Positions 1-64,000 of a DNA stretch of 64,000 nucleotides are shown here, in pieces (positions within the stretch are counted from its first letter, which is position 1; each line of letters begins with the position of its first letter). The notes under the pieces were generated by a model, which was not told the origin of the DNA, ran no database searches, and saw only the letters and a program-made list of their open reading frames with translations. The DNA is from Caldibacillus debilis DSM 16016 (GTDB taxonomy: Bacteria > Bacillota > Bacilli > Bacillales > Caldibacillaceae). Location of the stretch: the NCBI RefSeq assembly GCF_000383875.1, contig NZ_KB912879.1, forward strand, positions 186,001 through 250,000. The letters run 5' to 3'. The position numbers and the translations under genes were made by a program.

Positions 1-512
1 ACCATGTTTTCAAAGGCAAGGGAAACCGGCCCGGGGCTGAAAAACCCGTGGCCGTCCCTCCTTGGAATCCCGCCCGGAAGGGATTGCCCACATCCGTTGC
101 AGAGTTTTTGCCTGCGGTCCGCCGCTCCCGCTGGCCCCGGATCCGGTCTCGCCCATCAACGGCCGGAAGAGATGTGAACATAGCTTGGTTCCCCTCCCTC
201 AACGGGTTCGGGATGCTGATCCCGCCGCGGAAAATCCAAATACTTCCTCCGTCCCGGACGGGGCGAACCCATGGGGTTTGGCCCGGACTTCGACGGCATC
301 ATCCAAAAGGCGAAAACCTGTGTCGTCCGCAAGATGTCATTTTGGGATATTTCTTTGCTTGGGGCAGGCTCTTGTCCATAAAAGTTTTAGGGGGACCGTT
401 GAAAGAAAAAAGCCGGCCATTTGGCCGTATGTTCCCATGCAGGGGGCTGAAGGGCAAATTCCGTTTTGGGGCAAAAGGTTCCGGCAATTCGCTTCCGGCA
501 CCGCTCCGCCGT
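1..512. other. Region without a recognisable gene
   Basis: Overlapping open frames exist on both strands, but none has a ribosome site, a recognisable domain or a plausible composition. They look like chance frames of GC-rich sequence. A gene truncated at the left edge cannot be excluded. Confidence 0.5.
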
Positions 513-1472
513 TCACCACATCTTCAAGATTTCCTCGAGATCAGCGACGTACACTTTATCCTCATGGAAAACCGCCATTTGGGACAGGCGGCAGCTCAGG
601 ATATCCATGGGGATCTCTTTTCCTTTTTCATCGAGGAAGGATAGCCGCGCCTTCCTTTTCAGCTTTCCTATTTTCCCCATCTCGAACAAAACGAACCGAT
701 TGTCGTCCCAGCCGGCTTTGAACAGGATGTACGGCTTATGGACGAGGAAGGCGGTCGAGCTTTCCACATCCGTTTTCCAGTAGGACAAGGCACCGTCGCG
801 GTAACGGGCCAGCTCGAAATCGTTATAATCGTTATAATAATAAAACCAGACGTCCCGGTCGCCGCATACGTTCATCGCATAGCAGTCGACGATCTGATGC
901 TTTCCTCCGTTCGGATATTCATATAGGATGTTCCCGTTGGCGTCCCACCGGATCAGCCCCGCCGATCCGACCGGTTCGTCCCAGCCGTAATTGCCGAAAA
1001 TCCCTTCATCGAAGTAGCCTGTCCAAATGTTGTTTTGTTCCGTCACAAAAAGGTGCTCGATCCCGTCGCCGAGAAGGAATTCGCGAACCAAGTTCCCCTC
1101 CGGGCCATACACTTTGGCATTCAAGTCGGCCGTACCGTCATCGTAACGGGTGCAGCGTGCGGCGGCGAGCAAATAGTTGCCGCCGTCGATCGGCTGGACG
1201 AAATGGAAATTCCAATGCTGGTCCGGGATGGAAATTTCTTCGCAGCCGCCGCCGGAATATCGGATGATTTTGTAATGGAACGGTCTCTCTGTCTGCGCCT
1301 CGGGGAACCGGTCCTCGATCAGCTCCGGCGGTTCATGGACCGCAAGAAGGAGGATTTCCCCGTCGTGCCCTTGGCCAATGTTCACCAATTGATAGTCTCC
1401 CAGATCCGCTTCAAAAACCGGGGAGAGGGTGACCGTGATTTCCCCTCTTTCAGACAACTGCCCTTTTATCAT
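513..1472 (-). CDS. Hypothetical protein, probably beta-rich
   Basis: A 319-residue soluble protein with no signal peptide or membrane segment. An AAAGGTGAGG ribosome site lies just before the ATG. The sequence is rich in aromatic and acidic residues and has recurring strand-like stretches (for example QNNIWTGYFDEGIFGNYGWD near the middle and DVWFYYYNDYNDF further on), which suggests a repeated-blade, propeller-like fold. I do not recognise a named family and see no catalytic signature. It stands alone, next to an unrelated relic. The coding assignment is firm; the function is unknown. Confidence 0.8.
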   Translation of the reverse strand: MIKGQLSERGEITVTLSPVFEADLGDYQLVNIGQGHDGEILLLAVHEPPELIEDRFPEAQTERPFHYKIIRYSGGGCEEISIPDQHWNFHFVQPIDGGNYLLAAARCTRYDDGTADLNAKVYGPEGNLVREFLLGDGIEHLFVTEQNNIWTGYFDEGIFGNYGWDEPVGSAGLIRWDANGNILYEYPNGGKHQIVDCYAMNVCGDRDVWFYYYNDYNDFELARYRDGALSYWKTDVESSTAFLVHKPYILFKAGWDDNRFVLFEMGKIGKLKRKARLSFLDEKGKEIPMDILSCRLSQMAVFHEDKVYVADLEEILKMW

Positions 1473-1726
1473 GACCTCACCTTTTTCCCTTCGTTTGCTC
1501 CTATTATAAAAATTGAAAGAATGGAAGTAAAGCTGGGGGGATTTTGTCGGCCATGGTGTTCAAAGGGCGGTCATGCCAGCCGACAAACGCCGCACGCCGT
1601 TCCTAAACCTGTCGGCCAGATCCTCATTAATAAAGCGGATTGCTTTGCCCCACGGACTGCCGTTTCTGGGTTCCTCATATTATGGCCATGCTTACCGTCG
1701 CCGGAGCGGAGTCCAATTCCCCGTCT

Positions 1727-2068
1727 ATGACGAGGGAAATTTGCCGGTTGGATCACCGCGGCGGAAATCTCTTATCGGTTGAGAAGAACGTGGAAAACGG
1801 CCTGATCTCGATTGGGGATACCCGGGTGCGGGACGTGTTGGAATACGAAGAAGAGAAAGACAATTATCCTTTCATCGGCCGTGACGCCAATGGATACGAA
1901 GTGAAAGAATTGTTCAAAAAACGCTTGGACAAAGGGAAGCGGCCGGATGCCGTGCTGATCACCGAAAATGGGAACGCCGACGATGCGCCGCTCGGGATCA
2001 TCACCTCTTGGGCCATGTTGAAGCGGTACAAGGGCGTATCGGCGGAAAACGGACTCCCAGAAGGCGGC
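1727..2068 (+). pseudogene. CBS-domain protein fragment
   Basis: The plus-strand frame reads through RVRDVLEYEEEKDNYPFIGR and then RPDAVLITENG...PLGIITSWAML. These are the motifs of a CBS regulatory domain, including the closing GIITSWAML. Only about one CBS module is present. No convincing ribosome site precedes it, and the frame runs on into unrelated sequence after about 2040. A GC-rich hairpin with a short T run lies near 2067-2097. I read it as the remnant of a longer CBS-domain gene. A short functional single-CBS protein is less likely. Confidence 0.45.
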
Positions 2069-2192
2069 CGGACGCTGACGGGTCCGCCGTTTTACTTTAT
2101 GAAAACGCAAACCGGACCTTCCCTTTGGAAAAGCCCGGCTTCAGCTTTTCACCCCGTCCCGCGCGAAAATCCCTTCGGGACATGCCGCACCG

Positions 2193-3020
2193 CTACTTCC
2201 GGCTTTCGGATAAAAATTGTTCCAGAATCTCATTAAATTTTTCGCTGTGTTCCCAAAACATCATATGCCCGCCCAGCACGGCCACCTTCGAGCGGGGAGC
2301 CGTCTTTTCAATGAAGGCCTTCGCCGTATCCGCCCAATGTTCCGCCACGACGTTCAAAACCGGAACCGTTTCGCTGGCAATCCTCGCTTGTTCCCGGTAA
2401 TCGGAAAACATCCCCGACGCGAAGAGATTGGCCGCAATGTAATAGGGCGTCTTCAGCGACTCGCCGACAAGCCACGCCAGTTCTTCCTCCCGAAGCTTTC
2501 TTTGCACCATCACTTGGGTGATGTAGCCGGTGATAAATTCCCGATGTCCTTGCGGATTTCGCAAATACGTGTTGTAGATGGCGCCGATCTCATCCAGCGG
2601 CCCCTCGGTCCAATCGCCGTCATTGACCGATAACGATTTTGGCGACATATCGATGAGAACCAGCGATCGGATCCTTTCAAAGCCGAATTGTTTCACATAT
2701 TCCCAAACGGTCAGGCAGCCGAAGGACCAACCGGCGAGGACGGCATTTTCCACATCCAGTTCCCGCAGCACTTTCCCCAAATCGGTTCCATGGGTCACAT
2801 AATCATTGCCGTGCACCGTTACGGTGGACCGGCCATGGCTTCTCGGATCGATGACAATCACCCGGTTGGTTTTTGAAAAATGTTCCACTTGTTTGGAAAA
2901 AACTTCCGTCGTAAAGGTAAACCCCGGAATAAAAACGATCGGGTCCCCCTTTCCCACATCCTGGACGAACAATTCCACGCCGGGGTCGACTTCCACATAC
3001 TTTCCCCCTGAGACCGCCAT
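2193..3020 (-). CDS. Alpha/beta hydrolase
   Basis: A 275-residue alpha/beta hydrolase fold protein. The nucleophile elbow GWSFG places the catalytic Ser near residue 99. An oxyanion-type loop FIPGFTFTTEVF lies near residues 30-41, the strand VIVIDPRSHGRS follows, and the C-terminal GGHMMFWEHS supplies the likely catalytic His near 252. No signal peptide is present, so it is probably cytoplasmic. The family covers esterases, haloperoxidase-like enzymes and C-C hydrolases, and the substrate cannot be read from sequence. The ATG is preceded by an AAAGGAGATGGG ribosome site. It is not obviously in an operon. Confidence 0.85.
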   Translation of the reverse strand: MAVSGGKYVEVDPGVELFVQDVGKGDPIVFIPGFTFTTEVFSKQVEHFSKTNRVIVIDPRSHGRSTVTVHGNDYVTHGTDLGKVLRELDVENAVLAGWSFGCLTVWEYVKQFGFERIRSLVLIDMSPKSLSVNDGDWTEGPLDEIGAIYNTYLRNPQGHREFITGYITQVMVQRKLREEELAWLVGESLKTPYYIAANLFASGMFSDYREQARIASETVPVLNVVAEHWADTAKAFIEKTAPRSKVAVLGGHMMFWEHSEKFNEILEQFLSESRK

Positions 3021-3106
3021 ACGCCCATCTCCTTTCTTTGAATTCTCGAGAAATTGTTTTTTTACTATATTCGCAGCGGACGGCCCCTATCCCTTTTCAC
3101 AAACCG

Positions 3107-3156
3107 AAAAAAAATGCCGGTATCCCGCAAAATTTGCCAAAATTTGCGGAACCGGC
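3107..3156 (-). terminator. Rho-independent terminator
   Basis: Long imperfect stem (GCCGGT arm at 3116-3121, ACCGGC arm at 3151-3156, inner arms GCAAAATTT/AAATTTGCGG), followed on the minus strand by eight or nine T residues. It would end transcripts coming from the fragment or the VOC gene at 3.2-4.0 kb. Confidence 0.7.
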
Positions 3157-3243
3157 GGAATCGGTACAGTCGATTCGCCCATTTTTCCGGTAACATCGGA
3201 TGTCCCTGAAGATGACCGTCCGGCAGTCCAAAGGATATTCAAG

Positions 3244-3528
3244 TCATGGCTTCACCGAAGGGAATGTCAAGCATGTTTCTTTTGGCGACAAGCACCTTCC
3301 CCCCTTTGCCCTCCTGTCATTCTGTCCTCGGGTGATCGCCGCCAGCATCTTCCTTTCCGGTCTGCGCTTCTGATTCAAATAGAGGACAAACAGCTCAGCA
3401 GCTTCCTTATCCGTCATCCCCACCACTGGCTCCAACCACTTGTCCTCTATCAGCGGCGACATACCAGCTTCGTTCCACTCCCGGGAATTTTTTCTGATTC
3501 TCATTTCGTTGTAATATTCCTTTATCAT
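3244..3528 (-). pseudogene. Unrecognised ORF, probably a gene remnant
   Basis: A 94-codon frame containing MIKEYYNEMRIRKNSREWNE and a charged helical stretch ending near YLNQKRRPERKM. Protein-like sequence continues upstream of the ATG in the same frame (DYRGIDQDVHIQAM), only to meet a TGA near 3594. The last 25 residues look like read-through. No ribosome site is evident. I read it as the surviving middle of a longer, decayed gene, perhaps from a mobile element, but I do not recognise the family. Confidence 0.35.
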
Positions 3529-3666
3529 CGCTTGTATATGAACATCCTGATCAATCCCCCGATAGTCTTTGTGCCAGTCTGTGGGTCATACTCTGCATAT
3601 CCAGTAGCATCCTTCGAGCGGGCAAACCTGATTTCAACCAAAAAAACCCCTTTTTCCGTCACGGAT

Positions 3667-4047
3667 TTATCCGTTCAAAGGCTGATTGCACCAGAACTGA
3701 TATCCGTCCGGATCTTCAATAATTGCTTCCCTAACGCCCCATTCGCGATCGACCGGTTCTTGGACGACTCTGCCAATTCCTGCGGATTTGACGGCAGAAA
3801 CCAATGCATCGACATCATCGACACTGAAATCGACCGAAAGACCTGCTGTCACCGGATTCGGTTTTTCCGACGGATGAAGCATCAGCGGCGTCGCATTTTC
3901 CCCTTCACCGATTAGAAACCATACCATACCGTCATATTCATCGGTTTTTTTGAGTCCGAGGACTTTTCCATAAAACTCGGCGGAAACTTTCGTGTCCTTC
4001 ACATGAAGCACTACGGACGAAATCTTGGAAACAGAAAATGTATTCAT
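3667..4047 (-). CDS. VOC (glyoxalase/bleomycin-resistance) family protein
   Basis: A 126-residue single-domain VOC protein. It contains the strand-helix pattern SSVVLHVKDTKVSAEFYGKV at the N terminus, a second half starting LSVDFSVDDVDALV, and the closing strand IIEDPDGYQFWC whose Asp/Glu region carries a family metal ligand. The start at 4047 is chosen because an AAGGAGG box lies eight bases upstream; an in-frame ATG 27 bases earlier lacks one. It is divergent from an ArsR/DUF5937 regulator across an AT-rich palindromic interval, which suggests control by that regulator. Such proteins include lyases, dioxygenases and binding proteins; the ligand here is unknown. Confidence 0.85.
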   Translation of the reverse strand: MNTFSVSKISSVVLHVKDTKVSAEFYGKVLGLKKTDEYDGMVWFLIGEGENATPLMLHPSEKPNPVTAGLSVDFSVDDVDALVSAVKSAGIGRVVQEPVDREWGVREAIIEDPDGYQFWCNQPLNG

Positions 4048-4102
4048 ATTCTCATCCTCCTTACTTTGTTTCAACCGCCATATTGACGGACTTTTCCGTA
4101 TT

Positions 4103-4150
4103 TTGATAAAATTTTATTATCAAATTGCAAAATTGTCAATTTTGCAATTT
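4103..4150. promoter_or_regulatory. Operator-like palindromes between divergent genes
   Basis: Two inverted repeats sit in the AT-rich divergent interval. The first is TTGATAA (4103-4109) with TTATCAA (4117-4123). The second is a perfect 14-bp inverted repeat around one base, with arms 4122-4135 and 4137-4150 (AAATTGCAAAATTG and its complement). The two repeats overlap by two bases. No T run follows on either strand, so an operator is more likely than a terminator. The neighbouring ArsR-type protein is the obvious candidate ligand, by inference from position. Confidence 0.6.
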
Positions 4151-4172
4151 TTAAATAATAAAGGTGATTCAA

Positions 4173-5351
4173 ATGCAAAGGGACATCATTTTTACAACTA
4201 AGCCTGCGCCCCGTTATCGTGTTATCCATTCGCTGGCGATCAATTTATTTACGGAAATGATCTTTGTCGACTATGCCGTCCACTGTGCTGAGACGCCATC
4301 CGAATGGACAAAGGAGCTCGCGGCGAAACTTTCCGATACGGACAAAGAAATATTGAAATCCATCCGTTCCGTCCTCGCACACGGCTGGGTGTTGCGTGAT
4401 TTCGCCATCAAAAAACTCCAGGGAAGCCATCCCGCACATCATAACTTCCATGATCTGATCCGTTGGCTTGAACATCTGGATGAGACGGAAATGACCGATT
4501 TGGCCATTGATGGCGTTATTTCTGGCTTGGATTATTACCATACCTATATGGAACCGATGCCGGTCGTGGAAGCGATTCTGAAGGACCTTGGCACCCCCAT
4601 GCCGGATAAAAAAATGATGTTAGACGCCGAAAAACGGAAGCTCGCGATACATGCCCTTCTGGAAAGCTGGAGCGTAAAAGAAACCGGAAAAATTGCGGCT
4701 GTCATCATGGATCCTGAAGCATTCCGGGGGCGGATCATCCATTTCATCAAGGCACTTTGGGAAAAGGGGTATCAAGAAGAGTGGAACCTACAGGAAAGGA
4801 CGCTTCGCCAACATGCAGGAGCGATTCAGCAACAAATCGGAACTCCAATGGCACCAGGAGACATGGTCTTACGGATCACCGGTATGGAACCGGAAGAAAA
4901 AGCCAAACAGATCTTGAATGAATCGCCTTCCGTCACTTTTGTGCCATGTCTGCACCTCGGAAAATTTATGGCCGTCTTTCCGGTAGAAAGGGAATGTTAT
5001 GTCCTGTTCGAACCGGTTATTCGTACGGCCGAGGGCCAACAGACTGAAAGGCCATTTTTTGCATCTGCCAGGAAAGACGAAGAAATGGCCTCCATACTGG
5101 AAGCCATCGGTGACAAAACCCGGCTGAAAATCGTGATGCTCTTGAAAAATCAACCGGGGCTGCACACCGTCCAAATCGCCAAGGCCCTTGACATTCATCA
5201 AAGCACCGTATCCAGACAATGTGGAGTACTCGTAAAGGCCGGCATCCTGGAGATTCATAAAGACCATGCTTTTAAATATTTCCGGCTACGCCCGGGTTGG
5301 GCGGCAGACCTTTCCCGATGGCTCATGGAAACTTTCCGGAACGGACAATGA
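4173..5351 (+). CDS. ArsR-type HTH regulator with DUF5937-like N-terminal domain
   Basis: A protein of about 392 residues. The C-terminal quarter is a winged helix: ASILEAIGDKTRLKIVMLLK, then the recognition-helix region IAKALDIHQSTVSRQCGVLV, then wing and tail. The long N-terminal part matches the DUF5937-type sensing region often fused to ArsR-like DNA-binding domains, and no ArsR metal-binding CxC motif is visible. The ATG at 4173 follows AAAGGTG at good spacing; a GTG nine bases earlier overlaps that box. It diverges from the VOC gene over a strong palindrome, suggesting autoregulation and control of that gene. The inducer is unknown. Confidence 0.8.
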   Translation: MQRDIIFTTKPAPRYRVIHSLAINLFTEMIFVDYAVHCAETPSEWTKELAAKLSDTDKEILKSIRSVLAHGWVLRDFAIKKLQGSHPAHHNFHDLIRWLEHLDETEMTDLAIDGVISGLDYYHTYMEPMPVVEAILKDLGTPMPDKKMMLDAEKRKLAIHALLESWSVKETGKIAAVIMDPEAFRGRIIHFIKALWEKGYQEEWNLQERTLRQHAGAIQQQIGTPMAPGDMVLRITGMEPEEKAKQILNESPSVTFVPCLHLGKFMAVFPVERECYVLFEPVIRTAEGQQTERPFFASARKDEEMASILEAIGDKTRLKIVMLLKNQPGLHTVQIAKALDIHQSTVSRQCGVLVKAGILEIHKDHAFKYFRLRPGWAADLSRWLMETFRNGQ

Positions 5352-6018
5352 CCTCTTAAAATATGGAATACAATAAGACTTGTTTCTTAAACAAACGGAT
5401 GAAGGGCAGGTTCTCTCCTTCATCCTAATCTTAAATAACGATCCACCTTGATATCCTCGCTATTCGCTACCAGTTGCGAAGATGCTCAATGTGTCCCATC
5501 AATAAATCCGTTGTCAATTGACCCTTATTTTTATCTTTCAGCATCGCCATAAATTTTTGCACACACCTCTCCCCCTTCCTTAATCACCAGGATTTTTGCT
5601 TCGAGGGTAACCCGCTTAGCCTCAAGTTCCTCATTTAAAGCTCGCTCGCTTCCATGCATGAAATTTTCATTCAAGGAAGCTCACTTCTTCATGAATCAAA
5701 TTCCATTGTCCGTCCATATCTCTGAATCTCTGATGGAACATTGGTCGCGTCTTCGTACTCCGATACAAAACGGCTTTCTAACCCTCATAGCGGGATCGGT
5801 AAACAACTCCCGAACGTTCATCAGCCTTAATCCATTGGACGCCGGACTCGATAGACTTCATCCTTTATCTAATATTTCACGCTTTGGCAAGATAATCTTC
5901 GATTGGTTGTACACCTTTGATCCGCAAACAATACACCACCTTTGGATACAGTAGTCCTCTGACCGTTTCTAGTCGATCGGGGCTCTGCCGTTTTTTCAAA
6001 CGCTTCCCTCCAAATTAC
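5352..6018. other. Gene-free, possibly decayed coding stretch
   Basis: No intact gene is visible. On the minus strand, protein-like pieces occur in different frames and are broken by stops: LLYPKVVYCLRIKGVQPIED near 5.9 kb, NEELEAKRVTLEAKILVIKE near 5.6 kb and GQLTTDLLMGHIEHLRNW near 5.5 kb. They suggest one or more decayed genes of unknown family. The plus-strand frame at 5658-5954 lacks a ribosome site. Confidence 0.35.
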
Positions 6019-6050
6019 AAAAAAAGAGACAAGCCGGTTCAGCTTGTCTC
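6019..6050 (-). terminator. Rho-independent terminator of rocA
   Basis: Perfect 9-bp stem GAGACAAGC/GCTTGTCTC (6026-6050) with a 7-base loop. On the minus strand it is followed by a run of T residues (6019-6025). It lies 15 bases past the rocA stop. Confidence 0.9.
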
Positions 6051-6064
6051 GTTGCGGGTGGCTT

Positions 6065-7612
6065 TCAATACATTTCAGAAACGGTTTTGGCCTGCATGTG
6101 CAGCAACAAATAATCGGGTCCGCCGGCCTTTGAATCGGTGCCGGACATGTTGAACCCGCCGAAGGGTTGATAGCCGACGATCGCGCCGGTGCAGCCGCGG
6201 TTGAAGTAGAGGTTGCCGACGTGGAATTCTTCCCTCGCCTTTTCCAGGTTTTCCCGGTTGTTGGAGATCACCGCACCGGTCAACCCGTATTCGGTATTGT
6301 TGGCAATTTCAAGGGCATGGTCGAAATCTTCCGCTTTGCAGAAGGCGACCACCGGGCCGAAGATTTCTTCCTGCATGATGACGGCCTTCGGGTCGAGGTC
6401 GGCAAACACGGTCGGCTGGATGAAGAAGCCCTTCGAGCTGTCCCCTTCGCCGCCGGTCATCAATCTTCCTTCCTTCTTGCCGATTTCAATGTATTTCATG
6501 ATTTTGTCGAAGGCGGCCTGATCGATGACCGGGCCGGTGAAGTTTCCGTAATCGGCGGGATCTCCGACTTTCAGTTCCTTCGTCAGTTCCACCACCCGGT
6601 CAAGCACTTGGTCGTAAACCTCTTTGAGGGCGACCACCCGCGAACAGGCGGAGCATTTTTGCCCGGAAAAACCGAAGGCGGACGTGACGATGGATTGGGC
6701 CGCCAATTCCAGGTCGGCGTCCTTGTCGACGATGATCGTATCCTTGCCGCCCATTTCGGCGATGACCCGTTTCAACCAGATTTGGCCCGGATGGACTTTC
6801 GCCGCCCGTTCATAAATGCGGACACCCACTTCTTTCGATCCGGTGAAGCTGATGAAGCGGGTCTTCGGATGATCGACCAAATAATCGCCGACTTCGGCGC
6901 CGCTTCCCGGGATGAAGTTCAGCACGCCGGCGGGAAGCCCGGCCTCTTCCAAAACTTCGACAAATTTCGCAGCCACGACCGGCGTGGCCGATGCCGGTTT
7001 CAATAAAACCGTATTCCCGGTAACGAGGGCTGCCACCGTCGTACCGCACATAATGGCAAAGGGGAAATTCCATGGCGAAATGACCACGCCGACACCGAGG
7101 GGAATGTACCCGAAGCGGTTGGATTCCCCGGGGCGGCTCTCCACTTCAAATCCGTCCTTGATCCGCAGCATCTGCCGGCCGTAATATTCCATAAAGTCGA
7201 TGGCTTCCGCGGTGTCCGCGTCCGCCTCCCGCCAGGATTTGCCGGCCTCTTTGACCATCAGCGCGCTGAATTCATGCTTCCTTCTGCGGACGATGGCCGC
7301 CGCTTTAAACAAGATGTCGGCACGGGCCTCCGGTTTGAACTTCCGCCATTCGTTGAATTTTTCCAGGGCGGCCTGCATGGCCTGTTCGGCAAGTTCCCGA
7401 TTGGCCTTCGACACCCGGCCGATGACTTCGTTTTTATTGGCGGGGTTGACCGAAACGATTTTTTCCTCCATCCGGATCCTTTTTCCGCCGATGACAAGAT
7501 CGTACTCCCGCCCCAATTCGGCTTCCACTTTTTTCAATGCCCGCAAAAAAGCTTGACGGTTTTCTTCCCGGGAAAAATCGGTGAGGGGCTCATGCTTAAA
7601 CGGAACAACCAT
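6065..7612 (-). CDS. rocA: L-glutamate gamma-semialdehyde (1-pyrroline-5-carboxylate) dehydrogenase
   Basis: A 515-residue aldehyde dehydrogenase, the length of B. subtilis RocA/PruA. It oxidises glutamate semialdehyde to glutamate with NAD+, the last step of proline and arginine catabolism in the cytoplasm. Visible features are the NAD-binding stretch [10 protein letters not shown] near residue 178, FTGSKEVG near 256, the general-base Glu286 in IAEMGGKD, and the nucleophile Cys320 in [11 protein letters not shown]. The start at 7612 is chosen for the AAAGGAGG box six bases upstream; a TTG 18 bases earlier is weaker. It appears monocistronic. No proline dehydrogenase gene is visible in the window. 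Confidence 0.95.
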
Positions 7613-7819
7613 GAAAATCCTCCTTTTCAAAACGTGTTCACAATCAACCTCATTCTATCATGTTCCCGAACGGTCGTTCAACGGCCGCGCCTTTCGGCCG
7701 CCGTGCCTCCATTCCCTTCCCTTTGACGCGGCCGGATGAAAAGCGAGTCTTTCCATTCCCCGGCATCTCCTGCGCCGAAGGCCCGCATCGCGGATCTGGC
7801 GCCCCGATTCGCCGGAAAA

Positions 7820-11010
<3,191 letters not shown>

Positions 11011-11038
11011 TCACCCTTCGAACGATTCATTGAAAATA

Positions 11039-13225
11039 TTACTGCTTGGTAATCGGGGCGAATTTCGCCAGCAACCGCTTGATCCCGATCGGCCGGGGAA
11101 AGGCGATGTCCAGTTCCAGATTCTCGCCCTCTCCCTTGACGGCGACGACGGTCCCGGTTCCCCATTTCTTGTGGTAAGCTTTGTCCCCCGGTTTCCAAGA
11201 CTGTTCCGTTGCCCCTTCGGACGGGGCGAAGACGATCTCCCGGACCCTTTTTTCCCGGCTTTCCCCCGCCGGCATCCTGCCCAACGGCCGCAAATACTCG
11301 TCCGGTATCTCCGACAAAAACCGGGAAGGGGGATTCATATTCGAATAGCCGTACAGGGTGCGGACTTGCGCGTTCGTCAAGTAGAGCTCCTCCTTGGCCC
11401 GGGTGATGCCGACATAGGCCAGCCGGCGCTCTTCTTCCATCTCTTCATCGCTTTCGTAGCTTCGGCTGTGGGGGAATACCCCTTCCTCCATTCCCGTGAT
11501 GAACACGACGGGAAATTCCAGCCCTTTGGCGGAATGCAAGGTCATCAGGAAGGCCGCGTCCCCCTTCTTTTCTCCCTCATCGATCCGGTCGATGTCGGAA
11601 ACGAGGGCCAAATCGGTCAAAAAGGCGATCAGGGAACGGTCCTCGTTTTCTTCCTCGAAATTTTTCGTAACGGATAAAAATTCTTCGATGTTTTCCAGGC
11701 GGCTTTGCGCCTCGAGGGTCTTTTCCAGCTTCAGCATCTCCCGGTACCCGGTCCGCTGCAAAATTTCTTCCGCCAGCTCGGTGACCGACAGGTAATCCTG
11801 CATCTTATGGAGCTGGCTGATCAACTGAGAAAATTCGGCGGCGGATTTTTCCGCTTTCCCGCCCAGGCCGATGGATTCGGCTTCGGCGAGGGCCGCGAAC
11901 AGGGAACATTCATGTTCCGTCGCGTACCGGGAAATTTTTTCCAGGGAGCTCGCCCCGATGCCCCGTTTCGGCACGTTGATGACCCGCAAAAAGCTGATGT
12001 CGTCGTTCGGATTGGCCACCAGCCGCATATAGGCGATCAAATCCTTGATTTCCTTTCGCTCATAGAATTTCGTGCCGCCGACGATGACATACGGGATGCC
12101 CGCTTTCATCAGCATTTCTTCCAGCACCCGGGATTGGGCGTTGGTGCGGTACAATACGGCGAAATCGGAATATTTCCGCCCTTTCTTTTCCGCCAGCTCC
12201 TTGATTTTCCCCGCGACAAAAAAAGCCTCATCCTGCTCGTTTACGGCGCGGTAATAATAGACCGGCTCCCCTTTTCCGTTTTTCGTCCACAGCTTTTTCG
12301 GCTTCCGGTTGATGTTGTTCTCGATCACATGGTTCGCCGCGGCCAAAATATTTTTCGTCGAACGATAGTTTTCCTCGAGCAAGATCACCTTCGCCTTCGG
12401 ATAATCCTTTTCAAAGGACAAAATATTGGAGATGTCCGCCCCCCGCCAGCGGTAGATCGACTGATCGGAATCGCCGACGACGCAGATGTTTTGGAACCGG
12501 GCCGAAAGCAGGCGGACGAGTTCGTACTGGGCCCTGTTCGTGTCCTGATATTCATCGACGTGGATGTATTGAAATTTCCGCTGGTAATATTCCAGCACGT
12601 CCGGGACCCGCTTAAAGAGCAAGATGGTTTTCATAATGAGGTCGTCAAAATCGAGGGAGTCGTTTTGCAGCAATTTTTTCTCGTATTCCAGATAGACCCG
12701 GCCGACCAATTGTCCGTAAAGATCGCCCTCATTTTTCCCGGCGAAGGTTTTGGCGTCGACCAGTTCGTTTTTCGCGCCGGAAATGTCGGCCAAAATGCCG
12801 CGGGGGTCATATTTTTTCGGATCGATGTTCAATTCGTTCAGCACCGTCTTGACCACGGACAGCTGGTCGGTCGTATCCAAGATCGTAAAGTTGCGGCTGA
12901 TCCCGATCCGGTCGGCGTCCCTGCGCAAAATCTTCACGCACATGGCGTGAAAGGTGGAGATCCAGACTTCGGCGGCCGTTCCGCCGATGATCTTCTCCAC
13001 CCTTTCCTTCATTTCCCTGGCCGCTTTGTTGGTAAACGTAATCGCCAAAATATTGTAGGGGTTGACCCCTTTTTCCGCGATCAAATAGGCGATCCGGTGG
13101 GTCAACACCCGCGTCTTCCCGCTCCCCGCGCCGGCCATGATCAACAGGGGGCCTTCCGTCGTTTTAACGGCTTCCTCCTGCTGTTTATTTAAACCTCTGA
13201 GCAAACGTTCCGATAAAAAATTCAC
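11039..13225 (-). CDS. pcrA: ATP-dependent DNA helicase PcrA (UvrD family)
   Basis: A 728-residue superfamily 1A 3'-5' helicase. Walker A is AGAGSGKT at residues 31-38. Other motifs are [13 protein letters not shown] (Ia), VDEYQDTN (II), [16 protein letters not shown] (III), LEENYRS (IV) and VTRAK-type [11 protein letters not shown] (VI). The C-terminal KKWGTGTV module is the RNA-polymerase-interacting Tudor-like tail of PcrA. It acts in repair and transcription-replication conflict resolution. The GTG at 13225 is chosen because AAGGGTGA lies six bases upstream and the product then starts like B. subtilis PcrA; the longer frame has no ribosome site. It lies in the pcrB-pcrA-ligA-camS cluster. 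Confidence 0.96.
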
Positions 13226-13417
13226 GACAATCACCCTTATCCAATTTTGCCGCCTGTCCGAAACCTTCCGGACCAATTGCGGGGAAAGGGCCGGACGGAT
13301 GGCCGCATCCGGCCTTTCTTCCCCTCGGGGGAACTTCCCCGCGGGGGAAAGCCTTCCGCGAAGGGTTTCCTGCCCGCATGCGGCGGAAACCCGGTGCGGA
13401 CGGAAGGAGGGGGCCCT

Positions 13418-14110
13418 TCACTTGGCTCCCTTGGCGGCCTTCACCGTTTTCAACGCATTCTCCAGGTCGGTATACAGGCTGTTGCCGACGACGATGCAAT
13501 CGGCATGCCGGGCCATCGCTTCCGCCTGTTCGGGGGTTCGAATCCCCCCGCCGTAAAACAGGACGGTGTCCGACAGAGCCGATTTCACTTTGGCGACCGT
13601 TTCCGGGTCTCCGTATGTACCGCTGTATTCCAGATAAAAAACGGGAAAATGAAACATTTTCTCCGCCACTTGGGCGTAGGCGAGCAAATCATCGAGGGAC
13701 AAATCGGCGGCGGCTTCCGTCAGGGCGGCGGCCTTGCTGTCGGGATTTAAAATGCAGTAGCCTTCCATGACGATTTCATCCCAATTGATGAGGGGCCCGT
13801 ATTTTTTCACGGCTTCCACATGGGCGTCGATCAGCCATTTTTTCCTTTTGCTGTTCAACACCGAAGGGATAAAATATAAGTCAAATCCGGGAGCGACCGC
13901 GTCCATGTCGGAAATCTCCAAAACGCAGGGAACGGAATATCTCCGGACCCGGGCCATTAAATTCACGACCTTTTCTTCCGTCACTCCGTCCGTTCCGCCG
14001 ATCATGACCGCGTCGGTTCCGGATTCGCAGATCTTTTCCAAAGCGTCGTCGGAAATCTCTTTATTCGGATCGAGTTTAAAGATATGTTTCCACTCGCGAA
14101 AATGCTCCAT
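13418..14110 (-). CDS. pcrB: Heptaprenylglyceryl phosphate synthase
   Basis: A 230-residue TIM-barrel prenyltransferase of the PcrB/GGGP-synthase family. It joins heptaprenyl diphosphate to glycerol 1-phosphate, giving archaeal-type ether lipids in Bacilli. Visible motifs are MIGGTDGV near residue 37, YLEYSGTYG in the second half, [12 protein letters not shown] and VVGNSLY, the phosphate-binding loops of the barrel. A GGAGG box lies eight bases before the ATG. It heads the pcrB-pcrA-ligA-camS cluster; about 190 bases of GC-rich, hairpin-forming sequence separate it from pcrA, where partial termination is possible. Confidence 0.95.
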
Positions 14111-14143
14111 TCACGGTTCCTCCATCGGTTATTCCGTCTAATA

Positions 14144-14172
14144 ATTATAACATTCCTTACCGCCGGATAAAA
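14144..14172 (-). promoter_or_regulatory. Putative sigma-A promoter of pcrB
   Basis: Extended -10 TGTTATAAT (TATAAT complement at 14144-14149) with a poor -35 17 bases upstream. It lies about 35 bases before the pcrB start and would drive the pcrB-pcrA-ligA-camS cluster. Confidence 0.5.
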
Positions 14173-14475
14173 TCTTTGAAACGGAGGAAAAATAAGGGGG
14201 AAAAGGATCGGGGCAGAAACGGAAAGGGCGCCGAAAAAAGGGGGGCACGGCGCGATATCATTAAATCCGTCCCTTTTAACCATCCGTCCACGCCTCCCTA
14301 TTCCGGCGGAAGGATAGACGCAAGGTGACGAAACCGAACGTTTTCCGCCGTCTACGTCCCCATGTTCCGGCGGAAGGCCCGGGCACGGATCCGCCATCGC
14401 TGAAAACCATGGCAAATACGGGGCGGACGGCCGTTTTCGTTCGGCACCCGGCTCCCGGTTTCCCCTTCCGAATGC
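14173..14475. other. Gene-free GC-rich interval
   Basis: About 300 bases between the pcrB promoter and the yerC terminator. Open frames here overlap pcrB out of frame and lack ribosome sites. I see nothing else in it. Confidence 0.5.
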
Positions 14476-14511
14476 AAAAAAAGACTTGATTTTCCGCCAG
14501 AAAACCAAGTC
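14476..14511 (-). terminator. Rho-independent terminator of yerC
   Basis: Stem GACTTGATTTTC/GAAAACCAAGTC with one mismatch (14483-14511) and a run of seven T residues on the minus strand (14476-14482), downstream of yerC. Confidence 0.9.
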
Positions 14512-14526
14512 CAGCTTCGGTTCCGC

Positions 14527-14847
14527 TTACCCCTTCCCTCCCTCCGGATGCCCTTGTTTCTCCTTCATCCGGCGCAAAACGAGCTGATATCCGTCGCTGC
14601 CGTATTGCAGGCAGCGTTTCACCCTGGAAATCGTCGCCGTGGAGGCGCCGGTTTTTTCTTCGATTTCGTGATAGGTCGCCCCCTCCTTCAGCATGCGGGC
14701 CACCTCCAGCCGTTGGGAAAGGGAAAGGAGCTCATTGACCGTGCACAGATCATCAAAGAAACGGTAGCATTCTTCCAAATTCCGCAAGGAAAGGATGGCT
14801 TCAAACAGCTGATCGAGTTCTCTTCCGCGCAATTTATCGATTTGCAT
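14527..14847 (-). CDS. yerC: YerC/YecD family TrpR-like DNA-binding protein
   Basis: A 106-residue all-helical protein of the TrpR-repressor superfamily. The helix-turn-helix is SQRLEVARMLKEGATYHEIE followed by the recognition helix region KTGASTATISRVKRCL. B. subtilis YerC has the same size and position. The start at 14847 gives the family length; the frame extends 70 codons upstream into yerB without protein-like sequence. A purine-rich AAGGGGGAAG lies upstream at somewhat long spacing. Its regulon is not readable from sequence. Confidence 0.9.
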   Translation of the reverse strand: MQIDKLRGRELDQLFEAILSLRNLEECYRFFDDLCTVNELLSLSQRLEVARMLKEGATYHEIEEKTGASTATISRVKRCLQYGSDGYQLVLRRMKEKQGHPEGGKG

Positions 14848-14999
14848 TCTCTCTTTCTTCCCCCTTGCCTCTTGTCGTGGCTTTATGAAAAACCGTGCGG
14901 TCCGCGATCCGATGCAACCGGTTTCGGATGTGAAAAAACCGGTTTCCGGCGCGGGAGGCTTGCCGCCCCCGCTTCCGGATGACCGTTCGCTATTGCCCT

Positions 15000-16031
15000 T
15001 CACTGCGCCGGCACGGAAAGGACGTTTTCCATCGGGGCCGGAACGATATTGATCCATGTTTTGCCGGGGACAAGCCTTGCTTGTTCAGTCCCGTCGTACG
15101 GGACGATCCTTCCGTTCACGTTTTCCCAGCGGATCTCCCGCATCTTGCCCTTTTGCAGCAAATATCCCCTTCCGCCGGATTCCAGATCGATGGCGATCCT
15201 TCCCGATCCGTCATTCAACGATGCGTGATCCATTTCCACGATGAGCACGTTGTCCAATAAGACCGGATCGCCCGTGTCATAATCGACGGTTTGCGCCCCT
15301 CCGGAATACCGTTTATATTTTTCCGCCGCCGGATCGTATTCGTAACGGACGAGAAAATCATCGGTGGAATAGGAGACGGCGACGGAGCGGACATCTTCGC
15401 CTTCGACGGTCTCCCCGCCGGACAGGAAACGATAGGGTGCCGGCGGCGTGTCCAGATCGCATCCCGCTTTTTCCGCCCCTTTTAAAATATTTTTATAGGA
15501 AATATAGGAATTGTGCGGCGCCTGCCGGAAAGCGACCCGCTGGAACAGGGTGCCGTCATAAAAAAGGCCGTTTAAGGAATCGATGTACTGGCTCTCGATT
15601 AATTTTTTTGCCTCGGGGCTCCAGCCGTGAAAGACGAACAGGCCGTCAAAGCCTTTGGCCAGCCGGATATAATAATCCCTCGCGCTGCGCACCGGACCGA
15701 TTCTTTCCGGAAATTCGCTTTGGAAGACGGCAAGGAAGCGGGTGATGCCGCCTTCCGCCAGCGCCTCGATCACCACGTCCGCCTTTTGAAGGCCGGATTG
15801 GGGACGGGCCTTCGGATGGTTATTGATCATGACGGTGATCGCCCGATGGTTCGGCTTTTCCTCCGATAAAAGGCCGGTCAACGGAAAAGGATAGGACGGT
15901 TTTTCAACGGCTTCCGGCTTGTTTTCCGCCGGGCTTTCGCTTCCCTTTTCCGGAACCCGCTCCTTTGTGCAGGCGGAAAGAACGACCGCGGCGGCAACGG
16001 TGAAGATCAACAGCCATTTTTTCCCTTTCAA
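15000..16031 (-). CDS. yerB: DUF3048 lipoprotein YerB
   Basis: A 343-residue predicted lipoprotein. With the TTG start at 16031 it opens MKGKKWLLIF and has the lipobox LSAC near residue 21, so it should be anchored outside the membrane. The two DUF3048 halves follow: HPKARPQSGLQKADVVIEAL with ERIGPVRSARDYYI, and later DNVLIVEMDH with GKTWINIVPA. No enzymatic function is established for the family to my knowledge. AGGTGAG lies five bases before the TTG; an ATG 81 bases earlier would give an untypical N terminus. It sits 152 bases upstream of yerC, same strand, as in B. subtilis. Confidence 0.88.
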   Translation of the reverse strand: MKGKKWLLIFTVAAAVVLSACTKERVPEKGSESPAENKPEAVEKPSYPFPLTGLLSEEKPNHRAITVMINNHPKARPQSGLQKADVVIEALAEGGITRFLAVFQSEFPERIGPVRSARDYYIRLAKGFDGLFVFHGWSPEAKKLIESQYIDSLNGLFYDGTLFQRVAFRQAPHNSYISYKNILKGAEKAGCDLDTPPAPYRFLSGGETVEGEDVRSVAVSYSTDDFLVRYEYDPAAEKYKRYSGGAQTVDYDTGDPVLLDNVLIVEMDHASLNDGSGRIAIDLESGGRGYLLQKGKMREIRWENVNGRIVPYDGTEQARLVPGKTWINIVPAPMENVLSVPAQ

Positions 16032-16271
16032 AGGGCTCACCTGTCTTCTGTCAAAAATTTGTTTATACCATTTTAACGCATCAACGTACAAAAAAAAATC
16101 GGTTTCCGACAATTTTGCCTTTCGTTTCGCCGGCCGGACCTGCCGGCGAAGAAAGCCGGAAGGAAAAAGAAAGAACGGGATTTCAAACGGGGATCCCCAT
16201 GCATATTGCGGTTTCCGTTGGAAAGGCTAATGCTGAACGGACATCCCGAATCGGAAGGGGAGGTTTTTGCC

Positions 16272-16586
16272 ATGCATGTGAAAAAAAATATCGGAATCAT
16301 CAACGCTTTAATCCGGATAACGGCCGGTTTGACCCTGCTGTCCTGGTACACCGCCAAACTCGTTCGCCGGCCTTGGCGAAGGCGCGGGTATTTCTTCATC
16401 ATCCTGTTGGCGGCTAATCAAGTCGCGGAAGGAATCGTCCGGTATTGCCCGATCACCGATCTGGCGAAAAAGGGATGGGCCGGCGGCTTCGACCGGAAAA
16501 TGAAAGAATGGCGGGAAACCATTTCCCGGAATTTTGGGAAAGAGAGAGAAGGCGGGCGAGAAGAATCCGCCGACGAAGGCCTTTAA
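16272..16586 (+). CDS. DUF2892 (YgaP-like) membrane protein
   Basis: A 104-residue small membrane protein. MHVKKNIGIINALIRITAGL opens a first hydrophobic hairpin and YFFIILLAANQVAEGIVRYCP a second, ending with the Cys-Pro typical of DUF2892 proteins; a charged tail follows. The ATG follows GGGGAGG at eight bases. It is plus-strand, divergent from yerB and convergent with purB. Some relatives are fused to rhodanese domains, but none is present here. The function is unknown. Confidence 0.8.
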   Translation: MHVKKNIGIINALIRITAGLTLLSWYTAKLVRRPWRRRGYFFIILLAANQVAEGIVRYCPITDLAKKGWAGGFDRKMKEWRETISRNFGKEREGGREESADEGL

Positions 16587-16830
16587 CCGGCCGCGGGGCC
16601 GCCGCTTCCCCGATGGCTGGCGCGGGCAGGTCCCACGTCTTTTTAAAATTGATATAAACAGCATATTCGTAATTTTCCGAAAATCCCTTGTCAGTTGTCC
16701 AGCCTGCGAAAAAGTTTCAAAGGTTTCCAGGCGGCCGCCAACGTGAGTCCCGCCATGCCGGACGGCCGCAGCCGCGGACCCGTTAAATCCCGATGCAAAA
16801 GCGGACGGCGCCATCCGTGGAGAACCCTTG
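16587..16830. other. Short gene-free interval
   Basis: Convergent interval between the DUF2892 gene and the purB terminator. No gene is visible. Confidence 0.5.
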
Positions 16831-16869
16831 CAAAAAGGACCGTCCCGGCCTTTTTCGCCGGCCGGGACG
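16831..16869 (-). terminator. Terminator of purB
   Basis: Perfect 10-bp stem CGTCCCGGCC/GGCCGGGACG (16841-16869), followed on the minus strand by GGTCC and five T residues. It lies 25 bases past the purB stop. Confidence 0.75.
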
Positions 16870-16894
16870 AAGAACCCCAAACCGGATCCTGTCC

Positions 16895-18202
16895 TTATTC
16901 TCCCTCCGCATCAAGTCCCAGCCGGGCAAAAATCGTATCCACATATTTCAAATGATAACGGTTGTCAAAGCATTCAGCGATCTCTTCCGGGGTGAGGAAA
17001 CGCCGGATCCTTTCGTTTTTTTCCAGAAGCCCCCGGAAGGAAACTTGCTTTTCCCAAGCCTCCATGGCGACGGGCTGAACCGTGTCGTAGGCCTCTTCCC
17101 GCGACATGCCGGCCTCGATCAGCTTCAGCAACACCCGCTGGGAGTAAATTAACCCGAAGGTTTTTTCCATGTTTCTTTTCATATTTTCCGGATAAACCGT
17201 CAAGTTTTCCAAAATGGAAGCAAAACGGTTCAGCATGTAGTTCAACAGGGTCGTCGCATCCGGCAGAATGATCCGCTCCGCCGACGAATGGGAAATATCC
17301 CGCTCGTGCCAAAGGGGAATGTTTTCGTAGGCGGTTGCCATATAGCCCCGGAGCACCCGGGCGATGCCGACCATGTTTTCCGATCCGATCGGGTTCCTTT
17401 TGTGGGGCATGGCGGAAGACCCCTTTTGGCCGGCCGCAAAAAACTCCTCCGCTTCCCGGATTTCGCTTCGCTGCAACCCCCGGATTTCGGTGGCAAATTT
17501 TTCGATGGAGGAAGCGATGAGGGCAATGGTGGCGACGTAGTAGGCGTGCCGGTCCCGCTGCAGCGTCTGGGTGGAAATCGGCGCCGGCTGCAGGCCCAGC
17601 CTTTCGCAAACGTATTTTTCCACGAAAGGATCCACATTGGCATAGGTGCCGACGGCGCCGGATATTTTCCCGACCTCCACCCCCTCGGCGGCCGCCCGGA
17701 AGCGGGCCAGATTCCGCTTCATCTCTTCATGCCAGAGGGCCATCTTTAAGCCGAAGGTGGTCGGCTCGGCGTGGACCCCGTGGGTCCGCCCGATCATGAT
17801 CGTATATTTGTGGGCGGCGGCCTTTTCCCGGATCACCCGCAAAAGCCTCTCCATATCCCGGATCAATATGCGGTTGGCCTGTTTCAACAAACAGGACAGG
17901 GCCGTGTCGACCACATCCGTGGACGTCAGGCCGTAATGGATCCACTTCCGTTCTTCCCCCAATGTTTCCGAGACGGCCCGGGTGAAGGCGATCACATCGT
18001 GTTTCGTTTCCTTCTCGATTTCTTTCACCCGGTCCAGCCGGAAGGAGGCGTTTTTGCGAATCTTTTCCGCATCCTCCTTCGGAATGACGCCCAGTTCGGC
18101 CCATGCTTCACAGGCCAAAATTTCCACTTCCAGCCAGGTTTTGAATTTGTTTTCCTCCGACCAGATGTCGGCCATTTCCCGTCTTGTATAACGTTCGATC
18201 AT
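16895..18202 (-). CDS. purB: Adenylosuccinate lyase
   Basis: A 435-residue fumarase/aspartase superfamily enzyme that cleaves SAICAR in IMP synthesis and adenylosuccinate in AMP synthesis. Visible motifs are [13 protein letters not shown] near residue 89, [13 protein letters not shown] near 137 with the catalytic His, and the signature loop [11 protein letters not shown] at 261-271. The ATG at 18202 has TTGGAGG at good spacing and the product then matches B. subtilis PurB; the open frame extends 101 codons upstream without protein-like sequence. Unlike in B. subtilis, no other pur-operon gene flanks it. Confidence 0.96.
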
Positions 18203-18590
18203 TTCGGTCCTCCAAATTTGAAAAAATTTTGCCGGCTGCGCCGGAATCCGGGAAAAAAGCCGGAACCCGTTTCCGGTTGCGGCGCCGGCTGCTTCCACTC
18301 CATTTCCGTTCCCGCGTCCGGCCGCTCCCCAGGCGCGGCCGGCGTTTATCCTTCCCCGCCCGGCCGCTGAAAATCGCGGTGCGTAACGGAAGAGTACCGA
18401 GGGGGAAAGAAAGCAAAATGAAGCCCCCACCCGGCGGAGGCCGGCCGTTCCGAAAGGGCAAAGGTTTCCTTTCTCCCTCTTTTTCCGCGGTTTCATAGCC
18501 TTCATGACCGGTTCGCCCGGAAAGGATCCCCGCGATTTCAGTCTTTTTTATCGCGGGTGTATGGCCCCGGTGCCGACCTTCCCCGCCTTT
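18203..18590. other. Gene-free interval upstream of purB
   Basis: About 390 GC-rich bases. The only structure noted is a perfect 8-bp inverted repeat CCCGCGAT/ATCGCGGG (18529-18557) with a T-rich 13-base loop, just past the FAD oxidoreductase gene. It may act as a terminator, but lacks a T run after the stem. No PurR box pair was found here. Confidence 0.5.
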
Positions 18591-19709
18591 TCACCGTTCG
18601 ATAATCCTGGATACATCATAGGGGGATAGGGGGACATCGCATTTTTCCCCGAGGGCGATCTTCGCCACCTGCAGCCCGAGATAGGGCCCGACCGTCAAAC
18701 CGGAAGAACCGAGCCCGTTGGCGACCAGCAAACCGTCGAATCCCGGGACGGGCCCGAAAGCGGGCATAAAATCGGAAGCGACGGGGCGGAACCCGAAGCG
18801 GGCCTCCAGAAATTGCCCTTCCGCCAATCCCGGGGCGGCAGATAAGGCCTTGTCCAAAATGGCATGCAGCCCGCCGGCCGTCACCCGTTCGTCGAAGGCG
18901 TCATCATCTTCATGGGTTGATCCGGCGAGAATCCTCCCGTCGTCAAAGGGCAGGATGTACTGGCTTTCCGGGAGCATGAGCATCGGCCAATCCTCCGTCT
19001 CCCGGTTTCTCAACTGGAGATGGACGATTTGCCCCTTCTGGCCCCGCACCTTCATCCGGATCCCGAGGGGCCACAGCAGCTCCGGCGTCCACGCCCCCGC
19101 GGCGACGATCACCGTGTCGGCCGGATAATATTCCCCCGAAGCGAAGACTCCGGTTACCGTATTTCCCTGGAAATCCAATTCCGCCGAGCGGATCGCGGTT
19201 TTAGCGCCGTGTTTTTTTGCGGCATTGAGGAGGGCCTCCCTCAAGGCGGAGCCGTTCACCCTCGCCGCCCCGCTGACATAAAGGAAGTAAAAATCCTTGC
19301 TTAACAAGGGGAACATTTCCGCCGCCTCATCGGGCGCAAGTTCGCGGACCTCCCCCATCTCCGGGGCATCTTCCCGCCTTTTCAAGACCCTTTCCTTCAT
19401 TTTTTCCAGTTTGGACCGGTCCCTGTGGAGGGTGATGACGCCCACCCGGCGGTAACCGGTGTCCGTCTCCCCATCCTTTTCCAGCTCCTCCACCAATTCC
19501 GGAAAGTAACGGGTCCCCAACTTGGCCAGCAAATACCAGTCTTTGTTTCTCCGCTGGGAAAGCCACGGGCACAGGACGCCGGCCGCGGCATCCGTCGAAC
19601 GGCCCGTTTCCCCGCGGTCGATCACCAAAACGTCCGCCCCCGCTTTGGCCAAATGATAGGCGCAGGAGGCGCCGAATATCCCCGCGCCGACAATCACGAT
19701 TTTTTTCAT
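18591..19709 (-). CDS. FAD-dependent amine oxidoreductase (DAO family)
   Basis: A 372-residue flavoprotein. The N terminus is a dinucleotide-binding fold, KKIVIVGAGIFGASCAYHLA, with the ribose-binding Asp in VLVIDRGE. Substrate-domain strands follow (VRGQKGQIVHLQL, SQYILPFDDGRILAGSTHED) and the C-terminal FAD contact is GLLVANGLGSSGLTVGPYLG. This is the layout of glycine oxidase/DadA-type enzymes; the exact amine substrate is not deducible. The ATG at 19709 follows AAAAGGTG; the upstream GTG overlaps that box. It lies between purB and pbuG, where B. subtilis has yebC-yebG and the pur operon. Confidence 0.85.
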   Translation of the reverse strand: MKKIVIVGAGIFGASCAYHLAKAGADVLVIDRGETGRSTDAAAGVLCPWLSQRRNKDWYLLAKLGTRYFPELVEELEKDGETDTGYRRVGVITLHRDRSKLEKMKERVLKRREDAPEMGEVRELAPDEAAEMFPLLSKDFYFLYVSGAARVNGSALREALLNAAKKHGAKTAIRSAELDFQGNTVTGVFASGEYYPADTVIVAAGAWTPELLWPLGIRMKVRGQKGQIVHLQLRNRETEDWPMLMLPESQYILPFDDGRILAGSTHEDDDAFDERVTAGGLHAILDKALSAAPGLAEGQFLEARFGFRPVASDFMPAFGPVPGFDGLLVANGLGSSGLTVGPYLGLQVAKIALGEKCDVPLSPYDVSRIIER

Positions 19710-20257
19710 CCCATTCACCTTTTTTCAAGATTCCCTATTCTTCATTTTATATAATACGGGGGCCAGCCTCAAAAGGAAAATGCAGGCTTTTTGTGCGCCC
19801 TTGCCGTTCCGCCTGCCGCCGGTCAGAAACGCGGATTTTCGCGGCCGTGCGCCCCTTGGCCCCCTTGCAATCTTTCGTTCCCGGCGCCCTTCCGGCCTCC
19901 TTTTTCATCCCGGCTGAATCTGCGCGTCCCGGCACTTCCGTGGCCGGAATCCAGACCGGCCTGCCCGGCGGCTTTCCATTAAGAAAGATCCGGCCGCGGG
20001 CGCCGCCTTGACGGCGGATGGCTTTTTCGCGGGCGAACTTTTCGGGAGGCAAGATCCGTGCGCTGATCCCAATCCGGCCATCCCCCGGTCCGGCATGCCT
20101 CCGGGGAGCGGATCGCGGCTTCCCGGTTCCCGGGTCGCCTCTTTCGGGCACGCCGGATCTCCCGTGGAAAACTTGTCTTTCCGGCTGGCATCCCCCGCTT
20201 CCTTCAGCCTTTTCCGCCGGCATACACACGGGCATGGGGATCCCCGAAACCATCCAT
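19710..20257. other. Gene-free GC-rich interval
   Basis: About 550 bases with overlapping long frames on both strands. All are proline/arginine/glycine-rich and none has a ribosome site or recognisable motif. I see no gene. Confidence 0.5.
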
Positions 20258-20298
20258 AACAAAAGGTGCCCGGGGAAGGATTCCTCCCCGGACACCTT
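20258..20298 (-). terminator. Probable terminator of pbuG
   Basis: A 14-bp stem with one mismatch, AAGGTGCCCGGGGA (20263-20276) with its complement at 20285-20298, followed on the minus strand by TTTTGTT. It lies about 160 bases past the pbuG stop. Confidence 0.65.
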
Positions 20299-20458
20299 GA
20301 TCCGCCAAAAAAGCCAGATTTTCATCCCTTTCCAGACCGTTCGCCTGAAGCCCGGTCCCTGTCCGCCCGCAACGCCCCCTTCCCGGGGACCGCGCGGCAG
20401 GAACCGGCGATGCCTTCCGGCGGTTTTCCCGCCATGGAAAAACCGACCGTTTATCCCG

Positions 20459-21793
20459 CTACCTTAAAAAGATAAAGTACAGGAGGAAGATCACCGCCAT
20501 GCCGTACATGATCGGATGGATCTCCCTTCTTCTCCCGGCCAAAATCATGGTGATCGGGTAGAAGATGAATCCGGCCGCGATCCCGTTGGCGATGCTGTTG
20601 GAAAGGGGCATGGCGGTCAGCGTTAAAAAGGCGGGAACCGAAATTTCAAAGCGGCCCCAGTCGATTTTGTTCAGCGACGAGACCATGAGCACCCCGACAA
20701 TGATCAGGGCGGGCGCGGTTACCGGTTCCGTGATGACGCTCAAGAGCGGATAGAAAAACAGGGACAACAGGAACAGCGCGGCGGTCACCACCGCGGCGAA
20801 TCCGGAACGGGCGCCGGCCGCCACCCCCGCCGAAGATTCGATGTAGGAAGTGACCGTGGACGTTCCCAAAATGGAACCGGAAACGGTCGCCAGCGCATCG
20901 GCAAAGAGGGCCCGTCCGGCACGGGGCAGCTGATTGTTTTTCAACAGACCGGCCTGGTTGGCGACGGCGACCAGGGTGCCGGCGGTATCGAAAAAGTCAA
21001 CGAACAGGAAGGTTAAGGCGACCGCCAGCATATCCAGCGTAAAAATTTGCTCCGGATGGCGGATGATCGCCTCGATCGACGCCCCGAAGGTAGGGGCGAT
21101 ACTGGGGATTTCCCCGACGATTTGCCTCGGCGTATCAATCAGGCTGGCGAACATCCCGACGACGGCGGTGATCACCATTCCGATGAAAACGGCGGCATTC
21201 ACCTTTCTCACCATTAAAATGACGGTTACGAACAGCCCGAAAATGGCGAGCAATGTATTCCCGTTGGAAAAATCCCCCAAAGTCACCAGCGTGGAATCGT
21301 GGTTGACGATGATCCCCGCATTCCGGCAGCCGATGAAGGTAATAAACAGCCCGATCCCGGCGCTGACGGCATACTTCAATTCCTCGGGGATGGCATTGAT
21401 GATTTTTTCGCGGATCCCGGATAATGTCAGGATGATAAACATCAGGCCGGAAAACATGACGCCGGTCAAGGCGTTTTGCCACGGGATGCCCATCGTCAGG
21501 ACGACGGTGAAGGCGAAAAAGGCGTTCAACCCCATTCCCGGTGCGAGGGCGATCGGGTATTTGGCGATGATCCCCATGAACAGGGAGCCGATGGCGGCGG
21601 ACAAAGCGGTGGCGACAAACACCGCTCCTTTGTCCATGCGCATGGCGTCCGGGAAATCCTCAACGGAAGACAGGGAAAGAACCAGCGGATTGACCACCAA
21701 TATGTAGGCCATCGACAAGAACGTGGTCAGCCCCCCGATAAACTCCCGGCGATAATTGGTACCCAGCTCGTCAAACATGAAATATTTCCGCAT
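20459..21793 (-). CDS. pbuG: Guanine/hypoxanthine permease (NCS2/AzgA family)
   Basis: A 444-residue membrane transporter with about 12-14 hydrophobic segments. It matches PbuG in length and in family motifs: FIGGLTTFLSMAYILVVNP near the start, APGMGLNAFFAF near residue 90, FVDFFDTAGTLVAVANQAG near the middle, and SVTSYIE-like TSTVTSYIESSAGVAAGARS. It imports hypoxanthine and guanine by proton symport. The ATG at 21793 follows GGAAGGGAAGG. Its leader carries a guanine-type riboswitch with a terminator, and PurR boxes lie upstream of its promoter. It follows guaA as in B. subtilis. Confidence 0.93.
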   Translation of the reverse strand: MRKYFMFDELGTNYRREFIGGLTTFLSMAYILVVNPLVLSLSSVEDFPDAMRMDKGAVFVATALSAAIGSLFMGIIAKYPIALAPGMGLNAFFAFTVVLTMGIPWQNALTGVMFSGLMFIILTLSGIREKIINAIPEELKYAVSAGIGLFITFIGCRNAGIIVNHDSTLVTLGDFSNGNTLLAIFGLFVTVILMVRKVNAAVFIGMVITAVVGMFASLIDTPRQIVGEIPSIAPTFGASIEAIIRHPEQIFTLDMLAVALTFLFVDFFDTAGTLVAVANQAGLLKNNQLPRAGRALFADALATVSGSILGTSTVTSYIESSAGVAAGARSGFAAVVTAALFLLSLFFYPLLSVITEPVTAPALIIVGVLMVSSLNKIDWGRFEISVPAFLTLTAMPLSNSIANGIAAGFIFYPITMILAGRRREIHPIMYGMAVIFLLYFIFLR

Positions 21794-21840
21794 GAATGAC
21801 CTTCCCTTCCTTTTTTGATGGTTTGCGGCGAATGAAAGCA

Positions 21841-21872
21841 ATAAAAGAAGCTCCGTGAAACTACCGGAGCTT
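21841..21872 (-). terminator. Riboswitch expression-platform terminator of pbuG
   Basis: Stem AAGCTCCG/CGGAGCTT (21848-21872) with a 9-base loop, followed on the minus strand by CTTTTAT. It lies between the purine aptamer and the pbuG start, as expected of a transcription-terminating platform. Confidence 0.75.
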
Positions 21873-21982
21873 GACGAGAGGGTACGCGGAAAGAAGGGCA
21901 TGATCCGCCCGTCCCGCTCCCCCGCCGGGAAAAAGAAAACAACGGGGAAGGGCGGCGTCATCCCGTTCCTCTCACGCATCTC

Positions 21983-22049
21983 CTCGTAGTCAAGCTATTT
22001 ACGGTAGCTTGGTAGAGACTTGCGGGCCATATTCCCGCAATTATACGAG
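21983..22049 (-). promoter_or_regulatory. Purine riboswitch aptamer (guanine class), pbuG leader
   Basis: P1 pairs CTCGTA (5', 22049-22044) with TACGAG (21988-21983). The conserved core TATAAT, the P2 arm, AGTCTCTACC and the P3 loop CCGTAAA are all present. The discriminating base in the J3/1 segment GACTA is C, which predicts guanine/hypoxanthine rather than adenine binding. It precedes a terminator and pbuG. Confidence 0.95.
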
Positions 22050-22069
22050 TTTTCGATTCAGTTTTCTTT

Positions 22070-22098
22070 AGAATACAAAGAAATGGCCGGAATGTCAA
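22070..22098 (-). promoter_or_regulatory. Sigma-A promoter of pbuG
   Basis: TTGACA (complement at 22093-22098), 17-base spacer, TATTCT (complement at 22070-22075). It is placed to transcribe the purine riboswitch and pbuG. Confidence 0.75.
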
Positions 22099-22103
22099 TA
22101 CAA

Positions 22104-22146
22104 TAAACGAACTATTTTAACATAAAAGGCAAAAAATGTTCGTTTA
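22104..22146 (-). promoter_or_regulatory. PurR box pair upstream of pbuG
   Basis: Inverted boxes TAAACGAACTATT (22104-22116) and AATGTTCGTTTA (22135-22146) with CGAAC/GTTCG cores. The boxes are about 16-18 bases apart, close to the 16-17-base arrangement of B. subtilis PurR sites. They lie just upstream of the pbuG -35, where PurR binding represses. Confidence 0.7.
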
Positions 22147-22282
22147 CTTTGGCGTGCCCTCCGCTGAAACGCAAAGGGCGATCATCGCGGACAGAGGCCC
22201 GTTTCTATCCCGGGACGCGATGCAGGCCCATGCCGGTTCTCCCCGGCCAGACGCTTCTATCCCTCCGAAAAAAACCGGAACC

Positions 22283-23818
22283 TCATTCCCATTCGATGGT
22301 CGCGGGAGGTTTGCTCGTGATGTCGTAAACGACCCGGTTCACCCGTTTCACTTCATTGACCAATCGCGTTGAAATTTTCTCCAAGACGTGCCAAGGGATC
22401 TTCGCCCAGTCGGCGGTCATCCCGTCGACGGAGGTCACCGCCCGGATCGCCACCGTGTAGTCGTACGTGCGCTGATCCCCCATCACGCCCACCGTCCGGA
22501 TCTCCGGAAGGACGGTGAAATATTGCCAGATTTCCCGGTCCAGCCCCGCTTTTTTTATCTCTTCCCGCAGGATGGCGTCCGTCTCCCGGACCAATTCCAG
22601 CTTTTCCTCCGTCACTTCCCCGAGGACGCGGATCGCCAGGCCGGGCCCCGGGAAGGGCTGCCGCCAGACGATTTCGTCGGGAAGCCCCAGTTTTTTCCCC
22701 AATAGGCGCACTTCGTCCTTAAACAACGATTTCAGCGGCTCCAGCAGGGAAAAATTCAGGTTTTTCGGCAATCCGCCGACGTTGTGGTGGGATTTGATCG
22801 ACGCGGAGGTTTCCGTGCCGCTCTCAATCCAATCGGAATATAAAGTTCCTTGGGCCAAAAAAGGAATGTCGCCCATGCGGCCCACTTCATCCTCGAACAC
22901 CCGGATAAATTCCTCGCCGATGATTTTTCGCTTCCGCTCCGGATCGGTGACGCCTTTTAACCGCCGCAAAAACCTTTCTTTGGCGTCGACCATGCGGACA
23001 TCTACGGAAAACCGGTCCCGGAACGTCCGCATCACTTGTTCCGCCTCTCCCTTTCTCAACAGGCCGTGGTCGACAAACAAACAGACGAGCTGATCGCCGA
23101 CCGCTTTGTGGACAAGGGCGGCCGTCACCGACGAATCGACGCCTCCGCTCAAGGCGCAAAGCACCCTTTTGTCCCCGACGGTCTCCCGGATCCTTTCGGC
23201 TTCTTCGTCAATGAAGCGGTCCATCGTCCAGTTTTTCCCGCAGCCGCAAATATGGCGGGCAAAATTTTCCAAGATTTGCAGGCCATATTCGCTGTGGCTC
23301 ACTTCCGGATGGAATTGGACGGCGAAAATCCGCCTTTTTTCGTCGCTGATCGCCGCCGTGATCCCGTTTTCGCTCACCGCATCCGCGGAAAATCCTTCGG
23401 GAAGGCGGCTGATCACATCCCCGTGGCTCATCCATACGATTTGCTTCTCCGGCGTATGTTCAAAAAGGGCCGTTTTCCTTTGGCAAAAAATCTCCGTTTT
23501 TCCGTACTCCCGGGAAGGCAACGGACGGACCTCCCCGCCGAACCGATGGGCGATCAGCTGCATGCCGTAACAAATGCCCAAAATGGGGATCCCCAAGTCA
23601 AAGATTTTTTCGTCGCACCGGTATGCCCCCTCATCGTATACGCTCTTCGGACCCCCGGAAAAGACGATTCCTTTCACCTTCCGTTTCTTGATTTCCTCCG
23701 CGGATAAATGATGGGGATGAAGTTCGCTGTACACGCCGATTTCCCTGATCCGCCTCGTAATGAGCTGATTGTATTGGCTTCCGAAATCCAGGACGATGAT
23801 CATATCTTGTTCCGGCAA
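22283..23818 (-). CDS. guaA: GMP synthase (glutamine-hydrolysing)
   Basis: A 511-residue two-domain enzyme that converts XMP to GMP using ATP and glutamine. The N-terminal class I amidotransferase has the nucleophile Cys83 in GICYGMQL and a His/Glu pair in [11 protein letters not shown]. The ATP pyrophosphatase domain has the P-loop [12 protein letters not shown], and the C-terminal dimerisation domain ends [13 protein letters not shown] start at 23818 is chosen because AGGGAGTGG precedes it and it restores the usual N terminus; the upstream frame would overlap the leader. It is preceded by its own guanine-type riboswitch. Confidence 0.96.
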
Positions 23819-23880
23819 AAAAATCCACTCCCTGTTTCGTCTTGTTATCGGCCGGATCATGCGGAATGATCCTGAGAAAA

Positions 23881-23919
23881 TAAAAAACTAGAATCCCGCG
23901 AAAAAGGCAGAATTCTAGT
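23881..23919 (-). terminator. Riboswitch expression-platform terminator of guaA
   Basis: Stem ACTAGAAT/ATTCTAGT (arms 23912-23919 and 23887-23894), followed on the minus strand by a long T-rich tract. It lies between the aptamer and the guaA start. Confidence 0.85.
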
Positions 23920-23950
23920 ATGTTTCCAAAAAAAGACATACAGGATCTGC

Positions 23951-24018
23951 CTTCATAGTCAAATCATTTCCGGTGATTTGGTAGAGACTCCCGAACCGAT
24001 TATCGGGATTATATGAAG
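23951..24018 (-). promoter_or_regulatory. Purine riboswitch aptamer (guanine class), guaA leader
   Basis: P1 pairs CTTCATA (from 24018) with TATGAAG (ending 23951). Core segments TATAATC, AGTCTCTACC and CCGGAAA are present. The J3/1 segment reads GACTA, with C at the specificity position, predicting guanine. Excess guanine would terminate guaA transcription. Confidence 0.95.
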
Positions 24019-24157
24019 GTGATTGGACAGCCTATTCAGTTTTTCTGCGGCGGATCGATGACCGCCGCCTTTGGCGGTTCTTACAAGATTGGAGCACCCA
24101 TTCCGTTTTTCCGGGTTCCGGAAAAATCCGTTCCCGGTGATAAAATGCTTTGCATTT

Positions 24158-24186
24158 AGTCTATCAACATCGGGAAACAGCGTCAA
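24158..24186 (-). promoter_or_regulatory. Sigma-A promoter of guaA
   Basis: TTGACG (complement at 24181-24186), exact 17-base spacer, TAGACT (complement at 24158-24163). It lies upstream of the guaA riboswitch. Confidence 0.7.
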
Positions 24187-24276
24187 GCTAAATTTTTGCA
24201 GCCGAAACGCATATGTTGAGTCACCGAAACTATAAGACCGGAGGCGCTCCAATCCAAATTTTCGCAGCGGAAACCC

Positions 24277-25770
24277 TCACGCCTCCCGGGACGTGCGGCT
24301 GTACCAGCGATAAATTTTTTGCAAATCCCCGCCGTCCAGGTTGTTTCCGCGGCCCGCGGCAATGCCGATCCCCGATTTGATGTTCGCCTGGATGTTCCCC
24401 AAATTCTGCCGCTTTTGGAAAAGGTTTACGGATATCTCCAGGGATTGGATGCGATGCCGGAACAGGTACGCGGTCCGGGCGGTGACGAACCAGCTTCTCA
24501 AGGCGAGCTGGTCTCCGGTAATATTCCATCCCGAATGTCTGTAAGCCAGGTGGCCGAGCCACGCGGAAAGGGGAACGAGCACCAGGAGGACCCATCCCCA
24601 AGGCCGGAAAAACCAGACGGCCAGGCAAACCGGAAGGACGGAGACAAGGACCGGTTTGATGATGAACCGCCATCTCGCCCGTTTCGGCGCCGGCCGGAAC
24701 CCGATTTCAACCGTATACTCGGGAAGGCAGGCCCGGATGAAGCGGCCGATTTGATTTTTCCGGATGAGCGGGAAGATGACGATCTCTCCGCTGACCTCGT
24801 ACTTGTCTTCCCCGCTCGTTCCGGCGCTGACGAGAACGACGGTGGCATAGCCGAACAGTTTGCGGATAATATTTTCTTTCACCATGATTCCCTGCACCCG
24901 GTGGGCGGGAACGGATAACTGCCTTTTTTCCAGAAGCCCCCTGGAAATGAAAAGCTCCTCTTTCCCCCGTTTCACCGTAAAATGGGCGTATTTGAGCATC
25001 GTCTGCGCGATGGCCGCCAGGTAGGCGGCAAGAAAAACGAGGATGACGAAGGTCGCAACAAGGAGGATGTCCTGATGGATGAAAAACAGCGCTTCACGGT
25101 AGATCCATTGAAAGGAAATGAAATCATCCAATTCCTGGGCGAAGGCCAAGAGGGCGGCGATCACCCCCCACACTCCGCCGCTGGTAACCGCAAGCAGAAA
25201 AAGTTCCCGCATGTTCATCGTAAAAACGGTTTCCCATTCCTCGTCTTCCGCATGTTCCAAATCAGGCTCCCCGTCTTGGGAAACGGCTTCGCCAAGAGAC
25301 GGATCCTCCGCTGTTCCCTTCTCTTTTTTCCACCGGATCTCCTTCTGCAGTTTGACCGCTTCTTCTTTCGTGATCGCGGTCAACTCCGCATCCGCCTTTC
25401 CGATCTCGTTGGAACCGGCGGTTTCCACCCGCACCTTCGCCAGCCCGAACAGCCTTTGCCACAGGCCTTCGGAAACGATCACGGATTGGATCCGCTCCAA
25501 AGGGATATACCTCTTTTTCCGGATGATGACGCCGTATTCCATCCGAAGTTCCCCGTCTTCCATCCAATAGCGGAACGTCAGCCATTTCAGAAAACCGAAA
25601 ACGGCCGTGAGAAGGACGATGAGGAGGGGGAGGAGCAAAAAATTGGTTTTTATATTCCCTTTGGACCCGTTGAAAATGAGGACGAGGACATAGGGAAAGA
25701 TCAAATCTTTTATCCCTTGCAAGGAAGATATGAAAATGGCGACGGGATGCAATCTCTTTTTTTCAGACAT
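24277..25770 (-). CDS. ydbT: YdbT-like membrane protein with repeated bacterial PH (bPH2) domains
   Basis: A 497-residue membrane protein with three copies of the bPH2 module. Each has a hydrophobic hairpin followed by a strand-rich block: YWMEDGELRMEYGVIIRKKR near residue 70, FISRGLLEKRQLSVPAHRVQ near 280, and SLEISVNLFQKRQNLGNIQA near the end. The long charged linker near 145-185 separates the first and second modules. The family is paired with YdbS in Bacilli, and resistance to membrane-active bacteriocins has been reported for it. It overlaps the ydbS stop by eight bases, so the two are co-translated. Confidence 0.85.
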   Translation of the reverse strand: MSEKKRLHPVAIFISSLQGIKDLIFPYVLVLIFNGSKGNIKTNFLLLPLLIVLLTAVFGFLKWLTFRYWMEDGELRMEYGVIIRKKRYIPLERIQSVIVSEGLWQRLFGLAKVRVETAGSNEIGKADAELTAITKEEAVKLQKEIRWKKEKGTAEDPSLGEAVSQDGEPDLEHAEDEEWETVFTMNMRELFLLAVTSGGVWGVIAALLAFAQELDDFISFQWIYREALFFIHQDILLVATFVILVFLAAYLAAIAQTMLKYAHFTVKRGKEELFISRGLLEKRQLSVPAHRVQGIMVKENIIRKLFGYATVVLVSAGTSGEDKYEVSGEIVIFPLIRKNQIGRFIRACLPEYTVEIGFRPAPKRARWRFIIKPVLVSVLPVCLAVWFFRPWGWVLLVLVPLSAWLGHLAYRHSGWNITGDQLALRSWFVTARTAYLFRHRIQSLEISVNLFQKRQNLGNIQANIKSGIGIAAGRGNNLDGGDLQKIYRWYSRTSREA

Positions 25771-26242
25771 CTTCCCTTACCACCCTCACCAAATAGGAAA
25801 TCGTTTTTCGGAGCTCCTCCGCCTCATCTTCGTCAAGGGCCGGGATTTCATGGGTCGTGGCCGCCGAGGAAATCACGACGGAGGCGAGGCGGTATTTTTT
25901 CATGATCGGCCCCTGGTTCGTGTCCACGTGCTGGACGCGGATGATCGGGATCAGCGTCCTTTTTACGACAAACAGGCCGTGCTGCAGTTCGATTTCCTGT
26001 TCGCGCAATTCGTAGCGCCATCTTTCCCAGCGGATTTTCGGTACGAAAAAGACGGCGATCAAAAGGAAACAAATATCGACAACGACGAGGATCGGTATGA
26101 TCCATTTCGGCAGATCCAAAAGAAAAATGGCGACCGTTGCGGCGATGGAAAGGGCGAAAACAATTAAAGATAAAATGGCGCCGTAAATTTTCCAAACCTT
26201 CAACGCTTTCGGCGAGATCCTTTTTTCCGGACTGGTCAGCAT
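25763..26242 (-). CDS. ydbS: YdbS-like bPH2-domain membrane protein
   Basis: A 159-residue membrane protein with two transmembrane segments (AILSLIVFALSIAATVAIFL and WIIPILVVVDICFLLIAVFF) and one C-terminal bPH2 module (RYELREQEIELQHGLFVVKR, then RVQHVDTNQGPIMKKYRLAS). An AAGGGAGG ribosome site lies six bases before the ATG. It is the first gene of the ydbS-ydbT pair, with overlapping reading frames. It probably forms a membrane complex with YdbT, an inference from pairing and shared fold. Confidence 0.88.
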   Translation of the reverse strand: MLTSPEKRISPKALKVWKIYGAILSLIVFALSIAATVAIFLLDLPKWIIPILVVVDICFLLIAVFFVPKIRWERWRYELREQEIELQHGLFVVKRTLIPIIRVQHVDTNQGPIMKKYRLASVVISSAATTHEIPALDEDEAEELRKTISYLVRVVREDV

Positions 26243-26362
26243 GCGAATCCTCCCTTATATTGCCCGCTTTTTCAAATGACAGCAAACTCCGACAATTTTT
26301 ACGGAAGAAAGACGGAAAAGATTCACCTCCCTCTTCCCGGCGAACAGCCTCATTTCACCGAT

Positions 26363-27049
26363 CTATTTATTCGCAAAAATTTTCTTCGCCACCCGGACCG
26401 AAGCCCAAATCACAAAACCGGCGAGGATCTGGACGGGCCAGCTTACGGTGACGGACGGGCCGAAATCGGGGAAAAAGGCGGTAAAGGCGATCATCAGAGC
26501 GCCGCCGGTCCCCACGATGAAAAAGATTTCCAGGGAAAACTTCTTTTCCGCCTTTGCATTTTGCAAATAGACGGATTTTTTGATGAACCGGAACACGACC
26601 GCAGCCAAGGCGAGAGACATCGACAGGTTCACGAGGAAAACCACGAGTTCTTTTATCAGGAAAATTTCCGGGTCCACTTCCCGAAATTGGGAAACGATGA
26701 ACAGGATCAGCCCGGAAATCATCAAAACGATCCCGAGGAGATCGGCGGCGACGACGGCTATGAAGGAAAGCCATCCGGTGAGCTTTTCCTTCGGCAAAAG
26801 CCCGAGAATTTCGTCCGCGTATTCCTTCGGATTCTTCCCGAATATCTCTTCCGCCGTCTTTCCCTCCCTTTGCCCTTCCAGCAAGTGCTCCAATATCTCC
26901 AGCAGGATTTCCTCGGTGGCTCGCTCGGAAACCGACATGTTGCTCCGGATGTAGATCAGCAAATCGGAATAATATTTTTCATTTTCCTCGGTCAAAAGCT
27001 TCCTTTTGCGATTGTTGATTTCAATTAACGTTTTCGCGCTAACCATCAT
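26363..27049 (-). CDS. DUF1129-like membrane protein
   Basis: About 228 residues. The N-terminal 75-residue soluble helical part (ENEKYYSDLLIYIRSNMSVS, EILEHLLEGQREGKTAEEIF, NPKEYADEILGLLPK) resembles the helical cap of DUF1129/DUF1700 proteins. Four hydrophobic segments follow. The start at 27049 has GGAGG five bases upstream; an adjacent ATG three bases later is equally possible. It lies 212 bases past a PadR regulator on the same strand, and such membrane proteins are frequently PadR-linked. The function is unknown; I infer an envelope-stress or resistance role only from that pairing. Confidence 0.75.
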   Translation of the reverse strand: MMVSAKTLIEINNRKRKLLTEENEKYYSDLLIYIRSNMSVSERATEEILLEILEHLLEGQREGKTAEEIFGKNPKEYADEILGLLPKEKLTGWLSFIAVVAADLLGIVLMISGLILFIVSQFREVDPEIFLIKELVVFLVNLSMSLALAAVVFRFIKKSVYLQNAKAEKKFSLEIFFIVGTGGALMIAFTAFFPDFGPSVTVSWPVQILAGFVIWASVRVAKKIFANK

Positions 27050-27261
27050 TGTCCCCTCCGTCAAACTGAAACACGGACATGTGACACTTTTTGCGGCCGT
27101 TTTTTCCGGATGATGTTCTCCGTTTCGCGAGAGAGCGGCCCGGGTTAAACGCCGGAACCCGATTTTCCCGGATCATGTTTTCCCTTCACCCGGCGCCGGG
27201 CCGGCCCGGCCGTGCGGGGCCTCGGCTTTCCCCCATTTTCCGCGCCTTCCCCTTTCCGGCG

Positions 27262-27591
27262 TCACGGCTTGAATGCGCGGAACAGCCGGTCGACCGGCCG
27301 GGAAATCTTGTTCCATTCCTCCATAATTTCAACGAGGGCCTTTCGGCCTTCCTCCGTCAAATAATAATATTTCCGGTTCGGTCCGTACATGGAGGGATGC
27401 ATCTCCCCGCGGATCATCCCGTTTTTTTGCAGCCGGAGAAGGATCGGGTAGACCGTGCCTTCGCTGACGTCTTCCAATCCCGCTTCCCGCAGCTTTTTGG
27501 ACAATTCATAGCCGTAGACCGGTTGTTTGCCGATGATGGCCAGGACACATCCATCCAATACCCCTTTTAACAACTGGCTGCGGATCGACAT
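27262..27591 (-). CDS. PadR family transcriptional regulator
   Basis: A 109-residue winged-helix protein. The HTH runs from SQLLKGVLDGCVLAIIGKQP through YGYELSKKLREAG and SEGTVYPILLRLQKNGMI. The wing is MYGPNRKYYYLTEEGRKAL, and a C-terminal helix provides the dimer interface. The start at 27591 has GGAGG eight bases upstream and gives normal family length. PadR regulators usually control a neighbouring membrane protein or transporter, and the DUF1129-like gene downstream is the likely target. Confidence 0.9.
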   Translation of the reverse strand: MSIRSQLLKGVLDGCVLAIIGKQPVYGYELSKKLREAGLEDVSEGTVYPILLRLQKNGMIRGEMHPSMYGPNRKYYYLTEEGRKALVEIMEEWNKISRPVDRLFRAFKP

Positions 27592-27821
27592 GTCACATCC
27601 CTCCGTTGTTTCCGTCGGCTTTTTTGCGAAGCAAGGCAGGTGCAGCCCAAGGCCTTCCATTTCCGGAACCGACTATTTGGCAATGCAAGATAGATGGGTA
27701 AAATAAAAGGTCCCGTTAAAGAACAACGTCGCTCATCTGATAAATCGAATGGAACGCTTAAAAAACGTGGGGCCCTTGCCGAATGGCCGGCAATGAAACG
27801 AAAGAACCGAAAAGGGCAAGA

Positions 27822-28070
27822 CTATTTCTGCCAAATCTTTTGAAATAACTTGGCATAGGTTAGGGCAAGTACGGATTGCAAGATGATGAAGAAAGATAAA
27901 ATAACCGTTTGCCCGTTATGGTTTATCGCGCCTGCGACTGCCATAATCATGCCGAACAGGATAAATAGAACACTCAGGAAAGGCATTGCCTTAATCAATA
28001 GTTCAAGTGTTTTGTTCACCGCATCGATTCCCCTTTGCATTTTCCTTTGTCGGCGGGTTCTTAAAGACAT
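27822..28070 (-). CDS. Small two-TM membrane protein
   Basis: Up to 82 residues, with two transmembrane segments (AMPFLSVLFILFGMIMAVAG and QTVILSFFIILQSVLALTYA) and a basic N terminus. An internal GTG at 28019 has AAGGGG upstream and would give a 65-residue protein; the ATG at 28070 lacks a clear ribosome site. I do not recognise a family. It stands alone between padR and the transglutaminase operon terminator. The composition is AT-richer than its neighbours. Confidence 0.6.
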   Translation of the reverse strand: MSLRTRRQRKMQRGIDAVNKTLELLIKAMPFLSVLFILFGMIMAVAGAINHNGQTVILSFFIILQSVLALTYAKLFQKIWQK

Positions 28071-28153
28071 TAAACGGAACCAAGCCGCATTCCGCTCTCG
28101 TCACTTTTATGTTCCGCCGAGGAACATTTGTTTGCTTTAACCAATCACATGGA

Positions 28154-28198
28154 CAAAAAAAGAATGCAAGTATCTTGCATAACAAAATACCTGCATTC
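28154..28198 (-). terminator. Terminator of the moxR-DUF58-transglutaminase operon
   Basis: Competing stems: ATGCAAG/CTTGCAT, and a longer GAATGCAAGTAT/ATACCTGCATTC pair with one mismatch (28162-28198). Seven or more T residues follow on the minus strand, about 60 bases past the yebA stop. Confidence 0.8.
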
Positions 28199-28255
28199 AT
28201 TATAAGGCAATCCCTTCCATTTGTAAAGGAATTTGTTGGAAAAAGGGGATGAAAC

Positions 28256-30493
28256 CTACCGCAAGATCTTCAACAGCCGTCTCCAGCTCAATTGCCATTC
28301 CGCCGATGCATCAAACGAAGCCGGCGGATAATAGACGACCCTTTCGTACAACCGGGTCAGCCGTTCCATATCGCCGGTGGAGAAATACCGGTCGATCCGT
28401 TCCGCATATTGGCGCAGCGATTCCCCTTCGTCCTTTTTCATCCCGCTTCGCTCCAATTGTTTCAAAAGGGCGAGATAGGCGCCGGCGAAATTTTTCGCGT
28501 CCGTTTTCCTTCCGTATCGGGCAACATACCAAAAAGGCAGCCATTTCCGGCGGAACTTATAGGTAAGAAAGGCGGCCAGGAGGAGGGCGATTCCGGAAGC
28601 GATGAGAGAAAACAGATGTTCCTTCATCCATTCGGAAAGATCGGTTCCCTTCCTCCCGCCATTTTCCGCGGCGGAATTGTCCGGCCCCTGTTCCGGAACA
28701 TTGTTCCTTTCATTCGGCCGGTTTTGTTGAGGAGTCTGTTCCTCCTCCGGCTCCGGCGTATCCGAACCGGCATTTTCCTGGCTGTAGACGAAATTTGCCG
28801 GGTTGGTGAACCCTTTCGTCGGTTCGAAGGGAACCCAGCCCACCTCCGGAAAATAGACTTCCGGCCAAGAATGGGCGTGAGAATTTTTCAACTCGTAAAC
28901 CCCGATCCCGCCTTCTTCCGTATCGACCAGTTCCCCGGACGAATACCCTTTAACCCATCGCGCCGGAATGCCGACGGAACGGAGCAGCACGACCATGGCC
29001 GTCGAAAAGTTGTCGCAATACCCGGTTTTGCTTTCAAACAAAAATTGGTCCACATAATCTTCGTCCACATCCGGAAAAGGGACATCGGCGGTGTCATAGG
29101 TGAATTCCGGACCCTTTAAATATTGTTCGATCGCCTTCGCCTTGTCATACCAGTTATCATAAGGGGCGGTGATCTCCGCCGCCAAATCCGTCACCCGCCG
29201 GGGAAGGTTTCCGGGAAGCTGGGTATATCGAAACAAAAATTCGAACCCTTCCCGGGAACTGCGGAAAGAATTCACACCGGATTCATCGTTAACGGCCCTC
29301 AGTTTATCGATCTCATAGACCGGTTCCCGGTACCCGACGGTATAGTCATCCTCGAATCCCGCGACGACTTTTTCCGTGGTTTGATTGAAGGCAAAGACGC
29401 CCCCGGAAAAATCGAAGTATTCAAATCCCCGCGGATAAATGATGTGGGGGTAATAGGTGGGGAAGGCTTTAATTTTCGCCCTGTGGATTTCATATCTCCG
29501 CTGAAGCACACTTGTATAGATCGGAAGGGATTTTTGGCTTACCAACTCGGCGGAAGCGATATCCCGCACCGTGGGAGAACCGGAAAAATAAACGATCTGG
29601 TCTGCTTTGCCGGTTGCCCATCCCTTTCCGGTATAATAATCCTTCGTTTCCACGACCCAGTAATTCCGCATAGGCGTTTTCACCCGGAAAACCAGGCCCT
29701 CATCCTGGGCAAAAGGCCCGCCCAAAAAGAGGTCGTCCGGATCATATCCGACCCTTGACATGCCTTTCCCCTTTCCCGGGCCGCCATCTCCGGAAAGGGA
29801 CTGGATATAGGGCACCGGATCCGGCCAGATCGGGTCCGCCTTCGGCATGATATAGGCGAAAGCCGTGCTGAAAAAGACGAGAACCGCCAAAGAAAACGCC
29901 CATTTCGCCTTCAGCCCCGTTTTCAGGCGGACCCCTTCCCTTTCCGCGCAGCGGTCCAAAAACAGCATCCCCATGCTGAAGAGGCCGAAAACGACGGTGC
30001 GGATCATCGGCCATTTGCCGTCATAGGGCATGAAGGTGTCGAAGACGGCAATGTAAAGGATGGTCATCAACAGAAAGAAGAGAATCTTTTTCCGGACGAC
30101 AAACCAATAATGGAGCAAGTAAACCATCAGCCAGATTAACAGAAAAAACTCCAGCGTCCGGAAACTGTCGCTTTGCCCGGTCCATTCCCGGCGGAACAGG
30201 ATTTTCACGTTCGCCGCGACATCCTGGACGAACCACCCGACCCATTGGAAAGTGAAAAAAGGTTCATGAACAAAGGTCCGGTTCAGCACATAAAAAATGT
30301 AAACCGAGCCGGCGGCCAGCTGGACAAGAAAGGGAACGCGAAAGAGGAAAAACAGAAAGCAGAGGCCGGTGAACACGAGGAAAACCGGCATATTGTGAAT
30401 GCCGCCGATCGTTTCCAAGGGGCGCATCCATTCCCAAAGCAGCAAAAAACCGGCCGCACAAAAAAGAATCGTGTTTGCCCGCAGCGTTCTCAT
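28256..30493 (-). CDS. yebA: Transglutaminase-like membrane protein (TgpA/YebA family)
   Basis: A 745-residue membrane protein. About six transmembrane segments fill the first 220 residues. A long extracytoplasmic region contains a transglutaminase core with catalytic Cys in SKTGYCDNFSTAMVVLLRSV, His in NSHAHSWPEVYFPEVGW, and the downstream FEPTKGF. A Pro/Glu/Asn-rich linker, a single TM segment and a cytoplasmic DUF4129-like tail follow. In other bacteria TgpA-type proteins are essential periplasmic transglutaminases; the role in Bacilli is unsettled. Its start overlaps the DUF58 stop by four bases. It is the last gene of the moxR-DUF58-yebA operon, upstream of guaA in B. subtilis. Confidence 0.9.
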   Translation of the reverse strand: MRTLRANTILFCAAGFLLLWEWMRPLETIGGIHNMPVFLVFTGLCFLFFLFRVPFLVQLAAGSVYIFYVLNRTFVHEPFFTFQWVGWFVQDVAANVKILFRREWTGQSDSFRTLEFFLLIWLMVYLLHYWFVVRKKILFFLLMTILYIAVFDTFMPYDGKWPMIRTVVFGLFSMGMLFLDRCAEREGVRLKTGLKAKWAFSLAVLVFFSTAFAYIMPKADPIWPDPVPYIQSLSGDGGPGKGKGMSRVGYDPDDLFLGGPFAQDEGLVFRVKTPMRNYWVVETKDYYTGKGWATGKADQIVYFSGSPTVRDIASAELVSQKSLPIYTSVLQRRYEIHRAKIKAFPTYYPHIIYPRGFEYFDFSGGVFAFNQTTEKVVAGFEDDYTVGYREPVYEIDKLRAVNDESGVNSFRSSREGFEFLFRYTQLPGNLPRRVTDLAAEITAPYDNWYDKAKAIEQYLKGPEFTYDTADVPFPDVDEDYVDQFLFESKTGYCDNFSTAMVVLLRSVGIPARWVKGYSSGELVDTEEGGIGVYELKNSHAHSWPEVYFPEVGWVPFEPTKGFTNPANFVYSQENAGSDTPEPEEEQTPQQNRPNERNNVPEQGPDNSAAENGGRKGTDLSEWMKEHLFSLIASGIALLLAAFLTYKFRRKWLPFWYVARYGRKTDAKNFAGAYLALLKQLERSGMKKDEGESLRQYAERIDRYFSTGDMERLTRLYERVVYYPPASFDASAEWQLSWRRLLKILR

Positions 30494-31710
30494 CTGTCCA
30501 TCCCCCCGCCAAAGGCATTGGCAAAATTCTCCTCCCGCAGGATTTTTACGAATATTCCCCGGTTTTTCGCCAGATTCATCATTTTCGTATCCCCGGGAGA
30601 AATTTGTTCATCGTTCCCTTTTACGCAGACCAACAGTTTCGCCCCCCGCGGCGAAACATTTTTGCCTATGGCCTCGATGTCCTCTTCCCGCAAGGCCGTC
30701 GTGACGAAGATTTTATTGATGTTCTGCAAAAAAATCACCGGATCGTTTTCAATCTGCTTGTGCCATGGGATGGCCGATTCGTCCTCCACCTTTGCCAAAA
30801 AGTAAAACATCGCCTGTTTATGAAAGACTCCCCCTTGGACGGGGAAATAGTGCCGCTCCTTTTCGCAGGCATACAAACCGGCTTGGCCGCCCTTTTTGAT
30901 CACCGCCTGGATGAGGGAGGCGGTAAATTTCACCGCCAAATCAAAGGTGCCGCTCGGCGAACAATCAAGAACGATCATGATATCGTTCGTTTGCCTTTGT
31001 TCAAACTCTTTCGTCATCAATTCGTTCCTCCGGGCGGTGGCCTTCCAATGGATCCATGAAAACCGGTCGCCGGGCTGGTAATCCCTTAATTGGACGGCCA
31101 TGGTGGAATCCCTTTTCACCTGGTCTCGCACCGTCGCCATCCCCTGGTCGAAATAATTTTCAAAGGGCCGGTAAACCATGTCCACAACGGCGGGATAAAC
31201 GAGAAAAGAATCTTCGCAGGGAATCCGCCTGCTTTTTTCGACGAATCCGAACCAGTCGGCCACATATATCCGGACGGCGGGAAACACGTATTCCCCCCGG
31301 GTGATATTCGGGATGGCGTACTGAACGGCCAGCTCTTTTTTAAAGAAGGCAAACAGCAAAGTCTTGTAAGGAGTTCTCCCCCTTTTGGCCAGTTTCTCCG
31401 GCATTTCGTCCAAAAGGGTGAGAAAGAAAAGGGGCGAACGGAAGGGCAAACGGACGGTCATTTTCATCCGGACCGTTTCCCCTTCGGAAACATCCGTCTT
31501 TGCAATCTCCCGCATCACTTGAATTTTTTGAACCGGATAAAACAGGATGAAGAGGGCGTACAGGGCAAAGGGCAGGATGCTGAAAAAGAGAAACCAGGAG
31601 ACAAAGCCGCCTTGAAACATTCCATAGGAAAAGGCCGCAAAGAACAAGAGCAGGAAACCGATGATTTTCGCGCCGGCGATGACATGGCGATTTACCGCTT
31701 TCATTTTCAT
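30490..31710 (-). CDS. yeaD: DUF58 protein (YeaD family)
   Basis: A 406-residue protein with two N-terminal transmembrane segments (IIGFLLLFFAAFSYGMFQGG and WFLFFSILPFALYALFILFY). A beta-rich region and the DUF58 signature RDYQPGDRFSWIHWKATAR near the middle follow. The C terminus is a degraded von Willebrand A-like fold (NDIMIVLDCSPSGTFDLAVK). DUF58 proteins partner MoxR AAA+ ATPases. Its ATG overlaps the moxR stop by one base (TAATG) and its stop overlaps yebA, so all three are translationally linked. Confidence 0.9.
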   Translation of the reverse strand: MKMKAVNRHVIAGAKIIGFLLLFFAAFSYGMFQGGFVSWFLFFSILPFALYALFILFYPVQKIQVMREIAKTDVSEGETVRMKMTVRLPFRSPLFFLTLLDEMPEKLAKRGRTPYKTLLFAFFKKELAVQYAIPNITRGEYVFPAVRIYVADWFGFVEKSRRIPCEDSFLVYPAVVDMVYRPFENYFDQGMATVRDQVKRDSTMAVQLRDYQPGDRFSWIHWKATARRNELMTKEFEQRQTNDIMIVLDCSPSGTFDLAVKFTASLIQAVIKKGGQAGLYACEKERHYFPVQGGVFHKQAMFYFLAKVEDESAIPWHKQIENDPVIFLQNINKIFVTTALREEDIEAIGKNVSPRGAKLLVCVKGNDEQISPGDTKMMNLAKNRGIFVKILREENFANAFGGGMDR

Positions 31711-32666
31711 TATTTTCCGTACCTCTGGATCGGGACTTTTACGGTTCGGACGACATCGTTGACCAATTGCTCCGCCGTGATGCCGTTGTATCTGGCCTCC
31801 GATTTTAAAATGAGGCGATGGGCGAATACGTAAGGAGCCAAAAACTGGATGTCATCGGGGATGACGTACTCCCTCCCGTGGAGGAAGGCGTAGGCCTGGG
31901 CGGCTTTCATGATGGCGATGGAACCCCGTGGGCTTACCCCCAGATAAATGTGGGGATGATTCCGCGTCCTTGCGACGATGTGGACGATATATTCCTTTAT
32001 CGTTTCATCGACAAAAACGGACCGGATTTCCTTTTGATATTCCTGCAATTCATCGGTGGTGATCACCGGTTCCAGTTCTTCGACGGAAACGTCCGCCTGG
32101 GCGCGGGTCAAGACTTCCACTTCTTCCTGAATGGAAGGATAGCCCATTTTCATTTTCAGCAAAAAACGGTCCAATTGGGCTTCCGGAAGGGGATAGGTCC
32201 CTTCGTACTCGATCGGGTTTTGCGTGGCCATGACAAAGAACGGTTTTTTGAGCGGATATGTGACCCCGTCGATGGTTATATTTCCTTCCTCCATCCCTTC
32301 CAGCAAGGCGGATTGGGTCTTCGGGGAAGTCCGGTTGATTTCGTCGGCCAAAATAATGTTTCCCATAATCGGACCGGGCCGGTATTCGAACTCCATTTCC
32401 TTCGGATTATAGATGGAAACCCCCAAAACATCCGAAGGCAGCAAGTCCGGCGTGAACTGGATCCTTTTAAACTGGGCGTTGACAGATTTCGCCAAACTTT
32501 TTACCAGCTTCGTCTTCCCGACACCGGGCACATCCTCCAGCAAAACGTGCCCGCCGGCCAACAGGGCGGTCAAACAGAGCACCGCTTCCTTTCGTTTTCC
32601 GATCATGATTTTTTCGATGTTTTCTATAATATCGCCGAGCTTGGGATGCAATGTTTCCGTAATCAC
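31710..32666 (-). CDS. yeaC: MoxR family AAA+ ATPase (YeaC)
   Basis: A 318-residue AAA+ ATPase. Walker A is EDVPGVGKT near residues 44-52 and Walker B is ILADEINRTSPKTQ. Sensor 1 is MATQNPIEYEGTYPLPEAQL, the arginine-finger/sensor region is LDRFLLK, and the lid has VSPRGSIAIMKAAQA. The GTG at 32666 is preceded by GGAGG at seven bases; the frame is open 15 codons further upstream without a signal. MoxR proteins act as chaperones that activate or assemble a partner, here presumably through YeaD and YebA. It is the first gene of the operon. Confidence 0.93.
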   Translation of the reverse strand: MITETLHPKLGDIIENIEKIMIGKRKEAVLCLTALLAGGHVLLEDVPGVGKTKLVKSLAKSVNAQFKRIQFTPDLLPSDVLGVSIYNPKEMEFEYRPGPIMGNIILADEINRTSPKTQSALLEGMEEGNITIDGVTYPLKKPFFVMATQNPIEYEGTYPLPEAQLDRFLLKMKMGYPSIQEEVEVLTRAQADVSVEELEPVITTDELQEYQKEIRSVFVDETIKEYIVHIVARTRNHPHIYLGVSPRGSIAIMKAAQAYAFLHGREYVIPDDIQFLAPYVFAHRLILKSEARYNGITAEQLVNDVVRTVKVPIQRYGK

Positions 32667-33130
32667 AGGGTCCCCTCCAAAAATAAAGATCGCAACGTAT
32701 TCATTCGACAATCGACAAAAGGATTCCTTTCTTTAAAAATAATCAAAATTATGGAATAATGCAAACTTTATTTCCTGTGATCCGGCGTTTTAAGAGGAAC
32801 TGGCCGGGAAAAGTTTGCAAGGGAAATGCGGACCCTGTTCCCGCCGCCGGGTTCAAGAATAATCGGAGGTTCCATCCATGTCCCGTCTCTGCCCGCTTTT
32901 TTCCCGCTGGCGGGGTTAAAAACAATCGGTCCTGAGACGGGGCAAGGCCGGATCGGCACATGTTTCGCTTCGCCGGAAGGCCGACGGGGAATCCGCCGTT
33001 TTTTCGCCGCGACCCATTCATGATTTGCGGGAAGATTTGCGGACGGATGGACCGCCGCAGCTGAAGGGCATTCTGCGGCAATTCGAAAACGGGATCGTTG
33101 CCGGACAATGACCAATTGGGACCGGATTTT
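32667..33130. other. Gene-free interval upstream of moxR
   Basis: The first 90 bases are AT-rich and likely hold the moxR promoter, which I cannot place with confidence. The rest is GC-richer. Minus-strand frames running through it have no ribosome site or family motif. Confidence 0.5.
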
Positions 33131-33475
33131 GGACATATCGCGGACGATGATGGACACCGGGAGCGATGATGGACATTTTTTGTCCGGTGATGGACATTTT
33201 TTTCAGGATGATGGACATTTTTCCTTTCATGACGGACAAATTTTTTCCCGTGTTGAACATAAATGTGAAAATGATGGACCAATCATCGAAAATGACGGAC
33301 AATCGCATACGGTGCCGGACGGTTTTTTTATGATATGGAACGATCCGAAGGAAATGGCGGATAATCCCCTGTAAAGTCATAACATAGGTTGAACGTTTTA
33401 CCCAAGATATTGGACATACCAATCTTTTATTGGACTTTTTTGCAAAATGTCGGACACTTCCCCTTGATGCCGGAT
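33131..33475. repeat. About 21-bp-phased array of GATGGACAT-like motifs
   Basis: GGAC-type cores occur at 33131, 33152, 33171, 33192, 33213, 33234, 33255 (GAAC), 33276, 33297, 33317, 33337 (GGAA), 33359 (GGAT), 33391 (GAAC), 33412, 33432, 33452 and 33472 (GGAT). Apart from one 32-base gap, intervals are 19-22 and mostly exactly 21. The best copies read GATGGACATTTTT. All face the same way. The regular phase (two helical turns) and conserved core with variable spacer suggest repeated protein-binding sites. There is no adjacent candidate binding-protein gene. Confidence 0.7.
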
Positions 33476-33792
33476 CATCCTTCCACGGCGGAAACAGGGA
33501 TGTTGGACATTCCGGTCGGGCAAAAACCGCACGTCGGACATTCCTGCGCCGCGCCGAACAATCCGCCCTCCGTGCCGGTCAACGAAGGACAGGCGGCGAA
33601 CCGAATCCAATCCGATATGAAAAAAACCGACTGCCATGAAACGCCCCTCGGAATTTCCCCCATCCGCAGCAAGCATCGGCCGCGATTCAGTAGGGGGGCT
33701 TGCCTGAACGGGAGCCGGTCATCAAGGAATGACGGCATTTCAAGATGCGGCGTTTCATCTCTCCTCAATGAAGCCCGGCGTCTTCGCAACTG
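33476..33792. other. Gene-free interval with two further array-like motifs
   Basis: TTGGACATTCC (core at 33505) and TCGGACATTCC (core at 33536) continue the array motif at about 31-base spacing. Beyond 33560 I see no gene or element; open frames lack ribosome sites. Confidence 0.5.
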
Positions 33793-33827
33793 AAAAAATG
33801 GCACGGCTCAGCCGTGCCATTTTTTTG
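33793..33827. terminator. Bidirectional terminator-like hairpin
   Basis: Perfect 14-bp inverted repeat AAAATGGCACGGCT / AGCCGTGCCATTTT around one base (33795-33823), flanked by A and T runs so that either strand can terminate. On the minus strand it lies about 140 bases past the glnA stop. Confidence 0.85.
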
Positions 33828-33900
33828 TTCCGCATCTTTTATGTATCCTGAACAACATAAGGAAATACGATAATTAACTAAATAAATTTAAAATTTCGCG

Positions 33901-33938
33901 GGTGTCTCCGCCGGCAAACCACCATCCGGCGGAACCAC
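33901..33938 (-). terminator. Hairpin past glnA, possible weak terminator
   Basis: Perfect stem TCCGCCGG/CCGGCGGA (33907-33933) with outer GGTG/CACC pairing. No strong T run follows on the minus strand (CGCGAAATTTT), so termination here is probably partial and the stem at 33793 would back it up. Confidence 0.4.
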
Positions 33939-33967
33939 CCACAAAGAAAACATTAATCCATCGCCCC

Positions 33968-35302
33968 TCAATACTGCTTCAAATATTGCTCCAGCTCCCA
34001 CGGATGCACCTGCACGCGGAACATATCCCATTCGATCTCCTTCGCTTCGATAAACCGTTCCAAAATATGGGGGCCGAGGGCATCCTTGATGACTTCGTCG
34101 GATTTCAGATTTTCCAAGGCCTGTTCCAAAGTGGACGGCAAATCGACAATGCCTTCTTTCAGACGTTCCTCCTTCGTCATCACATAGATGTTCCGGTCGA
34201 CGGGATCGGGCGGCGTCAGCTTGTTCTTAATGCCATCCAGCCCCGCCTTCAGGATGACCGCCATCGCCAAATAGGGATTGGCGGAAGGGTCCACGCTCCG
34301 GATTTCCAAACGGGTGCTCATGCCGCGGGACGAAGGGATGCGGACGAGGGGGCTCCGGTTTTTCGGCGACCAGGCCACGTAGCAGGGCGCTTCATACCCC
34401 GGCACCAGCCGTTTGTAGGAGTTGACCGTCGGGTTCGTCACCGCGGTGAAGTTCGGCGCGTGTTTCAATACCCCGGCCAAAAACTGGTACGCCGTTTCGC
34501 TCAATTGGAATTTCCCCTTTTCGTCGAAAAAGGCGTTTTCCCCGTCCTTGAACAGGGAAACATTGCTATGCATGCCGGAACCGTTGATCCCGAACACCGG
34601 CTTCGGCATGAACGTGGCGTGGAGGCCGTGCTTTCTGGCGATCGTCTTTACCACCAGCTTGAAGGTTTGGATGTTGTCACAGGCCGTGACCACATCGGCG
34701 TATTTAAAATCGATCTCATGCTGGCCGGGGGCGACCTCATGGTGGGAGGCTTCAATTTCAAACCCCATGTTTTCCAGCTCGATGACGATGTCCCTGCGGC
34801 AGTTTTCCCCGAGGTCCGTCGGGGCCAAATCGAAATAGCCGCCGGCATCATTCAGTTCCGATGTCGGTTCCGCTTTTTCATCCAATTTAAAAAGGAAGAA
34901 TTCCGGTTCCGGACCGAGGTTAAAACTGGTAAAGCCAAGTTCCTTCATTTCTTCGAGAACCCGTTTCAAATTCACCCTCGGGTCTCCGATGAAGGGAGTG
35001 CCTTCCGGCGTGTAAATGTCGCAGATCAGGCGGGCAACTTTTCCGTCGCCGGTCGTCCAGGGAAAAACCACCCACGTGTCCAAATCCGGATACAGATACA
35101 TGTCCGATTCCTCGATCCGCACGAATCCTTCGATGGACGAACCGTCAAACATAATCTTGTTGTCCAAGGCCTTCGGCAGCTGGCTGATCGGGATCTCGAC
35201 ATTTTTAATGGTCCCCAAAATGTCGGTGAATTGGAGACGGATAAATTTGACATTTTCCTCTTTTGCCATTCGTTCAATATCTTCTCTCGTGTATTTGCCC
35301 AT
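33968..35302 (-). CDS. glnA: Glutamine synthetase, type I
   Basis: A 444-residue GSI-alpha enzyme, identical in length to B. subtilis GlnA, making glutamine from glutamate, ammonia and ATP as a dodecamer. Visible motifs are the latch/strand [20 protein letters not shown] near residue 55, metal-ligand Glu residues in [12 protein letters not shown], the ATP-binding [14 protein letters not shown] and KPASATPxxS-like [20 protein letters not shown]. The C terminus [12 protein letters not shown] contains the family feedback-inhibition tail that also binds GlnR/TnrA. The ATG at 35302 has GGAGG upstream. It is co-transcribed with glnR 24 bases upstream. Confidence 0.97.
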
Positions 35303-35326
35303 ATGCAAAATCCTCCATGACATGGA

Positions 35327-35725
35327 TTAATGTAAAAATCTGGAAAGTTCCCCTTGGCGAATGGAAAACTGGTAATTTTTCCCGAGATGCAACGTTTCTT
35401 CCCGGAGTCTTTTTCTCAGTTCGTTTTCGGTGATTTCCTTCTTCTCTTTTTCGATCCGGTCCAACTTTTCCTTTTGCTCTTCCTTCAAGGAAAAAACTTC
35501 CTTGATCCCGGCGATGTTCAGTCCCTGATTCAACAAATCCTTGATTTCCAGCAGCTTATCGATGTCGTTCAAAGAAAACAGGCGGTGCTTGCCGTCGCTC
35601 CTGGCCGGAGAAATCAGTTGGTGTTCTTCGTAATAGCGGATCTGCCTGGCGGAAAGGCCCGTCAGCTTCATGACCGTACCGATGGAAAACAACGGCATGG
35701 ATCGGCGGATCTGGCTCTCCTTCAA
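35327..35725 (-). CDS. glnR: Glutamine synthetase repressor GlnR (MerR family)
   Basis: A protein of about 132 residues with a MerR-type winged HTH: IRRSMPLFSIGTVMKLTGLS, ARQIRYYEEHQLISPAR and DGKHRLFSLNDIDKLLEIKD. A dimerisation helix and the C-terminal tail ending FSIRQGELSRFLH, which senses feedback-inhibited glutamine synthetase, follow. The TTG at 35725 is chosen for GGGAGG nine bases upstream and the best fit to the GlnR length; GTG at 35731 is an alternative. It is the first gene of glnRA, and two GlnR boxes overlap its promoter. Confidence 0.93.
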   Translation of the reverse strand: MKESQIRRSMPLFSIGTVMKLTGLSARQIRYYEEHQLISPARSDGKHRLFSLNDIDKLLEIKDLLNQGLNIAGIKEVFSLKEEQKEKLDRIEKEKKEITENELRKRLREETLHLGKNYQFSIRQGELSRFLH

Positions 35726-35757
35726 ATTCACCTTCCTCCCTTCCAACCTATATGATG

Positions 35758-35787
35758 ATTATATACAAATGTTATATTTTTTGTCAA
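35758..35787 (-). promoter_or_regulatory. Sigma-A promoter of glnRA
   Basis: TTGACA (complement at 35782-35787) and TATAAT (complement at 35758-35763), spacer 18. The downstream GlnR box covers the -35 and part of the spacer, as expected for repression under nitrogen excess. Confidence 0.8.
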
Positions 35788-35809
35788 TATTATGTTAAAA
35801 ATTCTTACA
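35770..35809. promoter_or_regulatory. Tandem GlnR/TnrA boxes
   Basis: The upstream box 35793-35809 fits TGTNA-N7-TNACA exactly. The downstream box 35770-35786 (TGTTA-N7-TGTCA) has one mismatch. Their centres are 23 bases apart, on the glnRA promoter. Confidence 0.85.
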
Positions 35810-35833
35810 TAAACACGGCCGAGCGGAAATTAT

Positions 35834-35880
35834 AAAAAAAAGCTGTCATCAGCCATCGGTGATGGCTTTGATGACAGCCT
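35834..35880 (-). terminator. Terminator of nadE
   Basis: Long stem AGCTGTCATCA/TGATGACAGC plus inner GCCATC/GATGGC (35841-35880), followed by seven or more T residues on the minus strand. It lies about 65 bases past the nadE stop. Confidence 0.92.
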
Positions 35881-35946
35881 GTCATTCACCCATAATATCC
35901 CCTCTTCCCTTCGTCACAGCACTATGGAGAAAACGATGGTTTTATT

Positions 35947-36765
35947 TCATTTCCACCAGTCATCAAACATCGTCGCGGGCAAACGGCGTTTATGTTCCGT
36001 CCGCAAATAGATCGCCTCGATCTTCTCCTTCACTTCCGGCGGGACTTCCTTGCCTTCCAGGTAATCGTCAATATGCTGGTACGAGAGCCCCAATTCCGTT
36101 TCATCCGCCTGTTGGGGGTTTTCATCCAGCAGGTCGGCCGTCGGGGTTTTCGTGTAAATCCGTTCATCCGCCCCCAATTCCTTCAGCAGGCTTTTCCCTT
36201 GCCGCTTCGTCAGGCCGCTCAAAGGCAAAATGTCCGCACCCCCGTCGCCGTATTTCGTGAAAAATCCCGTCACCGCCTCGGCGGCATGGTCCGTACCGAT
36301 CACGAGGAGCCCTTCCTGGCCGGCGATGGCATATTGGGCGATCATCCGCATTCTCGCCTTCACGTTTCCTTTGTTATAATCCGTCAGCTTTTCCCCCGTC
36401 GCCTGCAAATAATGGCCGTCAAAGGCATCGACCGCATCGGAAATGTTGTAGGTGACCACCTTGTCGGGATTGATGAACGATAAGGCCAGCCGGGCATCCT
36501 CTTCGTCCTTTTGAACCCCGTACGGAAGCCGGACGGCGACGAAAACGGCTTGATAATTTTCCTTCCGCAGCTCTTCCACCGCCAGCTGGGCCAGCCGTCC
36601 GGCCAGGCTCGAATCCTGTCCTCCGCTGATCCCCAAGACATATCCTTTCGCGCCGGTCTTTTTCAAGTATTCCTTCAAGAAATCGATCCGTTTTCGGATC
36701 TCTTCCTTCGGGTCAATGACCGGGCGGACGTGCAAAGCCTCCATGATTTGGCGCTGCAGACTCAT
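35947..36765 (-). CDS. nadE: NH3-dependent NAD+ synthetase
   Basis: A 272-residue N-type ATP pyrophosphatase, the same length as B. subtilis NadE. It amidates deamido-NAD+ to NAD+ with ammonia. The P-loop [14 protein letters not shown] lies at residues 44-57. [20 protein letters not shown] and [20 protein letters not shown] bind deamido-NAD and ATP, and the C terminus has [16 protein letters not shown]. No glutaminase domain is present. GGAGG lies eight bases before the ATG. It is monocistronic with a strong terminator and divergent from the chemoreceptor. Confidence 0.96.
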
Positions 36766-36781
36766 CCGCGATCCCTCCTTG

Positions 36782-36802
36782 AAAATGAATCATTCTCATT
36801 TT
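36782..36802. promoter_or_regulatory. Possible Fur-like inverted repeat before nadE
   Basis: AAAATGA and TCATTTT (7-bp arms, 7-base spacer) frame GAATGATTC-like sequence, giving TGAGAATGATTCATTTTCA on the minus strand, partly like a Fur or related 7-1-7 box. It sits directly upstream of the nadE ribosome site. The match is imperfect. Confidence 0.3.
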
Positions 36803-37219
36803 ACATTTACTACTTTTTTCCTTCTCCGGTCAATCGGTTTCTACAGGAAATGGAAAAAAGGAACGTGGCGGGCCGGGAAAAGAACCGGCAGAAACGCCGG
36901 CGTAGGGAAAACGGCGAACGCCGCCCGCTTGTTCGAGACCGGGAAATTCCGAATGACATATGGCAGGGCGCCAGAAAAAATTTTTCCATTTATGCCACTT
37001 CAAGAACTTGAAAGTTTGTAAAACATTTTGCAAAACCGGCCCGAAAAAACGGCAAACATTGTTGAATTTCGGCAAATTTTGTCGAATATAAGAATGTCAA
37101 GCGATTTTCAACCCCATTCCCAGATCCCGGAAAGTTTTCCGGAAGATTGATCCGCATAGGACGGCCCACTGAAGGGGATTGCATCCGGCAAGAAAAATAA
37201 AGACAGAAAGGTGATTTCC
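36803..37219. other. Divergent interval nadE / chemoreceptor
   Basis: About 415 bases without a gene. The region near 36970-37100 is AT-rich and likely holds the chemoreceptor promoter. I looked for a sigma-D pattern (TAAA-N15-GCCGATAA) and found only weak fits. Confidence 0.5.
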
Positions 37220-38983
37220 ATGAAGCGCAAGTCCTTCTTCGGCTTTTTGTCATCGATTCAATCAAAGCTGATCTTCTTTGCCGTTTTATTTTTGACCGTC
37301 CCCGCCGTCATTTTCTCCGTATTTACATATTACAAGACTTCCACCAGCCTGAATGCGGTCGGCGAAACCAATTTAAAAAACAGCGTGAAAATGACGATCG
37401 AAATGATCAATGCCTTAAACGATGAAGTGGAACAGGGAAAAATTCCCTTGGAAGAGGCCCAGGAAAAGGTGAGAATCGCCATATTGGGGGAAAAAGATGA
37501 AAACGGCATCCGGCCGGTCAACAAAAAGATTGATTTGGGAAAAGACGGGCATATCATGGCCTTCGATCAAAATGGAGTTGCCGTCGCCCACCCCGATAAA
37601 GAAGGCCAAAATTTGTCGGATCGAAAGGACTCGAAGGGCGTAATATTTGTCCGGGAGATCCTGAAAGCGGGGGATAACGGCGGAGGTTTCGTTTATTTCG
37701 ATTACCCCCGGCCCGGCAAAAATAAGGCCGAAAAGGTCATCGCCTATGCGGAAACCGAACCGAACTGGGGATGGACGATCTGTGTCACCGCCTTTATGAA
37801 AGATTTTAACCAGCCGGCCCATGAAATCCTTATCTTCCTTGCCATCACGGCGGGAATCATGCTGCTCCTCGAAATTTTGATCGTATGGAGATACGCGGGC
37901 AACATCTCCAAACCGATCCGCCGCGTGACGGAAAAGATGATCCGCCTCGCCGACGGGGATTTGACCCAGGAAAAAATCGAAATCCGGTCGCGGGATGAAA
38001 CCGGACAATTGGCTGAAGCGGTAAACATCATGGCGGAAAAATTAAAGGAAATGCTCCGCAATATTTCCAGCGCATCCGTTTTAATTTCCAGCCACAGCGA
38101 AGAATTGGCCCACTCGGCCAATGAAGTGAAAACCGGGGCGGAACAAGTGGCGCAAACCATGGAGGAATTGGCCGCCGGTTCGGGCAGGCAGGCCAGCAGT
38201 TCCAGCGAAATGTCCGAAAAGATGAAGGATTTTGCGGCAAAAGTCCAAGAATCCAGCCTTCACGGGGAAAAAATGGAGCAGTCCTCGAAAGAAATCCTGG
38301 AAATGGCCGGCGAAGGCAATCAATTGATGGACGCTTCCGCCAAACAGATGGAAAAAATCGACCGGATCATGAAGGAAACCGTCGACAAAGTGCAGATGCT
38401 GAACAGCCAGGCCCAGGAAATCAACAAACTCATCTACCTGATCCGGGACATCGCCGATCAGACGAATTTGCTCTCCTTGAACGCCGCCATTGAAGCGGCC
38501 CGGGCGGGAGAACAAGGAAAGGGATTCGCCGTTGTCGCCGACGAAATCCGGAAACTGGCGGAACAGGTGGCCGTATCCGTTTCCGAAATTACGGAAATCA
38601 TTCAAAACATCCAAAAGGAATTCCAAAACGTGACCGAGGCGTTGCAGGAAGGCTATCAAGAAGTGGAAATGGGGACCGCCCAAATCGAGATTACGAAAGA
38701 AAGATTCCACAGCATCAACGAATCGATCCGCAAAATGGCCGAAAACATCCAAACCATTTCGCGAAATCTTGCCGATATTGCCTCCAGCAGCCAGGAGATC
38801 AACGGATCGATCCAGGAAATCGCCGCGATCGCCGAAGAATCGGCGGCCGGCATCCAGCAGACTTCCGCTTCCGCCGAACAAATCTCCAGTTCGATGGAAG
38901 AAATCTCGAAAAGCTCCGATCAGCTGTCCAAGCTGACCGACAACCTCAACGAACTGGTCGGCAGATTCAAGCTGTCGTCCTGA
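37220..38983 (+). CDS. Methyl-accepting chemotaxis protein with extracellular Cache domain
   Basis: A 587-residue receptor. TM1 ([20 protein letters not shown]) starts near residue 15. The extracytoplasmic single-Cache sensor (about 40-195) contains [19 protein letters not shown] and [15 protein letters not shown], typical of small-ligand sCache_2 sensors. TM2 ([20 protein letters not shown]) and a HAMP linker follow. The cytoplasmic coiled coil has the kinase-binding tip [20 protein letters not shown] and [12 protein letters not shown]. It would signal through CheW/CheA. The ATG at 37220 has AAAGGTG at good spacing. It is monocistronic; the ligand is not predictable. Confidence 0.92.
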
Positions 38984-38991
38984 GCTCGCAC

Positions 38992-39032
38992 AAACGGGAT
39001 GCGGGGAATGTTCCGCATCCCGTTTGATTTTT
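38992..39032 (+). terminator. Terminator of the chemoreceptor gene
   Basis: Perfect 13-bp stem AAACGGGATGCGG/CCGCATCCCGTTT followed by GATTTTT, nine bases past the stop. Confidence 0.92.
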
Positions 39033-39257
39033 ACGGATCTCTTGGGCCCGCCGCGGAAGAATAGCGGCATACAAATGCCCTTTAATCAAAAAGTGAGGGC
39101 CCCCGTTTTCCATTAAAGCGGATTATGAAGAAGATTGCGGCAAAAAACCGAAAACCATGCCTCAAAAATCCCGCGGGCATTTTCCTGCATTCAACGGGGG
39201 AGAAACCGGGTTCGTTCATCAAAGATTTTGACGGCGGTTTCGGCCAAATCTTCGGCT
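39033..39257. other. Gene-free convergent interval
   Basis: Between the chemoreceptor terminator and the DJ-1/PfpI terminator. No gene or element is recognised. Confidence 0.5.
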
Positions 39258-39291
39258 TGAATAAAGCGACGCCCCATATTTAAGCGTCGCT
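39258..39291 (-). terminator. Terminator of the DJ-1/PfpI gene
   Basis: Perfect 8-bp stem AGCGACGC/GCGTCGCT (39265-39291), followed on the minus strand by TTTATTC. It lies 23 bases past the stop. Confidence 0.7.
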
Positions 39292-39313
39292 CCGTTGATC
39301 GATCCCATATTTT

Positions 39314-39868
39314 TTATTCCTTTATGTACCACCTTTTGTCGAAGTTTAAGTTCAGCATCTCGCCAAATTTGATGGCAAAATCAATAAAGGCCGGTCCTTT
39401 GGCGGTGATGAGATTTCCGTCGATCACGACAGGCGAATCCAAATAATGGGCGCCGTTAAAAGTCCCGAGGAATTTTCTTTGATCGGCGGTCAATCCGGTC
39501 GTATACTTTCTCCCATCCAACAAACCGCTCATCGATAACAGATACGGGGCGCTGGATATGGCGCCGATCACGATGTCCTTTTTCCGGAATTTCCGCAGGA
39601 AGCCGGTCAAATCCGGATGATCGACCAAATGCGCAAAATCATCCACGCCGGGCAGGACAAGACTGTCCAGTTGACGGATATCCACCTCATTCACCGTCGC
39701 CTCTGGAACGCACGGCAGCCCCGACTCTCCTTTTACCACTTGATCATTCAAACCAATATATACCGTTGGTTTCTGCCCCTGCTTCAGCACGGACAGCAAC
39801 ACGGATAATTCATATTCACTGAATCTGGGATACAGTAATATTCCTGTATATATGATCAACACCCCCAT
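39314..39868 (-). CDS. DJ-1/PfpI family protein
   Basis: About 184 residues of class I glutamine-amidotransferase-like fold. It opens TGILLYPRFSEYELSVLLSV, then has DSLVLPGVDDFAHLVDHPDL and the nucleophile-elbow region VIGAISSAPYLLSMSGLLDG. There the usual Cys position is Ser (AISSAPY), so the classic protease/chaperone Cys is missing. GNLITAKGPAFIDFAIKFGE closes the fold. No good ribosome site precedes the ATG at 39868. The frame stays open 94 codons upstream, so the true start, or a damaged 5' end, is uncertain. Function unknown. Confidence 0.65.
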   Translation of the reverse strand: MGVLIIYTGILLYPRFSEYELSVLLSVLKQGQKPTVYIGLNDQVVKGESGLPCVPEATVNEVDIRQLDSLVLPGVDDFAHLVDHPDLTGFLRKFRKKDIVIGAISSAPYLLSMSGLLDGRKYTTGLTADQRKFLGTFNGAHYLDSPVVIDGNLITAKGPAFIDFAIKFGEMLNLNFDKRWYIKE

Positions 39869-40200
39869 TAAATGGTTCAAAAATTGGCCTTCTGGATCGA
39901 GCATCCTTTCCTTTCGATTTGTCTTCCATGAAATCCTTCCTTTTTGGAAAACAATTGGATTTTCTTCCGAACCGTTTCCCGCATGTTTGGCGGGAACGGC
40001 TCCAGAAAGCATAAAATGTCGGCAACGAGAAGGCGCCGCTTCGACAATCTTCTCTGCTGTGAATCTAAAAATCTTTTTCCCAAAAGGGCTTAAAGCGAAT
40101 ACGTTCAAAATGAACTTTCCCATGAATGGGGCTTGACCAAAATTTTGCAAAAACGATATCGATTTGAAATGTCCCCACTATGATTCCCCGTTATTCCGGG
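39869..40200. other. Interval upstream of the DJ-1/PfpI gene
   Basis: Two minus-strand frames compete here. One is continuous with the DJ-1/PfpI gene. The other carries a well-placed GGAAGG box before an ATG near 39942, but stops at 39816. This looks like a frameshifted or rearranged 5' region rather than a clean promoter. Confidence 0.35.
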
Positions 40201-40902
40201 TTACAGGCAGAAATCAGCCAAATCCAACAATTCTCTTGGGCTATATACGATTTTATCAGGAAAGACACGGGAATCCGGCATATCCCTTTTTCGGTGGTTC
40301 ATCCATATCGCCTTCCATCCCGCTTGTTTTGCCCCGATTACGTCATTTTCAAATGAATCTCCTATATATACGGCTTTTTCTTTCTTCAATTGGAGCTTTT
40401 TTTCCACATAAAGAAAAGCAGCCGGATCAGGCTTGGCACATCCGATCGCACCGGAGATGAAGATATTTTCGGCCGGGATCCACTTCGTCAAACCCAACTG
40501 TCGGACCTTCATCAGCTGGTGCTGATGCGGTCCGTTCGACAGGATAGCCAGCTGTTTGTTTTTTTGACAAAGCCGTTCTAATAACGTAATTATTTCGGGA
40601 AAAGGCGCAATCTTTTTTTGCTCTTTTTCGTAAGTTTTTTGAAACTTGACCGCCTCTTCATATTTTATGTCAATGCCGAATTCTTCGCAGGCGGCCATGA
40701 TTCGGTAGGTGTGCAGCTCAAGCAAGGATACGGTTCCCGCTTCGCTCTTATGGAATAATCTGTCGCTGTGTTTTCGGCTGGAAAGATAAAGTTTTTCTAT
40801 CGGAACATCGGATAAATGTTTAAAATGAAATAAAAATGCCTTTTTAAAAGGCTGAAGCTGATCATATAAAGTATCATCCACATCGAAAATTACCGCGTCC
40901 AC
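40201..40902 (-). CDS. HAD family hydrolase
   Basis: A 233-residue haloacid dehalogenase phosphatase. Motif I is DAVIFDVDDTLYD with nucleophile Asp7 and acid Asp9. Motif II is LAILSNGPHQHQ, motif III is the Lys in GCAKPDPAAF, and motif IV is YIGDSFENDVIGAKQAG. An alpha-helical cap sits between motifs I and II (subclass C1), as in YjjG/phosphoglycolate-phosphatase-like enzymes; the substrate is open. The GTG at 40902 has GGCGGTGA upstream and gives the standard N terminus. An ATG at 40944 is only a few bases past a -10 element and lacks a ribosome site. Confidence 0.88.
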   Translation of the reverse strand: MDAVIFDVDDTLYDQLQPFKKAFLFHFKHLSDVPIEKLYLSSRKHSDRLFHKSEAGTVSLLELHTYRIMAACEEFGIDIKYEEAVKFQKTYEKEQKKIAPFPEIITLLERLCQKNKQLAILSNGPHQHQLMKVRQLGLTKWIPAENIFISGAIGCAKPDPAAFLYVEKKLQLKKEKAVYIGDSFENDVIGAKQAGWKAIWMNHRKRDMPDSRVFPDKIVYSPRELLDLADFCL

Positions 40903-40948
40903 GAACCGTTCACCGCCGTCACATAAGATGCTCTTTCCGTTCATCAGT

Positions 40949-40957
40949 ATTATAGCA
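40949..40957 (-). promoter_or_regulatory. Extended -10 promoter element of the HAD gene
   Basis: TGCTATAAT (complement at 40949-40957), an extended -10 about 50 bases before the GTG start. No good -35 is visible. Confidence 0.5.
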
Positions 40958-41307
40958 TTTCAACATTCGGACGATAATGCCGAAAGTTGCAACAATGATG
41001 TTGCAACCGGCTGTTATTTAATTCTCTCCATAAAAGCGTTTAGAATAAAAATGCGGGAGGAAGAAAGCGCTGACAAACGACGTTTATGATTTCCATGTTG
41101 AAGAGGATTGTAAACACGTTAAAAGGGGGGAGGGGGAGATGGTCCAAATATCGGACGGCGGATCCAACCATCAAGAAATTGAAAACGATCGCAATGTCCG
41201 AATCGCTGGAGAAGACCGACAACAAAAACTCATCAAAAACCGACTCCTTTTAAATTACCGATCATGGTTTTTCCACCCATATGTTTTTTGCTTCATCAGA
41301 AGTCAAA
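40958..41307. other. Gene-free AT-richer interval
   Basis: About 350 bases. A plus-strand ATG at 41139 follows a very strong purine-rich box (GGGGGGAGGGGGAG), but its product MVQISDGGSNHQEIEND... has no recognised family and later overlaps the DUF5946 gene antisense. I do not call it a gene. Confidence 0.4.
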
Positions 41308-41805
41308 CTATTTTAACAGGGATTGTGAAAGGTTCCTTATCCACTCATGCTGATGTTCCCAACACAGCCACACGTCACGCATCCATTCCCGAAGCATGGC
41401 ATCCCGATTTTTTCCCGGTTTCTCTTGCAGTACATCATTTACAGTCAAGGAATAGGGTTTGTCGGGAACCGGCAACGGCGGCCAGTCAAATTTCCGCCGG
41501 CTAAGCAGCATATGCACGCGCTGTACCTGTTTTCCCGTGTAACCACGCTCAACCGCATAATATAATCCGATTAATGAAAATGCGACGGTGATCGTTTTCA
41601 TGCCGCACCCCGCATGCTGGGCGCTGTAAGCATCGACAGCGTGCTGGTGGATGAAATCGATGTCTTGTTTGTTCAGCGTGTATACGCTCAGTTCGCTGTA
41701 TTTTTGGTAGCATTCTCCCGTCGCATGGAAACCGCGAGGCCTTTCCATTTGTCGGTCGGGCAGCATCAGCCCGCAACCCGGGCATATGCTCATTCGGCTC
41801 CCCAT
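41308..41805 (-). CDS. DUF5946 family protein
   Basis: A 165-residue soluble protein. The N-terminal CPGCGLMLPDRQ followed by a conserved GECYQKYSEL is a small zinc-knuckle-like start. The helical core has QDIDFIHQHAVDAYSAQHAG with clustered His residues and FSLIGLYYAVERGYTGKQVQ, and the Trp-rich C terminus is REWMRDVWLCWEHQHEWIR. This matches DUF5946 proteins, whose function is unknown to me; the His/Cys content suggests a metal site by inference. The start at 41805 has GGGAGG six bases upstream; the frame's 47 upstream codons are GC-rich and not protein-like. Confidence 0.75.
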   Translation of the reverse strand: MGSRMSICPGCGLMLPDRQMERPRGFHATGECYQKYSELSVYTLNKQDIDFIHQHAVDAYSAQHAGCGMKTITVAFSLIGLYYAVERGYTGKQVQRVHMLLSRRKFDWPPLPVPDKPYSLTVNDVLQEKPGKNRDAMLREWMRDVWLCWEHQHEWIRNLSQSLLK

Positions 41806-42071
41806 TTTCTTCCTCCCTTTCCGTTGCTTTCGCCGTAACCGCCATGGGTTCCTCCAAAGGGTTGCATCTCCTTCTTTCCCCCGTCCGCATCGCCAGCCTC
41901 TTCCCGTATTTTCCGGCGCGGCTCGTATCCGGCAACCGATCGCCATCAGATCTCCGGCACGAGCGCCCGCTTACCTGGAAACAAACGCCGGCATCCAAGG
42001 GTGGCGCAGTTTGCCCATACGAACTATGAGCTAGACGTCCGACGGCCCCATTGCCGGATTCATAAAAATTT

Positions 42072-42105
42072 AAAAAAAGGAACACCGGGCAAACCCCGGT
42101 GTCCC
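42072..42105 (-). terminator. Terminator of groESL
   Basis: Stem GGGACACCGGGG/CCCGGTGTTCC on the minus strand (42079-42105) with a run of seven T residues, 18 bases past the groEL stop. The 270 bases beyond, up to the DUF5946 start, hold no recognised gene. Confidence 0.92.
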
Positions 42106-42122
42106 TGGGTCTCAGGCGGAGA

Positions 42123-43769
<1,647 letters not shown>

Positions 43770-43817
43770 TTAAGTATGCGATGGAAAATTATGTTATGAT
43801 TATGTTATGGTTAAGGC

Positions 43818-44102
43818 TTATTCGACAACCGCCAAAATATCACTTTCACGCAAAATTAAATATTCCTTGCCGTTGTATTTTACTTCGGTTCCGGCATATT
43901 TGGAGAAAATGATGCGATCGCCGACGTTCACTTCCACTTTCACCCGTTCACCGTTGTCAAGAACGCGTCCGGAACCAACGGCAACCACTTTTCCTTCTTG
44001 GGGTTTTTCTTTTGCCGTATCAGGCAGAACAATGCCGCTGGCAGTTTTTTCTTCCGTTTCAACCGTTTCAATAACGACGCGATCTCCTAGTGGTTTTAAC
44101 AC
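43818..44102 (-). CDS. groES: Co-chaperonin GroES
   Basis: A 94-residue co-chaperonin, standard length. It opens [20 protein letters not shown], has the mobile loop around [19 protein letters not shown], and closes [17 protein letters not shown]. It forms the heptameric lid of GroEL. Translation starts at a GTG (44102) preceded by AAGGAGG at nine bases; no ATG is available in frame there. First gene of groESL, with the CIRCE element 28 bases upstream. Confidence 0.97.
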
Positions 44103-44129
44103 AATGAACGACCTCCTTAATGTTTTGAT

Positions 44130-44156
44130 TTAGCACTCTCGGGCTAAGAGTGCTAA
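44130..44156. promoter_or_regulatory. CIRCE element (HrcA operator)
   Basis: Perfect TTAGCACTC-N9-GAGTGCTAA inverted repeat between the groES start and its promoter. HrcA binding here represses groESL until heat shock. hrcA itself is not in the window. Confidence 0.98.
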
Positions 44157-44164
44157 CACCACTT

Positions 44165-44200
44165 ATTATATTAATGAATCACCTGTCATTTTGCAAGTCT
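44165..44200 (-). promoter_or_regulatory. Sigma-A promoter of groESL
   Basis: TATAAT (complement at 44165-44170) just upstream of CIRCE. A TTGCAA lies about 20 bases further, a longer spacer than usual, so the exact -35 is uncertain. Confidence 0.55.
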
Positions 44201-44860
44201 CAAGGAAAAAAATTTTGTGATTTTCGCCCGGTCCGGCCGCGCCTCGCCTCCCGGCCGTTTCACGGCCTCCCCGAGCAGGGGATCTTGGCACGAAAGGATG
44301 TTTCCGTTAAAATCAAGGGAAAATGCGATGGCGGCCTCCACCCGGGCAGGCGGCGTTTTCCGGATATGGGAAAACAGGACGGGAATCGCCTTGAAAACAG
44401 CGGAAAACCCGGGAACGCTCAACATGCAAAAGGATACGCAAAACAGGAAACTCCGGAAAAACCGCCGGCGAACGGTCCGAAAAGCACCGGAAAGCGTCTT
44501 GCACGCGATAAGCCAAGAACCTTTCCTACGGCTGAAATTTGGGAGCAGGGCTAAATCACCCGGAAACGGCATGAGCCGCCGGCCCCGGAAGGCAGCCGGA
44601 GGAGCCGAAAGAACCGCTCGCCGGCCAAGGCGCAGCGTAAGCAGCCGGGAAAGCTGGCCGCCAAGGCGGCTCGATCAGGCCTGAAGAACCTGTGCAGGCG
44701 CCAGGTCCGAACCGCCGACAAGGCCGGAGAGAACCGCCGGCAGGCACGCAGCCAAAACCGCCGGGATTGACTTGAAAACCGCTTGCCGGCGCGACGGAAG
44801 ACCGCCATCGCCTCGCCAAACAACGGGGGCAAAAATTTCAGAAAGCAGAGGGAATCACTT
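44201..44860. other. Gene-free GC-rich interval between groESL and the CPBP gene
   Basis: About 650 bases. Long frames on both strands are Arg/Gly/Pro-rich and lack ribosome sites. Short GAAAACCGCCGG-like words recur (near 44456, 44731 and 44755), but without a regular period. I see no gene. Confidence 0.5.
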
Positions 44861-45541
44861 GTGAAACGGGAATACAAAATCGTGCTTCTCACCTATCTCA
44901 TCATGCAGCTGTCATCGCCCGTCGGGGTGCCCTTCACCTATTATTTGTTAAACGGGCTTGGTTTTTCCGGGAAGGATTTGGAAAGCCGGAGCCTTTCCCT
45001 TTGGCTCCTGTTCAGTTTCTCGGCGGCTTTCATCGTCACGCTCTATTGCCTGAGAAGGGAAATGCGCTTCCGAAGCCAAAAAGCCGCTTCATTTCCCGTC
45101 TCCGCCTTTTGGGCGTCCGCCGGGGTCTTTTTGGCCCTCTTCGGGCAATTGGCCGCCGCAAGGATCGAAATGCTTTTCGGCGTGGAACCGGGATCGGAAA
45201 ATACGAGGGAAATCATCGGGATGATCGAAAAAGCCCCCGCCATTTTCCTCGTCGCCGCCGTTTTCGGGCCGATTTTGGAAGAAGTGGTTTTCCGGAAAAT
45301 CATCTTTGGGACGTGCATGCAAAGGCTCGGTTTTTTTCCGTCGGCGCTGATCAGCTCCCTGTTTTTTTCCGCGGCCCACATGGAATTCGAACATCTGCTT
45401 TTGTATACGGCCATCGGGTTCGCATTTTGCTATGTTTACCGGAAAACGAACCGCATCCTCGTCCCGATTTTTTCCCATGTGTCCATGAATGTGATCGCCA
45501 TTCTTTCCCAGTTGGATCCGAAGATCTTTTCGATGTTTTGA
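44861..45541 (+). CDS. ydiL: CPBP family intramembrane glutamic endopeptidase (YdiL-like)
   Basis: A 226-residue membrane protein with about six to eight hydrophobic segments. Abi/CPBP motif 1 is GPILEEVVFRKIIFG, with the catalytic Glu pair and Arg. Motif 2 is SSLFFSAAHMEF with its His, and motif 3 is VPIFSHVSMNVIA. Such enzymes cleave within the membrane (relatives of Rce1). The GTG at 44861 follows AGAGGGA. It lies between groESL and tatC and opposes both, as ydiL does in B. subtilis. Confidence 0.88.
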   Translation: MKREYKIVLLTYLIMQLSSPVGVPFTYYLLNGLGFSGKDLESRSLSLWLLFSFSAAFIVTLYCLRREMRFRSQKAASFPVSAFWASAGVFLALFGQLAAARIEMLFGVEPGSENTREIIGMIEKAPAIFLVAAVFGPILEEVVFRKIIFGTCMQRLGFFPSALISSLFFSAAHMEFEHLLLYTAIGFAFCYVYRKTNRILVPIFSHVSMNVIAILSQLDPKIFSMF

Positions 45542-45646
45542 ATCTTGTGCGGTCCGGTTCTTTCAGGAAGCCAACAGGCGAAAGACAAGTCCCGGCTTGC
45601 CAAGGTTTCCCGGACCGTTTCCGCGAACAGCTTCCCTGCCTTTTCC

Positions 45647-45671
45647 AAAAAACGCCGCCGCTTCGGCGGCG
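45647..45671 (-). terminator. Terminator of tatC
   Basis: Stem CGCCGCC/GGCGGCG with a 5-base loop (45653-45671), followed by six T residues on the minus strand, ten bases past the tatC stop. It may also affect the convergent ydiL transcript. Confidence 0.85.
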
Positions 45672-45680
45672 ATTTCGGTT

Positions 45681-46466
45681 TTATCCTTCCGGACCGTCCG
45701 AAAGGGTCTCCGCCATTTTTTCCTCTTCCTTTTTCCTCGCTTCTTCCGCGGCCAGCATCTTCCGGTAGGCCAGCTTGGAAATCCAGATGCTGAATTCATA
45801 CAAAAGGCAGAGCGGCAAAGTCACCATCAACTGGGACAGGACATCCGGAGGGGTGATGACGGCGGCGATCACCAACAGGACGAAATAGGCGTACTTCCGG
45901 ATCTTCCCCAAAAAAGCCGGCGTAATGATGGACAATCTGGTTAAAAACAGGATCACGACCGGAAGCTGGAACAAAATCCCGAATGGCAGGGTGATTTGGA
46001 ACAAAAAGGTAAAATATTCGTTGATCCCGATGACTTGATGGATCTCCAGCCGTTCCCCCAAATTGGTCATGAACCGGATGAAAAAGGGGAAGAGAACGAA
46101 ATAGGAAAAGGCGATTCCCAATATGAACAAAAGTATGGAAACCGGTATGTAGCTCAAGGTGATTTTTCTTTCTTTTTCATAAAGCCCGGGGGCGACAAAA
46201 GCCCAAATGTGGTAAAGGATCACCGGGGAAGTGAGAACGCACGAAAGCACAAAGGAAATCTGAAAGTAGATTTTCAACGGGTCGGTAATGCGGAAGGCGT
46301 TTAGGGAAAAATTTCTGGCCTCCGCCGAATGCTGCAGAAAAACGATGACCGGTTCGGCAAGGAAAAAGGAGACGATGAAGGCGAGACAGAAAAAAACGGC
46401 GACAAAAATCAGCCGTCTTCTCAACTCTTCAATATGTTCAGAAACGGTCATATCTTTATTTTTCAT
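45681..46466 (-). CDS. tatC: Sec-independent protein translocase TatC
   Basis: A 261-residue membrane protein with six transmembrane segments. The cytoplasmic N terminus MTVSEHIEELRRRL contains the twin-arginine receptor site with its conserved Glu. The first loop carries DPLKIYFQISF and PGLYEKERK, conserved in TatC, and RKYAYFVLLVIAAVITPPDV lies near the end. With TatA it exports folded proteins bearing twin-Arg signals. The charged C-terminal tail is long (KLAYRKMLAAEEARKKEEEK). It lies 26 bases after tatA, as in the B. subtilis tatAy-tatCy pair. Confidence 0.96.
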   Translation of the reverse strand: MKNKDMTVSEHIEELRRRLIFVAVFFCLAFIVSFFLAEPVIVFLQHSAEARNFSLNAFRITDPLKIYFQISFVLSCVLTSPVILYHIWAFVAPGLYEKERKITLSYIPVSILLFILGIAFSYFVLFPFFIRFMTNLGERLEIHQVIGINEYFTFLFQITLPFGILFQLPVVILFLTRLSIITPAFLGKIRKYAYFVLLVIAAVITPPDVLSQLMVTLPLCLLYEFSIWISKLAYRKMLAAEEARKKEEEKMAETLSDGPEG

Positions 46467-46492
46467 ATCGATCGCATCCTAACGTCATGCCG

Positions 46493-46678
46493 TCAATTTT
46501 TCGGCTCGTCTTCTTCCTTTTTCGGCGGTTCTTCCTCTTCCGCCAGGCCTTTTGTGGCCTCTTTGAACTCCTTCAACGATTTCCCCGCCGCCCTTCCGAT
46601 TTCCGGAAGCCGTTTCGGACCGAAAACCAGCAAAGCAACGATCAAAATGAGCAACAAACTGCCGGGTCCGATTGGCAC
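46493..46678 (-). CDS. tatA: Sec-independent translocase subunit TatA
   Basis: A 61-residue protein. A short hydrophobic segment [18 protein letters not shown] ends in the hallmark [20 protein letters not shown], and then an acidic/basic amphipathic tail. This is the TatA hinge and amphipathic helix; it oligomerises to form the Tat pore. The start is a GTG (46678) with GGAGG at good spacing. No tatB is present, normal for Bacilli, where TatA does both jobs. First gene of tatAC, 54 bases past rex. Confidence 0.95.
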
Positions 46679-46732
46679 AATATCTCCCTCCTCGACGTCC
46701 GAATGAAAAACGATGGCGCCCCGTATCCGGTC

Positions 46733-47416
46733 TTACCTATTATAATCTTTCTTTCCCTTCCCGTCCATTTTTTCCGAATGATCGGAGTAATGCTTGATAA
46801 AATAAACGAATGACTGCAATTCCACCGCCAAATCGATATGATGGACGTTGATGTTGGGCGGGACCGTGAGCCTGGCGGGGGTGAAGTTCAAGATCCCTTT
46901 GATGTTGGTGCGGATCAAACGGTCCGTCACCCCTTGTGCCGCCGATGCGGGAACGGTCAAGATGATGACCGGAATTTGTTCCTTCTCCAAGACCTCCTCC
47001 AGTTGATCCAGACTGTAAATCGGGACCTCTCCGATCTTCTTCCCGATTTTTTCCGGAGATATATCAAAGGCGGCGACGATCTTCGTATTGTTGTTCTTCG
47101 TGAAATTATATTGCAATAATGCCGTTCCCAAATTTCCGACACCGATCAGCCCGACTTTCGTCAATTCATCCTGATCGAGGGTTTTCCGGAAAAAGGAAAG
47201 CAAATACTGGACGTTATAACCGTACCCTTTTTTCCCCAGCGCGCCAAAATAGGAAAAATCCCTCCGGATGGTTGCGGAGTCGACTTTTACCGCCTGGCTC
47301 AACTCCGCCGACGATACCTTCTGTTTTCCCGAATTGTACAAGTATTGCAAAAAACGATAATACAACGGCAGCCTTTTCGCTGTCGCTTTCGGTATTTTCA
47401 ATTGATCCGATGTCAT
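46733..47416 (-). CDS. rex: Redox-sensing transcriptional repressor Rex
   Basis: A 227-residue Rex dimer subunit. The N-terminal winged helix has [40 protein letters not shown] and [14 protein letters not shown]. The Rossmann domain has [17 protein letters not shown] and [20 protein letters not shown], and the C-terminal domain-swapped helix is [15 protein letters not shown]. It represses respiration/fermentation genes when NAD+ is high and is released by NADH. The ATG follows GGAGG at seven bases. It precedes tatAC as in B. subtilis. Confidence 0.97.
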
Positions 47417-47757
47417 CTTTCTGCCTCCAAAGCGATTTGGTTCTCCTGTTCGCGGTCATGGAAAGAAGCCCCGTTTCGGAATGGATCGGGAGCACGGGGT
47501 GGGAACGCTTCCAATCCCTTCCCATATTCCTTTTTCTACTATAATACACGATTTTTGCCCGTCTGTCTTGTCCCATTCTAAAATTAAGATCCTTTGGCCT
47601 TTCACCCGCCGTTATTGTACTATTAAAATTGGTACAGATGGGCGCGCAAACGGATTTTCTGCCCATGGAACAGCGAGGAACGGGCAATGGCCCCGCGGAC
47701 GGGACGAGAAAGGCCCGCCGGAAGGGAAATCGCATCGAACGCTTAGGAGTGAACGGA
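47417..47757. other. Divergent interval rex / ABC-F gene
   Basis: No gene. A TATTAT-type -10 toward rex lies near 47540 and an AT-rich stretch near 47610-47630 may hold the ABC-F promoter. No clear Rex operator (TTGTGA-N6-TCACAA) was found. In B. subtilis moaC lies between the equivalent genes; it is absent here. Confidence 0.45.
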
Positions 47758-49698
47758 ATGATTTTGCTGCAGGCCAACCATATCGCAAAATACTTCGGAG
47801 CGGAACAAATTTTGACGGACGTCAAGCTGGAGATCCAAACCGGCGACCGAATCGCCCTCGTCGGCCGGAACGGCGCCGGAAAATCCACCTTATTAAAGAT
47901 CCTCGCCGGACAATTGTCCGGTGACGGCGGGGAAATCATCAAACCGAAGGAGACGGCGGTCGGCTATCTGGATCAGCATGCGGGTTTGAACCCTGACGCC
48001 ACCCTTTGGGAAGAAATGCTTTCCGTTTTTAAGCATTTGCAGATCATGGAAAAAAAATTAAGGGAACTGGAGCGGCAGATGGCCGACGAAAAGGTTCTCG
48101 CCGACGGCAAGTCCTATGAAAAGGTCATGGCGGAGTATGACCGGCTCCATCACGCCTTTCAAGAGGCGGGCGGATACCAATACGAAGCGGAGATCCGCTC
48201 CATCCTCCACGGGCTGAAGTTTCGCGATGACCCGAAAAGGGTCAAAGTCGCCACGTTGAGCGGCGGGCAAAAAACCCGCCTGGCGATGGGGAAGCTGTTG
48301 CTGGCCAAACCGGACGTCCTCATCCTGGACGAACCGACGAACCACCTGGACATGGAGACATTGACCTGGCTGGAACAATATTTGCAGACGTATCCGGGGG
48401 CCATCCTCGTCGTCTCCCACGACCGGTATTTTCTCGATAAAATCGTCAATCAAGTGCTGGAATTGGCGGACGGACGGCTGACCAAATATATCGGAAACTA
48501 CAGCCAGTATGTAATCCAGCGGCAGGAAAACTATGAACGGGCCTTGAAACGGTACGAACAGCAGCAGGAACAAATCGAACGGATGAAAGACTTTATTCAG
48601 AGGAACATCGCCCGATCCTCGACGACGAGACGGGCCCAAAGCCGGAAAAAAGCGCTGGAAAAAATGCCGCGGATGGAAAAGCCGAAGGACGCCGGCAAAA
48701 CCGCCCGTTTTTCCTTTGACATCAACAGGCAAAGCGGCAATGAAGTGCTCACTGTGAAAAATTTGCAAATTGGCTATGGGGAACGGACGGTGGCCGAAGG
48801 CATCCGCTTCCGGCTGACGAGGGGGGAAAGCGCCGCGATCATCGGGCCCAACGGGATCGGCAAATCCACCCTGCTGAAGACCATCGCCGGAAAACTCGCT
48901 CCCCTCAAAGGGGAAATCCTCCTCGGCACCAATGTGGAAATCGGCTACTATGACCAGGAGCAGACGGAACTGCATTCGAACAAAGACGTCCTGCACGAAT
49001 TGTGGGATGAAAACCCGTTCATGAAGGAAAAGGAGATCCGGACGGTTTTGGGCAATTTCCTCTTTTCCGGGGACGATGTCTTCAAGCCCGTCGCCGCTTT
49101 GAGCGGCGGAGAAAAGGCCCGCTTGGCCCTGGCGAAGCTGATGCTGAAAAAGGCTAATTTCCTCGTCCTCGACGAGCCGACGAACCACCTGGACCTGGAA
49201 AGCAAGGAAGTGCTGGAAAATGCGCTGATGGACTTTCCCGGGACGATCCTTTTCGTTTCCCACGACCGGTATTTTATCAACCGGATGGCGACAAAAATCT
49301 TCGAGCTGTCGGAAACGGGATTCCGCGAATATTTGGGGGATTATGACTACTATTTGATGAAAAAGGAAGAAGAAGCCCGCTCCGGCCAGCCGGAAGCGCC
49401 CGATAAAGGGAAAGGGGCGCCATCGCGGGGCGAAGGGAGGATCCCCGAGAAGGATTATTTCATGGAAAAGGAAGCAAAAAAGCTGGAACGAAAACGGATC
49501 CGCAGAATCGAAGAAATACAAAAACGGATTGAGGAGCTGGAAAGGGAGATTGCGGAAAAGGAAAGGCAGCTGCTCGATCCGGAAATCTACAACGACCCCA
49601 AAAAATCCGCGGAGATTTTAAATGGGATCGATTCTGCGAAGAAGCAGGTGGACCGGTACCTCGACGAATGGGAAAAGCTGGAGGACCCTGCCGATTAA
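47758..49698 (+). CDS. ydiF: ABC-F family ATP-binding protein (YdiF)
   Basis: A 646-residue soluble twin ABC protein without membrane segments. The first nucleotide-binding domain has Walker A VGRNGAGKST (residues 35-44), signature LSGGQKTRLAMGK and Walker B LILDEPTNHLD. The inter-domain linker with RRAQSRKKALEKMPR is the P-site tRNA-interaction motif. The second domain has GPNGIGKST and LSGGEKARLALAK. The C-terminal coiled coil is about 560-640. ABC-F proteins act on the ribosome as translation factors or resistance factors; this one is the housekeeping YdiF type by length and position. The ATG follows AGGAGT. Confidence 0.93.
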   Translation: MILLQANHIAKYFGAEQILTDVKLEIQTGDRIALVGRNGAGKSTLLKILAGQLSGDGGEIIKPKETAVGYLDQHAGLNPDATLWEEMLSVFKHLQIMEKKLRELERQMADEKVLADGKSYEKVMAEYDRLHHAFQEAGGYQYEAEIRSILHGLKFRDDPKRVKVATLSGGQKTRLAMGKLLLAKPDVLILDEPTNHLDMETLTWLEQYLQTYPGAILVVSHDRYFLDKIVNQVLELADGRLTKYIGNYSQYVIQRQENYERALKRYEQQQEQIERMKDFIQRNIARSSTTRRAQSRKKALEKMPRMEKPKDAGKTARFSFDINRQSGNEVLTVKNLQIGYGERTVAEGIRFRLTRGESAAIIGPNGIGKSTLLKTIAGKLAPLKGEILLGTNVEIGYYDQEQTELHSNKDVLHELWDENPFMKEKEIRTVLGNFLFSGDDVFKPVAALSGGEKARLALAKLMLKKANFLVLDEPTNHLDLESKEVLENALMDFPGTILFVSHDRYFINRMATKIFELSETGFREYLGDYDYYLMKKEEEARSGQPEAPDKGKGAPSRGEGRIPEKDYFMEKEAKKLERKRIRRIEEIQKRIEELEREIAEKERQLLDPEIYNDPKKSAEILNGIDSAKKQVDRYLDEWEKLEDPAD

Positions 49699-49717
49699 AT
49701 CGGCAGGTCTTTTTTTG
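49687..49717 (+). terminator. Terminator of ydiF
   Basis: Stem CCTGCCGA/TCGGCAGG (49687-49707), overlapping the stop codon region, followed by TCTTTTTTTG. Confidence 0.92.
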
Positions 49718-49738
49718 TTTTTTCCTGCGGGATGGGAG

Positions 49739-49944
49739 TTATTCACTTTTCCACAGGGTTATTCACAATTTCATGGTTGATTTGTCCATTTTCCCGGCCA
49801 TTTTCCACATTATCCACAAAAAACGGAACGGTTATCCACAGAGTTGGGGATAACTGTTCCTGATACAGCCTTTCCTTTGCATATTCTGGCTTTTCGGCCT
49901 GTTCTCCCGCAAGCCGTTCCGATTCATCCACAGGAATATCCACA
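49739..49944. promoter_or_regulatory. DnaA-box cluster
   Basis: Perfect TTATCCACA at 49810-49818 and 49832-49840. TTTTCCACA occurs at 49747-49755 and 49801-49809, and TTATTCACA at 49759-49767. One-mismatch boxes lie at 49924-49932 (TCATCCACA), 49936-49944 (ATATCCACA) and, reversed, 49845-49853 (TTATCCCCA); a weaker TTATTCACT starts at 49739. All but one point the same way. B. subtilis carries DnaA-box clusters away from oriC, including one I recall near gcp (tsaD). This one sits just past ydiF, whose B. subtilis counterpart adjoins gcp. Confidence 0.85.
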
Positions 49945-50370
49945 GGCAATAATTTGTCCGACCGTTGGGGCAAAAAAAATGCCCGCCCATGCAGGCGGAA
50001 CGTCCTTCCTTTTCCGCCGGAAATCCTCCGTGATTGACGGTATTTTGCCGTCCGATATTGAAGTTAAACGGAAAAGGACTTCACCCTTACGGGAACTGTA
50101 ATTTTCGGCTGAACCGGCTGTCGAGCGGCTGTCGAGCGCCGGTTGCGAGACAAACCGCAAACGGGCGGAATCCCCCTTCATCGTATGATGCTGCTTGCCG
50201 TTCCAGCCGATGCCGGGGGTTGCGGATAGATCGGCCGACAAGCCGTCCGGCCGCGATCTCCCCTTGATAGGAATACCGGCGGGCCCCGGCCGCAGGCCGG
50301 TCAGGCATCCTTCCATGAGCGAGGGAACCGGCAGCGCCGGCTAGGCGCCGGCTGGTGCCGCCGGCCGGAC
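49945..50370. other. Gene-free interval past the DnaA-box cluster
   Basis: About 425 GC-rich bases between the cluster and the sirtuin stop. Short words recur (GGCTGTCGAGC twice near 50117-50138 and again near 50383; GCGCCGGCT-like words near 50330-50350). I see no gene. Confidence 0.5.
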
Positions 50371-51102
50371 TCATGGAAGCCGGCTGTCGAGCTTTTCCAA
50401 TAATTCCCCGATTTTTTCGCCGTGAATGACCAGGTCCGCCATGCCGTCGAGGGGCGTCTCATCCATGTTGACGATGACCAATTTCGCCCCGTTTCTTTTG
50501 GCGATGACCGGCATTTGATTGGCGGGAGTGACCGTTAACGAGGAACCCAAAACAATGAACAGTTCCGCCCTTTCCGAGTCTGCCAAGGCGTTTTGGAACG
50601 CCTCTTGCGGCAGCGGCTCCCCGAACAATACGACGTTCGGCCGGAAGATCCCGCCGCATTCACAGCGCACATCCCCCGTCAAGTACCGTTCATTGCTTTC
50701 TTCCCTGCCGCATTTTTGGCAGTGGACCCGTTGCAAGGTGCCATGCAATTCATGGACCCGGTTGCTGCCGGCCATTTGGTGGAATCCGTCCACATTCTGG
50801 GTAATGATGCTTTGAATACGCCCTTCCTTTTCCCACTTGGCCAAAATTTGATGCCCTTTATGGGGCTTATATTCATGGACGCCGATCACCCGCTGCCGGT
50901 AAAAATCAATGAAGGCCTCCACGTTTTTGTTCAACGATTCGATCGACGCCACCCGGCTCGGGTCTTGTTGCTTCCACAGCCCTTTGCTCGAACGGAAATC
51001 CGGCAGCCCGCTTTCGGTAGACATGCCGGCCCCCGTAAACACGACGGTATAGTTGGACCCGCGAAGCCAATCCAGTAAAAGATCCACCTGTTTCCCTTCC
51101 AT
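50371..51102 (-). CDS. NAD-dependent protein deacylase (Sir2 family)
   Basis: A 243-residue sirtuin that removes acetyl groups from lysine using NAD+. NAD-binding motifs are FTGAGMSTESGLPDFRS near residue 25 and IITQNVDGFHQMAGS, and the catalytic His is in ELHGTLQRVHC. The zinc site is CQKC...CECG, then PNVVLFGEPLP and VLGSSLTVTPAN follow. It resembles the B. subtilis SrtN class. The ATG at 51102 follows AAGGTG; a GTG nine bases earlier overlaps that box. It is not part of the B. subtilis gene order here and, with pepF and the DUF188 gene, splits the ydiF/tsaD pair. Confidence 0.93.
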   Translation of the reverse strand: MEGKQVDLLLDWLRGSNYTVVFTGAGMSTESGLPDFRSSKGLWKQQDPSRVASIESLNKNVEAFIDFYRQRVIGVHEYKPHKGHQILAKWEKEGRIQSIITQNVDGFHQMAGSNRVHELHGTLQRVHCQKCGREESNERYLTGDVRCECGGIFRPNVVLFGEPLPQEAFQNALADSERAELFIVLGSSLTVTPANQMPVIAKRNGAKLVIVNMDETPLDGMADLVIHGEKIGELLEKLDSRLP

Positions 51103-51413
51103 CTTTTTCACCTTCTTGCATTGGAATTCTCAGGAAGTTCCCTGCCTTTATTTTAACACTTCTTCCGCCTTGCGCTTAAACGGATGGTTTTCCGAATCGG
51201 GTTGCGGGACGGTTTTTTTCCGTTATTTCCGGAGGATGATGCCCGGGTCCCGGCACAATCCGCGGGGATTCCGATCCTTTCCTTTTCCTTTCTCCGCGGG
51301 CAACGCCCTTCCTTTCGGCAAACCGTATTTCCATTTGCCCGATTTTTTCATATAATAAAAATAATTCGTATAACGAAATATTTTGCACATGCCTAAATAA
51401 GGGAGGATTTCGG
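51103..51413. other. Divergent interval sirtuin / M3 peptidase
   Basis: About 310 bases, with AT-rich sequence near 51340-51400 that probably carries the pepF promoter (TATAAT-like words near 51352). No gene is visible. Confidence 0.5.
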
Positions 51414-53219
51414 ATGGAACGCGCAAAGCGGACGCCGCTTCGCTCGGAAGTGGCTATGGAAGAGACGTGGGATCTTACCGACTTGTTCCGGACGGAGGCG
51501 GATTGGCGGGAGGAATTGACGGCCATCCGCAGGGAGGTCAAAACCGTCACCCGATTTAAGGGAAAGGTTTGTGAAAGCGCCAAGAATTTGTTGGATGCAT
51601 TGCTCGCGAAAGACGCATTGTTGGAGCGGCTGAACCGGGCGGCCATTTATGCCTTTTTGAATCAGGCGGCGGACGGAACGGACCCGGTCTTTCAGGCCAA
51701 CACGAGCCTGGCCGACAGCCTTTCTTCCGATGTCCATGCCGCCATTTCCTTCATCGATTCGGAAATCATGGAAGCGGATGCGGAGACGCTTAACCGGTAC
51801 ATGGAAGAAGAGAAAGGTTTGCAGGAATTCCGGAAGGTGCTTGCGGATCTTATGGAGAAAAAGCCCCACAAACTCCACCCGGAAGCGGAGGAAGCGCTGG
51901 CGGCCTTCGGGGAAATCCACAATGCCCCCTATGCGATTTACCAACGGAGCAAGACCTCCGACATGCGGTTTTCCCCGTTCCGAACAAAGGACGGGACGGA
52001 ACATCCGCTCACCTTCAATTCATTCCCGAAATATGAGGAATCGGCCGACACGGAATTGCGCAGGAAGGCCTATCGGGCATTCGTGGAAGGATTGAACCGG
52101 TATAAAAACACCTATGCCGCCGCATATGCCACAGAAGTGAAAAAACACGTGATCGAGGCCGCCTTGCGCAAATATGCCTCGGCCACCGACATGCTATTGG
52201 CCGGTCAGCAGGTGACAAAAGAAATGTATCACGGGCTCTTGGATACGATCCTGGCGGAGCTGTCTCCCCATATGCGGCGCTACGCCAAATTGAAAAAAAG
52301 GGTATTGGGCCTGGATAAATTTTATTATTGCGATTTAAAAGCATCCCTGGACCCGGAATATGATCCGCAAATCAGCTACGAAGAAGCCGCCGAACTGATC
52401 CTCGAAGCTTTGCGGGTCATGGGGCCGGAATATGCGGAGATCATCGAGCAGGGGCTGTACAACCGCTGGGTCGACCGCGCCGACAATATCGGGAAAAGGT
52501 CCGGCGCCTTCTGTTCCAGCCCATATGGCGTCCATCCCTATATTTTGATGACGTGGAACGGCTCGATGCGAAACGCCTTTACATTAGCCCACGAACTGGG
52601 GCATGCCGCCCATTTCGTTTTGGCCGCGAGGAATCAGAAATTTTCCAATACCCGTCCGTCGAGATACTTCGTGGAAGCTCCGTCGACGCTGAATGAACGG
52701 CTGTTGAGCCGGCATATCCTCACCAGGACGAAAAACGCCCGGATGCGCCGATGGGTCATCCTCCAGTCTTTAAGCACCTATTATCATAATTTTGTCACCC
52801 ATTTGCTGGAAGCGGAATTTCAGCGCCGGATTTACGATTTGGCGGATAAAGGGACGCCGATCACCGCCAAACTGCTTTGCGAGCAATTTATCGATCTTCT
52901 TGAAAAATTCTGGGGCGATGCGGTCATCATCGATGAGGGGGCGGGGCTGACCTGGATGCAGCAGCCGCACTACTACATGGGGCTTTACCCGTATACGTAT
53001 TCGGCCGGTTTAACGGCCTCCACCGCCGTGGCACAAATGATCGAAAAGGAAGGAAAACCGGCCGTGGAACGATGGCTGGCGGCGCTGAAGGCCGGCGGCA
53101 CGCTGAAACCGCTGGAACTGATGCAGCTTGCCGGCGTCGATATGTCCACCGCCAAACCGATCCGGCAGGCGGTGGCTTATGTCGGCACTATGATCGACGA
53201 GCTGGAGAAAAGCTTCTGA
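51414..53219 (+). CDS. pepF: Oligoendopeptidase F (peptidase M3B)
   Basis: A 601-residue zinc metallopeptidase of standard PepF length. The zinc site is ALAHELGHAAHFVLA with HELGH at residues 393-397, and the third ligand Glu lies in FVEAPSTLNERLLSR. The N-terminal helical PepF domain has WDLTDLFRTEADWREELTAI, and TYSAGLTASTAVAQMI lies near the end. It degrades 7-17-residue peptides in the cytoplasm. GGGAGG lies seven bases before the ATG. It is monocistronic with a strong terminator. A second M3 enzyme lies at 58.1 kb. Confidence 0.94.
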   Translation: MERAKRTPLRSEVAMEETWDLTDLFRTEADWREELTAIRREVKTVTRFKGKVCESAKNLLDALLAKDALLERLNRAAIYAFLNQAADGTDPVFQANTSLADSLSSDVHAAISFIDSEIMEADAETLNRYMEEEKGLQEFRKVLADLMEKKPHKLHPEAEEALAAFGEIHNAPYAIYQRSKTSDMRFSPFRTKDGTEHPLTFNSFPKYEESADTELRRKAYRAFVEGLNRYKNTYAAAYATEVKKHVIEAALRKYASATDMLLAGQQVTKEMYHGLLDTILAELSPHMRRYAKLKKRVLGLDKFYYCDLKASLDPEYDPQISYEEAAELILEALRVMGPEYAEIIEQGLYNRWVDRADNIGKRSGAFCSSPYGVHPYILMTWNGSMRNAFTLAHELGHAAHFVLAARNQKFSNTRPSRYFVEAPSTLNERLLSRHILTRTKNARMRRWVILQSLSTYYHNFVTHLLEAEFQRRIYDLADKGTPITAKLLCEQFIDLLEKFWGDAVIIDEGAGLTWMQQPHYYMGLYPYTYSAGLTASTAVAQMIEKEGKPAVERWLAALKAGGTLKPLELMQLAGVDMSTAKPIRQAVAYVGTMIDELEKSF

Positions 53220-53225
53220 CGAAAT

Positions 53226-53270
53226 AAAAAAGGATGTCCGACAGCCTTTTGGCTTCAGACATCCTTTTTG
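53226..53270. terminator. Bidirectional terminator
   Basis: Stem AAAAAGGATGT/ACATCCTTTTT (53226-53269) with a T run on both strands. It ends pepF and, from the other side, the DUF188/tsaD transcript. Confidence 0.9.
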
Positions 53271-53417
53271 TCCTTTTTCGGGGCGGGCCAACGGTCCGAC
53301 CATACCTTTGCACACCGGCTCATCCCGGCCCTCGGCCGTTCGATTTTCCCGGAACCATCGGCAATCTTCGATCTTCCCCATTTCGCCCGGTTCCGACGAA
53401 AGGCAGGAAAAAATGAT

Positions 53418-53906
53418 TCATCGGCCCTTCGGATCTTGCCCTTCTTCGTCTTTTCTTTCCGCGATGGCGGTCCGGCACAAACCGACGAGCCGTTCCCGAA
53501 AAAGGAGATCGTCCGTTGCCAACCGCTTTTTTGGTCCCTTCATCCGGACCCCGGCCAGGCGCATCTTTTGGGCAAGCTGCCTTTGCGCAAGCAGCCGGTC
53601 GATATTGGTTTCCGAGTAGATCAGGCCCTTCGGATGAATGGCGTATCCTCCCTTGGCGAGGATCAACGCCGCCAGGCCGTAATCCTGGGTGACGACAATA
53701 TCTTTTTTCCGGACGCGGTTCAGGATGGCAAAATCCGCCGCATCCTTCCCCTCGGACACGGTGAGCGTCTCCGCGCCCTCACGGATGATATAATGGGACG
53801 TATCGCAAACGATGCAGGCGGGGATATGGAATTCCCCGGCGACCTGTACGGCAATGTCAACGACCGGACAACCGTCGGCATCGATCCATATCTTCATGAG
53901 ACCCAT
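53418..53906 (-). CDS. DUF188 (YaiI/YqxD) family protein
   Basis: A 162-residue PIN-like fold protein. The signature MKIWIDADGCPVVDIAV opens the protein, with acidic residues resembling a PIN nuclease site. VCDTSHYIIREGAETLTVSE and IVVTQDYGLAALILAKGGYA follow, then SETNIDRLLAQRQLAQKMR, all conserved in UPF0178. Nuclease activity is inferred from the fold, not shown. Two ATGs nine bases apart fit; neither has a strong ribosome site. It follows tsaD on the same strand at about 100 bases. Confidence 0.88.
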   Translation of the reverse strand: MGLMKIWIDADGCPVVDIAVQVAGEFHIPACIVCDTSHYIIREGAETLTVSEGKDAADFAILNRVRKKDIVVTQDYGLAALILAKGGYAIHPKGLIYSETNIDRLLAQRQLAQKMRLAGVRMKGPKKRLATDDLLFRERLVGLCRTAIAERKDEEGQDPKGR

Positions 53907-54009
53907 CGCTTTCCGTCGGAATCATTCCGGATTCCCGGCTTTTGCAAAAAGGCGTCCGTTTTTCCGATATCCTCTTTACCGTCGCCGGCCCGCTTTGGCA
54001 AAAAGAGGT

Positions 54010-55035
54010 TCATCCTGAAGACTCCACAAGGCCGTAGGACGGATCGGCATTCAGCGTCAAATCGGCGCGCACCCCTTTTTCAAATAAAACACTGCCGCAT
54101 GCGGCGATCATGGCGGCGTTGTCGGTGCATAATTCCAGGGAGGGGATGACCAAGGGTACGCCGGGAAGAGATTTCATCGCTTCCGCCATTTTTTCCCGCA
54201 ATCCCCGGTTGGCCGCGACTCCCCCGGCCACCAGCACCTGTTTGGCCTGAAACTCCTTCGCCGCCCGGACCGTTTTTTCCGCCAGCACCTCTACGACGCT
54301 CGCTTGGAAGCTTGCGGCAAGATCCTTCGGGTCGATCGTCTCTCCCCGCTCTTCCGCGTCCCGAAGGGCATAGATCACCGCCGATTTTAAACCGCTGAAA
54401 CTGAAGTCGTAGGAATCCTTTTCCAGCCAGGCGCGGGGAAGATCGATCACCGGCTTCCCTTCGCGGGCGAGACGGTCGATCTGCGGCCCCCCCGGATAGG
54501 GAAGATTGAGGGTGCGGGCAACCTTATCAAAGGCTTCTCCCGCCGCATCATCCCTCGTTTCCCCGATCAGCCGGAAACTCCCATGTTCCTTCATGTAAAT
54601 GAGTTCCGTGTGGCCTCCCGAGACGACGAGGGCGATCAAGGGGAATTCCATTTCCCGTTCCAGCCGGTTGGCATAAATATGCCCGGCGATGTGATGAACC
54701 GGAACGAGGGGAAGCCGATGGGCGAAGGCCAACGTTTTCGCCGCCTCGATGCCGATCAATAAGGCTCCGACCAGCCCCGGCCCTTTTGTGACCGCAATCG
54801 CCGTCAAGTCACGGAAACCGATCCCGGCTTGTTCCATCGCCGCTTCGATCACGAGGGTAATCTGCTCCACATGATGCCTGGAAGCGATCTCCGGCACCAC
54901 CCCGCCGAAACGCTTATGGCTTTCGATTTGCGAGGCGACCACATTGGACAAGACGATTTTTCCGTTCTTCACGACGGCGGCGGCCGTTTCGTCACAGCTT
55001 GTTTCGATGCCTAAAATGAATTGGTCCTGTTTCAT
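54010..55035 (-). CDS. tsaD: tRNA N6-threonylcarbamoyladenosine transferase TsaD
   Basis: A 341-residue ASKHA-fold protein (formerly Gcp/YdiE). With TsaB and TsaE it transfers threonylcarbamoyl to A37 of ANN-decoding tRNAs. [16 protein letters not shown] opens the protein. The metal-binding pair is His115/His119 in [13 protein letters not shown], and the phosphate loops are [12 protein letters not shown] and [27 protein letters not shown] closes the active site with the third metal-ligand Asp. The ATG at 55035 overlaps the rimI stop (ATGA). Last gene of tsaE-tsaB-rimI-tsaD. Confidence 0.97.
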
Positions 55036-55481
55036 ATCCTCACCCACATGACGATTGCGTCTTCATAATTGTCCGTATAGTATCCTTTGCGGATGCCGCC
55101 GTAAACAAACCCCAATTTTTTATACAGGTTTTGGGCGACCGTATTGGAAATTCTCACTTCCAAGGTAACGGTTTTCGCCCCCCTCCGTTTTGCCGTGTCC
55201 ATCACATGCCGCAGCAATTTTTCTCCGATCTTTCTGCCGCGGAATTCCGGAAGAACGGCGATATTGGTGATATGGGCCTCGTCCATGATGATCCAGATGC
55301 CGCAATAGCCGACCAAGTTGCCGTCGAGGCATGCCCCGGTGTAAAGGGCATAGGGATTCATCGTCAGTTCCCGGATGAACGCTTCCCGCGTCCACGGCAG
55401 CGAAAAGGACACGTTTTCAATTTTTAAAATCTCATCCACGTCCGCCACGGTTAACTGCCTGAAGGTCAGTGCCGTCTCCAT
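55032..55481 (-). CDS. rimI: Ribosomal protein S18-alanine N-acetyltransferase RimI
   Basis: A 149-residue GNAT acetyltransferase. The acetyl-CoA site is [20 protein letters not shown] (motif A, R/Q-x-x-G-x-G/A variant RGRKIG), followed by [20 protein letters not shown] and [18 protein letters not shown]. The family acetylates the N terminus of S18, with EF-Tu and other targets reported. It is embedded between tsaB (16 bases upstream) and tsaD (ATGA overlap), as ydiD is in B. subtilis. Confidence 0.94.
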
Positions 55482-55497
55482 ACGATATAACCTGCCG

Positions 55498-56193
55498 TTA
55501 TCCGTTTTTTTCCCGCCATTTGGCTTCCGCTTCCGCCAGGCGCAAATAGCTCGGCGTAAACGAATGGACGTCGGCGGCGGGGGCTTCCATTCCGAGCCGG
55601 GCCAATTCCGCGGGCCGGATCAGGTGATCGGTCAAGCTGCCGAACAGCGCCCTTTCGCCCAAAACTTCCGCAAAGGTTTGTTCATGTTTTGTGGCATCAT
55701 AACCTAAAAACAAGATCTGTTCCGAATAACGGCTTAAACGTTCCGCCCATTCTTTCGCCGAAACATGCCGGTCTTCCAGGACGGGTTCCGGTTTTCCCGC
55801 AGCGTTCCACCGATACAGGCCGGAATAGATATTCCCCCGGCGGGCATCAATGACCGGGGCAATGAAGCCGCCGAAGTTTTTCCCCCCGGATGCCGCCATG
55901 ACTTGCAGGGTGGAAACGCCCGACAGGGGAATATTCATGGTCCAGGCCAGGGTTTTGGCGATGGTGATTCCGATCCGGAGTCCGGTGTAGGAACCCGGGC
56001 CGCTGGTTACGACGACCTTGTTGATTTCCGGCAAAGTCACCCGGCAGTCGTCCAAAAGTTCCCGAACGGCGGCCAAGACCCGGACCGAATGGGTCCGTTT
56101 AATATTCGTCACGTATTCCCCGAGCACTTTTTCCCCGTTGATTAATCCTATGCCCATGATTTCCGTGGATGTGTCAATGGCCAAAATATTCAT
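55498..56193 (-). CDS. tsaB: tRNA t6A synthesis protein TsaB
   Basis: A 231-residue ASKHA-fold protein (YdiC). MNILAIDTSTEIMGIGLING opens the fold, VTSGPGSYTGLRIGITIAKT is the conserved loop, then LSGVSTLQVMAA and PVIDARRGNIYSGLYRW follow. It lacks the metal-binding His pair of TsaD and acts as its dimer partner. The ATG at 56193 has AAGGAG upstream and lies inside the end of tsaE (20-base overlap), implying translational coupling. Confidence 0.95.
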   Translation of the reverse strand: MNILAIDTSTEIMGIGLINGEKVLGEYVTNIKRTHSVRVLAAVRELLDDCRVTLPEINKVVVTSGPGSYTGLRIGITIAKTLAWTMNIPLSGVSTLQVMAASGGKNFGGFIAPVIDARRGNIYSGLYRWNAAGKPEPVLEDRHVSAKEWAERLSRYSEQILFLGYDATKHEQTFAEVLGERALFGSLTDHLIRPAELARLGMEAPAADVHSFTPSYLRLAEAEAKWREKNG

Positions 56194-56647
56194 GGAAAAA
56201 CTCCTTGCATAATGATTTGTACCGCTCGCCGCGCGGTTCAAAAAACAGCCTCCGCCTGTTTTCGCCGGCAATAAAAAAGCGGATGGCCAAGTATTGATCG
56301 GGAAGCTGGTCTTCGATCAAATGGGCCCATTCGACGACGGTGACACCGTCCCCGTGAAAGTATTCGTCAAACCCCAAATCTTCCCGGGAATCCTTCAAAC
56401 GGTAAACATCCATGTGATACAAAGGAAATTCCTTTCCCTCGTATTCCCGGATGATCGTAAAGGTGGGGCTTTTGACCGTCTCTTCGACGCCCAATCCTTT
56501 GGCAATTCCCTTCGTAAAGGACGTCTTTCCCGCCCCCAAATCCCCTTCGAGACAAAGCACGTCCCCCGGTTTAAGATGCCGGCTCAGCCGTTCTGCGAGC
56601 TGCAGGGTTTCTTCCAAATAATTGATGAGGATTTCATATTTTTCCAT
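56174..56647 (-). CDS. tsaE: tRNA t6A synthesis ATPase TsaE
   Basis: A 157-residue P-loop ATPase (YdiB). Walker A is LEGDLGAGKTSFTKGIAKGL (GDLGAGKT at 35-42), then SPTFTIIREYEGKEFPLYHM and the conserved Asp/Trp region LGFDEYFHGDGVTVVEWAHL. It drives turnover of the TsaBD complex. The ATG at 56647 is preceded by GGGTGA; the frame extends 132 codons upstream into tRNA sequence without protein-like content. First gene of tsaE-tsaB-rimI-tsaD; no thiL is adjacent, unlike in B. subtilis. Confidence 0.95.
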   Translation of the reverse strand: MEKYEILINYLEETLQLAERLSRHLKPGDVLCLEGDLGAGKTSFTKGIAKGLGVEETVKSPTFTIIREYEGKEFPLYHMDVYRLKDSREDLGFDEYFHGDGVTVVEWAHLIEDQLPDQYLAIRFFIAGENRRRLFFEPRGERYKSLCKEFFHEYFGH

Positions 56648-56947
56648 CGTCGTCACCCGAAAATTCCTTTCTCCATCTAATGTAGCGAAACTATCGGAGA
56701 AGATCAATGTTCTTCCCTTTTCATCGGGGCGGGGTACCGCATGGGACACGGGGCTTCCCTCGTCTTGCCGGTCACCTTGTTCCGGAGGTTTTTCCATGGC
56801 GAACCGGGAAGGCGGAATCCCTTGGCCTGCCGGGGCCTGACGAAACGCCCGGCGAATGGAACAAATAAAAAAAGATGAGATCTTCTTCGTTCTCATCTTC
56901 GTTGTTTTCGCGTTTTTCTTTTTGACGTTTGGCAGACATAAAAATAG

Positions 56948-57018
56948 AGCGGGTGATGGGAATCGAACCCACGACAACAGCTTGGAAGGCTGTGGTTTTA
57001 CCACTAAACTACACCCGC
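56948..57018 (-). tRNA. tRNA-Gly (TCC)
   Basis: A complete 71-nt cloverleaf. Acceptor GCGGGTG/CACCCGC, D arm TAGTTTAGTGGTAAAAC, anticodon loop CTTCCAA with TCC, T loop GGTTCGATTCC. CCA is not encoded. It is the last gene of the tRNA cluster in transcription order. Confidence 0.95.
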
Positions 57019-57289
57019 ATTTCAGGCATAGTCTATAACACAAGTACCGGTTTGGAATGCCTCTTCCACTGCTAGCCGTTTCCGGGGAGCTGGGTGCGTC
57101 GAGGCAACTCGCAGCCTTTTCAGCGGAGCGTCGCTCGTGGCTGTGGTTTTACCACTAAACTACACCCGCGTATCAGGCATAGTCCATAACACAGGTATCG
57201 GTTTGGAATGCCTCTTCCTCTGCCAGCCGTTTCCGGGGAGCCGGATGCGTCGAGGCAACGCACAGCTTTCCGACGGAGGATCGCCCGTT
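56988..57289. repeat. 151-bp tandem duplication containing part of tRNA-Gly
   Basis: Unit A (56988-57138) and unit B (57139-57289) align over their whole length with scattered mismatches. Each starts with the 5' 31 bases of tRNA-Gly (on the minus strand) and continues through the same upstream spacer, with shared words GGCATAGTC, GGTTTGGAATGCCTCTTCC, CAGCCGTTTCCGGGGAGC and GCGTCGAGGCAAC. Divergence between units shows that it is not a recent event. Confidence 0.9.
57139..57169 (-). pseudogene. Truncated tRNA-Gly (5' part only)
   Basis: The first 31 bases of tRNA-Gly (acceptor strand, D arm, start of the anticodon stem) are identical to the intact copy, then sequence changes abruptly before the anticodon. 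It cannot form a cloverleaf. It arose from the 151-bp tandem duplication. Confidence 0.9.
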
Positions 57290-57322
57290 CCCCGCAAAAA
57301 AGGGCGATATATGAAAAAGGAG

Positions 57323-57396
57323 TCGGGAAGACAGGATTTGAACCTGCGACCCCCACGTCCCGAACGTGGTGCTCTGCCAAGCTGAGCTACTTCCCG
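57323..57396 (-). tRNA. tRNA-Pro (CGG)
   Basis: A 74-nt cloverleaf. Acceptor CGGGAAG/CTTCCCG with discriminator A, anticodon stem CCACG/CGTGG around TTCGGGA (anticodon CGG), T loop GGTTCAAATCC. CCA is not encoded. The usual Bacillus proline anticodon is TGG, so a second proline tRNA probably exists elsewhere. Confidence 0.93.
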
Positions 57397-57435
57397 AAGT
57401 TCAAACCGCGGCTGAAAGCCGGTTTGCATAAGAAG

Positions 57436-57509
<74 letters not shown>

Positions 57510-57547
57510 ATGTGGGAAAATATTATTGGAAAATAGCTTTTCCAATA

Positions 57548-57630
<83 letters not shown>

Positions 57631-57704
57631 TTCATCGTTATGGATGCATTTTTTATTTTACAGCAAAAACAACAAATTGTACAAGGAGAAATTTTGAACA
57701 ATAA

Positions 57705-57776
57705 CTGGGCCAGCTGGATTCGAACCAGCGCATCACGGAGTCAAAGTCCGTTGCCTTACCGCTTGGCTATGGCCCA
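57705..57776 (-). tRNA. tRNA-Gln (TTG)
   Basis: A 72-nt cloverleaf. Acceptor TGGGCCA/TGGCCCA with discriminator G, anticodon loop CTTTGAC (TTG), T loop GGTTCGAATCC. CCA is not encoded. Confidence 0.95.
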
Positions 57777-57784
57777 ACAGAGAA

Positions 57785-57856
57785 TGACCCGTACGGGATT
57801 CGAACCCGTGTTACCGCCGTGAAAGGGCGGTGTCTTAACCACTTGACCAACGGGCC
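57785..57856 (-). tRNA. tRNA-Glu (TTC)
   Basis: A 72-nt cloverleaf. Acceptor GGCCCGT/ACGGGTC with discriminator A, anticodon loop CTTTCAC (TTC), T loop GGTTCGAATCC. It is separated from tRNA-Gln by eight bases and is first in transcription order. Confidence 0.95.
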
Positions 57857-58139
57857 ATCGAAATCGTTCAGACTCTTAAAATTATAGATAATGCATCATA
57901 TCTTGTCAATACACTTCCCCAAATTTTTGGCCAAATTTTTTCCCTCCCTTCCGCTCCCGTTCGGGCGTTCCTCCGGCGATGTTTTGCAAACTTTGAAACC
58001 GCTCCGGATGCGGGAGCGGGGCGGAAGGGAAACGCCCGGGGGATGTCCCGTTCCCCGCCTCCCCTTCCCTTCCCGCACGAAGGGGAAGGCAATCCCCCCT
58101 GCACCCGGTTCTTCCCGCAAGAGGGAATGCCCGCCGGCT

Positions 58140-59837
58140 TTACAGCGCTTTGTCGTCCACCTGCTCCAGCCACTCCTTGATCGGCGCGATCACGGAGGAA
58201 ACGGTCCCCTTTTCAAAGGGAGAACGAAGATTCGCCGCTTTTGCCAGGTTCAAAAAGGATCGGGAACCGCCCAGCCGGCAAAGGCGCACATAATCCTGCC
58301 AAGCCCCTTCATGATCCTCCCGGTCCCGTTTCCAAAATTGGAAGGCGCAGATTTGGGCGAGGGTGTAATCGATATAGTAAAAGGGATCCTCAAAAATATG
58401 GAGCTGCCGGTGCCAATATCCCCCTCCTTCCAAATATTCGTTTCCGTCATAATCCCGGTGCGGGAGGTAGATGTGTTCCAATTGCCGCCAGGCCTGATTC
58501 CGCTCCTGCGGCGTCCAATCCGGATTCGCGTAAACCAAATGCTGAAATTCATCCACCGCCGCTCCGTAGGGAATGAAGGTCAGGGCGTCGGTCAAATGGC
58601 TGTATTGATATTTCAGGGCATCTTCCCCGAAGAACAGGTGCATCCACGGCCAGGTGAAAAATTCCATGCTCATCGAGGAAATCTCCGCCGATTCGTGGGT
58701 CGGATGGAAATACTCGGGCACGGAAAAATCCCGGCTGCAATAGACTTGAAAGGCGTGGCCGAATTCGTGGGTCAACACGTTCACGTCTCCTGCGGTGCCG
58801 TTAAAATTGGCAAAAATGAACGGTGACTGATAATCTTCCAGATAGGTGCAATAGCCGCCCGGCGCTTTGTTCGGTTTCGATTCCAAATCCATTAAATTCC
58901 GATCAAGCATAAATTGGAAAAATTCTTCCGTTTCTTTTGCCAACCCGCGGTACATGGTTTTCCCGTTTTCAATCATCCATTCCGTCGGACCCTTCGGTTT
59001 GGCGTTTCCGCTTCGGAAATAAAAACTTTCATCGTAAAATTTCAAGGCATCCACGCCGATCCGTTCCCGCTGCCTTTTGTAAATTTCCGCAGCCACGGGA
59101 ACGATATGTTCCCGCACTTGCTTCCGGAATGCTCCAACCATGCGGGCGTCGTAATCGATGCGGTTCATGAGCAGATAGCCCAGTTCCACAAAGTTTTTAT
59201 AGCCGAGTTTCACCGCCCGTTCATTCCGCAGCTTGACGAGCTTGTCGAAAATCTCATTATACGTTTCCGCATGGTCGGCAAAAAAACCGTATTTTAGAGC
59301 CGCGGCCTCCTTGCGGGTGTCCCTGTCGGGATCCTGCAGGAAGAAATCGAGCTGGGACAGGGTCCATGTCTTCCCGCGGAACTTGATTTGCGCGGAAGCC
59401 CCCAATTTTTCGTATTCCGTCGTCAGCTTGTTTTCCTCTTGCAAAAGGGGAATAACTTCCTCAGAAAAAGACTTGATTTTGTATTCCGCAAGCTTAAACA
59501 GTTGGCTGCCGAACTCCTTCTCCAGTTCCTTCCGGTAGGCCGAATCCGCCAACGCCCTGTAAAACCTGGTCACCCGTTCCTCGAACTCCGGCATGACCGC
59601 GTCAAAAAATTCCCGCTCCTTTTGGTAAAAAGGATCGCTGACATCGACGGTCGAACGGATGTACACGAGATTTTCCAGGGTGGACAGCCGGCTCCGCAGC
59701 CGGTTGATTTCCTGCAAGGCCGCCTTGGCCGCCTCCAAGGAGGAGGCATTGACAAAATTTTTCAACAAACCGTCGAACTGGTCGTTTATCTCGGCCATCT
59801 TCGGCCGCTCATAAGGATAATTTTCAAATTTTAACAC
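58140..59837 (-). CDS. M3 family oligoendopeptidase
   Basis: A 565-residue zinc metallopeptidase. The zinc site is VLTHEFGHAFQVYCS with HEFGH at residues 357-361, and the third ligand lies in HESAEISSMSMEFFTWPW. The helical N terminus and FEDPFYYIDYTLAQICAFQF near the C terminus are typical of the pz-peptidase/YjbG-like M3 subgroup, distinct from the PepF-type enzyme at 51.4 kb. The start is a GTG (59837) after GGGGGGA. It is inserted between the tRNA cluster and sprT. It probably degrades oligopeptides in the cytoplasm. Confidence 0.92.
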   Translation of the reverse strand: MLKFENYPYERPKMAEINDQFDGLLKNFVNASSLEAAKAALQEINRLRSRLSTLENLVYIRSTVDVSDPFYQKEREFFDAVMPEFEERVTRFYRALADSAYRKELEKEFGSQLFKLAEYKIKSFSEEVIPLLQEENKLTTEYEKLGASAQIKFRGKTWTLSQLDFFLQDPDRDTRKEAAALKYGFFADHAETYNEIFDKLVKLRNERAVKLGYKNFVELGYLLMNRIDYDARMVGAFRKQVREHIVPVAAEIYKRQRERIGVDALKFYDESFYFRSGNAKPKGPTEWMIENGKTMYRGLAKETEEFFQFMLDRNLMDLESKPNKAPGGYCTYLEDYQSPFIFANFNGTAGDVNVLTHEFGHAFQVYCSRDFSVPEYFHPTHESAEISSMSMEFFTWPWMHLFFGEDALKYQYSHLTDALTFIPYGAAVDEFQHLVYANPDWTPQERNQAWRQLEHIYLPHRDYDGNEYLEGGGYWHRQLHIFEDPFYYIDYTLAQICAFQFWKRDREDHEGAWQDYVRLCRLGGSRSFLNLAKAANLRSPFEKGTVSSVIAPIKEWLEQVDDKAL

Positions 59838-59907
59838 GTGGCTCCCCCCTGATTCGTCATCATTTCCGGCTGCCGGACAGATCGGTCTCCCCGCCGTGGA
59901 CGGCCGC

Positions 59908-60426
59908 TCACGTCCGGTAGGCCACCAGTTTCCCCAGGCATCTTCCGCAAACGAATTTTTCGGTATTGATCCTCCGTTTTCTCCGGTACAAAGCCCCGCA
60001 CCGACTGCACCGGTAAAGATGGATTTTTTCCGGTTTTCCCGCGGCGCCCTGCCCCGGCAGCGGTGTGCAATACCGCGGGGCCCCCACTTTTTCGATCAGC
60101 CGCTTGAAGTCTTTGTCCTTATGGCGAAAACCTTTCCCCGTTTGATGAAGATGATAATGGCAAAGCTCATGTTTAATGATGCCGATTAACTCCGGCATGC
60201 CATGGGCATCAAAATATTTTTTGTTGATCTCGATATTTCCGCTTGCCAAAAGATACCTGCCCCCGGTCGTCCGCAGCCTGGGATTAAACGTCGCCCGGTG
60301 GAGAAAGGGGCGTGAGAAAAACTTGAGGGAAATCTCTTCCGTCAGCCGTTGCAGCCGCTCGTCGTCCATCGGAGCGGAAACATTTTCTTCCATGAAGCAT
60401 TCGAATTCTTTGTCTTGTCTCTCCAT
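59908..60426 (-). CDS. sprT: SprT-like protein (YdcK)
   Basis: A SprT-family zincin. The core has FNPRLRTTGGRYLLASGNIE, the metalloprotease motif GIIKHELCHYHLHQTGKGFR (HELCH plus a following His), and a C-terminal zinc ribbon CSRCGALYRRKR...CGRCLGKL. Bacterial members may process DNA-protein crosslinks, by analogy with SPRTN. The family N terminus aligns with MDDERL at 60369, but that ATG lacks a ribosome site; the ATG at 60426, or the one six bases upstream, follows AAGGGG, so I list the longer form. It lies between tex and the tRNAs, as ydcK does in B. subtilis. Confidence 0.85.
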   Translation of the reverse strand: MERQDKEFECFMEENVSAPMDDERLQRLTEEISLKFFSRPFLHRATFNPRLRTTGGRYLLASGNIEINKKYFDAHGMPELIGIIKHELCHYHLHQTGKGFRHKDKDFKRLIEKVGAPRYCTPLPGQGAAGKPEKIHLYRCSRCGALYRRKRRINTEKFVCGRCLGKLVAYRT

Positions 60427-60738
60427 CCCCATAAAACCCCTTGAACGGTTTTGCCTCTCCTTTCTTTCGCCGTGTTTCAGCCTTCCCATCCGTCCGGAAG
60501 CCGCAAGGCCCATCGGCCCGTCCCTTTTCAACAGAAAAGGGAAGCTGGCGCAGGATGAAGAAGGCGTTGGCCAGCGGCCGAATCAGAAGAAAAGATCCAT
60601 GTTTGTTTTCGCGAAAGGAAAAAGGGATCCGCCGGTGAAGGAGCCTTCGGTCCCCTTCGATTCCAAAGGGCGCAAAAACCCTCCTTCGGGCGCCGGGGAA
60701 ATTCCCGGACCGGATGCTTGGCGGTTCTTTTTTACCGC
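60427..60738. other. Gene-free interval sprT / tex
   Basis: About 310 bases. Open frames on both strands lack ribosome sites and motifs. No terminator with a clear T run was found for tex. Confidence 0.45.
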
Positions 60739-62925
60739 TTATTTTGGAATCATCGTCAAGGAGATCCGTCCTTTTTGCACATCCACCTGCTCCACCCAGA
60801 CGGTCACGATGTCCCCGACGGATACGGCATCGAGGGGATGTTTGATGTAGCCTTTGCTCATCTTGGAGATATGCACAAGCCCGTCCTGTTTCACGCCGAT
60901 ATCGATAAAGGCGCCGAAGTCCACCACGTTGCGGACCGTTCCTTGCAATTCCATTCCCGGCTTCAAATCCTCGAGCCGAAGGACGTCCTTTCTCAACAGC
61001 GGCTTCGGCAAATCGTCCCGCGGATCCCGTTCCGGACGCATGAATGAATCCAGGATATCCTTTAACGTGTATTCGCCGATGCCGATTTCTTCGGCGATTT
61101 TCCGGACGTCCGCCCCCTTCAGTTTTTCAGCCAATTTTTCCGTCCCCAGATCCGCCGCCGAGAGCCCCAAGGTTCGCAGCAGTTTTTTCGCGCTCGCATA
61201 ATTTTCGGGGTGGATGCCGGTGCGATCCAGGGGCTCGTCCCCGTCGGGGATGCGCAAAAAGCCGATGCACTGCTCGTAGGTTTTGGCGCCGAGCCTCGGG
61301 ATCTTTTTCAACTCTTCCCGGTTTTGAAATTTGCCGTTTTCTTCCCGGTATTTCACGATGTTTTTCGCCACGGCCTTGGACAATCCCGAGACGTATTGCA
61401 ACAGGGAGACGGAAGCGGTGTTCACATTCACCCCGACCTGGTTGACGACGGTTTCGACGACAAATTGCAAAGATTCCTGCAATTTTTTGCCGGATACATC
61501 GTGCTGGTATTGGCCGACGCCGACGGATTTCGGATCGATCTTCACCAGTTCGGCCAAGGGATCCTGGATCCTCCGGGCAATGGACACCGCGCTCCTTTCC
61601 TCCACCTGCAAATCGGGGAATTCTTCCCTGGCCAAATCGGAAGCCGAATATACGCTGGCCCCGGCTTCGTTGACGATGGTGTAAAAAACTCTTTCATCCG
61701 CCTCCTGCAAAACGTCGCCGATAAATTGTTCCGTCTCCCTGGACGCGGTTCCGTTTCCGATGGCGATGATATCCACCCGGTATTTCTTCAAAAGGAGAAG
61801 CACTTTGCTTTTCGCTTCCTCCCGCTTTTCCGCCGGCGGGTGGGGATAAATGACGTCCACGTGAAGCAATTTTCCCGTTTCATCGACGACCGCCAATTTG
61901 CATCCGGTCCGGTAGGCGGGATCGACGCCGAGGACGATCTTCCCCTTCAACGGCGGCTGAAGCAGCAGCTTCCGCAAGTTTTCGGAAAAAACATGGATCG
62001 CCTGTTCTTCCGCCCTCTCCGTCAATTCGTTGCGCACTTCCCTTTCGATGGACGGCTGGATCAGACGCCTGTACCCGTCTTCCAAGGCCTCCTCCAGCTC
62101 TTTGGCGCAGACACAGTTTTCATCGGTTATGAACCGCCGTTTTAAATAGGCCAAGATCTTCTCCGTATCCGGCCGGATCGAAACCTTTAAAACCCCTTCC
62201 TTTTCCCCGCGGTTCAAGGCGAGCACCCGGTGGGGGACAATTTTGGCCACCGGCTCCTGATAATCGTAATACATTTCATATACCCGTTTTTCGTCCTTGC
62301 TTTCGTCTTTCACGGCCGATTGGATCACGCCGTTCTTCATCGTTTCCGAACGGATCCAGTTGCGGATTTCCGCCTGGTCGGCGGCATATTCGGCGATGAT
62401 GTCCTTCGCGCCGCCGACCGCCTCTTCCGCGCTGTTTACTTCCAAATCTTCACGGACGTACCGGGATGCCTCTTCGAGCAAATCCCCCGACGCGGGACAG
62501 GAAAGCATCCAGCGGGCCAGCGGCTCCAGCCCCCGTTCCTTGGCGATGGCGGCCTTGGTGCGCCGTTTTTGTTTATAGGGCCGGTATAAATCTTCCACCT
62601 CTTGGAGCTTGGACGCCGCCCGGATTTGCGCGGCGAGTTCCTCCGTCAGCTTTCCCTGTTCGCCGATGAGCCGCAGGACTTCCGATTTTCTTTCTTCCAA
62701 ATGTAAAAGATAATTCCAGCGCTCCAGGATGTCGCGGATGGCGACTTCATCCAAAGCGCCGGTCCTTTCCTTCCGGTATCTGGCGATGAAAGGGATCGTG
62801 TTCCCTTCCTCCGTCAGCTCGATGACGCTTTTCACCTGGCTGGCCTTAAGGTTCAACGCCTTGGCGACCGCCAGATAGGCCGAATCTCTTTCGAAAACCT
62901 GAACCAAACGATTCACTCCCGTCAT
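60739..62925 (-). CDS. tex: RNA-binding transcription accessory protein Tex
   Basis: A protein of about 728 residues (YdcI). In order: the N-terminal Tex domain (GNTIPFIARYRKERTGALDE near residue 40), a YqgF-like RNase H fold (IVLGVDPAYRTGCKLAVVDE), helix-hairpin-helix repeats (VNTASVSLLQYVSGLSKAVA and FQNREELKKIPRLGAKTYEQ), and a C-terminal S1 RNA-binding domain (GTVRNVVDFGAFIDIGVKQD, then GLVHISKMS). It acts in transcription and RNA metabolism. The ATG at 62925 is listed, but AAAAAGG is only one base away; a TTG at 62907 with GGGAG eight bases upstream may be the real start. Confidence 0.93.
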   Translation of the reverse strand: MTGVNRLVQVFERDSAYLAVAKALNLKASQVKSVIELTEEGNTIPFIARYRKERTGALDEVAIRDILERWNYLLHLEERKSEVLRLIGEQGKLTEELAAQIRAASKLQEVEDLYRPYKQKRRTKAAIAKERGLEPLARWMLSCPASGDLLEEASRYVREDLEVNSAEEAVGGAKDIIAEYAADQAEIRNWIRSETMKNGVIQSAVKDESKDEKRVYEMYYDYQEPVAKIVPHRVLALNRGEKEGVLKVSIRPDTEKILAYLKRRFITDENCVCAKELEEALEDGYRRLIQPSIEREVRNELTERAEEQAIHVFSENLRKLLLQPPLKGKIVLGVDPAYRTGCKLAVVDETGKLLHVDVIYPHPPAEKREEAKSKVLLLLKKYRVDIIAIGNGTASRETEQFIGDVLQEADERVFYTIVNEAGASVYSASDLAREEFPDLQVEERSAVSIARRIQDPLAELVKIDPKSVGVGQYQHDVSGKKLQESLQFVVETVVNQVGVNVNTASVSLLQYVSGLSKAVAKNIVKYREENGKFQNREELKKIPRLGAKTYEQCIGFLRIPDGDEPLDRTGIHPENYASAKKLLRTLGLSAADLGTEKLAEKLKGADVRKIAEEIGIGEYTLKDILDSFMRPERDPRDDLPKPLLRKDVLRLEDLKPGMELQGTVRNVVDFGAFIDIGVKQDGLVHISKMSKGYIKHPLDAVSVGDIVTVWVEQVDVQKGRISLTMIPK

Positions 62926-63255
62926 GCCTTTTTCCGGACGCAGGCAAGGCATCCGTGGATGTCTCCATTTTAACAAACCGGAAGGAAGGACTGAAGAGTT
63001 TTCGAAGGCGAAGACTTTCAGACGCCGCAGGAAGGGGACGGAGGAATACGGGACGCGGAGAATGGGGGAGGTACGGAACGGCGCAATCGGACAAAGCCTT
63101 TGGGGGATCCCGAAGGCAAAAAAACGGTTATTCGGAAAATCGTGTTGAAGCCCATTCGGGCCGGCTTCGGCCAAGGATCCGGTTTTCCCTATCCGTATGC
63201 ACTTCGTGCGATCTTGACCCGAAACGGCAAGAACTTGTCAGATTGTCCGACGTAG
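62926..63255. other. Gene-free interval upstream of tex
   Basis: About 330 bases. The tex frame stays open upstream but is not protein-like. No other gene or clear promoter is recognised. Confidence 0.45.
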
Positions 63256-63292
63256 ACATAACCGGCTGCTAACTACATGCAGCCGGTTTATG
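63256..63292. terminator. Terminator-like hairpin
   Basis: Stem AACCGGCTGC/GCAGCCGGTT with flanking CATA/TATG pairing. T-runs are weak on both strands (TTTATGTT on plus). It lies about 80 bases past the ArsR-SRPBCC stop. Confidence 0.45.
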
Positions 63293-63371
63293 TTGATTCG
63301 GTCAAGCAGGGTTCAATTATCGTACCCATTAATTTGGCATTGGGGAGGGTGATATTTTGTACCAAATGCGG

Positions 63372-64000
63372 TTATTGATCCAACACTTTTTCAAGCTCGC
63401 CGATCCATCGACTCCAGCCATACTTAGCGCCTTGGACTCCTTTAGCATTTGAGAATCCGATTTGTTCGAGATGAAGGTTAACCTTTCCGTTCCCTAAATC
63501 CTGCAGCGTCCAGGTGACCGTGTGCTTCTCCCCTGCGCTTTCCCAAGTATAGGACAACCGGTTTGGCGGGTCCACGATAAGCACTTCACCTTCAATAATT
63601 CCATCCCACCATTCATTTGGCTCAGTTCGGAATTGAAATTTATGTCCTACGATTGGTTTAAAGTTATTTTCCATTATCCATTTTGCAAGAGTATCCGAAT
63701 CTGTTAATGCGTTCCAAACCTTCTCGATCGATGCGTTGAATTGAAAATCCAAAGATAATGTTAAACTCATTCTTTCTTCCTCCTCTAATAGTTGGTTCAA
63801 GCGCAACAAATTCGTACTCCAGAACTTGCTGTAGAAAGCCACCCAATCTTGAACTTCTTTGAGTGGAGAGGCGTTTAGCCTAAATCGCGTTTCTCTGCCG
63901 ACTTTCCGGTCAAGTACCAGTCCGGCCTCTTTAAGGATTTTCAAATGCTTGGATACCGCTGTCCGGCCAATTTGAAACTGTGCCGTTAACTCATGAAGCG
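63372..64000 (-). CDS. ArsR-type HTH fused to SRPBCC (AHSA1) domain, 5' partial
   Basis: At least 209 residues, cut by the right edge. The N-terminal part is a winged helix: LHELTAQFQIGRTAVSKHLK followed by ILKEAGLVLDRKVGRETRFR. A helical linker (EVQDWVAFYSKFWSTNLLRL) leads to an AHSA1/SRPBCC ligand-binding domain (FQFNASIEKVWNALTDSDTL, WWDGIIEGEVLIVDPPNRLS, YGWSRWIGELEKVL). The frame runs through without a stop, so the two domains form one polypeptide. The architecture suggests a regulator that senses a hydrophobic ligand; that is an inference. Codon use is AT-richer than its neighbours, hinting at later acquisition. Confidence 0.85.
   Translation of the reverse strand, partial: LHELTAQFQIGRTAVSKHLKILKEAGLVLDRKVGRETRFRLNASPLKEVQDWVAFYSKFWSTNLLRLNQLLEEEERMSLTLSLDFQFNASIEKVWNALTDSDTLAKWIMENNFKPIVGHKFQFRTEPNEWWDGIIEGEVLIVDPPNRLSYTWESAGEKHTVTWTLQDLGNGKVNLHLEQIGFSNAKGVQGAKYGWSRWIGELEKVLDQ

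Follow-up and report, generated by a model that had tools for sequence, protein, structure and literature searches.

Plasmid iterons are direct repeats of about 19–22 bp to which Rep proteins bind. The arrays analyzed here resemble them in their direct repeats, two-turn spacing, and conserved core; unlike iterons, they form at least 39 dispersed chromosomal sets with degenerate filler, and no rep gene was found among the 40 of 75 neighboring proteins scanned. Centromere-like parS, parC, and tubC arrays are multi-site, phased, and non-coding, as the present arrays would be if binding is assumed, but those are single-site systems, whereas the arrays here occur genome-wide and no partition gene was found among the neighbors scanned. 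Tn7-, IS21-, and Mu-type ends similarly carry several transposase sites at ~20-bp steps; the arrays differ from them in lacking an adjoining integrase gene, in their single orientation, and in their copy number of at least 39. REP, BOX, and bcr repeats and MITEs share with the arrays the dozens of homologous intergenic copies, and seven of the 39 arrays lie in ISLre2 derivatives. By contrast, the body of each array is a phased set of up to ~20 conserved-core sites, bounding inverted repeats are missing from most copies, and cores such as TGTTGAACA are, by eye, only short imperfect palindromes in comparison with the REP type.

The nearest kind that we found is the TAACTGA family of Beggiatoaceae and Cyanobacteria, described as heptamers in many intergenic sets of direct repeats without a known partner (PMC4679880). 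The likeness lies in one short word, direct repeats, many intergenic sets, and the lack of a known partner. The TAACTGA repeats differ in being heptamers and in belonging to other phyla, and in one species they stand mostly just upstream of start codons (PMC4679880). We recognized no published description of arrays like the present ones in the literature searched, which left subscription papers and preprints outside its scope, and we do not claim that they are absent from print. We class them as a further form of dispersed intergenic repeat and multi-site array; whether they amount to more depends on the protein partner.

Layout of the window array

The window, by which we mean the whole stretch of 64,000 nucleotides of Caldibacillus debilis DSM 16016 that was analyzed, contains a 1.3-kb gap with a MoxR-type ATPase gene on one side and glnA on the other. 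In this gap, 20 ATGTTGGACA-like cores, all on the plus strand, occupy 33123–33570, with core-to-core steps of 21, 19, 21, 21, 21, 21, 21, 21, 20, 21, 21, 32, 21, 20, 20, 20, 33, 31, and 20 bp. The features are as follows.

33123–33570, plus strand: whole element, one copy of a dispersed ~450-bp array family (profile positions 2–449 of 451; nhmmer 1.7e-125, envelope 33123–33570)
33126–33362, plus strand: first block, 12 cores (33126 to 33354) at steps of 19–21 bp (sequence; motif search finds 10 of 12)
33147–33249, plus strand: best-conserved part, made of GATGATGGACATTTTT-type units that carry T-tracts; beyond the first step the period is 21 (TRF; column conservation over 40 rows)
33386–33475, plus strand: second block, 5 cores, preceded by a 32-bp step that is 33 bp in the family consensus (sequence; 33-bp step seen 46 times over the copies)
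33500–33559, plus strand: third block, 3 cores, preceded by a 33-bp step (sequence; alignment)
31710–32666, minus strand: flanking gene, MoxR-type AAA ATPase, named by reading the translation (ORF list; gene call)
33968–35302, minus strand: flanking gene, glutamine synthetase glnA, named by reading the translation (ORF list; gene call)
Starts of the 9-mer cores, all plus strand: 33126, 33147, 33166, 33187, 33208, 33229, 33250, 33271, 33292, 33312
Starts of the 9-mer cores, continued, all plus strand: 33333, 33354, 33386, 33407, 33427, 33447, 33467, 33500, 33531, 33551

A strict motif search recovered 13 of the 20 cores, and the seven weaker ones (33126, 33354, 33386, 33427, 33467, 33531, and 33551) were assigned by eye. 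The cores and steps listed in the preliminary description were reproduced to within a base, and one more core was added at the 3′ end. The same description had proposed an autocorrelation check at lag 21. Self-identity at this lag over 33131–33541 was 0.362, as against 0.252 (sd 0.023, maximum 0.315; z=4.7) in 1000 dinucleotide shuffles, so the excess over shuffled sequence is present. Among lags 5–59, 21 gave the highest value; 300 shuffles reached at most 0.353, whichever lag was taken. TRF reported period 21 at 33165–33222 and period 42 at 33165–33247. No opposed array was found in the window by profile search, all 20 cores having one orientation.

Elsewhere in the window, a period-21 signal at 38671–39000 was rejected as coding, as it lies inside an ORF (37211–38983) that reads as a chemotaxis receptor. 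A 151-bp tandem duplication (1.8 copies; 56988–57266) reaches into the tRNA-Gly of a six-tRNA cluster, and two purine riboswitches stand ~1.9 kb apart on the minus strand (21967–22068 and 23936–24036).

A dispersed array family in Caldibacillus debilis

The array in the window belongs to a family of at least 39 dispersed, non-coding, intergenic, core-conserved phased arrays of common descent. Using blastn, we obtained at least 42 matches to it in its own genome; 40 of 83 first-look candidates were scored, so the array numbers given here are minimum values. We built a profile from 15 copies and ran it on the stretches fetched around these matches, which yielded at least 39 distinct arrays on 18 contigs, the window copy included, with two loci that each held two overlapping or adjoining matches (L021 and L042) counted once. 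Full copies are ~450 bp long and homologous, hold ~15–20 copies of a ~10-bp core, and keep the unit order and two 33-bp steps; several copies are partial, and mean pairwise identity is 66.5%. Of 510 steps between recognized cores, 353 measured 19–22 bp and 46 measured 33 bp; in this genome, shared descent alone accounts for part of this conservation. With up to two mismatches, the pattern GATGATGGACRTTTTT had 145 sites, as against 2 for its reversed control. The earlier suggestion of one chromosomal locus of iteron or centromere type is, as it stood, unsupported: the arrays lie on 18 different contigs, and no rep, parB, parR, or tubR gene was found among the 40 of 75 neighbors scanned.

None of the 39 arrays is overlapped by a gene called with confidence by our own simple gene caller; small, low-scoring ORF calls (score 8–14) overlap five of them (L012, L019, L021, L022, and L043). 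By hand tally, the genes on either side are divergent for about 12 arrays, convergent for about 6, and tandem for about 18, and 13 of the 18 in tandem context run opposite to the direction of the genes. Array orientation agrees with the nearby coding strand in only 13 of 39, and GC skew revealed no leading-strand bias (18 of 39 arrays). The next gene is mostly 120–700 bp away. Along the contigs, the arrays are spaced slightly more regularly than expected by chance (CV 0.61 vs 0.87, P=0.03), with one inter-array gap below 10 kb vs 3.6 at random (P=0.10). A Pfam scan of 40 of the 75 flanking proteins assigned a family to 38 at 1e-8, all ordinary genes without a common functional theme; no transposase, ParB, Rep, or integrase was among them. 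When the family was masked, a weak lag-21 signal (z 3.4) persisted in the fetched loci of this genome, where no other strong period-21 array was found.

Other features were seen beside the arrays. One gene with a NERD (nuclease-related) domain is enclosed by a pair of arrays in the same orientation (L034:6006–6436 and 7798–8247), and longer-unit tandem intergenic repeats of ~42, 36, and 48 bp adjoin arrays at L034:6380–6530, L033:6400–6600 and 7544–7700, and L044:5562–5760.

Two inverted-repeat words accompany some copies. Within 1.6 kb and at a threshold of at least 24 matching letters (single shuffles reach 15–20), one or both were found at L010, L012, L023, L026, L029, L030, and L033; the left word is always upstream and the right word always downstream of the array, and both are strong only in L026 and L029. 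In L029, a UPF0236 (PF06782) remnant separates the array from the right word, and the start of a UPF0236 gene, by reading, apparently falls between the left word and the array. Outside these seven copies, a few more have shared pieces and the others show no common flank; the window copy has no bounding terminal inverted repeats. L029:5685–7095 and L026 represent an ISLre2/UPF0236 insertion sequence reduced by deletion, with an array enclosed by its inverted-repeat words; L029 retains part of the transposase gene. Because of these words and the UPF0236 remnant in L029, one ISLre2-type derivative probably carried the array to some of its places. A stranded Tn7, TniA, or IS21 end, also considered in the preliminary description, finds no support: the copies number at least 39, every array keeps to a single orientation, and neither the rve matches nor the 40 of 75 flanking proteins scanned place an integrase-type gene beside them. 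The genome has three matches to rve, the DDE integrase family (C23:7901, C2:17068, and C40:39477, the last below the cut-off), from which the nearest arrays among the matches listed are 3.7, 29, and 11 kb away, respectively.

Arrays in other Bacillales

By blastn, the window array itself had no match in 40 relatives of the order, seven of them from the same family, or in plasmids and phages. An exact two-unit pattern was likewise without match in genome-contig and viral-contig collections, from which its own genome is possibly absent. A three-unit pattern with at most one mismatch occurred in 5 of 299 genomes of the order, with 120 sites in the own genome, 15 in G286, 6 each in G091 and G124, and 1 in G268; the reversed control gave one site in all. 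The filler of the arrays in those four other genomes differs from that of the window family.

We then scanned intergenic gaps de novo in stretches of 12 other genomes, at lags 15–31 and with the best array kept per gap. This gave 21 arrays, all but one with a period of 20 or 21. Nine of them came from the 51 stretches, in 11 genomes, that had not been chosen by pattern; eight of these nine have period 20–21 and belong to G001, G124, and G268. One of the eight (L063) is AT-rich, perhaps simple sequence. No array of period 20–21 rose above threshold in the sampled stretches of G013, G018, G020, G025, G004, and G005, five unselected G286 stretches held no array, and the sampled stretches of G016 held only one, at lag 30. 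Thus, some sampled Bacillales, not all, carry intergenic arrays with a 20–21-bp step, mostly with other cores.

The cores of these arrays vary (TACCGAATA, TCGCCGGA, TTTACCCGAATTC, CGCGGATATATTCC, TAAGAGCG, and others), and the words differ between arrays even inside single genomes. G001, which belongs to another genus of the same taxonomic family, has six loci with a dispersed array family of its own, whose core is TTTACCCGAATTC; six other genomes of the taxonomic family lack it. One gene flanks arrays in both G000 and G001, as against ~0.3 expected by our own estimate, which is no signal. Because some other Bacillales share the geometry with other core words, the two-turn geometry seems more conserved than the word. 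In G124, 20-bp arrays with 90–99% lag identity and at least three different cores were seen at L075:3250–3650 and 19100–19400, L077:5150–5470, and L078:17890–18300.

Core conservation and competing explanations

The core consensus of the family, A-T-G-[T/A]-[T/C]-G-[G/A]-A-C, is the ATGTTGGACA word, with frequencies over 663 site positions of A(85%)T(92)G(80)[T/A][T/C]G(92)[G/A]A(90)C(91)A(63). Mean departure from consensus per column was 10.8% in the core, 21.8% at three intermediate positions, and 28.6% in the filler (core vs filler, Mann-Whitney 7e-21), in a 40-row alignment that has one redundant row and excludes short fragments of L042 and L022; later counts omit row L021_5075, a repeat of L021_4700. 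Because such column conservation could reflect one evolving master copy, we compared six close array pairs, hand-chosen among nearest neighbors with other close pairs that share a member omitted. Core positions differed at 29/606 (4.8%) and filler positions at 157/1259 (12.5%; p=6e-8). The count of singleton states ran in the opposite direction (core 86/3997, filler 109/8252), a result against selection, behind which filler saturation perhaps stands. Indels and substitutions numbered 126:2247 over 42 close array pairs; the one pair whose flanks were counted gave 4:32 there, numbers too small to judge a depletion of indels. Since core positions vary much less than filler, the cores look as if they are under selection; as in a multi-site array, they are more conserved than their spacers, except in the singleton count. 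Of the helically phased, one-sided protein-binding sites in a gene-free gap that had been proposed at the outset, the phased layout is borne out by the step lengths and by the stronger conservation of cores than of filler among the copies, while the binding of a protein is what we infer.

Our favored but tentative reading, which could well prove right and could somewhat more easily prove wrong, is that the cores are docking sites for a cooperative DNA-binding protein whose neighbors interact along one face. Two-turn (19–21 bp) and three-turn (31–33 bp) steps keep the cores near one face of the helix, and a sequence-specific protein would occupy adjacent cores with cooperative binding. Such a protein row might act at the level of the chromosome, insulating neighboring genes or anchoring or organizing the nucleoid, rather than as a single-gene operator; these roles are favored over simple operators because the arrays lie in long gaps, mostly 120–700 bp from genes. 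Part of their spread would be hitch-hiking in an ISLre2-type insertion sequence.

The arrays may instead be a non-autonomous mobile element, its transposase-binding repeats spread by transposition and otherwise functionless. In its favor are the shared order of units in at least 39 homologous copies and the constant polarity of the inverted-repeat words in the seven copies, one of which lies beside the transposase remnant. We nevertheless consider it unlikely: the words are absent within 1.6 kb of 32 of the 39 arrays, no terminal inverted repeats were seen by eye at array ends, the more complete UPF0236 copies (C36 and C37) do not coincide with array coordinates among the matches listed, the scanned neighbors are ordinary genes, and the cores are still spared in close pairs. 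A neutral minisatellite, in which tandem duplication favors two-turn units and the cores are the part homogenized by recombination, appears slightly less likely still. Lag identity of up to 99% at period 20 in G124 and an unequal number of units at one locus between G286 and G091 are in its favor, but in the own genome the filler is specific to each unit position and is retained from copy to copy, and therefore the units are not homogenized. Cores also change 2.6 times less than filler in the close pairs, and the sparing recurs in two same-place arrays of the congeneric G286 and G091 (core 0/40 vs filler 17/88; core 4/90 vs filler 29/103), both against neutrality. Phased T-tracts might also bend the DNA and so pin supercoils or recruit an unspecific architectural protein. 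Predicted curvature over 105 bp, calculated with wedge parameters, exceeded that of dinucleotide shuffles in the 39 arrays (mean z 1.9; 22/39 above 1.64); no consistent excess appeared in 20 arrays of other genomes (mean z 0.5), and the most conserved part is the core, not the T-tract, which makes this structural role improbable.

Readings at the level of RNA or protein fare worse still. For a repeated site of an RNA-binding protein or a terminator, the gene context elsewhere looked suggestive: among 21 arrays from five other genomes, listed by hand and different from the 21 found de novo, 15 were tandem, 6 convergent, and none divergent, against a long-gap background of 165, 23, and 44. Five further G001 loci then gave three tandem, one convergent, and one divergent (L150:4320–4593), and in the own genome the roughly 12 of 39 arrays between divergent genes argue against such an element, as does the window array, which has no Rfam match at gathering cut-offs; we judge it very improbable. 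A decayed or living coiled-coil gene, with heptads encoded in 21 bp, is already largely refuted and retains scarcely any credibility. To its credit, stop-free runs exceed the filler-shuffled control (median 0.83 vs 0.56; 22/39 above its 90th percentile), 15 of 39 arrays are open in some frame across their central part, and the only two matches of the array model in other genomes of a phylum sample are coding heptads (G346 and G531). The arrays nevertheless share no reading frame: the best frame in homologous coordinates is open in at most 7 of 39 copies (2 of 39 over a wider stretch), 27 of 39 have frame-breaking indels, and variability shows no codon-phase effect (p=0.44). Several arrays in other genomes have period 20, which cannot be heptads. 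The decayed heptad gene that the preliminary description had named as fatal to its own reading was therefore not what we found, with the caveat that stop-free runs are longer than in controls.

The phylum sample just mentioned comprised 398 genomes searched with array model R1, of which three matched, the own genome and the two with coding heptads; with 11 candidates scored per genome and strict filters, this is a weak census. ORFs with 21-bp heptad codes (VEQRLDR and DGRMDKL) that mimic the array motif in DNA were seen at L125:1354–2040 and L126:1433–1771. For annotators, it follows that intergenic 21-bp periodicity is not always degraded coding DNA, and that the array DNA model also picks up genuine coding heptads.

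The strongest objection to docking by one protein is the variety of cores within genomes, which no single sequence-specific protein explains. Because cores differ within single other genomes, there would have to be several proteins, or a process that is not based on one word. At its broadest, and at long odds in our own estimate, the docking reading extends to a chromosome-wide set of a few dozen protein-coated intergenic arrays that anchor the chromosome or divide it into domains in several Bacillales, with the two-turn geometry conserved, the core words rapidly replaced, and protein and word co-evolving. If the arrays are docking rows, the C. debilis genome holds several hundred natural aligned sites of one DNA-binding protein, and that protein could therefore be isolated directly. 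The arrays of some other Bacillales, which keep the helical step but use different words, would in that case be a sign of an undescribed layer of chromosome organization or gene insulation.
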